This document shows, piece by piece, positions 1-33,320 of a DNA stretch of 33,320 nt. A program made the position numbers and the translations under genes. The stretch's first letter is position 1. Each line of letters opens with the position of its first letter. This DNA comes from an uncultured Bacilli bacterium (GTDB lineage Bacteria > Bacillota_I > Bacilli_A > RF39 > UBA660): NCBI GenBank assembly GCA_947595345.1, contig CANQEQ010000005.1:1-33320 (forward strand). Direction: 5' to 3'. Below the pieces are notes generated by a model. The model worked only from the letters and a program-made list of their open reading frames with translations, made no database searches and was not told where the DNA came from.

Positions 1-1
1 T

Positions 2-457
2 TTAGAACAATATTTAAATCTTGTTGGAGGTAATCAAATTGATGCTAGTGAAGGAATTAGTGTTGGAAATACCTCAATTAATTTTGATTTAGAAAGTGAT
101 GATAATAGTTTATCAGCTTATACAGTTTCTATTTTAAATGATACTAAATATACTAATGAAGGTATAGCTACTTTTAATGATAGATATGTTATTAGTACTT
201 CAACTAAGTATGGAGAAATAGGCGATTTTATTGATATAAATCAAAGTGATGGAACGACTTTAAAATGTATTATTGGAAGTGTTGATGTAAGTTCTATTGA
301 ACCTAAAATTGATTTTGTAGTAAATCAAGACACTTTTGCTGGAAGTATTACGGATTTACATCCAAATTGGTTACAGGGAGTTTCTAATATTAGTAATAAA
401 GGAAATTATTTTGAATTTGTAAATTCCGGATTATTATCCAAAATTATGGGAAATTAA
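2..457 (+). CDS. C-terminal part of a truncated protein, possible beta-barrel extracellular hydrolase domain
   Basis: An open frame runs from the left edge to a TAA at 455-457, giving the last 151 residues of a protein that starts outside the window. The fragment is rich in Asn, Ser, Asp and Gly, as is common for exported proteins. Its middle (YVISTSTKYGEIGDFIDI, followed by DGTTLKCIIGSVD) and its end (NW...N..FEFV) recall, from memory, a small beta-barrel domain found at the C-terminus of some Firmicutes cell-wall or phage-like proteins. I cannot confirm this family by eye. The downstream secretion-cargo genes fit an exported protein, but a separate promoter follows, so it need not share their transcript. 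Confidence 0.6.
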   Translation, partial: LEQYLNLVGGNQIDASEGISVGNTSINFDLESDDNSLSAYTVSILNDTKYTNEGIATFNDRYVISTSTKYGEIGDFIDINQSDGTTLKCIIGSVDVSSIEPKIDFVVNQDTFAGSITDLHPNWLQGVSNISNKGNYFEFVNSGLLSKIMGN

Positions 458-478
458 TGTAAGATTACTGTAAAAATG

Positions 479-507
479 TTGCAAGTAAAAATAATAAATG
501 CTAAAAT
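479..507 (+). promoter_or_regulatory. Promoter of the WXG100/NlpC-P60 operon
   Basis: TTGCAA (479-484) and TAAAAT (502-507) are separated by 17 bases, and TG one base before the -10 makes it an extended -10. It lies 22 bases before the first WXG-like start codon, which has a strong AAGGAGG ribosome site. Confidence 0.65.
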
Positions 508-529
508 AATAATATAAGGAGGATAGAGA

Positions 530-841
530 ATGAACGATAGAATAAAGTATAATACTGACAATATGCGTACATGGGCAAATACAACTAATGAAAGTAATGA
601 AAATTACGGAACAGATATAGAAGGCTTATTTACTGATATTGATACCTTTGTTCATGCTGACTTTAAAGGTGGATTAGCTGATGATTTCTTCAATTCATAT
701 GAAGAAAATAAAAAATATTTTCTTGAGAATAAACAAAATTTTGAAGATGTTGTTAAATTAGTAAATAATAAGTCAGACAATATGGAAAGTAATGAACAAG
801 AATTAGCAAATCAAATTAGAAGAAATAATTATTTAAATTAA
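530..841 (+). CDS. WXG100/ESAT-6-like small secreted protein
   Basis: This 103-residue protein is almost entirely predicted helix with a short turn in the middle (FKGGLADDFFNSYEE, about residues 45-59). That turn corresponds to the W-x-G helix-turn-helix of WXG100 proteins, with Phe/Gly in place of Trp. It has no signal peptide or membrane segment, which fits export through a type VII (Ess/Yuk) secretion system as a dimer; this role is inferred from family resemblance and the neighbouring genes. AAGGAGG precedes the ATG at good spacing. It is the first of four small proteins of similar size and helical character, followed by two larger enzymes on the same strand with short gaps. Confidence 0.65.
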   Translation: MNDRIKYNTDNMRTWANTTNESNENYGTDIEGLFTDIDTFVHADFKGGLADDFFNSYEENKKYFLENKQNFEDVVKLVNNKSDNMESNEQELANQIRRNNYLN

Positions 842-863
842 AAAAAAGAAAGGAAGGTAAAAA

Positions 864-1148
864 ATGGTAAGTTTTGGAAATATGGAACTTGAACCTTCAG
901 TGGCTCAAGATGTTGCTCGTCGTATTCGTAGTAGAGCAGAGCAAATAAGAGAAACTTTAAATAATGTATCTGATCAAATTAATTTAATTGATAATTCAAG
1001 TGAGGCAGTCTATTCAGGAAACCAAAAAGCAAGAGAGCTTCGTGAGAATTTGGAGAATTATAGAGCAAGATTTGATCCAATATGCAGGCAAATGATTAGT
1101 TATGCTAATAGTATAGACGCAACAGTTGAAGCTGCTAAAAATCAGTAG
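864..1148 (+). CDS. WXG100-like small secreted protein
   Basis: The 94-residue protein is predicted to be two long amphipathic helices around a turn near residues 49-53 (VYSGN), where typical WXG100 proteins carry W-x-G. The second helix is rich in Arg and Glu (ARELRENLENYRARF). The ribosome site AGGAAGG lies before the ATG. The size (about 95 residues), lack of a signal peptide and position between other such genes support membership of the ESAT-6/WXG100 superfamily. Export by a type VII system, perhaps as a heterodimer with a neighbouring small protein, is inference. The next gene begins only a few bases after its stop codon, so the genes are probably cotranslated. Confidence 0.65.
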   Translation: MVSFGNMELEPSVAQDVARRIRSRAEQIRETLNNVSDQINLIDNSSEAVYSGNQKARELRENLENYRARFDPICRQMISYANSIDATVEAAKNQ

Positions 1149-1155
1149 GTGTCGT

Positions 1156-1446
1156 ATGGACTATCATTACAATTCTGAGCAACTAACAAGTTTAATTCAA
1201 GAATTTAAAAATAGTTTAGAAACATATCGCACTTCAATTCAAGCAATTGCTTCATTAAGAGACGAAATAGCATCTTCCAATTTATGGATTCAAGATGTTG
1301 TTAAAACGCCATTTCTTGAAACATGTAATAGTTATATAAATTATTATAATAGTACTTTAGGTAAATTAGAGAACCATCTAAATTATTTAGAGAAAAAAAA
1401 TATAGCTATGCTTGAAGTTGAAAATGTTTTTTCAGGAAAGGGGTAA
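1156..1446 (+). CDS. WXG100-like small secreted protein
   Basis: I place the start at the ATG at 1156 (MDYHYNSEQL, 96 residues). A longer reading from 1126 would overlap the end of the previous gene by 23 bases and has no ribosome site, whereas TAGGTG lies just before 1156. The protein is helical, with a central turn around NLWIQD (about residues 42-47) in the position of the WXG motif; here Trp is kept but Gly is not. It has no signal peptide. It is most likely a type VII secretion cargo or partner protein like its neighbours, but the sequence is divergent and the family assignment rests largely on size, helical pattern and context. Confidence 0.6.
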   Translation: MDYHYNSEQLTSLIQEFKNSLETYRTSIQAIASLRDEIASSNLWIQDVVKTPFLETCNSYINYYNSTLGKLENHLNYLEKKNIAMLEVENVFSGKG

Positions 1447-1449
1447 TTT

Positions 1450-1710
1450 ATGAAAGATACAGAAATTTCAATAAGTCAATTAGAAACTTGGGGTAGTCAA
1501 ATAACTACTTTAAATGAAGATGCAATAGAAAGTGTTTCAGAAATAAAAAATTTAATTACTACTTTGACTGATTCTTATCAGACTTTGTCAACAGAGTCTA
1601 TTATTGCTAATGTATCAAGTGATGTCACTAATGTTGCAAATGAACATGAAAACATGAAGAAATTACAAGAATTTTTAGGAAAAGTAGTTGAGAATGCCAA
1701 AAATTCATAA
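1450..1710 (+). CDS. WXG100-like or helical partner protein
   Basis: This 86-residue, acidic, helical protein has a short break in the middle (around SYQTLSTES, residues 43-51) but no clear W-x-G. GGAAAGGGG lies upstream of the ATG, only 3 bases after the previous stop. Its length and position suggest a fourth member of the WXG100-like set, or a chaperone-like partner of the large enzymes downstream, comparable to the small helical partners encoded beside LXG-type substrates. That comparison is inference. The following enzyme gene begins 9 bases after its stop. Confidence 0.5.
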   Translation: MKDTEISISQLETWGSQITTLNEDAIESVSEIKNLITTLTDSYQTLSTESIIANVSSDVTNVANEHENMKKLQEFLGKVVENAKNS

Positions 1711-1719
1711 GGTGAATAT

Positions 1720-2910
1720 ATGGCAAATTATAGTGCGTTAAAATACAAATTAAATACAGCAAAGGAAAATTTAAATATTAATTATACAGATATAAATAAT
1801 ATTTTAACGAGTTTAAGAGGTGTGTATCAAGGTGAATCAGCAACTAGAATATGTGCTGATATTGAGTTATGTTTAAGTAATTTAAAACAACAAATTGATT
1901 ATATGAATAGTTTAGCTAATACTTTAGATTTGATTATTTCACATAAACAAGAAGTAAAAGTTTTAAATGATTATAAGAAAAAAGAAGCAAACTGGGTTCC
2001 TGACTTTGTAACAACTGAGCATGATTTAAATTTAACACCTAGAAATCCTTATACTTCAAAAATTGATGAACAAAAAACTAAAATAGGTGTGATAGAAGGT
2101 AATATAAATAATTCTTTAATAACTATAAGTCCTTTATCATGTTCTATAAATGAATTAAATGTTTCAAATGCTGGAGCATATAAAAGTTATGCTAGTAATG
2201 CAATTACTACTTTAGAATCAGTTACACCTCTCAATATACCATATGCTAGTTTGGATATATTATCATCCGAAGCAGCTGAATGGATAACTGATTTTCAAAA
2301 TCCTGATTATTGGACAGGTGGTTTAAAACAAAGACTACGTGATGTAGAAGAGTTTCCAGGAGCCAGTGAGTTTGATAAGTATATTGAAGAACAAGCTGGA
2401 AATGCATCTCCTAGATTACGGGCTGTTACAGCTGCTATGTCACTTATAGATTTTGAACATGAAAATCATCTTACAACTCGTTATATATTAAGTTATAATT
2501 TAGAAGGTGGTGCAGTTGGTACTGGGCAACCATATACAACTGAGCATCTTGTTAATGAAGGGGCAGACTGTGCTTCTTTTGTAAGCTGGGCTTTAAATAA
2601 AGCAAATCCCGATGTGCCTTTTAATAATACTGGAACAATAGATTTTGCTATGTTGGGTACAAAAACAGATTTTGCTAGTTTAAAACCCGGGGATATTCTC
2701 TCAGGGACTACGTGTAGTCATGTCGCATTGGTAGTATGCAACCAATACGAAGAAAATGGTAGTATAATCGTGGCTGATACCACAAATGATGGCATCCAGT
2801 CTTTATCAAATTGGACGGCTAGTGGTATTAGATTAAAAAGATATGATAAACATGCCTTAACGGCAAGTTATCAAGGTAGAGATTTATCTTCTCTTTATGG
2901 AGAAGAATAG
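1720..2910 (+). CDS. WXG/LXG-like N-terminus fused to NlpC/P60-type cysteine peptidase, copy 1
   Basis: A 396-residue protein in two parts. Residues 1-150 form long helices with a WXG-like turn (SLRGVYQGES, 31-40), then VTTEHDLNL (97-105), shared with the next gene. Residues about 265-375 look like an NlpC/P60-fold peptidase: probable catalytic Cys284 in GADCASFV, a KPGDI strand (322-326), His334 in SHVALVV, and a polar residue near Asp353 (VADTT). Enzymes of this fold cut peptide or amide bonds in peptidoglycan. There is no signal peptide, so export would depend on the helical N-terminus through a type VII system (inferred). It could be a wall-remodelling enzyme or an antibacterial toxin; no immunity gene is recognisable. 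GGTGAAT lies before the ATG. Confidence 0.7.
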   Translation: MANYSALKYKLNTAKENLNINYTDINNILTSLRGVYQGESATRICADIELCLSNLKQQIDYMNSLANTLDLIISHKQEVKVLNDYKKKEANWVPDFVTTEHDLNLTPRNPYTSKIDEQKTKIGVIEGNINNSLITISPLSCSINELNVSNAGAYKSYASNAITTLESVTPLNIPYASLDILSSEAAEWITDFQNPDYWTGGLKQRLRDVEEFPGASEFDKYIEEQAGNASPRLRAVTAAMSLIDFEHENHLTTRYILSYNLEGGAVGTGQPYTTEHLVNEGADCASFVSWALNKANPDVPFNNTGTIDFAMLGTKTDFASLKPGDILSGTTCSHVALVVCNQYEENGSIIVADTTNDGIQSLSNWTASGIRLKRYDKHALTASYQGRDLSSLYGEE

Positions 2911-2968
2911 TGGTTTTTTTATTCGGTTTAAATATAAATAAAAAACAAGTTTAATAGGAGTGATATAA

Positions 2969-4162
2969 ATGGCCAATTATTTAACTTTAGCCAATGAGTT
3001 AGCCTTAGCAAGGACAAGTTTAAATGCTAATTATCGGGATATAAATAACCTTTTGACAAGTTTAAAAAGTATCTATTCAGGTAATTCAGCGATTAAAATA
3101 TGTACTGACATTGAAATATGCCTAAATAATTTAAAAAAGCAAATGGATTATATAGATAGTCTTGTAAATATTTTAAAATTAATAAATTTACATAAGGTTA
3201 ATGTTAGAACTTTAAATGAATATAAAAAACAACAAGCAAATTGGACACCTGACTATGTAACAACTGAACATGATTTAAATTTAAATCAAAGAAATCCTTA
3301 TGATTCTAAAGTTAGAGCTCAGGCGGATAAAGTAAAGGAAATAGAAGGTAGAATAAATAGTTCTTTAATAACAGTAGGACCTTTAACTTGGTCTATAGCG
3401 GAATTGTGGGTTCCAAATGACGGAGCATATAGAAATTATGCTAATAGTGCTACACTTGCTTTAGAGTCAGTGGCTCCTCTTGATATATCAGCGGCTATGC
3501 CATATCAAATTATGCTTGATAAAGTTCAAAGTGAATACAAAGAAGCTTTTGCTAATCCTGAAAAGTATTTTGATAAAATAGGTGTAACATTGGCAAGTAT
3601 TGGCATCACTCCTGAAATGCTTGATAGTGAAATTAATGCAAATATTGCTGGAGCTACTCCAAGACAAGCTGCTGTAATAACTGGGCTAACTCTTCTTGAA
3701 ACTGAAGTTTCAAATAGAGCAATTAGTCAATATGAATTAAGTGGGGAGAATTTTGGCCATGAAGATAGGCCATATGGAACTGAAAATTTAGTTAATCACG
3801 GAGTGGATTGTGCTTCTTTAGTTTCATATATTTTAAATAAATCTTCCGACAAAACTTTTAATAATTCTAAAGTTACTAATATACCTAAATTAGCCGGTGG
3901 TGAAAATTTGGGGTATAATTATGATGCCATGCAAGTAGGAGATATTTTTGCAAGTGGTAATCATGTTGGAATGTATATGGGAAAGTTTACGGAGAATGAT
4001 AAGACTTATTATTTTATGTTAGATGCTTCTAGAAGTTCCGTTGATGGTCCTGGAAAAATTGAGTTTCCATCGGGAATTAGATTACAATATGTAGAAGCTA
4101 AATATTTAAAAAAGAATGAGTTAGAAGGAGTTTCTTTAGCTAAATATTACGATGAAGTTTAA
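2969..4162 (+). CDS. WXG/LXG-like N-terminus fused to NlpC/P60-type cysteine peptidase, copy 2
   Basis: This 397-residue protein is a paralogue of the preceding gene. The first about 165 residues align closely without large gaps (shared MANY, NYxDINNxLTSL, YVTTEHDLNL, RNPY), residues about 175-250 have diverged, and the C-terminal peptidase part is again recognisable. Its catalytic candidates are Cys281 in VDCASLV, the VGDI strand (323-326), His332 in NHVGMYM and Asp352 in LDAS. Like copy 1 it has no signal peptide. TAGGAGTGAT is a good ribosome site. A terminator follows at 4184-4210, ending the operon. The two copies probably act on the cell wall outside the cell but with different specificity; this is inferred from the diverged middle and active-site surroundings. 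Confidence 0.7.
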   Translation: MANYLTLANELALARTSLNANYRDINNLLTSLKSIYSGNSAIKICTDIEICLNNLKKQMDYIDSLVNILKLINLHKVNVRTLNEYKKQQANWTPDYVTTEHDLNLNQRNPYDSKVRAQADKVKEIEGRINSSLITVGPLTWSIAELWVPNDGAYRNYANSATLALESVAPLDISAAMPYQIMLDKVQSEYKEAFANPEKYFDKIGVTLASIGITPEMLDSEINANIAGATPRQAAVITGLTLLETEVSNRAISQYELSGENFGHEDRPYGTENLVNHGVDCASLVSYILNKSSDKTFNNSKVTNIPKLAGGENLGYNYDAMQVGDIFASGNHVGMYMGKFTENDKTYYFMLDASRSSVDGPGKIEFPSGIRLQYVEAKYLKKNELEGVSLAKYYDEV

Positions 4163-4183
4163 TATCGATTTAAATATTAAAAG

Positions 4184-4210
4184 TGATAAAGTAAAATTTA
4201 TCATTTTTTT
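4184..4210 (+). terminator. Terminator of the WXG/NlpC-P60 operon
   Basis: A perfect 7-bp stem (TGATAAA / TTTATCA) with a 6-base loop is followed by seven T residues. Confidence 0.85.
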
Positions 4211-4288
4211 AATATGTAAAAAAATTTATGAATAAAAAATTAAAGAAAAAACTAATTTAGGTTTTTGCTATTAAATTAAGGTTATATC

Positions 4289-4317
4289 TTGACTATTTTA
4301 AAATTATCAGTTAAAAT
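4289..4317 (+). promoter_or_regulatory. Promoter of the Flp-type pilin gene
   Basis: TTGACT (4289-4294), a 17-base spacer and TAAAAT (4312-4317) lie 36 bases before the pilin ATG, and after the terminator of the previous operon. Confidence 0.75.
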
Positions 4318-4353
4318 CTAATTATAGATTATTAGTAAGAATAGGGTGATTAT

Positions 4354-4545
4354 ATGAACCAAAAAGGTCAAGCACTTGTTGAATACGTGCTAATCATTGC
4401 ACTTATTTCAGTGGTTGTTATAGTGATAGTAAATTCTTTAGGTGGCTATATGAAAGATGCAATGACTAAAACATCTTGTTCTATGATAGGACAGGAATAT
4501 GTTGAAGGTGCTAAAGTAGGAGAAGGGCATTGTAAAGGTAATTGA
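4354..4545 (+). CDS. Flp-type IVb pilin
   Basis: The 63-residue protein has the hallmarks of a Flp/Tad prepilin. A short leader MNQKG is followed by Q-A-L-V-E-Y, with Glu at position +5 and Tyr at +6 of the mature protein, then a hydrophobic stretch (about residues 12-29). A prepilin peptidase would cut after Gly5; the hydrophobic helix then packs into a fibre or remains in the membrane. The short tail has two cysteines (42 and 60) that could form a disulfide outside the cell. No Tad assembly genes lie nearby. It is monocistronic, with its own promoter and a terminator that starts at the stop codon. The stop is TGA. Confidence 0.85.
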   Translation: MNQKGQALVEYVLIIALISVVVIVIVNSLGGYMKDAMTKTSCSMIGQEYVEGAKVGEGHCKGN

Positions 4546-4567
4546 TTTTTTAAGTCAATTATTTTTT
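4540..4567 (+). terminator. Terminator of the Flp pilin gene
   Basis: AATTGA pairs with TCAATT around a 9-base loop, followed by six T residues. The stem includes the TGA stop codon of the pilin gene. Confidence 0.75.
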
Positions 4568-4636
4568 ATATAAAATATAATATTTAATCTCTAATATAAA
4601 TGTAGTAATCTGGCATAATAATAAAGGTGGTGAACA

Positions 4637-5908
4637 ATGAAAGAAGAATGTATAGATTTAAAATATGGAAAATTACATTTAATTAAAACCGATAAATTCA
4701 GAACAATTGAAGTTAAAGTTTTATTTAAAGATATAATAAAAAAAGAAGAAATTACAAAAAGAAATTTCTTGACTGATTATTTAATTTTAACAACTAAGAA
4801 ATATAATACAAGAAAAAAATTAGCAATTAAAATAGGTGAGTTATACTCATTATTTTTATCAAGTTATAATACGAGAATTGGAAATTATTATATAACTAGA
4901 TTTAATATGTCGCTTTTAGACCCCAAATATACAGAAGATTTGATGTTAGAAGAGAGTTTTGATTTATTACATGAAGTAATTTTTGAGCCTAATTTTACAA
5001 ATAAGAAAGCTAATCGTGATTATTTTAATATAGTAAAGAATAATTTAGAGTCATCTATTACAACAATTACTGAAAATCCAAGAGCTTATGCTAATCTTAG
5101 AATGCTTGAGAATATGAATATTAATAAACCTTATGCTTATAATACTTTAGGTTATCTAGAAGATTTAGAAAAAATATCTGAAAGTAATTTAGTAGAATAT
5201 TATGAAGAATTTATAAATAAAAGTCTAATTGATATATATGTAATAGGGGATATTGATTTTAAAAAAGTTAAGGAAATAGTTTTAGAAAAATTAAATTTTA
5301 AAACTATAAAAAAAGAAAGGAGTAGTATTTATATAACACATGATAAAATAACTTCTAGAGTACGTAAAGTAATTGAAGAAAGAAACTATAATCAGTCTAA
5401 ATTATCAATTGGTTGCAAGATAAATAGTTTAACCGAATTTGAAAGAAAATATGTTATTAATTTATATAATATGATATTAGGTGGAGGCTTTAATTCTAAA
5501 TTTATGAAGATTTTAAGAGAAAAGAAATCTTTAGCTTATTATATAAATTCTAATGTCAATAAAGCTGATAATTTATTAATTATTCAATCTGGTATTAGTT
5601 ATGAAAACTTTGATAAAGTAATTAGAGGCATTAAAAAGATTATGAAAAGTATAAGTGAGGGACATGTATCAGATATAGAACTTGAAGAAGCTAAAATTGA
5701 ATATTTAAGTATTTTAGAAGAAACATATGACAATATTGATAATATAGTTGAGAATTATATTGCTAGCAATTTATTAGATTTAGATAATTATGAGACTAAA
5801 AAAGAAATGATTAAAAAAGTTAGTCGTGAAGATATTATTAATATAAATAAAAAGATTTATCCAAGTGTTATTTACTTATTAAAGGGGGATATATATGAAA
5901 AAGATTGA
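4637..5908 (+). CDS. yfmF: M16-family peptidase-like protein YfmF/YmfF, probably catalytically inactive subunit
   Basis: A 423-residue protein of the M16 (pitrilysin/processing peptidase) fold that lacks the zinc motif HxxEH in its N-terminal half, as expected for the non-catalytic partner of a pair. Its C-terminal half contains the M16-typical N-L-Y-N-M-I-L-G-G-G-FNSKFMKILREKKSLAYY segment (about residues 276-303). In Bacillus the orthologous pair is called ymfF/ymfH; current databases name it YfmF/YfmH and link it to the 5-aminopentanol modification of elongation factor P. This link is family knowledge and is not shown here. AAAGGTGGTG is the ribosome site. It overlaps the next gene by 14 bases, so the two are translationally coupled. 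Confidence 0.85.
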   Translation: MKEECIDLKYGKLHLIKTDKFRTIEVKVLFKDIIKKEEITKRNFLTDYLILTTKKYNTRKKLAIKIGELYSLFLSSYNTRIGNYYITRFNMSLLDPKYTEDLMLEESFDLLHEVIFEPNFTNKKANRDYFNIVKNNLESSITTITENPRAYANLRMLENMNINKPYAYNTLGYLEDLEKISESNLVEYYEEFINKSLIDIYVIGDIDFKKVKEIVLEKLNFKTIKKERSSIYITHDKITSRVRKVIEERNYNQSKLSIGCKINSLTEFERKYVINLYNMILGGGFNSKFMKILREKKSLAYYINSNVNKADNLLIIQSGISYENFDKVIRGIKKIMKSISEGHVSDIELEEAKIEYLSILEETYDNIDNIVENYIASNLLDLDNYETKKEMIKKVSREDIININKKIYPSVIYLLKGDIYEKD

Positions 5909-7172
5909 ATTTCTTAATTTAGACCAAGATATGTATTATTTTAAACATAAAAGTGGTCTAGATGTTTATGTAATACCTTATAAAAATAAAAAGAATTTTT
6001 ATGCTTTACTTGGAACTAAGTATGGCTCTTATGATATAAGTTTTGAATTAGATGGCAAAAAATATACTCATCCTTATGGAATTGCCCATTTTTTAGAACA
6101 TAAAATATTTGAGCAAAAAAGTGGTTTAGACCCTTTTGCTTTCTTTTCTAAAACCGGAGTAAGTGCTAATGCTTCAACTACATTTGACAATACAAGATAT
6201 TATATATGGGGTGTAAATGAGCCTTATTTGAATATAAATTATTTATTAGATTTTGTTTTTTCACCTTATTTCACACCTGAAAATGTAGAAAAAGAACAAG
6301 GAATAATTAAAGAAGAAATCTTGATGTATGAAGATGACCCAGAGTGGGCACTTGACGATTGTATGCGTAAAAACTTATTCTATAAATTACCAATTAGAGA
6401 AAAAATTGCTGGAAGTGTAAATTCTATTTTAAAAATCACCGATAAAGATTTATACGATGTCTATGAAGCTTTTTATAATCCTAGTAATATGTATTTAATA
6501 GTTGGAGGTAATGTATCATCTTCTGAGATTAAAAAAAATCTAGAAAATCATGAGCTCTTAAATAATTTAAAAACTAGAAAAGACGTTTTAAGAAAAGAAT
6601 ATGATGAGCCTAATGATGTTAAAGAAGAATTTAAAGAATTACATATGAATGTAACAATTCCAAAGATTAGAAGAAGTATTAAGATTAATAGAGAGACCTT
6701 TAAAGATTTCTCTGATATTGAAATTAATATGTATTTAGGTATAATTATGACATCTTTATTTGGAAGCACTTCAGATTTTAAAGAAAAAGTTATGCATGAT
6801 AATTTAACAACGGGTTTTTATGTAGAAAAAAATACTTATGGTAATTTTGTAACTCTTGATATTACAGCTGAAAGCAACAAAGCTGATTTACTAATTGACG
6901 AGATAGATAAGACTTTTTCTAATATTAAAATATTAAAAAGTGATTTAGAAAGAATTAAAAAAATTTGGATTGCCAGTGAAATTAGAATGATTGATAATAT
7001 TGAATTAACAGTAGATAATGTTTATAGTGATTTAATCATGTATAATGAAGTATATAATAATAGAATAGAATTAATAAAAGAATTAAACATGAAAAAACTA
7101 AATAAATTTTTGAAGGAATTAGATTTAAGTAATAGAAGTTTAGTTATGATTTTGCCAAATGATAATAAGTAA
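5895..7172 (+). CDS. yfmH: M16-family zinc peptidase YfmH/YmfH
   Basis: A 425-residue M16 peptidase with the inverted zinc motif HFLEH (His65, Glu68, His69), where the His residues bind zinc and Glu68 activates water. The distal acidic zinc ligand is expected in the EE pair at 140-141 (GIIKEEI). It is the catalytic partner of the preceding inactive homologue; together they would form the two-subunit clam-shell typical of bacterial M16B enzymes. AAAGGGGG precedes the ATG inside the end of the previous gene. In Bacillus this pair is associated with elongation factor P modification; no EF-P gene is in this window. A terminator follows. Confidence 0.9.
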   Translation: MKKIEFLNLDQDMYYFKHKSGLDVYVIPYKNKKNFYALLGTKYGSYDISFELDGKKYTHPYGIAHFLEHKIFEQKSGLDPFAFFSKTGVSANASTTFDNTRYYIWGVNEPYLNINYLLDFVFSPYFTPENVEKEQGIIKEEILMYEDDPEWALDDCMRKNLFYKLPIREKIAGSVNSILKITDKDLYDVYEAFYNPSNMYLIVGGNVSSSEIKKNLENHELLNNLKTRKDVLRKEYDEPNDVKEEFKELHMNVTIPKIRRSIKINRETFKDFSDIEINMYLGIIMTSLFGSTSDFKEKVMHDNLTTGFYVEKNTYGNFVTLDITAESNKADLLIDEIDKTFSNIKILKSDLERIKKIWIASEIRMIDNIELTVDNVYSDLIMYNEVYNNRIELIKELNMKKLNKFLKELDLSNRSLVMILPNDNK

Positions 7173-7177
7173 TATTG

Positions 7178-7217
7178 AATAAAGATAATTAATCTTAAAA
7201 AATTATCTTTATTTTTT
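7178..7217 (+). terminator. Terminator of the yfmF-yfmH operon
   Basis: A perfect 13-bp stem (7178-7190 with 7201-7213) has a 10-base loop and runs into a T-rich tail. Confidence 0.85.
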
Positions 7218-7246
7218 ATTTTTGTCTTTATTTTTTGTTTTATCTA

Positions 7247-7255
7247 TGGTATATT
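7247..7255 (+). promoter_or_regulatory. Extended -10 promoter of the beta-sandwich surface protein gene
   Basis: TGGTATATT forms an extended -10 element 22 bases before the start codon. No good -35 is visible at the correct distance. Confidence 0.4.
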
Positions 7256-7277
7256 AAAGTAAGAATAGAGGGATTGT

Positions 7278-8573
7278 ATGAAAAAGTATTTATTTATCTT
7301 AGGAGTTTTAATTTTTAGTTTATGTTTGAATGTAAAAGCAGCAACTCCTAGTTTAACAGATTTACAAGTAGATGGAAAAACAATAGCCGGTTTTAAAAGT
7401 GATAAATATGATTATACTTTAGAAGTTGAGGCTAACAAAGATAAAATTACTTTTGGTTTTGTCTTTGATACTAATGCTTTTTCAGGAAAAGGTAGTACAG
7501 GAGAAAGAGACTTAAATCCTGGTAAAAATACTTTTACTTTTACTTTAACCGATAAACAAAATAAAGATGTTAGTAAAACCTATACAATTGTTGTTAATAG
7601 AAAAGATAATAGAAGTAGTGATAATTCCTTATCTAGTTTAACAATAGGAGGAGTAAAAGTTACTTTAGATTCTAAGAAGAATGATTATGAAATTAGTGTT
7701 CCAAGTGATACAGAAGAAGTTTCTATAAAAGCTACAATATCTAATTTAAAAGCTAAGTTTGTGCAAGGATATGGTGAGAGAACCGTTAAATTAATTGGTG
7801 AAAAAACGCCGGTTGAAGTTCGGGTAGAAGCCGAAAATGGTAGTGTTAGAAAATATAATGTTGTAGTTATTAAAAGTGATTACAAAAGTAATGATGCCTC
7901 TTTAAAAAGTTTAAAAATTAAAGAAATTAATTTTAAATTTGATAAAAATACAACCGAATATAATTTAGAAGTAGAGCATGATATAGAAAAAATTAATGTA
8001 GAAGCAGTTGTAAATGATAATAAAGCTTCCGTTACTTATAATAAAGAATATACTTTAAAAGAAGGAAAAAATAATATTTCAATTACAGTTGTAGCTGAGG
8101 ACGAGAAAACTAAAAGAGAATATAAACTAGTAATTACTAGAAAAGAAGAAGAACCATTAGTTAAAGACATAAAAATAACTGATGTAGAATTTGAATTTAA
8201 AAATGATGTTTATGAGTATGAAATAGAGACTGAATTAACTAAATTAAATTTTGAAGTTACATTAAATTCTAAAACAGCTACAAGTGAAATTATAAATAAT
8301 CAAGAATTAATAAATGGTAGTAAAGTTTTAGTAGAAGTCGTTGATAGAGATAAAAAAGTAACCTATACATTTACCATTAAAAATGATAAAGAAGAGGAAA
8401 TAACTCCAATTATTGAAGATACTAATAGTGATAATCTTAATAATAGTACTCCTACTAAATCAAGCTTTTTGAAAAAATATGAAATGTATATTGGACTTGG
8501 AACCTTTGGGGTTGGACTTTTATCTTTATTAATTGCAATTCTAACTAAACCTAAAGGTAGTCAAATTATGTAA
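7278..8573 (+). CDS. Membrane-anchored surface protein with four cadherin-like beta-sandwich domains
   Basis: The 431-residue protein begins with a Sec signal peptide (residues 1-22, ending in KAA). It continues with four repeats of about 80-90 residues (about 25-107, 115-198, 206-288 and 295-368), each with the pattern S-L-x-x-L...F...Y-x-x-x-V...Y-x-x-x-V/I typical of the cadherin-like beta-sandwich domain. A Ser/Thr/Asn-rich linker (about 375-396) leads to a single C-terminal membrane helix (403-423) with a positive tail (KPKG). It should therefore be held on the outer face of the membrane, probably as a structural or adhesive spacer. The ribosome site GAGGGATTG precedes the ATG. Ligands are unknown. 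Confidence 0.8.
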   Translation: MKKYLFILGVLIFSLCLNVKAATPSLTDLQVDGKTIAGFKSDKYDYTLEVEANKDKITFGFVFDTNAFSGKGSTGERDLNPGKNTFTFTLTDKQNKDVSKTYTIVVNRKDNRSSDNSLSSLTIGGVKVTLDSKKNDYEISVPSDTEEVSIKATISNLKAKFVQGYGERTVKLIGEKTPVEVRVEAENGSVRKYNVVVIKSDYKSNDASLKSLKIKEINFKFDKNTTEYNLEVEHDIEKINVEAVVNDNKASVTYNKEYTLKEGKNNISITVVAEDEKTKREYKLVITRKEEEPLVKDIKITDVEFEFKNDVYEYEIETELTKLNFEVTLNSKTATSEIINNQELINGSKVLVEVVDRDKKVTYTFTIKNDKEEEITPIIEDTNSDNLNNSTPTKSSFLKKYEMYIGLGTFGVGLLSLLIAILTKPKGSQIM

Positions 8574-8579
8574 AAAATA

Positions 8580-8608
8580 TTGCTTTAGAATATAACATTT
8601 GCTATTCT
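8580..8608 (+). promoter_or_regulatory. Promoter of the thymidine kinase gene
   Basis: TTGCTT (8580-8585), a 17-base spacer and TATTCT (8603-8608), with TG at 8600-8601 giving an extended -10. Confidence 0.55.
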
Positions 8609-8624
8609 TAAATTGGTGATAATA

Positions 8625-9230
8625 ATGGCAAAGTTATATTTTTTTTATGGAGCTATGAATAGTGGCAAAACAACTAGAATATTGCAATGTGAATACAATT
8701 ATAAAGAACAAGGAATGCGAGCAATTATTTTAAAACCGGAAGTTGATACTAAAGGAAACGATAAAATAGTATCAAGACTTGGTTCTACTAAAAAAGTTGA
8801 TTACTTAATAAAATCTAATGAGAATATTTTTGATTTAATTGTAACGGAATATGGACATGTAGATTTAATTTTAGTTGATGAAGCTCAGTTTTTAACGGTA
8901 AGACAAGTTAATCAGTTAATGGACGTCGTAGTTGATTTAGATATTCCGGTTATGTGTTATGGCTTAAGAACGGATTTTAAAGGAAATTGTTTTCCTGGTA
9001 GTCAGAGACTACTTGCAATTGCACATGAACTAACGGAGATTAAAACTATCTGTGAATGTGGTAAAAAAGCAATGTTTAATGTTAGACTTATAGATGGTAA
9101 AGTTCAAACTGAAGGTGAAAGTGTTGCTATAGATGGTGTAGGAGAAGTATCTTATACAGTTGCTTGTAGTAAATGTTTTAGTATGAAAACTAAACATAAA
9201 TTTGACCATGGTGAAATTAAATATGAATAG
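8625..9230 (+). CDS. tdk: Thymidine kinase, type II
   Basis: The 201-residue enzyme phosphorylates thymidine to dTMP with ATP in the pyrimidine salvage pathway. Visible motifs are the Walker A loop GAMNSGKT (residues 9-16), the DEAQF motif (85-89) carrying the catalytic Glu86, and a structural zinc site formed by Cys143, Cys145, Cys181 and Cys184. Length and motif order match cytosolic tetrameric type II thymidine kinases. I start it at the ATG at 8625, which has GGTGAT four bases upstream; an in-frame TTG at 8613 is less likely. It appears monocistronic, with its own promoter and a terminator beginning in the stop codon. Confidence 0.95.
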   Translation: MAKLYFFYGAMNSGKTTRILQCEYNYKEQGMRAIILKPEVDTKGNDKIVSRLGSTKKVDYLIKSNENIFDLIVTEYGHVDLILVDEAQFLTVRQVNQLMDVVVDLDIPVMCYGLRTDFKGNCFPGSQRLLAIAHELTEIKTICECGKKAMFNVRLIDGKVQTEGESVAIDGVGEVSYTVACSKCFSMKTKHKFDHGEIKYE

Positions 9231-9249
9231 ACCAATGGTCTTTTTTTTA
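9229..9249 (+). terminator. Terminator of tdk
   Basis: AGACC-AAT-GGTCT followed by eight T residues. The stem begins inside the TAG stop codon. Confidence 0.8.
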
Positions 9250-9256
9250 ATATTGG

Positions 9257-9285
9257 TTGTTAAATAGTTTTAAGTATAATATAAT
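9257..9285 (+). promoter_or_regulatory. Promoter of the small membrane protein gene
   Basis: TTGTTA (9257-9262), a 17-base spacer and a perfect TATAAT (9280-9285), 24 bases before the start codon. Confidence 0.7.
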
Positions 9286-9309
9286 GATAATAGATAAAGT
9301 TGGTGTTAT

Positions 9310-9690
9310 ATGGATAATGATTTGAATGTATTTTTTAATATTAGTCTTAAGTACTTTGTATTTACTTTATTAATTAGAGAAATAGAGACTTTATTTAGCT
9401 ACGTTGAAATAAATGTATTGTTCTATTCTTTAATTTTAATTCCTTTAGTTTATTTAGAAATCAAGTATTTAGTTTATAAGAAGTTAGATAATCTAAATAT
9501 AAAACGAGATTCAATGCTCTTGTATTTTTTAATTCTTTTCCCGGCTATAAATATTTTCTTTAGAATATCTTTAATTTATACAATTATGGTAGTTGCCTTT
9601 TTATTAATCTTACAAAAAGGGAAAACTAAAGATGAAATCATGACTTTAAATATCCTTGAATATTATAAGAACAAAAATAAAAAAATGTGA
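9310..9690 (+). CDS. Small integral membrane protein of unknown function
   Basis: A 126-residue hydrophobic protein with three or four predicted membrane segments (about residues 8-23, 34-54, and a long stretch 69-102 that could be one or two helices) and a basic C-terminal tail (YYKNKNKKM). I do not recognise a family. GTTGGTG lies before the ATG. The following hydrolase gene starts 26 bases after its stop and may be partly cotranscribed, although a possible extended -10 element lies at the junction. Confidence 0.7.
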   Translation: MDNDLNVFFNISLKYFVFTLLIREIETLFSYVEINVLFYSLILIPLVYLEIKYLVYKKLDNLNIKRDSMLLYFLILFPAINIFFRISLIYTIMVVAFLLILQKGKTKDEIMTLNILEYYKNKNKKM

Positions 9691-9696
9691 TACAAT
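9688..9696 (+). promoter_or_regulatory. Possible extended -10 promoter before the MBL-fold gene
   Basis: TGATACAAT overlaps the end of the upstream gene. The -35 region is poor (AGAACA), so this is a weak call. Confidence 0.3.
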
Positions 9697-9716
9697 TAAA
9701 TTGAGTAGGTGATAAG

Positions 9717-10589
9717 ATGAAACTTATAAATATTAAAGGAAATACTTATTATATTCCTAATAATACTAATATTGGTGTATATAAAATAAATGAAAATGAA
9801 GTATATTTAATAGATACCGGGAATGATACTGACTGTGGCAAGAAAATCTTAAAACTTTTAGATAGTTTAAATTTAAAAGTTGTAGGTATTATAAATACTC
9901 ATTCACATGCCGACCATATAGGAGGAAATAAGGTAATTCAAGATAGAACATCAGCAACTATTTTAGCTCACGATATAGAAAGATTAATTATAGAATTTCC
10001 AATTTTAGAACCAACTATTTTATATGGTAGTAAACCTCTAAAAGAACTTACTAATAAGTTTTTATGTGCTAAAGCTTCAAATGTTATAGAAATTCAAAAT
10101 AATTTAAAAAATGAACTTGAATATTTTTCTTTACCAGGTCATTCATTTACTCAAATTGGAATTAAAACCAAAGATAATGTTTATTTTTTAGGTGATGCCC
10201 TAGCAAGTTATGATGCTATTACAAAGTATCAAATATTCTTTTTACAAGATGTTTCTAAGTATTTAGATACTTTAGAATATTTAAAAACTTTAAAAGGAGT
10301 GTTTGTTATTTCTCATTCTCCTTTAACTTCTAATCTAAATGATTTAATAGAAATAAATAAAAACAAAATTTTAGAAATAGCTTCTAATATTTTAAAAATA
10401 TGTGAAACTCCTAAAACTTTAGAAACAATTTTACAAGAAATATTTACTTTATATAATTTAAACATGAATATAAATCAATATGTTTTAATTGGAAGTACTA
10501 TTAAAGCTTATTTAACTTATTTATATGAAAATGAAAAAATAACATATTATTTTAAAGATAATAAAATGTTTTTTGCCAAGAATATATAA
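9717..10589 (+). CDS. Metallo-beta-lactamase-fold hydrolase
   Basis: The 290-residue protein has the metal-binding motif THSHADHIGG (His62, His64, Asp66, His67), a further metal His142 in LPGHSFTQIG and Asp160 in FLGDAL, the full ligand set for a two-metal MBL-fold hydrolase. Residues about 1-210 form this core. A C-terminal stretch of about 80 residues (210-290) is mostly helical, as in family members that add a winged-helix-like tail. Such enzymes act on thioesters, phosphodiesters or other activated bonds; the substrate cannot be told from sequence. AGGTGAT is the ribosome site. A terminator shared with the convergent regulator gene follows. Confidence 0.85.
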   Translation: MKLINIKGNTYYIPNNTNIGVYKINENEVYLIDTGNDTDCGKKILKLLDSLNLKVVGIINTHSHADHIGGNKVIQDRTSATILAHDIERLIIEFPILEPTILYGSKPLKELTNKFLCAKASNVIEIQNNLKNELEYFSLPGHSFTQIGIKTKDNVYFLGDALASYDAITKYQIFFLQDVSKYLDTLEYLKTLKGVFVISHSPLTSNLNDLIEINKNKILEIASNILKICETPKTLETILQEIFTLYNLNMNINQYVLIGSTIKAYLTYLYENEKITYYFKDNKMFFAKNI

Positions 10590-10620
10590 TGAATTTATGA
10601 TAAATAAAGATAATACAAAA

Positions 10621-10652
10621 AATAAAGCTAATTAACAAGCTTTATTTTTTTT
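10621..10652 (+). terminator. Terminator between the convergent MBL-fold and regulator genes
   Basis: AATAAAGCT pairs with AGCTTTATT (10638-10646), followed by T residues. On the other strand the same stem lies just beyond the stop codon of the minus-strand regulator, so it may serve both directions. Confidence 0.65.
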
Positions 10653-10857
10653 CAATAGTTATTATAAAATTATGTTTATTAGCAATTTTTAATAGTTTTT
10701 CAAAGGAGTAACTATTCACACCACGTTCAATTTGTTTAATGCTATGATATGTTTTATAACCAAGCTCTTTAGCAAATTCTTCTTGGGTTAATTCTGTCCA
10801 CTCTCTAAGTATTTTAAATACTTCCTTTGGTTGATAATCATTAGCAACTATTTTCAT
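10642..10857 (-). CDS. Small XRE-type helix-turn-helix regulator 1
   Basis: A 71-residue protein that is little more than a Cro/CI-type DNA-binding domain. LTQEEFAKELGYKTYHSIKQ (about residues 23-42) matches the helix-turn-helix with recognition helix, followed by IERGVNSYSFEKLLKIA. The minus-strand ATG is preceded by GAGGTGA. It is divergent from the large surface protein gene at 10988, and the 130-base gap contains three near-identical 17-bp palindromes; one lies near its own gene and two overlap the other gene's promoter and transcript start. It therefore most likely represses that gene and itself. This is inferred from arrangement. Nothing suggests an effector-binding domain. Confidence 0.85.
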   Translation of the reverse strand: MKIVANDYQPKEVFKILREWTELTQEEFAKELGYKTYHSIKQIERGVNSYSFEKLLKIANKHNFIITIEKK

Positions 10858-10875
10858 ATTTCACCTCATATATAG

Positions 10876-10892
10876 AGTAACAAAAAATTACT
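10876..10892. promoter_or_regulatory. Operator 1 of module 1 (regulator-proximal)
   Basis: AGTAACAAAAAATTACT fits the palindrome AGTAA-N7-TTACT. It lies 18 bases before the start codon of the minus-strand regulator, where bound protein would block that gene. Confidence 0.65.
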
Positions 10893-10908
10893 ATCTAAAG
10901 TTTAAAAT

Positions 10909-10925
10909 AGTAATTGACTATTACT
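10909..10925. promoter_or_regulatory. Operator 2 of module 1 (over the -35)
   Basis: AGTAATTGACTATTACT fits AGTAA-N7-TTACT and contains the complete -35 hexamer of the surface gene promoter. Confidence 0.7.
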
Positions 10926-10942
10926 ATTAAATGTTGTATACT
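10914..10942 (+). promoter_or_regulatory. Promoter of surface protein gene 1
   Basis: TTGACT (10914-10919), a 17-base spacer and TATACT (10937-10942) form a near-consensus promoter 45 bases before the start codon. The -35 is buried in operator 2. Confidence 0.8.
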
Positions 10943-10955
10943 TTAATTAACTTAT

Positions 10956-10972
10956 AGTAACAAATTATTACT
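10956..10972. promoter_or_regulatory. Operator 3 of module 1 (after the transcript start)
   Basis: AGTAACAAATTATTACT fits AGTAA-N7-TTACT. It lies in the transcribed leader just before the AGAGGAGG ribosome site of the surface gene. Confidence 0.65.
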
Positions 10973-10987
10973 ATAGAGGAGGTTAAT

Positions 10988-13282
10988 ATGAAGAACAAAA
11001 AGAATATTGGGTTAGTATTAACAATAGTCGGTGGTTTATTTTTAGTGTTTGGTCTAAGCTATGCATTCTATAATTATGTTATAACCGGAGACCAAAATAC
11101 AGTTTTAGTAACAGGAGACATCTATATGAACTATACAGAAAATAATCAAATAAGTTTAACAGATGCAGTTCCTATGACAAAAGACGATGCCTTAAAATTA
11201 AATGATAATGTATTTAATTTTACAATAAGTGGTAAAAATCAAAGTACGAAAGACATCTATTATGGAATAAGTATAGTGTATGGAGAAGAAGAAGCTACTA
11301 AAACAAGATTAAAAGATAAAGATATAGATGTCTACTTAACAAGTGGCGACGATGTCTTAGTAAATGCCAATAGATATAAGACATTAAATGATACTAGAAT
11401 ATGGGTAGAGAAAATCAATGCCAATACAGATACATACACAAAAGATTATTCAATAAGATTATGGATAGACGAGAGTGTAACAGTAAGTGATACAGGAGGA
11501 GATTATACTCAAGAAGTATGGAATAATAGCTATGCAAGTTTCAAGGTAAAAGTAGATGGAAATCTAGATAAAATGAACATACCACTTGGGGTTGATTATC
11601 AAAATTCATACTATGAAAATGGAAAGACATATTTCAATGTAGAAATAAGTAATTACTTAAATCCAAGTGTAGCAGGAATAAGTTTATCTTCTGCTGATAC
11701 TATGAAAGTAGATATAACTAAAACCAATGATAACATAAGTTTTAGTTATACTGATAGTGAACAAAACTCAAGTGATAGTGAATTACAATCAATTAGTCAA
11801 ACTTATTCATTTGATAGTAATAAAAAAGTGACCATGAAAGTATTAGTTAATACTAAAGATGGAATAGATTTAAAAACAGACATTAGTATCAAATTAACTA
11901 AAAATGACAATGAGACTTATGAAATACTTAAATATATGCATATAAGAGGACCAAAGAATTATTGTAAAAACAATGGCTTCACAAATTTTGCAGATTGTTT
12001 ATTAGTATCTGAACAATTAAGTAATAATGTAGAAGAAGCTAAGAAAGCAATTCAAGATAAAGGAGAAGCAGATACAAGTAAGACAAGTGAAGCAACCGGA
12101 GAAATCGGTTTATATAAAACAGTAGATAATGATGGAGATACGTATTATTATAGAGGAGCAGTAGAAAACAACAATGTAAAATTCGCAGGTTTCTACTGGA
12201 AAATCATAAGAGTAAATGGTGATGGTTCTATAAGATTAATCTATAATGGAACTAAACCAAATTCCACTGGCTATGATGCTTCTTCAATAACTGGTAAAGG
12301 TGAAGCATATAATTTAAAAAATGTAGATGCAACTTATGTTGGATATATGTATGGAGATAATTTTAGTAAAACTCCAGTTAAAAGTACAACACCAGCAACT
12401 TATGGAAATATAGCAGAAGGTACAAAATATTATTTTGCCAAAGCATATACAAGTGACAATGAAACTAAAACTTTTAAGTTAAAAAATGCTGATTATGTTG
12501 GAACTTTTACGGAATGGAATGCCAATAATAAATTAGCACAAGGTTATAAATATACTTGTAAATCAACCTTAGCAGATGGAACTTGTCAATTTTTAATGGA
12601 AATAACAAATTTTTTAAATTCAACTAATGTTCAAGCATATATTTGGACATATGGCTCAACAAGTTATGAAAACACAACAAAAGATAATGTGAGTAGTAAT
12701 GCTAAAACTATTCTTGAAAACTGGTATACAAATACACTTTCAATTAAAAATGAAAATGGAATAATTGTTACAAATTATATAAATGAAGATGCAACCTTTT
12801 GTAATGATAGAAGTCTATCTTCTCAAGAGGGAAATGGAAATGGTTATGCAACAGTTCCAACTACTTATTATGGTGCTTATGATAGAAATGTTAATAAGCA
12901 TTTGCCTAGTTTAGAATGTCCGAATTCTACTGATTTATTTAGTGCCTCTGATGCATCAAAAGGAAATAGAAAATTAGAAAAACCAATAGGATTAATCACA
13001 GCTGACGAAATAGCTTATGCTGGTGATGTTTATACTATGAAAGGTGAAAAAAATTATCTACATATAGGAATTTACTTTTGGAGTATGTCACCGTTTTTTT
13101 TCAATGCTAATTATGTTGATGCTGATATGTTTTATATTACATCGGCTGATGTATTTCATGTAGGAGCCGTTTCCTTTAATGGTCCTGGTCTTCGTGCAGT
13201 TATCAATTTAAAATCAGATGTATTAGTTAAAAATGGAAATGGAACAATGGATGACCCATATACAGTAAAATTAGCTAATTAA
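10988..13282 (+). CDS. Large exported surface protein 1, TasA/camelysin-like N-terminus
   Basis: A 764-residue protein. Its N-terminal hydrophobic segment (about 7-28, ending GLSYAFYNY) resembles signal sequences of TasA/camelysin-type proteins, which are often processed by SipW-like peptidases. Residues about 38-195 form a beta-rich domain shared with the gene at 13698 (TGDIYMNYTE, RIWVEKI, EVWNNSYAS). A middle region (200-320) is followed from about 371 (GEIGLYKTVD) by a large C-terminal domain rich in aromatic and Asn residues, with scattered Cys, ending GNGTMDDPYTVKLAN. No LPXTG or C-terminal anchor is seen. A fibre- or coat-forming surface protein is plausible but unproven. AGAGGAGG is a strong ribosome site, and expression is probably controlled by the divergent regulator. 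Confidence 0.75.
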   Translation: MKNKKNIGLVLTIVGGLFLVFGLSYAFYNYVITGDQNTVLVTGDIYMNYTENNQISLTDAVPMTKDDALKLNDNVFNFTISGKNQSTKDIYYGISIVYGEEEATKTRLKDKDIDVYLTSGDDVLVNANRYKTLNDTRIWVEKINANTDTYTKDYSIRLWIDESVTVSDTGGDYTQEVWNNSYASFKVKVDGNLDKMNIPLGVDYQNSYYENGKTYFNVEISNYLNPSVAGISLSSADTMKVDITKTNDNISFSYTDSEQNSSDSELQSISQTYSFDSNKKVTMKVLVNTKDGIDLKTDISIKLTKNDNETYEILKYMHIRGPKNYCKNNGFTNFADCLLVSEQLSNNVEEAKKAIQDKGEADTSKTSEATGEIGLYKTVDNDGDTYYYRGAVENNNVKFAGFYWKIIRVNGDGSIRLIYNGTKPNSTGYDASSITGKGEAYNLKNVDATYVGYMYGDNFSKTPVKSTTPATYGNIAEGTKYYFAKAYTSDNETKTFKLKNADYVGTFTEWNANNKLAQGYKYTCKSTLADGTCQFLMEITNFLNSTNVQAYIWTYGSTSYENTTKDNVSSNAKTILENWYTNTLSIKNENGIIVTNYINEDATFCNDRSLSSQEGNGNGYATVPTTYYGAYDRNVNKHLPSLECPNSTDLFSASDASKGNRKLEKPIGLITADEIAYAGDVYTMKGEKNYLHIGIYFWSMSPFFFNANYVDADMFYITSADVFHVGAVSFNGPGLRAVINLKSDVLVKNGNGTMDDPYTVKLAN

Positions 13283-13322
13283 TTAAGGTAATAAGAGAAT
13301 AAGTAAGAATAAAATAAAAAGG
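13234..13322 (+). repeat. Direct repeat at the 3' end of surface gene 1
   Basis: Bases 13234-13275 are identical to 15257-15298 at the end of surface gene 2. The similarity continues past both stop codons as a purine-rich stretch (AGAATAAGTAAGAATAAAAT in each), so the match is not explained by protein conservation alone. Confidence 0.85.
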
Positions 13323-13343
13323 AAAATAGAAATAACAAAAAAA

Positions 13344-13370
13344 CAAGGAAAATTTAACCTTGATTTTTTT
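13344..13370 (+). terminator. Terminator of surface gene 1
   Basis: CAAGG and CCTTG pair around a 9-base loop and are followed by A and seven T residues, at the junction with the convergent regulator 2 gene. Confidence 0.75.
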
Positions 13371-13563
13371 ATATATCTTTAATCATTTTAAGTATATCTT
13401 TATCACTTATTTCTAATTCTTTGATTAATTTTTTTACTGTTTCAAATTTTGCTTTATCAATTTTTCCATTTTCAATTCTTTGTAAATTTCTCCAAGAAAT
13501 TTCGCATTTTTCTGCTAATGTTTCTAAAGTATAGTTTTTCTTAAGTCTATATTCTTTTATCAT
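13369..13563 (-). CDS. Small helix-turn-helix regulator 2
   Basis: A 64-residue XRE-type DNA-binding domain. TLETLAEKCEISWRNLQRIE (about residues 12-31) is a typical helix-turn-helix, followed by a helical tail. AGGAGG lies before the ATG on the minus strand. It faces away from surface gene 2, and the shared 134-base gap holds palindromic TGACAT/ATGTCA elements over the surface gene promoter. The recognition helix differs from that of regulator 1 and the neighbouring operators differ too, which supports a separate DNA specificity. Direct repression of surface gene 2 is inferred. Confidence 0.85.
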   Translation of the reverse strand: MIKEYRLKKNYTLETLAEKCEISWRNLQRIENGKIDKAKFETVKKLIKELEISDKDILKMIKDI

Positions 13564-13610
13564 AGTTAACCTCCTAAGTTGATTATGTCATTTTTTTACA
13601 AATTATTGTA

Positions 13611-13624
13611 TGACATTAAAGTCA
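13611..13624. promoter_or_regulatory. Operator A of module 2
   Basis: TGACATTAAAGTCA fits TGACAT-N2-ATGTCA with one mismatch. It lies 8 bases upstream of the -35 of surface gene 2 and beside a TACAAT that could be the -10 for the divergent regulator. Confidence 0.55.
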
Positions 13625-13632
13625 TTTTTATC

Positions 13633-13661
13633 TTGACTTCTGTGACATCTGATGTTATATT
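13633..13661 (+). promoter_or_regulatory. Promoter of surface protein gene 2
   Basis: TTGACT (13633-13638), a 17-base spacer and TATATT (13656-13661), 36 bases before the start codon. Confidence 0.8.
13643..13657. promoter_or_regulatory. Operator C of module 2 (inside the promoter spacer)
   Basis: TGACATCTGATGTTA has the same half-sites as operators A and B but a 3-base centre and one mismatch. It lies between -35 and -10. Confidence 0.4.
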
Positions 13662-13668
13662 TAAGATA

Positions 13669-13682
13669 TGACATGTATGTCA
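13669..13682. promoter_or_regulatory. Operator B of module 2
   Basis: TGACATGTATGTCA has perfect TGACAT/ATGTCA arms with a 2-base centre. It lies over the expected transcript start of surface gene 2. Confidence 0.65.
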
Positions 13683-13697
13683 AGATAAGGAGCTTGT

Positions 13698-15305
13698 ATG
13701 AAGAATAAAAGATTAATTCTTTCAATATTAATATTAGGAGTAATATTTATAACTTTTGGTTTTACTTATGCTTTATTTGAAGCATCAAGAACTGGAAAAA
13801 ATAATAATATATTAGTAGCAGGAGATATTTATATGCATTATAATGAAAGTAATGTTTTAAACTTAAACAATGCATCTCCAAGAGATGAGTATGACCCTAA
13901 TAGTTATTTTGAATTTACAATAGATGGAAAGAATGAATATACTAAAAAGGATATATGGTACGATATAACCTTAACTTATGGAGATAAAGTAGAAGGAAAG
14001 AAAACAAGAATAAGCGATTATTTATTAAAATTTAGGTTAGTAGAAAATAGAGGAGGTACAGAAAAAGTCTTATTTGATAATAAATCATATAATGATATAA
14101 AAAATAAGAGAATATGGGTAGATAAAATAGAAAAAGATACAAAAGAAGAAATCAAAATAACTTATAAATTATATATGTGGCTTAGTAATGAATTAGAAGT
14201 AGGAAATACTAATACAGCAACTTATACACCAGATGTATGGAATAATGATTTATATGCTAGTGTGAAAGTAAATGTAACTGGTGACTTTGAAGAAAAAACA
14301 TTAAATGAAGGGGAAGAAAGAGCAGTAGATGTAATAAAAAAGAAAGTAAATCAAAATGGACAAGTAATAGCAATAGATAATAATAGTAATAAGTGTCAAG
14401 ATATAGCAAATTGTAATATAAGAGAATATAGATATTCCGGTTTAGTTGCTAACAATTATGTTAAATTAAATAATAATAATCAAGACGAACTTTGGAGAAT
14501 AATCGGAGTTTTCAAAGAAGATAATGAAGAATATATTAAGTTAGTTAGAAATGATGAATTACCTAAAGAAATAATACCTAATGATTATGTGATAGATGGT
14601 ACTACTTATAAAATTTCAGCTAATGATATTTCTAGGCCAAATTCAGTATATTGGAATTATGTAACTGGTACTGAAGAAGATAAAAATAATTGGAGTGAAG
14701 CAGGACTTCAATATTATCTAAATACTGAGAAAGATAGTAAAGGAACGAAAGGTTATTTAAGCTATTTATCAACTGAAACGAAATTAATGTTAAGAGATAC
14801 AACATATTATTTTGGAACAATTGATAATGCAATTGGAAAAGATAATACTATACTAGCATATGAGCATGAACGAGATGTTAAAAATTGTAAAGGAAATACA
14901 GGAGTAAATCAAGAAGAACTTGGTTGCCGTGTATGGGCAGGTAATCCGGCAACTTGGACTGGTACAGTAGGACTAATGTATGCCAGTGATATAGGTTTTA
15001 CCTATCAAAATACCTATTGGGAAAAAGATATTTTTAGTTTAAATGAAGTTGATATATCTAATTCTTGGCAAAAGAAAGAATTATCAACACTTAATTACTC
15101 TATTTGGCTTATGAATAATTCAGTGTATAGTAACCATACTGCTCCTTATGGAGGTGCTCAAGGTGATATACGTAATGTTGGAGTTAATTCGTTAAATGGT
15201 GGTAATCAAGCACTTCAACCAGTATTGACTATTAAACAAGAGGTTAAAATAACAAGTGGAAATGGAACAATGGATGACCCATATACAGTAAAATTAGCAA
15301 GTTAA
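13698..15305 (+). CDS. Exported surface protein 2, TasA/camelysin-like N-terminus
   Basis: A 535-residue paralogue of surface protein 1. It has a hydrophobic N-terminus (about 6-27, ending GFTYALFEAS), then the shared beta-rich domain (VAGDIYMHYNE at about 40-50, KRIWVDKIE, DVWNNDLYAS). A shorter C-terminal domain begins around residue 210 and includes YSGLVANNYVKL, LWRIIGVF, a WLMNN segment and the final GNGTMDDPYTVKLAS. Compared with protein 1 it lacks about 230 residues, mainly the middle region and part of the C-terminal domain. AAGGAG precedes the ATG. A structural surface or matrix role is inferred from the N-terminal resemblance only. Confidence 0.75.
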   Translation: MKNKRLILSILILGVIFITFGFTYALFEASRTGKNNNILVAGDIYMHYNESNVLNLNNASPRDEYDPNSYFEFTIDGKNEYTKKDIWYDITLTYGDKVEGKKTRISDYLLKFRLVENRGGTEKVLFDNKSYNDIKNKRIWVDKIEKDTKEEIKITYKLYMWLSNELEVGNTNTATYTPDVWNNDLYASVKVNVTGDFEEKTLNEGEERAVDVIKKKVNQNGQVIAIDNNSNKCQDIANCNIREYRYSGLVANNYVKLNNNNQDELWRIIGVFKEDNEEYIKLVRNDELPKEIIPNDYVIDGTTYKISANDISRPNSVYWNYVTGTEEDKNNWSEAGLQYYLNTEKDSKGTKGYLSYLSTETKLMLRDTTYYFGTIDNAIGKDNTILAYEHERDVKNCKGNTGVNQEELGCRVWAGNPATWTGTVGLMYASDIGFTYQNTYWEKDIFSLNEVDISNSWQKKELSTLNYSIWLMNNSVYSNHTAPYGGAQGDIRNVGVNSLNGGNQALQPVLTIKQEVKITSGNGTMDDPYTVKLAS

Positions 15306-15345
15306 TTAAAGTAATGAAAGAGAATAAGTAAGAATAAAATAAAAA
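15257..15345 (+). repeat. Direct repeat at the 3' end of surface gene 2
   Basis: Second copy of the repeat at 13234-13322. The first 42 bases are identical and the match continues, with a few differences, through the stop codon into non-coding DNA. Confidence 0.85.
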
Positions 15346-15361
15346 ATAGAAAATAGAATAA

Positions 15362-15466
15362 AATAAAAAGCTGACCATTGGTTAGCTTTTTGTCTATGCC
15401 TATCGGCACTTGTCTTAGTATATATTTAATTAAATATACACCGTCTAAGCATTTCTGCTCCTGTAC
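15362..15466 (-). ncRNA. Candidate structured small RNA, about 105 nt, family not recognised
   Basis: In the 312-base gap after surface gene 2, the minus strand carries a complete small transcription unit: a promoter at 15471-15499, a body without an open frame, and an intrinsic terminator. Read on the minus strand, the RNA would contain a hairpin AGCA-GAAA-TGCT with a GNRA loop (about 15447-15458), a long AU hairpin with arms GTGTATAT and ATATATAC enclosed by TTAG/CTAA, a hairpin TGCC-GATA-GGCA (about 15396-15407), and the terminator stem followed by CTTTTTATTTT. It is locally richer in G+C than its surroundings. I could not match it to SRP RNA, 6S RNA, tmRNA or a riboswitch class from memory. 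The ends are estimates. Confidence 0.6.
15367..15391. terminator. Bidirectional terminator of surface gene 2 and the minus-strand RNA
   Basis: AAAGCTGACC pairs with GGTTAGCTTT around ATT (one G-T pair), flanked by T residues on the plus strand and by CTTTTTATTTT on the minus strand, so it can end transcripts from both sides. Confidence 0.75.
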
Positions 15467-15470
15467 CTAC

Positions 15471-15499
15471 ATATTATACTAATATTGTATTTTAGTCAA
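15471..15499 (-). promoter_or_regulatory. Promoter of the candidate small RNA
   Basis: On the minus strand TTGACT (15499-15494) and TAATAT (15476-15471) are 17 bases apart. An overlapping TATAAT lies at a 15-base spacing. No gene start follows, only the candidate RNA. Confidence 0.65.
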
Positions 15500-15543
15500 G
15501 TTTCCTTATTTTTTATTTAAAATTAATAATTTATTAAAAAATA

Positions 15544-15572
15544 TTGAAAATATTAAAGATTTAGATTAAAAT
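15544..15572 (+). promoter_or_regulatory. Promoter of the phosphoesterase gene
   Basis: TTGAAA (15544-15549), a 17-base spacer and TAAAAT (15567-15572), 45 bases before the ATG. Confidence 0.6.
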
Positions 15573-15617
15573 AAAAGCATTTAGAAATTTTATTAATAAA
15601 TAATATGAGGTGATAAA

Positions 15618-16337
15618 ATGCGAATAGCCGTTTTTTCAGATATTCATGGTAATTTAGAAGCCCTAGAAGCCATTATAGAAGATATAAAAAATGAAAATAT
15701 AGACGATATAATATGTTTAGGTGATGTTATAGGTTTAGGACCTTCAAGTAAAGAATGTTTAGATTTAATAATAGATAATAAAATAAAACTTGTTCTTGGA
15801 AATCATGAATTATGTTATTTATTTGGATTTAATATAGATTATACAGTTACAACTAAAGAAATTGAGCATTATAAATATATAGAAGCTTCTTTAAGTGATT
15901 ATGAAAAAGTATTTTTAGAGAAATGTCCTTTATCAATTGAATGTAAATATAAAGATAGTAAATTTTTATTTAGTCATTTCTTAATTAAAGATAAAAAATT
16001 AAAATATCCATTTTATAGTACAACTTTATTATCGGTCTTAAAAGATTCACTTAATGATGTTATTAAAAGAAGTGATGCTAATTATATATTTATAGGTCAT
16101 GAACATAATAGTTTTAAAGTAGAAGTAGACGAGAAAAAATTAATAGATATAGGTTCATCAGGTTGTGTTAAAAACAATATAACAAATTATACAATTATAG
16201 AGCTTGGAAGTGATATAGAAGTAATGAAAAAAGTAATCACTTATAATCGGGATAAGTTTATTGCTACTTTAAAAGAAAAAGATTATCCGGAAAGAAAAAA
16301 TTTAGCTAAAAAATTCTTTGGAATAGAAATAGAATAA
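15618..16337 (+). CDS. Calcineurin-like metallophosphoesterase
   Basis: The 239-residue cytoplasmic protein carries the full two-metal phosphoesterase signature: SDIHGN (Asp8, His10), LGDVIGLGP (Asp36), LGNHE (Asn62, His63), FSH (His120) and GHEH (His161, His163). The GDVIGLGP form is typical of the YfcE/MJ0936-like group, which hydrolyses phosphodiesters in assays, but the natural substrate is unknown. GAGGTGAT precedes the ATG. The protein contains no signal peptide. The next gene begins 58 bases downstream with its own extended -10, so it may be transcribed alone. Confidence 0.9.
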   Translation: MRIAVFSDIHGNLEALEAIIEDIKNENIDDIICLGDVIGLGPSSKECLDLIIDNKIKLVLGNHELCYLFGFNIDYTVTTKEIEHYKYIEASLSDYEKVFLEKCPLSIECKYKDSKFLFSHFLIKDKKLKYPFYSTTLLSVLKDSLNDVIKRSDANYIFIGHEHNSFKVEVDEKKLIDIGSSGCVKNNITNYTIIELGSDIEVMKKVITYNRDKFIATLKEKDYPERKNLAKKFFGIEIE

Positions 16338-16369
16338 CATTTAAAAAGATATTAAATTAAAAAAATCTA

Positions 16370-16378
16370 TGCTATAAT
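16370..16378 (+). promoter_or_regulatory. Extended -10 promoter
   Basis: TGCTATAAT, 17 bases before the start codon of the next gene, with no convincing -35. Confidence 0.5.
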
Positions 16379-16395
16379 TATTCTAGGAGGAATAT

Positions 16396-16851
16396 ATGAA
16401 TAATATAATAGAAATAGATATAGAAAATAGAGAAAGTTTAATAGAAAAATATAATAAAAAAATTGTTTCTAGAGATTTAATAAATTATATAATAGATAAG
16501 GCTTTTAAAATAGATTCTCAAAATAACATTGTATTAAATATTAATAATAAAACAAATCTTGATGCCAGGGTTTTAATTATAACGGGACTTAAGTTAGAAT
16601 ATAAGAAATTAGTTATGGAAAAAAGACGTAATAACCTAATTCAATTTGCATATTTTATAATAGGTTTATTGCTTTTAGTTATATCAAGACTTATTGGAAA
16701 TGCTAGTATACTAAAAGAAGTATTTTTAATCGGTGGTTGGGTTTTTATTTGGGAAGTTTTAGAAATTGAACTATTCCATGATTTTAAAAATAATTTGCGA
16801 GCTAAAAAAGTCAAACAATTATTAAAAAGTGAAATTAATATAAATGAATAG
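16396..16851 (+). CDS. Membrane protein of unknown function
   Basis: A 151-residue protein with a soluble N-terminal part (about 1-75) and two membrane helices (about 80-99 and 105-124), then a short charged tail. A conspicuous acidic/aromatic segment WEVLEIELFHDF (about 119-130) sits at the end of the second helix. I do not recognise the family. AGGAGG is an excellent ribosome site. Both termini should lie on the same side of the membrane, probably in the cytoplasm given the Lys/Arg-rich ends (inference). Confidence 0.75.
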   Translation: MNNIIEIDIENRESLIEKYNKKIVSRDLINYIIDKAFKIDSQNNIVLNINNKTNLDARVLIITGLKLEYKKLVMEKRRNNLIQFAYFIIGLLLLVISRLIGNASILKEVFLIGGWVFIWEVLEIELFHDFKNNLRAKKVKQLLKSEININE

Positions 16852-16975
16852 TTGTTAAGCTTCAAAGAAAGTAGGGTTTATTAACATAATATTTTGAGAT
16901 TAGATGGAGTTTTAAATTCTATTAATTATTTAAAAGGTGAAAAAACAATTAAACTTAAATAATTTCTAAGAATTA

Positions 16976-17004
16976 TTGAAAATAAACTAAAAATAGCATA
17001 TAAT
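16976..17004 (+). promoter_or_regulatory. Promoter of the single-pass membrane protein gene
   Basis: TTGAAA (16976-16981), a 17-base spacer and TATAAT (16999-17004), 23 bases before the start codon. Confidence 0.75.
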
Positions 17005-17027
17005 TAACTTAATAAGGAGTATATAAT

Positions 17028-17837
17028 ATGGAAGAAGAAAAAAAGGGTAATGGAAAAAAGATATTTTATATTTTCATGATAATAGTTTTATTAATTTTAC
17101 TTGTATGTGCAATTTTCTTTGTATATAAGGAAACTTTAAAAGAAGCACCAAATGACGAGACATCTAAAGAGAATAGTAATTACAATAATGAAGTAGTAGA
17201 AAGTATTTATCACTACGACACGAGTATTACAGGCCATGATTTAGAAGTTGCAAAAGCCTTTGATACCAAATACGACGATTTACATTTAACAACTATTAAT
17301 TCTTTAGAGAGGAAAGTAGACGATTTTAATACTTTAACCAATGAAGAAAAATTGATGTTACCAGTTGAATATTATCATTATCTTGATAATAAAGGAGAAG
17401 ATAGAGTTAATTCTAATCCAACGGAAGAGAACTTTAAAACCTATTTTACCAATATATTTAAAGGAGAAATAAAGTTTACTTATAAAAACGACCTAGAGAC
17501 TTCTACCTATAAAGCAAATACCATCGACGAATACTATTCTAAATTAGTAAAACTAGAAAAGAACGAGAATATTTATACCTTAACTTATGTTAAAATATTT
17601 GGGTTAAGTAAAGATATATATCTTGCTTCAATATTTGCTGATTATTATAATATAAAAGAAAATGATACTGGTATATTATTTTCTGATGATGTAGAAAATT
17701 ATGTTGATATTAAAAAGTTTGTAGAAAATAATGTAAATAGCTATGACTTTAGTAAATTTGATAAATATATTTATACAGTAGATACAAGTAATGATAATTT
17801 ATTATTAGTTGGCTATGAATATCAAGACGAGAAATAA
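17028..17837 (+). CDS. Single-pass membrane protein with extracellular domain, function unknown
   Basis: A 269-residue protein with a short basic cytoplasmic N-terminus, one membrane helix (about 12-33) and an acidic, Asn-rich linker (38-55). The remaining about 210 residues would lie outside the cell. They are acidic, rich in Tyr and Asp, and show no motif I recognise. AAGGAG precedes the ATG. It has its own promoter and terminator and is thus monocistronic. The topology is inferred from the positive-inside rule. Confidence 0.75.
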   Translation: MEEEKKGNGKKIFYIFMIIVLLILLVCAIFFVYKETLKEAPNDETSKENSNYNNEVVESIYHYDTSITGHDLEVAKAFDTKYDDLHLTTINSLERKVDDFNTLTNEEKLMLPVEYYHYLDNKGEDRVNSNPTEENFKTYFTNIFKGEIKFTYKNDLETSTYKANTIDEYYSKLVKLEKNENIYTLTYVKIFGLSKDIYLASIFADYYNIKENDTGILFSDDVENYVDIKKFVENNVNSYDFSKFDKYIYTVDTSNDNLLLVGYEYQDEK

Positions 17838-17841
17838 AAAG

Positions 17842-17863
17842 TACGATTATTCGTATTTTTTTT
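17842..17863 (+). terminator. Terminator upstream of pcrA
   Basis: TACGA-TTAT-TCGTA followed by eight T residues, just after the stop codon of the membrane protein gene. Confidence 0.85.
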
Positions 17864-17883
17864 GTAAATTTTTAGTTATTAAA

Positions 17884-17912
17884 TAGACTTTAAGTATTTA
17901 ATTTGATAAAAT
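17884..17912 (+). promoter_or_regulatory. Promoter of the pcrA-ligA gene run
   Basis: TAGACT (17884-17889), a 17-base spacer and TAAAAT (17907-17912), 27 bases before the pcrA start. Confidence 0.5.
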
Positions 17913-17939
17913 AATATTAAGCATGAATAGAGGTATAAT

Positions 17940-20075
17940 ATGAACATATTAGATAAATTAAATAAACAACAATTAGAAGCTGTAACTTATATAAATGGAC
18001 CTTTGTTAGTATTAGCTGGAGCTGGAAGTGGCAAAACGAGAGTTTTAACAACTAGAATTGCCTATTTAATAAATGAAGGAATAGACCCAGATAATATTTT
18101 AGCTATTACTTTTACTAATAAAGCTGCTGGTGAGATGAAAAGTAGAATATATAGTTTGATTGGCTATTCAGCTAGAACTATGCAAATTTCAACTTTCCAT
18201 TCTTTTGGTCTTAGAATAATTAAAGAAAATTTTGAGTATTTAGGATATGATAAAAATTTTGTAATATTTGATAGTGAAGATTCTTTAACTATAATTAAAA
18301 AAATTCTTAAAGAAAAAAACTTAGACACAACCGAGTTTAATCCGAAAATGATTAGAGCTAAAATAAGTAGTTTAAAAAATGAACTTATAAGTGATTTGGA
18401 ATATAAAAAAAAAGCTTTTACCGATTTTGATAAAATAATAGCTGATGTGTATTCTAAATATGAAGATAGATTAAATAAAAATAATTCCTTAGATTTTGAC
18501 GATTTATTAGTTTTACCAATTAAATTATTTAAAAATAAAAAAGATATATTAGAAAAATATCAAGATAAATTTAGATATATCTTAATAGACGAATATCAGG
18601 ATACTAATGAAGCCCAGTACAAATTAACTAAACTTTTAGCTAGTAAATATAAAAATATATGTGCAGTTGGTGATGTTGACCAAGCAATTTATGGTTTTAG
18701 AGGAGCTAATTACAAGAATATTTTAAATTTTGAAAAAGATTATCCAAGTACTAAAATAATTAATCTAGAAGAAAATTATAGAAGTACTAAGACAATTTTA
18801 AAAGCTGCTAACAGTGTTATTAGTCATAATATAAATAGAAAAGAAAAGAACTTATTTTCTAATTTAGATATAGGAGATAAAATTAGTTATTATAGAGCTT
18901 CAAGTGGAATTGACGAGGTAGTATTTACAGTATCTAAAATCAAAGAATTAGAAAATGAAGGAGTTAATTTAAAAGATATTGTTATTTTATATAGAACTAA
19001 TGCTCAGTCAAGAACTTTTGAAGATGGACTTTTAAAAGCTAATATTCCTTATAAAATAATTGGAGGAGTAAACTTCTATAATCGGCTTGAAATTAAAAAC
19101 TTGCTAGCTTACTTAAGACTTATTCATAATCCAAATGATAATGTTAGTTTAGAGAGAATTATAAATGTTCCTAAAAGAGGAATTGGAGCTAAGACCTTAA
19201 GTAATTTAGGAGTTGTAGCAAATTCTTATAATAAAAGTTTATATGAAGCTATTACAAGTGGTAAAGAATTACTTTTTAAAGAATTAATAGAAGATTTGAA
19301 AAGTAAAAAAGATACTATGCCTTTAGTTGATTTTATTGATTTAGTTTTAGAAAAAACGGGAATGAAAGATGAATATGTAAATGAGAATTCCTTAGAAGCT
19401 GAAGTTAGATTAGAAAACTTAGAAGAATTCAAATCAGTTGCTTATTCATATCAAGAAGAAACCGGTGTTATTTCCCTTGAAGATTTTTTACTTAATGTTA
19501 GTTTAATTACTGATAATAATGAAATGAAAGAAGAACATGATGCTGTTAATTTAATGACAATTCATGCTGTTAAAGGCTTAGAATTTGATTATGTTTTTCT
19601 AGTTGGAATGGAAGAAAATTTGTTTCCTCACTTAAATTCTTTAATGAACCCTGAGGAAATTGAAGAAGAAAGACGACTTTGTTATGTTGCAATTACAAGA
19701 TGCAGGAAGAAACTATATTTAACAAATGCGAGAATTAGAGTTTTATTTGGACAAGAACAAATTAATCCTGTTAGTAGATTTATAAGTGAAATAGATGATG
19801 ATTTATTAGATAATATAGGTATTAAAGTAATTAATAATAGTTATAATGAAAATAAGTATGAAGAGGTAAAATCACCTAGTGAAAATTATTCTAATACAGA
19901 TATTTCATATAGAGTAAATGATTTTGTTTATCATGATACTTTTGGTTCAGGTAGAGTTGTTGAAGTAATAGAAAACAAGAAAAATCCATCAAGAACTCTC
20001 CTTAAAATAGCATTCAAATTACCATATGGAGTTAAAACTTTGGTATATAGCCATAAAAGTTTAAGAAAGGTGTGA
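17940..20075 (+). CDS. pcrA: ATP-dependent DNA helicase PcrA (UvrD/Rep family)
   Basis: The 711-residue superfamily 1A helicase translocates 3'-5' on single-stranded DNA and works in repair, replication restart and plasmid replication. Visible motifs are NKQQLEAV (Q motif), AGAGSGKT (Walker A, 26-33), AITFTNKAAGEMKSRI, the Walker B DEYQDTN (217-223), DVDQAIYGFRGA, NYRST, VNLMTIHAVKGLEFDYVF and VAITRCRKKL. The last 55 residues (NDFVYHDTFGSGRVVEV and on) match the PcrA C-terminal tudor-like domain that contacts RNA polymerase. Length is close to the usual 720-740. It ends in TGA and the next gene follows at once, in a run leading to ligA as in many Bacillota. Confidence 0.97.
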   Translation: MNILDKLNKQQLEAVTYINGPLLVLAGAGSGKTRVLTTRIAYLINEGIDPDNILAITFTNKAAGEMKSRIYSLIGYSARTMQISTFHSFGLRIIKENFEYLGYDKNFVIFDSEDSLTIIKKILKEKNLDTTEFNPKMIRAKISSLKNELISDLEYKKKAFTDFDKIIADVYSKYEDRLNKNNSLDFDDLLVLPIKLFKNKKDILEKYQDKFRYILIDEYQDTNEAQYKLTKLLASKYKNICAVGDVDQAIYGFRGANYKNILNFEKDYPSTKIINLEENYRSTKTILKAANSVISHNINRKEKNLFSNLDIGDKISYYRASSGIDEVVFTVSKIKELENEGVNLKDIVILYRTNAQSRTFEDGLLKANIPYKIIGGVNFYNRLEIKNLLAYLRLIHNPNDNVSLERIINVPKRGIGAKTLSNLGVVANSYNKSLYEAITSGKELLFKELIEDLKSKKDTMPLVDFIDLVLEKTGMKDEYVNENSLEAEVRLENLEEFKSVAYSYQEETGVISLEDFLLNVSLITDNNEMKEEHDAVNLMTIHAVKGLEFDYVFLVGMEENLFPHLNSLMNPEEIEEERRLCYVAITRCRKKLYLTNARIRVLFGQEQINPVSRFISEIDDDLLDNIGIKVINNSYNENKYEEVKSPSENYSNTDISYRVNDFVYHDTFGSGRVVEVIENKKNPSRTLLKIAFKLPYGVKTLVYSHKSLRKV

Positions 20076-20080
20076 TTAAT

Positions 20081-20984
20081 ATGAAAAAAGAATTAACTTT
20101 AGTAATTTTAGCAGCTGGTATGGGCTCTAGATTTGGAGGACTTAAACAAATTGAGCCAGTAGGACCTAATGGAGAATTTATAATTGATTATTCTATCTAT
20201 GATGCTATTAGGGCAGGGTTTACTAAGATAGTTTTCATTATCAAAGAAGAAAATTATCAAGTATTTAGAGATACAATAGGAAAAAGAATTGAAGGACATA
20301 TTAAAGTTGAGTATGTATTCCAAGAGTTAAGTGACTTACCAAGTGGTTTTAAAGTTCCAAGTAATAGGGTTAAACCTTGGGGAACAGCTCATGCTATTTT
20401 AGCTTGTAAAAATGTTATTAATTCTAACTTTGTTATGATTAATTCCGATGATTTCTATGGCTTTGATGCTTATAAGAAAATTCATGATTTCTTCACAGAA
20501 GATAACGAGGACTATGCTATGGTATCTTTTAAAGTTATTAATACGATGTCTGGAAATGGAAGTGTTAAAAGAGGAGTATGTGAGTCTTCTAACTCTTATT
20601 TAACTAATATAATTGAATCGTCTTTAGAATTTAGAGTACCAAGTAATAAAGAAGATGGTATAGATATTGTGGCTACTCCACTTGATGGAAGACGTGAATT
20701 TAGTGTTAATCCGGAAGATTTAGTCTCTATGAATTTCTTTGGTTTTCGTCCTTCAATTTTTGCCTATTTAGAAAAAGGATTTAAAAAGTTTTTAGAAGCT
20801 AATCAAGCAAATTTAGAAAAGTGTGAGTATTTAATTCCTGATGTTGTCTTTGAAACAATTAAAAATGGACAAAAGGTTAAAGTACTTGAAAGTAATGATA
20901 AGTGGTTAGGTGTAACTTATAAAGAAGATAAAGATTTTGTTGTCTCAGAACTTCTTAAGTTAATTGAAAAAGGAGAATACCCTT

Positions 20985-21001
<17 letters not shown>
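20081..21001 (+). CDS. Nucleotidyltransferase of the sugar-phosphate NTP-transferase fold
   Basis: I start this 306-residue protein at the ATG at 20081, with AGAAAGGTG upstream; an in-frame GTG at 20072 overlaps the pcrA stop. The N-terminus has LAAGMGSRFGGLKQIEP (residues 10-26), the nucleotide-binding loop and Lys of the G-x-G-x-R...K signature. PWGTAHAIL (99-107) and NSDDFYG (121-127, with Asp123/Asp124 as metal-ligand candidates) also match. It would join a sugar phosphate to a nucleotide, releasing pyrophosphate. The second half is less typical, and the substrate cannot be named. It lies between pcrA and ligA, probably in the same transcript. Confidence 0.8.
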
Positions 21002-23346
<2,345 letters not shown>

Positions 23347-23359
23347 GTAAGGAGTTTGT

Positions 23360-23809
23360 ATGGCTAAGTTTTGTTCTAATTGTGGAAGTCCTTTACAAGA
23401 AGGACAAGATGTTTGTTTAAAGTGTGGTCTTTTTATTAAAAAAGATAACTTAAATGTTTCTAATGATACTTATAATACTGAAACTAAAAAGAGTTATTAT
23501 CATAAAACTTATACTATAATAGTTGGAATTATTTTTATATTTTTAAGTTTTTGTGTCTTAATAGCTGGTTTTAGTGGTGAATATTTAGTAGAAAATCCTA
23601 TTTTAGTTTTTACTATTCCAGGTATGTTAGGCCTTTTAAGTGGAACTATCTTATTACTTGCATCTTCTAATAAAAATTTATTTTTAGTATCAGGACTTAT
23701 AATGTTTATTTGTTTTCTATTTAATTTTCTAGCTCAAATGGATATTTCTATTTTAGGTATTTTATGTATAATCTTTGGTATAATTAATTGTGTCTATTCT
23801 AGAAATTAA
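23360..23809 (+). CDS. Zinc-ribbon membrane protein
   Basis: A 149-residue protein with an N-terminal zinc ribbon (FCSNCGSPLQEGQ...CLKCG; Cys5, Cys8, Cys19, Cys22), a polar linker (25-48), and four predicted membrane helices (about 51-72, 80-101, 106-125, 129-146). Zinc ribbons of this kind at the start of small membrane proteins are common in Bacillota; their role is unknown. AAGGAG precedes the ATG 14 bases after ligA, so it probably ends the pcrA-ligA transcript. No strong terminator follows before the next promoter. Confidence 0.8.
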   Translation: MAKFCSNCGSPLQEGQDVCLKCGLFIKKDNLNVSNDTYNTETKKSYYHKTYTIIVGIIFIFLSFCVLIAGFSGEYLVENPILVFTIPGMLGLLSGTILLLASSNKNLFLVSGLIMFICFLFNFLAQMDISILGILCIIFGIINCVYSRN

Positions 23810-23832
23810 TAAAAATTTTTAAAAATTAATTC

Positions 23833-23861
23833 TTGAAAAAAAATTTTAAAAGTTATATAAT
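23833..23861 (+). promoter_or_regulatory. Promoter of the MATE-fusion gene
   Basis: TTGAAA (23833-23838), a 17-base spacer and TATAAT (23856-23861). The gene starts 104 bases further on, leaving room for a structured leader. Confidence 0.75.
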
Positions 23862-23867
23862 TAATAA

Positions 23868-23965
23868 GTCCAATCCAGCATATAGTATGCGTAAAAACAA
23901 GACGTTTTTACGTATATTTTTTTGCCTTAAAAACGGATTAGAAAAATAATTTAAGGAGGAGATTT
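23868..23965 (+). promoter_or_regulatory. Structured 5' leader with possible attenuator
   Basis: The expected leader of about 98 nt contains a hairpin GCATA-TAG-TATGC (23878-23890), whose right arm overlaps the left arm of an intrinsic terminator (23886-23923). AATCC (23872-23876) can pair with GGATT (23935-23939) to enclose both. The ribosome site AAGGAGGAG follows. A terminator between promoter and gene suggests control by attenuation or a riboswitch; I do not recognise a class. Confidence 0.45.
23886..23923 (+). terminator. Intrinsic terminator inside the leader of the MATE-fusion gene
   Basis: CGTAAAAAC-AAGAC-GTTTTTACG, extendable by four more pairs at the base, followed by seven T residues. 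It lies after the promoter at 23833-23861 and before the gene. Confidence 0.7.
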
Positions 23966-25936
23966 ATGGAAAAAGATGAAAACAATAAGTTTTTAGGAGA
24001 GGAGAAAATAAGTAAATTATTAGTAAAATTTTCTATACCATGTATTTTATCTTTACTTATTAGTTCATTATATAATATAGTAGACCAAATATTTATAGGT
24101 AATAGTGAATTAGGTTATTTAGGTAATGCTGCAACTAGTATTGTTTATCCAATTACAATTATAGCTGTTGCCTTTGCTTGGTGCTTCGGAGATGGAGCTG
24201 CAGCTTATTTATCTCTTTGTCAAGGAAGAGGAGATACTAAAAATAGCCATCAAGGAATAGGTAATAGTATTTTAATAACTTTTATTATTAGTATTATTTT
24301 CTTAATCTTAGGCTTTATGTTTCAAGATAATTTATTATATTTATTTGGAGCTAGTTCTAAAAGTATTAGTTTAGCTAGAGATTATTTTACAATTATATTA
24401 TTAGGTATTCCAATTTATATGCTTGCTAATAGTATGAATGCTGTTATAAGAGCTGATGGTTCACCTTTCTTTTCAATGCTTGCAACTATAATCGGAGCAG
24501 TTATTAATATTATTTTAGACCCAATTTTTATTTTTACTTTCAATATGGGAATAAAAGGAGCAGCCATTGCTACTGTTATAGGTCAAATAGCTTCTTTTAT
24601 AGTATCTGTAATTTATTATACAAGAACTAAAACTTTTAAATTAAAATTAAGTAGTTTTAAAATTAATTTTAAAATATTTAAAAATATTATTAAATTAGGA
24701 ATATCTACTTTTATAACACAAATGAGTATAGTTATTATTTCTTTAGTATGTAATATTATGCTTGCAAAGTATGGGGCTTTAAGTAAATATGGTGCTGATA
24801 TTCCAATTGCTGTAATTGGTATTACTATGAAAGTATTTTCTATTGTTATTAATATTATAGTAGGAATTATTTTAGGAGCTCAACCTATTTTAGGTTATAA
24901 TTTTGGGGCTAAAAATATTGATAGAGTAAAAGAAACATTTAAAAAAGTAGTAATTGCTTCAATTATAGTAGGTATTATATCAACTATTTTATTTGAACTT
25001 TGTCCAAGTTTAATTATTAGTATTTTTGGTAATAGTAATGAACTTTATATGGAATTTGCGACTTTAACATTTAGATTATTTTTAATGTTAGTAATATTTA
25101 CTTGTTTAATAAAATTAACATCTATTTTCTTTCAAGCTGTTGGAGAACCTTTAAAGTCAGCTATTGTTTCTTTAACAAGAGATATTATTTTCTTTATCCC
25201 ACTTGTTATAATACTACCTAGGATATTTGGGATAAAAGGAGCTTTAATTGCTGCTCCTATTGCTGATTTTTTAGGAATAATAGTAACTATTATTTTAGTT
25301 AAAAAGTTCTTTAAAGGTTTAGATACTAAAATATTAGATAATAAGGAAGTTAATTATCAAAGTTCAAGGGAAGGTGTGATTATTACAATTTCAAGAAGTC
25401 ATGGAAGTCAAGGAAAAGCTATTGGAGAATTAGTTGCTAAAGAATTAAATATTCCTTATTATTATAAAGAAATGACAGCTCTTGCAGCTAAAGAAAGTGG
25501 TTTAGATAAAGAATTTATATCTAATATAAATGAAAATAAAGATATTTTACATGATTTATATTTAACATCAACACCTGTAAAATATGCTATTGAAGCTCAA
25601 GAAAAAGTAATTAAAATGATAGCTTCTAAAGGTTCTTGTGTTTTAGTAGGACGGGCTTCTGATTATGTATTAAAAGATAATAAAAATGTTATTAAAGTAT
25701 TTATCTATGCACCTTTTGAATATAGAGTAAAAAAAGTAATGGAAATGTATAAAGATACTAAAGATAAAGCTATTAAAAATGTATTAAAATCTGATAAAAA
25801 TAGAGCAAGTTATTATGAACTTATATCTGGTAATACTTGGGGAAATCCTGTTAATTATGATTTATGTATAAATTCTAAAATTGGAAAACTTGAAACAGCT
25901 AATGTTATTGTAGATTATATTAAAAATAGGAAATAA
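23966..25936 (+). CDS. MATE-family transporter fused to a cytidylate-kinase-like domain
   Basis: A 656-residue fusion. Residues about 10-455 are a MATE (multidrug/toxin extrusion) transporter with about 12 membrane helices. Typical segments are the opening LLVKFSIPCILSLLISSLYN, VDQIFIGN, NAVIRADGSPFFSM, LDPIFIF and GAQPILGYNFGAKN. After a short linker, residues about 471-656 form a cytosolic cytidylate-kinase-like P-loop domain: TISRSHGSQGKAIGELVAKEL (phosphate loop GSQGK at 480-484) and CVLVGRASDYVL. Length and reading frame show no break. MATE proteins use Na+ or H+ gradients to expel small molecules; the kinase-like part might sense or phosphorylate a nucleotide or related ligand. This coupling is speculation. 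AAGGAGGAG precedes the ATG. Confidence 0.88.
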   Translation: MEKDENNKFLGEEKISKLLVKFSIPCILSLLISSLYNIVDQIFIGNSELGYLGNAATSIVYPITIIAVAFAWCFGDGAAAYLSLCQGRGDTKNSHQGIGNSILITFIISIIFLILGFMFQDNLLYLFGASSKSISLARDYFTIILLGIPIYMLANSMNAVIRADGSPFFSMLATIIGAVINIILDPIFIFTFNMGIKGAAIATVIGQIASFIVSVIYYTRTKTFKLKLSSFKINFKIFKNIIKLGISTFITQMSIVIISLVCNIMLAKYGALSKYGADIPIAVIGITMKVFSIVINIIVGIILGAQPILGYNFGAKNIDRVKETFKKVVIASIIVGIISTILFELCPSLIISIFGNSNELYMEFATLTFRLFLMLVIFTCLIKLTSIFFQAVGEPLKSAIVSLTRDIIFFIPLVIILPRIFGIKGALIAAPIADFLGIIVTIILVKKFFKGLDTKILDNKEVNYQSSREGVIITISRSHGSQGKAIGELVAKELNIPYYYKEMTALAAKESGLDKEFISNINENKDILHDLYLTSTPVKYAIEAQEKVIKMIASKGSCVLVGRASDYVLKDNKNVIKVFIYAPFEYRVKKVMEMYKDTKDKAIKNVLKSDKNRASYYELISGNTWGNPVNYDLCINSKIGKLETANVIVDYIKNRK

Positions 25937-25962
25937 TAAAATCATGAACTCTAAACTTTTTA

Positions 25963-25971
25963 TGATATAAT
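25963..25971 (+). promoter_or_regulatory. Extended -10 promoter of the DUF1848 gene
   Basis: TGATATAAT, 27 bases before the start codon. The -35 region is weak. Confidence 0.45.
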
Positions 25972-25998
25972 TTAATTATAAAAAATGGAGTTGATAAC

Positions 25999-26886
25999 AT
26001 GATATTAAATGTAAGTGGAAGATGTGATATTGTAGCTTTTTATACAAAATGGTTTATGAAAAGATACCAAGAAGGTTTTGTTGATGTTAGAAATCCTTTT
26101 AATCCTAAGCTTATTAGTAGAATTTATTTTGAAGATGTAGATGCAATTATGTTTTGTACTAAAAATCCTATTCCTATTTTAAAATATTTACCTGAAATTA
26201 ATAAACCTATTTTATTTCATGTTACCCTAACTCCATATAATAAAGATATAGAACCTAATGTTATAGATAAAAGTATGATAATAGAAGCTATTAAAAAATT
26301 AAAAGATTTAGTAGGAATAGATAATTTATATGTTAGATATGACCCAGTTTTTCTAAGTCCTAAATATAATATAGAATATCATAAGAAAGCTTTTAATAAA
26401 ATGTGTAATTTATTAGATGGTTATGTAAAGAAAATTATAATTTCCTTTATAGACGATTATAAAAATGTAAGAAAGAATAAAAATATTTTAAATTATCGTT
26501 TATTTACTGCTAATGATTATAAGGAAATAGGAGAAAGTTTTAGTAAGAGTGCTAAAAGTCATGGTATGACAGTTCAAACTTGTTTTGAAGATATAAATTT
26601 AAGTGAATATGGTTTTATTATAGGAGAATGTTTTTCTCATGAATTAGCTTATAATATGACAGGTAAAAAATATAAGAATTGGAAAGCTAGAAAAGGTTTA
26701 AAATGTAATTGTGTTAATATGGTTGATATTGGAGTATATAATACTTGTAGTCATTTATGTAAGTATTGTTATGCCAATTATAATGAAGAAGAAGTCTTTA
26801 AAAATATTAAAGAACATGATATAAATAGCAGTTTATTAATTGGTCATATAAATCAAGATGATGTAATTAAAGTAAGAAAAAAATAG
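25999..26886 (+). CDS. DUF1848 family protein with C-terminal CX3CX2C cluster
   Basis: The 295-residue protein matches the DUF1848 family as I recall it: SGRCDIVAFY near the start, NP-rich segments, FCTKNP (52-57), HVTLTPY (74-80), YVRYDPVFLSPKY (111-123) and MTVQTCFED (190-198). Near the C-terminus are Cys236 and Cys238, then TCSHLCKYCYAN with Cys250, Cys254 and Cys257 spaced CX3CX2C. That is the spacing that binds the 4Fe-4S cluster in radical SAM enzymes, although here it is at the end, not the start, of a barrel. A redox or radical enzyme related to spore photoproduct lyase-like proteins is possible. GGAGTTGAT lies upstream. A terminator follows. Confidence 0.8.
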   Translation: MILNVSGRCDIVAFYTKWFMKRYQEGFVDVRNPFNPKLISRIYFEDVDAIMFCTKNPIPILKYLPEINKPILFHVTLTPYNKDIEPNVIDKSMIIEAIKKLKDLVGIDNLYVRYDPVFLSPKYNIEYHKKAFNKMCNLLDGYVKKIIISFIDDYKNVRKNKNILNYRLFTANDYKEIGESFSKSAKSHGMTVQTCFEDINLSEYGFIIGECFSHELAYNMTGKKYKNWKARKGLKCNCVNMVDIGVYNTCSHLCKYCYANYNEEEVFKNIKEHDINSSLLIGHINQDDVIKVRKK

Positions 26887-26892
26887 AATAAT

Positions 26893-26927
26893 AAAAGGAA
26901 TACGAAGTAAAACTCATATTCCTTTTT
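26893..26927 (+). terminator. Terminator of the DUF1848 gene
   Basis: AAAAGGAATA pairs with TATTCCTTTT around a 14-base loop and is followed by T. Confidence 0.75.
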
Positions 26928-26931
26928 AAAT

Positions 26932-26963
26932 TGTCGTAGAACAAGTACTTCTACGACATTTTT
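26932..26963. terminator. Second perfect hairpin, terminator-like
   Basis: TGTCGTAGAA-CAAGTAC-TTCTACGACA is a perfect 10-bp stem followed by five T residues, five bases after the preceding terminator. It may be a backup terminator, or the end of a minus-strand unit. The 247 bases from here to the next gene are otherwise very AT-rich and hold no gene I can support. Confidence 0.55.
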
Positions 26964-27064
26964 CAAATTAAATATAACATATTTAAGCTTAATTTAAAAT
27001 ACTTTTTTAAAATATTATAGTATTTTTATAAAATATATTCCTCTTTTAGATATAAAAACTAGCA

Positions 27065-27081
27065 TGAAAGTACTTGTTTCA
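27065..27081. repeat. Small hairpin with loop complementary to the hairpin at 26932
   Basis: TGAAA-GTACTTG-TTTCA. The 7-base loop GTACTTG is the reverse complement of the loop CAAGTAC at 26942-26948. Confidence 0.4.
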
Positions 27082-27173
27082 CGATAAAAATATTTGAATA
27101 CGAGGTGAAGTTATGTAGTAATAATTGGAAATAATTGTAAAAATACTTAATTTAATAATAAGAGGAGGAGTAT

Positions 27174-27356
27174 ATGGAAAAGAAATATGTGTTAAATACT
27201 AAAACTAAAAAATATCATATTATTAATGGCTGTAGATATTCAAAAAATTATTTAAAAAGCGATACATATATGAAAGAATATTATTCAGAAGAAGATATTA
27301 TTGCAGAAAATCAAAACTATGTTAGCAGATGTAAAACATGTTTTAAAAACAAGTAA
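27174..27356 (+). CDS. Small Cys/His protein, probable zinc-binding domain
   Basis: A 60-residue protein with the pattern YVLNTKTKKYHxxxxC (His15, Cys20) and a C-terminal CKTC (Cys53, Cys56). This resembles the small Ada-like metal-binding modules that often appear, with the same YVxNxxxxxxHxxxC start, at the ends of nucleases and secreted proteins. Here it stands alone. One zinc bound by three Cys and one His is likely; DNA binding is possible, but no function can be stated. AGAGGAGGAG is a very strong ribosome site. The lipoprotein gene follows 28 bases later, probably in the same transcript. Confidence 0.65.
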   Translation: MEKKYVLNTKTKKYHIINGCRYSKNYLKSDTYMKEYYSEEDIIAENQNYVSRCKTCFKNK

Positions 27357-27384
27357 TTAAAATTATAAGGAATGGAGAAAAAAT

Positions 27385-27825
27385 ATGAAAAAGAAAATAT
27401 TAAGTGTATTATTAATTGGGGTTATGGTTATTGGATTAACTGGTTGTGGTAAATTTAAAGAAAATTATATAGAGTATGATAATGGTAAAAGATATACTAT
27501 GGAACAAATCGGGAAAATTTCTAGAGATAACCCTATAGCTTTTCGGGAAAAATATTGTCAGATGTCTGCTACTATAGTAGCAAAAGTAACTGGAATAAGC
27601 AACGAGACAGAAAATGATCCTAATGGAAATGTTTATTTAGAAGTTTATTTAGGAACTACTAAAGCTGAATTTGATTATAATTTGTACAAAGTCTTGTTAT
27701 CAACAATAAAAAAAGGAGATATTTTAAAATTATCAACTTCCAGTATTAGTTGTCGTATTTCTAATCAGAATGAATTTTCTGGATTTGTAATAACTAATCC
27801 AACTGTAGAACGTGTGGAAGAATAA
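27385..27825 (+). CDS. Lipoprotein, possible OB-fold domain
   Basis: The 146-residue protein has a lipoprotein signal (1-20) with lipobox LTGC and lipidated Cys21. The mature part begins with a helical stretch, then a probable small beta barrel (about 55-140): AFREKYCQMSATIVAKV, YLEVYL, KKGDILKLST and FVITNPTVERV. The strand pattern is like the OB-fold (tRNA_anti-like) domain of some Bacillota lipoproteins. Cys58 and Cys118 could form a disulfide. AAGGAATGGAG lies before the ATG. Function unknown; it would be anchored on the outer face of the membrane. Confidence 0.7.
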   Translation: MKKKILSVLLIGVMVIGLTGCGKFKENYIEYDNGKRYTMEQIGKISRDNPIAFREKYCQMSATIVAKVTGISNETENDPNGNVYLEVYLGTTKAEFDYNLYKVLLSTIKKGDILKLSTSSISCRISNQNEFSGFVITNPTVERVEE

Positions 27826-27847
27826 AATCATTTAATTATTTAGCGAT

Positions 27848-27940
27848 ATGGAAAAATTATATCAAGGTATAGTTGTTGTTTTACATGGTAATGGATATAG
27901 TGATATATGGAAGGTAACCGAAATAGAAAGTATAGAATAA
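27848..27940 (+). pseudogene. Possible gene remnant or 30-residue ORF
   Basis: A short frame starting at ATG 27848 (MEKLYQGIVVVLHGNGYSD, ending WKVTEIESIE) looks like the beta-rich tail of a larger protein. There is no ribosome site, and an in-frame stop lies 15 bases upstream. It may be the decayed end of a gene related to the preceding lipoprotein. Weak call. Confidence 0.3.
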
Positions 27941-27952
27941 TAAACATTATAA

Positions 27953-27961
27953 TGTTATAAT
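27953..27961 (+). promoter_or_regulatory. Extended -10 promoter of the HEPN-like gene
   Basis: TGTTATAAT, with a second TATAAT at 27948-27953. The 14-bp palindrome AACATTATAATGTT (27943-27956) overlaps it and could be an operator. Confidence 0.45.
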
Positions 27962-27989
27962 ATTAAATAGATAAAAGGAGTATATTTAT

Positions 27990-28577
27990 ATGAAAAATTT
28001 AACTAGTCCTTTAATGCCAGAAATATTTAATAATGCAATTCCTAAAAAATATTTAGATAATAATTTTCAAAAAATATTTGAGTTTTATATTCTAAATGTT
28101 CCAAATAGTAATGTGAGTAATAAAAGTATAGATATTACTAAAATTTGGGGTGAAAAAGTTTGGAAAAATATGAAATTACGTGCTGAATTAATGAAAGTTG
28201 GAGATTTCAAAGAAAATATAAATTACTTTAAGGCTCAAAGATTAAATGAAATGAATAATATTGCTGCTAAAGCACATTTAGATAAAATTCCTGCGTTAAA
28301 AAAACTTAAAAACAATATAATTTTTTATAATCAAAAAAATGAATTTATAAGTATATTTTTTTATATAAGATGTGCTTTTGCTCATGGACGTTTTACAATT
28401 AAAGAAGTAAATAATGAAAAATTTTATATTTTAGAAACTGGAAATAAAGGAAAGAAGCAAGAAATAATTGTTAAAGCTCGTATGATAATTAAAGAAGAAA
28501 CTTTATTAAAATGGATAGATATAATTTTAAGTGGTAATAAGACTAAAGAAAAAAAGAAAGAAAAAGTATTAGTATAA
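27990..28577 (+). CDS. HEPN-like all-helical protein, candidate RNase/toxin
   Basis: The 195-residue protein is predicted mostly helical, with a basic C-terminus. Residues 117-135 (NEFISIFFYIRCAFAHGRF) contain Arg127-x4-His132 after an aromatic stretch. This is the R-x4-6-H arrangement of HEPN ribonucleases, where the pair comes together in a dimer to cut RNA, as in Abi-type and toxin proteins. The AHG/RF surroundings recall HEPN proteins related to Abi-like factors. No nucleotidyltransferase antitoxin or other partner is adjacent, so it may be a lone defence or stress protein, or a non-enzymatic HEPN. AAAGGAG precedes the ATG. A terminator starts at the stop codon. It lies in the accessory patch before lepA. 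Confidence 0.65.
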   Translation: MKNLTSPLMPEIFNNAIPKKYLDNNFQKIFEFYILNVPNSNVSNKSIDITKIWGEKVWKNMKLRAELMKVGDFKENINYFKAQRLNEMNNIAAKAHLDKIPALKKLKNNIIFYNQKNEFISIFFYIRCAFAHGRFTIKEVNNEKFYILETGNKGKKQEIIVKARMIIKEETLLKWIDIILSGNKTKEKKKEKVLV

Positions 28578-28606
28578 AATCAGTCAAATGACTGATTTTA
28601 ATTTTT
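28576..28606 (+). terminator. Terminator of the HEPN-like gene
   Basis: AAAATCAGTC-AAAT-GACTGATTTT is a perfect 10-bp stem beginning in the TAA stop codon, followed by AATTTTT. Confidence 0.85.
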
Positions 28607-28630
28607 AACCTATAATTTTTTTATAAATTA

Positions 28631-28639
28631 TGTTAAAAT
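28631..28639 (+). promoter_or_regulatory. Extended -10 promoter of lepA
   Basis: TGTTAAAAT, 21 bases before the lepA start. No clear -35. Confidence 0.4.
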
Positions 28640-28660
28640 AAGTTTAAGTGAGTTGATTTT

Positions 28661-30466
28661 ATGAAACAAGAAAATATTAGAAATTTCTCTATAATTGCTC
28701 ATATAGACCACGGAAAATCTACAATAGCTGATAGAATACTAGAAATAACTAAAGCTGTTTCTAAAAGAGAAATAAAAGAACAAATGTTAGATAGCATGGA
28801 TATAGAACGTGAAAGAGGAATTACTATAAAACTTAATACAGTAAGACTTAAATATGAATATAAAAATGAAGAATATATGTTAAATTTAATAGATACTCCT
28901 GGACATGTAGATTTTTCGTATGAAGTTAGTCGTAGTTTAGCTGCAAGTGATGGAGCTATTTTAGTAGTTGATGCAACTCAAGGAATAGAAGCTCAAACAA
29001 TTGCTAATATGTATTTAGCTCTTGATAATAATTTAACTATAATTCCAATTATTAATAAAATAGATTTACCAAGTGCTGATATAGAAAAAGTTAAAAAAGA
29101 ATTAATTGATACCTTTGGATTTAAAGATGATGAAATAATTTTAACAAGTGCTAAAACAGGAGTGGGAATTAAAGAATTAGTAGAAGCTATAATTGATAGA
29201 GTACCTTCTCCTAAAGGGAATATTAATAAACCTTTAAAAGCCTTAGTATTTGATAGTTTATATGATAGTTATAGGGGTGTTTTAACTTTAGGTCGTATAT
29301 TTGATGGTCGTATAAAAGTTCATGATAAAATTGAATTTATGCAAACTGGTTCCGTTTATGAAGTTACAGAATTATTTGTTTATAATCCAACATTCACTAA
29401 GGTATCAGAGCTTACAAGTGGGGAAGTAGGGTATATAGTAGCTTCTATTAAAACTTTAGAAGATGTTCATGTAGGTGATACTATAACTTTAGAAAATAAT
29501 AAATGTGATAAGGCCTTACCTGGTTATAAACCTATGCAACAAGTTGTGTTTACAGGTCTTTATCCAACTGAAGCAAATAAATATAATGAATTGAGAGAAG
29601 CTTTAATGAAATTAAAATTAAATGATGCTAGTTTAACCTTTGAACCTGAAACAAGTGAGGCTTTAGGATTTGGCTTTAGATGTGGTTTTTTAGGTCTTTT
29701 ACATATGGATGTAATTGAGGAGAGATTAGAAAGAGAATTTAATTTGAATTTAATTGCTACAAGTCCTTCCGTAGTTTGGGAAGTTATGCTTACAAATGGT
29801 GAAGTTGTTAAAATAGATTCCCCTCAAAAGTTGCCTCCTCCTGGAAAAATAAAAACGATAAGTGAGCCTTATATTTTAACAAATGTTTTTACACCGAGTG
29901 AATATATTGGGCCTTTGATGGAGCTTTGTCAAGATAAAAGAGGAATTTATAAGAGTATAGAGTATTTAACGCCAGAACGTGCAATACTGCATTATGAATT
30001 ACCTTTATGTGAAATTGTCTATGATTTTTTTGATAAACTTAAAAGTATTTCTAAGGGATATGCCTCATTTGACTATGAATTAATAGGTTATCGTCCTAGT
30101 AATTTAGTTAAAATGGATATTTTAGTAAATGGTAGTTTAGTTGATGCTTTATCTACAATCGTTCATAAGGATTTTGCTTATAATAGAGGCAAAGTAGTTG
30201 TAAATAATTTAAAAGAATTAATACCAAGACAATTATTCTCAGTTCCTATTCAAGCAGCTATTGGTTCTAAAGTAATTGCTAGAAGTGATATAAAAGCTTT
30301 AAGAAAAGATGTTTTAGCTAAGTGTTATGGTGGAGATGTTAGTCGTAAGAAGAAGCTTTTAGAAAAACAAAAAGAAGGTAAAAAAAGAATGAAACAAATT
30401 GGAAATGTAGAAATACCTCAAGAAGCCTTTTTAGCTGTTCTATCTAATGAGGAAATAAATGACTAG
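28661..30466 (+). CDS. lepA: Elongation factor 4 (LepA) GTPase
   Basis: The 601-residue translational GTPase, with EF-G-like domains but lacking domain IV, binds ribosomes and is linked to correct translation initiation and stress tolerance. Visible motifs are AHIDHGKST (G1, 13-21), RERGITIK (G2), [12 protein letters not shown] (G3), NKIDLP (G4) and SAKTG (G5), then the LepA-specific C-terminal region ending in [19 protein letters not shown]. Length fits the usual about 600. The ribosome site (GTGAGTTG) is weak. It overlaps the next gene by 8 bases. The lepA-hemW order is conserved in many Bacillota. Confidence 0.98.
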
Positions 30467-31547
30467 TTCAGTTTATATTCATATTCCATTTTGTAATAAT
30501 ATATGTTCTTATTGTAGTTTTACAAAGTTTTATTATGATAAAGAAAAAGTAAAAAAATATTTAAAAGCTTTAAAAAAAGAAGTTTTAGAAAAATATAAGG
30601 GAGAGTTGATTAAAACTCTTTATATAGGAGGAGGAACTCCTAGTTCTCTTAGTTTATCTGAACTTAAAGAATTATTTAAAATAGTAAAAATATTTAAGTT
30701 AGATGCAAACTATGAATTTACATTTGAAGTTAATCCGGATATAGATGACGTGAAAATTAAGTTTTTAAAAGATAATCAAGTTAATAGAATTAGTATGGGT
30801 GTTGAAAGAGTAAACGATAAATATTTAAAATTTTTAGGAAGGTGCCATGATTTTAAATTAGTAGAAGATAAAATTAAAACTTTTAATAAGGTTGGACTGG
30901 ATAATATTAATGTAGATTTGATTTATGCCTTACCTAGTGAAACTTTAAAAGATTTAGAAGAAGAGTTAACAGCTATTTTAAGTTTAAATGTAAAACATAT
31001 ATCAACTTATTCTTTAATGATAGAAGAACATACTAAATTATATATAAATAAAGTTAAGCCAATAGATGAGGATTTAGATTATGAAATGTATAAATTAATT
31101 ATTAAAAAATTAAAGGAGCATGGTTTTAAACATTATGAAATAAGTAATTTTTCAAAGTCAAACTACGAAGCACGTCATAATTTAGTTTATTGGAATAATC
31201 AGGAATATTATGGATTTGGTTTATCAAGTTCAGGGTATTTTAACAATATTCGGTATACTAATACTAGTAATTTAGCTAAATATATAGAAGGTAATTATGT
31301 AAAAGAATTTGAAACTTTAAGTAAAAAAGATATATTATCTTATGCTTTAATTTTAGGACTTAGAAAAATAGATGGTATTAACCTTAAAGAATTTAATTTA
31401 AAATATAAAGTCAATTTATTAGACCTTTATAATATACGAGATTTAATAAAAAATAAAAAATTACAAATAGAAGATGGAAATTTAAAGATAAGTTATGATA
31501 AAATATATATATCAAATAGTATTTTGATTAATTTTGTAGGAGAGTAG
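30459..31547 (+). CDS. hemW: HemW-like radical SAM protein
   Basis: The 362-residue protein has the radical SAM cluster motif CNNICSYC (Cys12, Cys16, Cys19) after YIHIPF, then GGGTP (57-61), EVNPD (90-94) and LGR (126-128), and a C-terminal half with [16 protein letters not shown] and GFGLSSSGY as in HemW. HemW is a haem chaperone/haem-binding relative of the anaerobic coproporphyrinogen oxidase HemN. The usual GVQSFND segment reads GVERVND (114-120) here, an unusual change. It starts 8 bases before the end of lepA and is translationally coupled to it. Confidence 0.92.
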
Positions 31548-31548
31548 T

Positions 31549-32130
31549 ATGGAAAAAAGTAGTTATTTTAAAAAGGAATTAGAATATATAAAGGATTTAA
31601 GAATTAGAAATAGTTGCAAGACAATGCTTGAGCTTTTACCAGATTATTTTTTTGAAATACCAGCCTCATCAACTGGTAAGTATCACCCAGCTTTTACTCT
31701 TGGTGAAGGTGGTTTAGTTCGTCATGTTAAAGTTGCAACTAAAATAGCCTATGATTTACTTAGTAATCCTAGTTTAGGATGTGAATTTGATAGTAATACT
31801 AAGGATATAATGTTGATGGCTATTATTTTACATGATGGTTTAAAAAGTGGGTTAACTCATAATCGTTATACCCAGTTTGACCACCCAATTTTAATTAAAA
31901 ATTATATAATAGATAATCAAGATAAATTAGAACTTAAAAAAGAGGAAATTGACTTACTTGGTTCAGTAATTGAAACGCATATGGGACCATGGACTAAAGA
32001 CCATTATGGAAATGAAGTATTAAGAAGTCCTAAAACAAAAGAAGAATTATTTGTTCATATGTGTGATTATTTAGCTAGTAGAAAATACTTAAATGTTAAT
32101 TTTGATTTTAAGGGAGATATTTTAGAATAA
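31549..32130 (+). CDS. HD-domain phosphohydrolase-like protein
   Basis: The 193-residue protein carries a full HD-type metal site: His59 in GGLVRHV, His95-Asp96 in ILHDGLKSG, His112 in FDHP, His144 in IETHMGPW and Asp173 in CDYLAS. This is the arrangement of cytosolic HD hydrolases that act on nucleotides or other phosphate esters. The sequence around GEGGLVRHVKVA and THMGPW is characteristic of a subgroup in Bacillota whose substrate is, to my knowledge, unassigned. AGGAGA precedes the ATG, which begins 1 base after the hemW stop, so it belongs to the lepA-hemW transcript. Confidence 0.85.
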   Translation: MEKSSYFKKELEYIKDLRIRNSCKTMLELLPDYFFEIPASSTGKYHPAFTLGEGGLVRHVKVATKIAYDLLSNPSLGCEFDSNTKDIMLMAIILHDGLKSGLTHNRYTQFDHPILIKNYIIDNQDKLELKKEEIDLLGSVIETHMGPWTKDHYGNEVLRSPKTKEELFVHMCDYLASRKYLNVNFDFKGDILE

Positions 32131-32143
32131 AATTTAAAAATAG

Positions 32144-32172
32144 TTGCATTTTTTTGCATAAAGTTTTATAAT
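32144..32172 (+). promoter_or_regulatory. Promoter of the membrane protein gene at 32197
   Basis: TTGCAT (32144-32149), a 17-base spacer and TATAAT (32167-32172), 24 bases before the start codon. Confidence 0.75.
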
Positions 32173-32196
32173 ACCCTAGTCAAAGGGGAAATAGAC

Positions 32197-32910
32197 ATGA
32201 TTAAGAATGAAAATAATGGGGCATTTAGTAGAGATTTAGAAAATGAAACTTTGCATGAATTTGAAGATAATGAAGTTTCTTTCGTGAAAAATCTTAGAAT
32301 AAACACTAAGATTATAAAAAAAATAATTTCGTTTTCACTTATTTCTTTAGCTGCCGTTATTTATATTAAAGGTGGAACTAAGAAACTAAATAATAATTAT
32401 AAAACTAATACTAAAAATTCTGAAACTATTATATCTAAAGAAGATGCTATAAGAAACTTAAATGCCAATTCCAAAGTAGCTATTTATTATAAGAAATGGA
32501 TAAATGTTTCAAATAATAAATATATAAGAGAAGTTCATACTTATGATTTTTCTAAATTAAGTGATGTGGAGTTAAGAGAATTTTTAGAAACCGAAGATTT
32601 AAGTATTTTAGATAAGTATGAGGATATGCATACCGTTTTTGTAGAAGAAAAAGAGAATTTATCTCTAGAAGAAATCAATAAAGATGCATATTTTATTACG
32701 GATTATAGAAATACTAATCCAAATATTCGGTTTGCTATTACTTTATTAATAACAATTTTAGGTGGGAACATATTATTTACAACAGGAAGTTTTATTAAAC
32801 ATAAAATTGATTATATGAATTTAGAAAAAGAATTACTAGAAGGTATGGGCTATGAATTAAGTTATGAAAAAAATAGTAAGAATAATGTTAAAGTTTTGAA
32901 AAAAATATAG
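32197..32910 (+). CDS. Two-pass membrane protein of unknown function
   Basis: The 237-residue protein has an acidic cytoplasmic N-terminus (1-35), a membrane helix (about 42-57), a probably external domain of about 115 residues (60-175, with KVAIYYKKWINVSNN and VHTYDFSKLSD), a second membrane helix (about 178-200) and a basic cytoplasmic tail. I do not recognise a family. AAAGGGGAA precedes the ATG. The gene has its own promoter and terminator. Confidence 0.75.
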   Translation: MIKNENNGAFSRDLENETLHEFEDNEVSFVKNLRINTKIIKKIISFSLISLAAVIYIKGGTKKLNNNYKTNTKNSETIISKEDAIRNLNANSKVAIYYKKWINVSNNKYIREVHTYDFSKLSDVELREFLETEDLSILDKYEDMHTVFVEEKENLSLEEINKDAYFITDYRNTNPNIRFAITLLITILGGNILFTTGSFIKHKIDYMNLEKELLEGMGYELSYEKNSKNNVKVLKKI

Positions 32911-32929
32911 ATTAAAAGAAAAGAGAAAT

Positions 32930-32966
32930 AAAGCATAAATTAGAGAAACTAGTTTATGCTTTTTTT
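32930..32966 (+). terminator. Terminator after the two-pass membrane protein gene
   Basis: AAGCATAAATTAG pairs with CTAGTTTATGCTT (one T-G pair) around AGAAA and runs into seven T residues. Confidence 0.85.
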
Positions 32967-33014
32967 ATAAAAATATGTAAAAAAAATAAAAAAAGTTTTA
33001 GTAACTTTAAAATT

Positions 33015-33042
33015 TTGGAATAAAAACCGAGTATAGTATAAT
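33015..33042 (+). promoter_or_regulatory. Promoter of the truncated last gene
   Basis: TTGGAA (33015-33020), a 16-base spacer and TATAAT (33037-33042). The leader to the gene is about 105 nt and contains a small GGAG...CTCC hairpin (33044-33060). Confidence 0.55.
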
Positions 33043-33153
33043 TGGAGGGTAAAAAACTCCTAGGAAGGATGGTTATAAAAATATAGGAAATACTACATAA
33101 TTAGATGGAACAATATTAAAATTTTTTGTAATGTTAGAAATGGGAGGTAAGGT

Positions 33154-33320
33154 ATGACAGATTTACAAAATAAAAATGAATTGAATTATTATGAAGAAAG
33201 TGATTTAACATTATATGATGGGAAATTAGTACCCAAAGAAGCTGATGATTATTTAAAAGAAATAAATACAGAGATATTAAAAATAAAAAATGATAGGATA
33301 TTTTCATATTTGTTTAATGA
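33154..33320 (+). CDS. N-terminal part of an unknown protein cut by the window edge
   Basis: From the ATG at 33154, with GGGAGGTAAGG upstream, the frame stays open for 55 codons to the end of the window. The visible part (MTDLQNKNELNYYEESDLTL and on) is acidic and hydrophilic with no signal peptide or recognised motif. It is probably cytoplasmic or the cytoplasmic start of a membrane protein. Confidence 0.6.
   Translation, partial: MTDLQNKNELNYYEESDLTLYDGKLVPKEADDYLKEINTEILKIKNDRIFSYLFN

Follow-up and report, generated by a model that had tools for sequence, protein, structure and literature searches.

The window, a stretch of 33,320 nucleotides from an uncultured Bacilli bacterium, carries on its minus strand a small RNA gene (15365–15466) with transcription signals of its own. 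A −35 element TTGACT (15499–15494) is followed after a 17-nt spacer by a −10 element TAATAT (15476–15471), and the transcript is inferred to start at about 15466–15463 and to end at 15365. Close to its 5′ end, the site ACAGG (15460–15464) adjoins hairpin 1 (GAGCA-GAAA-UGCUU, 15460–15447). This is followed by a long AU hairpin (15441–15418) and a second site, ACAAG (15409–15413), with hairpin 3 (GUGCC-GAUA-GGCAU, 15409–15396). Both sites fit the pattern ACARG, with R being G at the first and A at the second. The gene ends with an intrinsic terminator (AAAAAGCTAACCAATGGTCAGCTTTTT, 15391–15365) that works two ways, since its T run is present also for the convergent plus-strand gene (13698–15305).

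The first-pass annotation, made from the sequence alone, had described at this place a minus-strand TTGACT-17-TAATAT promoter, about 105 nt of non-coding sequence with a GNRA hairpin, an AU hairpin and a TGCC-GATA-GGCA hairpin, and a terminator common to the RNA and the convergent surface gene. All of these elements were located between 15499 and 15365, and the RNA folds with −30.7 kcal/mol (z −4.89), a value which none of 200 shuffles equaled. Its description as non-coding and comparatively GC-rich was likewise borne out, with no reading frame of at least 80 aa over the RNA and a G+C content of 35% against 25% for the whole window. As the annotation had supposed, the RNA belongs to no family in Rfam, where a covariance-model check gave no match at gathering or relaxed thresholds; a tRNA/tmRNA search of the RNA also had no match. 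In the absence of expression data, transcription remains inferred. Elsewhere in the window, the plus-strand frames 10988–13282 and 13698–15305 are neighboring paralogues (764 and 535 aa) without a Pfam match, and the single plus-strand frame 23966–25936 joins a MatE transporter to a cytidylate-kinase-like domain, an unusual architecture. What looks like the same fusion, judged without a domain scan of that frame, lies near the orphan copy of the RNA in genome G330 (L044:1–1794).

Taken alone, the promoter pattern occurs at or below chance level (5 sites found, 7.3 ± 2.8 expected), and relatives of the RNA were therefore needed. BLAST of related genomes revealed three copies (in G009, G010 and G008), which together with the window sequence were used to build the covariance model R1. 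The window RNA, as one of the four founders, scores 99 bits and meets the full definition of the model (covariance match, promoter, two ACARG-hairpins, middle hairpin and terminator). Of the 386 family genomes, 16 gave an R1 match, one being doubtful; the locus G374/L057 (30.8 bits) was left out as a doubtful match. A class-wide search of 395 genomes found it in its own genome only, so this RNA type seems to be restricted to a single gut Bacilli family. BLASTN of phage and plasmid records gave no match to the window RNA, and the seven matches of the exact core pattern in viral contigs, all below 24 bits, were discarded as chance.

In an alignment of 32 RNA copies (the window and 31 homologues), 93% of the cells are paired and 57 cells carry double changes, compared to 22 in shuffles. 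The covariation score exceeds those of all 500 shuffles and of all slid versions. Compensatory changes, which the first-pass annotation had proposed as a check, are thus present. These figures lean toward structure because the alignment includes the four founders and was fitted to R1. Despite this bias, the middle hairpin and a CG/UA exchange in hairpin 3 can be recognized by eye. Hairpin 1 is almost invariant, the middle AU hairpin is free in sequence with double changes at six of its ten pairs, and hairpin 3 is paired in 100% of cells with one pair alternating between CG and UA (16:15). The terminators differ in sequence but occupy the same place. The promoter is made credible by its conservation: most homologues have TTGAC[AT]-17/18-TA[GA][AT]AT in the corresponding position (28 of 32 copies by pattern, one of these 28 via a shifted hexamer). 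A chance coincidence of promoter-like site, hairpins and terminator without any function could appeal to the frequency of the promoter pattern, but the 31 homologues, the covariation and the conserved place of the RNA behind a toxin gene (see below) leave it practically no room. Thus, comparison of sequences supports an unrecognized, independently transcribed structured small RNA in the window and places it in a real RNA family.

Of the 19 RNA loci in the family genome sample, 12 are directly preceded on the same strand by a gene belonging to one and the same protein family, and all other neighbors of these 19 loci are unrelated. The upstream protein is PemK/MazF-like, matching PF02452 above the cut-off in three of the relatives' loci in a Pfam scan. 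A reverse search starting from the PemK protein yielded 29 loci in metagenome-assembled genomes of gut Bacilli from rabbit, deer, goat and other sources, and in 25 of them the RNA lies on the same strand 38–144 nt behind the pemK stop codon. The remaining four comprise two loci that end with the contig (L075 and L086), one with a decayed gene (L087), and one where a divergent promoter-hairpin-terminator stretch takes the place of the family RNA (L082). The decayed gene is a second pemK copy, without start codon and without RNA, in a genome which has an intact module elsewhere (L061). No small upstream frame that could encode a MazE-like or other protein antitoxin is conserved at the PemK loci, the only similarities being found in 2 of 406 locus pairs, and a MazE-like gene upstream of pemK was rejected on this ground. 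Because the RNA stands behind PemK at 25 of 29 loci in otherwise unrelated neighborhoods, toxin and RNA form one unit, and on the evidence of these loci their link is near-obligate.

A small RNA gene adjoining a toxin gene might act by base pairing, either with the pemK mRNA in the manner of a type I system or, in the window, with the transcript of the convergent surface gene, which overlaps it at the common terminator. Such pairing would also be compatible with the loci L126 and L128–L130 of the wider class described below, where the RNA lies behind pemK on the opposite strand. The predicted duplex energies offer it no support, with −19.6 for the RNA and its own pemK 5′ region against −19.9 for shuffled targets and −19.2 for other loci, and antisense or type I pairing was rejected because these values match those of shuffled targets. 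Much of the conserved sequence is held in hairpins and not in single strands. Pairing of the 3′ ends with the convergent surface gene, which had been suggested from the window alone, is not conserved and remains unsupported since the neighbors, including the convergent partner, vary at every locus. We regard an antisense role in either form as very unlikely.

The AlphaFold2 model of PemK (pLDDT 79.5, weak at residues 20–50) has a MazF fold, with MazF proteins as the best PDB matches (target TM up to 0.84) and a TM of 0.78 to Bacillus subtilis MazF with RNA (4mdx). MazF was found by this fold search but not when PDB sequences were searched with the type A profile. PF02452 was the sole significant match of the protein in the Pfam scan, which places it outside the ToxN, CptN and TenpN families. 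In an HMM alignment, His79 of PemK faces an Arg of MazF, and the position of residue 160 is taken in MazF by the Glu of LLEQIRTI. Since the active-site Arg of MazF is replaced by His, ribonuclease activity of PemK is likely but not certain, and there are no toxicity data. The protein belongs to the phage family phrog_1412, and these toxins are missing from the 2023 PADLOC library. The PHROGs label of this family is "antitoxin mazE-like", its members being MazF-fold toxins, and phage records inherit the wrong name.

The RNA has a constant order of ACARG-hairpin 1, AU hairpin, ACARG-hairpin 3 and terminator, in which hairpins 1 and 3 behave as two copies of one element; at one locus (L085) hairpin 3 has acquired the sequence of hairpin 1 (UGCAGAAAUGCA). 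Conservation of ACA in the linkers is not strict at every site. In each of the 25 toxin-paired loci the two sites carry an identical variable base R, and this agreement is broken in three of seven orphan RNAs, which have no adjacent PemK (Fisher p 0.007). Mismatches occur in orphans only: G/A in the window and in L051, and A/U in L053. The identity of R is also reflected in the protein. Among the 23 aligned paired loci, A at R goes with Tyr80 and Lys160, and G at R with Phe80 and an acidic residue (Asp or Glu) at 160, without exception for either residue. Acidic side chains are commonly placed opposite guanine. Apart from columns 80 and 160, columns 61 and 107 of the protein also distinguish the two R groups, four in all. 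On the tree, R requires two changes, as does each of residues 80 and 160, so a residue-base sign test rests on only two independent changes, too few for significance. The agreement is consistent with direct recognition of the RNA by the protein, as far as aligned sequences with two changes allow. The twin elements and the residue-base agreement would suit direct contact equally well if the RNA served PemK as substrate, cofactor or sensor, for instance as one bound and cleaved by it, with phage infection signaled by the cleaved or modified form. A MazF-fold toxin without a conserved protein antitoxin, however, needs some other control, and the two-motif RNA of AbiF/RCd22 forms a neutralizing pair with its toxin (PMC12373285); we therefore consider a substrate, cofactor or sensor role unlikely, without dismissing it.

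The copy in the window is an orphan. Neither a PemK gene beside the RNA nor a remnant of one was found in the window, and a search of its genome, which is 94% complete, gave no PemK match; judged by these searches, the copy has lost its PemK or never had one. Six further orphan RNAs were found in G009, G330, G157, G394, G309 and G289, and PemK modules occur in two genomes of the window's own genus (G008 and G010). The orphans could suggest a housekeeping small RNA with its own targets that PemK modules captured later, as 7 of the 19 RNA loci lack an adjacent PemK in the type A position and several of these keep an intact promoter and terminator. Against this, the orphans have no common neighbors, and the RNA is as patchily distributed as the 16 of 386 genomes (one doubtful) given above. 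Some orphans are decaying (L053 and L051), and among genomes sharing the flanking phosphoesterase gene, the closest one (G014) lacks the RNA in this gap. A housekeeping origin thus has hardly any credit with us. With the toxin absent from the window and not found in the genome, the copy may instead be a remnant of a PemK module or a protection against incoming PemK modules circulating in the same genus; the function of orphan RNAs is in either case inferred.

The locus L002 in G009 was considered as a PemK-paired copy and rejected, the PemK there being of another type and the RNA an orphan. In the same genome (L058, 3224–3754), a PemK of another type is followed by a tRNA and an opposite-strand hairpin RNA and preceded by a 27-nt direct repeat, with the orphan window-type RNA 266 nt upstream. 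At L129, a decayed window-type RNA (TTACAAGAGCAGAAGTGCTTTAA...) lies about 250 nt behind pemK, beside a PemK/RNA module of another type.

A wider class of such modules is visible only via the toxin and not via RNA searches. Relatives of the toxin, many being divergent, were detected with its profile in 30 of 386 genomes, and in nearly every case the DNA behind the divergent pemK genes contains another promoter, hairpins and a terminator. These RNA types differ in sequence, and most consist of two like hairpins flanking a middle one. The same layout is found in Streptococcus and Staphylococcus phages between the repressor (or another early gene) and the integrase: Staphylococcus aureus phage SapYZUs7 carries CCGGUAACCAAUCCGG twice, and Streptococcus pneumoniae phage IPP9 has the hairpins GGAG-UUUAG-CUCC and GGAU-UUUAG-AUCC. 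Viral contigs (IMG/VR) yielded 80 loci when scanned; counted together with eight genome loci from the class search, 56 of them are distinct. Regions following PemK have a median fold z of −3.84, and those following other genes on the same contigs one of −0.91 (p 6e-11). Twin hairpins whose loops, of at least 5 nt, are identical occur in 14 of 76 regions downstream of PemK, with 0.0 expected from shuffles and none in 116 controls. The 14 regions include near-identical prophages and a few pairs formed by a middle hairpin and a terminator. An RNA common to sixteen viral loci could be aligned, in which a AGAAGACA-like element has AAGA as its invariant core. A scan of the related loci with Rfam 15 gave no match on the RNAs behind pemK. 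Two matches lie next to such modules: RF02589 (Spy779816, a Streptococcus pyogenes small RNA) adjoins the PemK RNA on the opposite strand in Streptococcus phage Javan178 (L133:2326–2412, minus strand), and a match to the abiF RNA (RF03085), barely at the gathering score, lies near a PemK/RNA module on a viral contig (L210:2503–2539).

Taken together, we think it probable that the window contains an orphan RNA antitoxin, which normally stands behind PemK as part of a type III-like, direct-binding module of reversed order. The RNA family, its link to PemK, the promoter, the structure, the twin elements and the absence of the toxin from the window are established insofar as genome sequences can establish them. 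Binding of the RNA to PemK, neutralization, occupation of the dimer and release through loss of the RNA are inferred, and no data on binding, neutralization, toxicity or expression are available. In the proposed mechanism, an RNA gene with its own promoter and terminator directly behind the gene of a MazF-fold toxin would produce two recognition elements, each an ACARG site with a short hairpin, held apart by the free AU hairpin. These elements would occupy both substrate sites of the PemK dimer as substrate mimics and keep the ribonuclease silent. Being short-lived, the RNA would be exhausted when the module is lost or when a phage takes over transcription, and the ribonuclease would be freed. 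With less assurance, we lean toward a broader proposal, in which these modules form a large unrecognized class with toxin-antitoxin and antiphage roles, built on phrog_1412/PF02452 MazF-fold ribonucleases with the active-site His, each dimer being held by one rapidly evolving two-hairpin RNA, with a hairpin per active site and a recognition code at residues 80 and 160, and the window RNA acting as an immunizing copy.

In searches of open-access papers, which did not extend to subscription journals or preprints, no account of an RNA behind a PemK gene was found. An RNA antitoxin behind PemK is hence probably, but not certainly, new. Such PemK/MazF-like proteins have been annotated as type II toxins lacking their antitoxin, as hypothetical, or, in phrog_1412, as "antitoxin mazE-like", and the present results provide this absent partner in the form of a small RNA, overlooked by gene annotation. 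On this basis, a widespread group of prophage and chromosomal toxins is predicted to be under RNA control, with a testable code in which ACAAG goes with Tyr80/Lys160 and ACAGG with Phe80 and Asp or Glu at 160. Orphan antitoxin RNAs, if confirmed, would represent a further layer, and the RNA in the window would immunize its genome against PemK modules.

PemK shares the toxin domain PF02452 and the MazF fold with the type II systems MazEF and PemIK. It differs from them in the lack of a conserved antitoxin protein, the exchange of the active-site Arg for His, an N-terminal helical extension of about 55 residues, an insert and the adjacent structured RNA. A MazF-like protein (SMA) of phage-related islands in S. 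aureus has antiphage activity and was described as a single protein (PMC12829572, PMC12948488). It resembles PemK in being MazF-like and in its phage-related setting; membership in phrog_1412 and an unnoticed RNA are no more than a lead. Other MazF-like antiphage genes regarded as "single-protein" systems might likewise have an RNA partner, a question which the present finding raises.

In type III toxin-antitoxin systems, one promoter is followed by tandem repeats of about 34–50 nt upstream of the toxin gene, a terminator and then the toxin (PMC5086642, PMC12373285), and the MazF fold is common to their toxins (PMC5086642). Like ToxIN, CptIN, TenpIN and AbiQ, the PemK modules combine an RNA partner with a MazF/Kid-fold toxin without a protein antitoxin, and share with them repeated RNA elements, an intrinsic terminator and a mobile, phage-borne distribution. 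In contrast to these systems, the PemK gene comes first, the RNA 38–144 nt downstream has two hairpin elements in place of a tandem array and a conserved promoter of its own in place of one common promoter, and the toxin is PF02452/phrog_1412 and not ToxN, CptN or TenpN. Their gene order differs from that of all type III systems in the sources used. The PemK module was not assigned to type III, because several of the defining features (PMC5086642) are unmet, but it likely works like a type III system, with direct neutralization being inferred.

In AbiF/RCd22, a two-motif RNA neutralizes the toxin by direct binding (PMC12373285). The AbiF toxin is an Abi_2/HEPN protein and not MazF-like, RCd22 is located upstream with read-through into the toxin gene, and its RNA motif (RF03085) is unrelated and gave no match in the window. 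Both systems are prophage-borne, and their RNAs, about 100–130 nt long, contain a short motif twice and have a terminator. The AbiF/RCd22 RNA acts in trans by binding a ribonuclease-type toxin, a feature which the PemK RNA would share if the inferred binding is correct. AbiF/RCd22 is the nearest proven parallel to the PemK modules.
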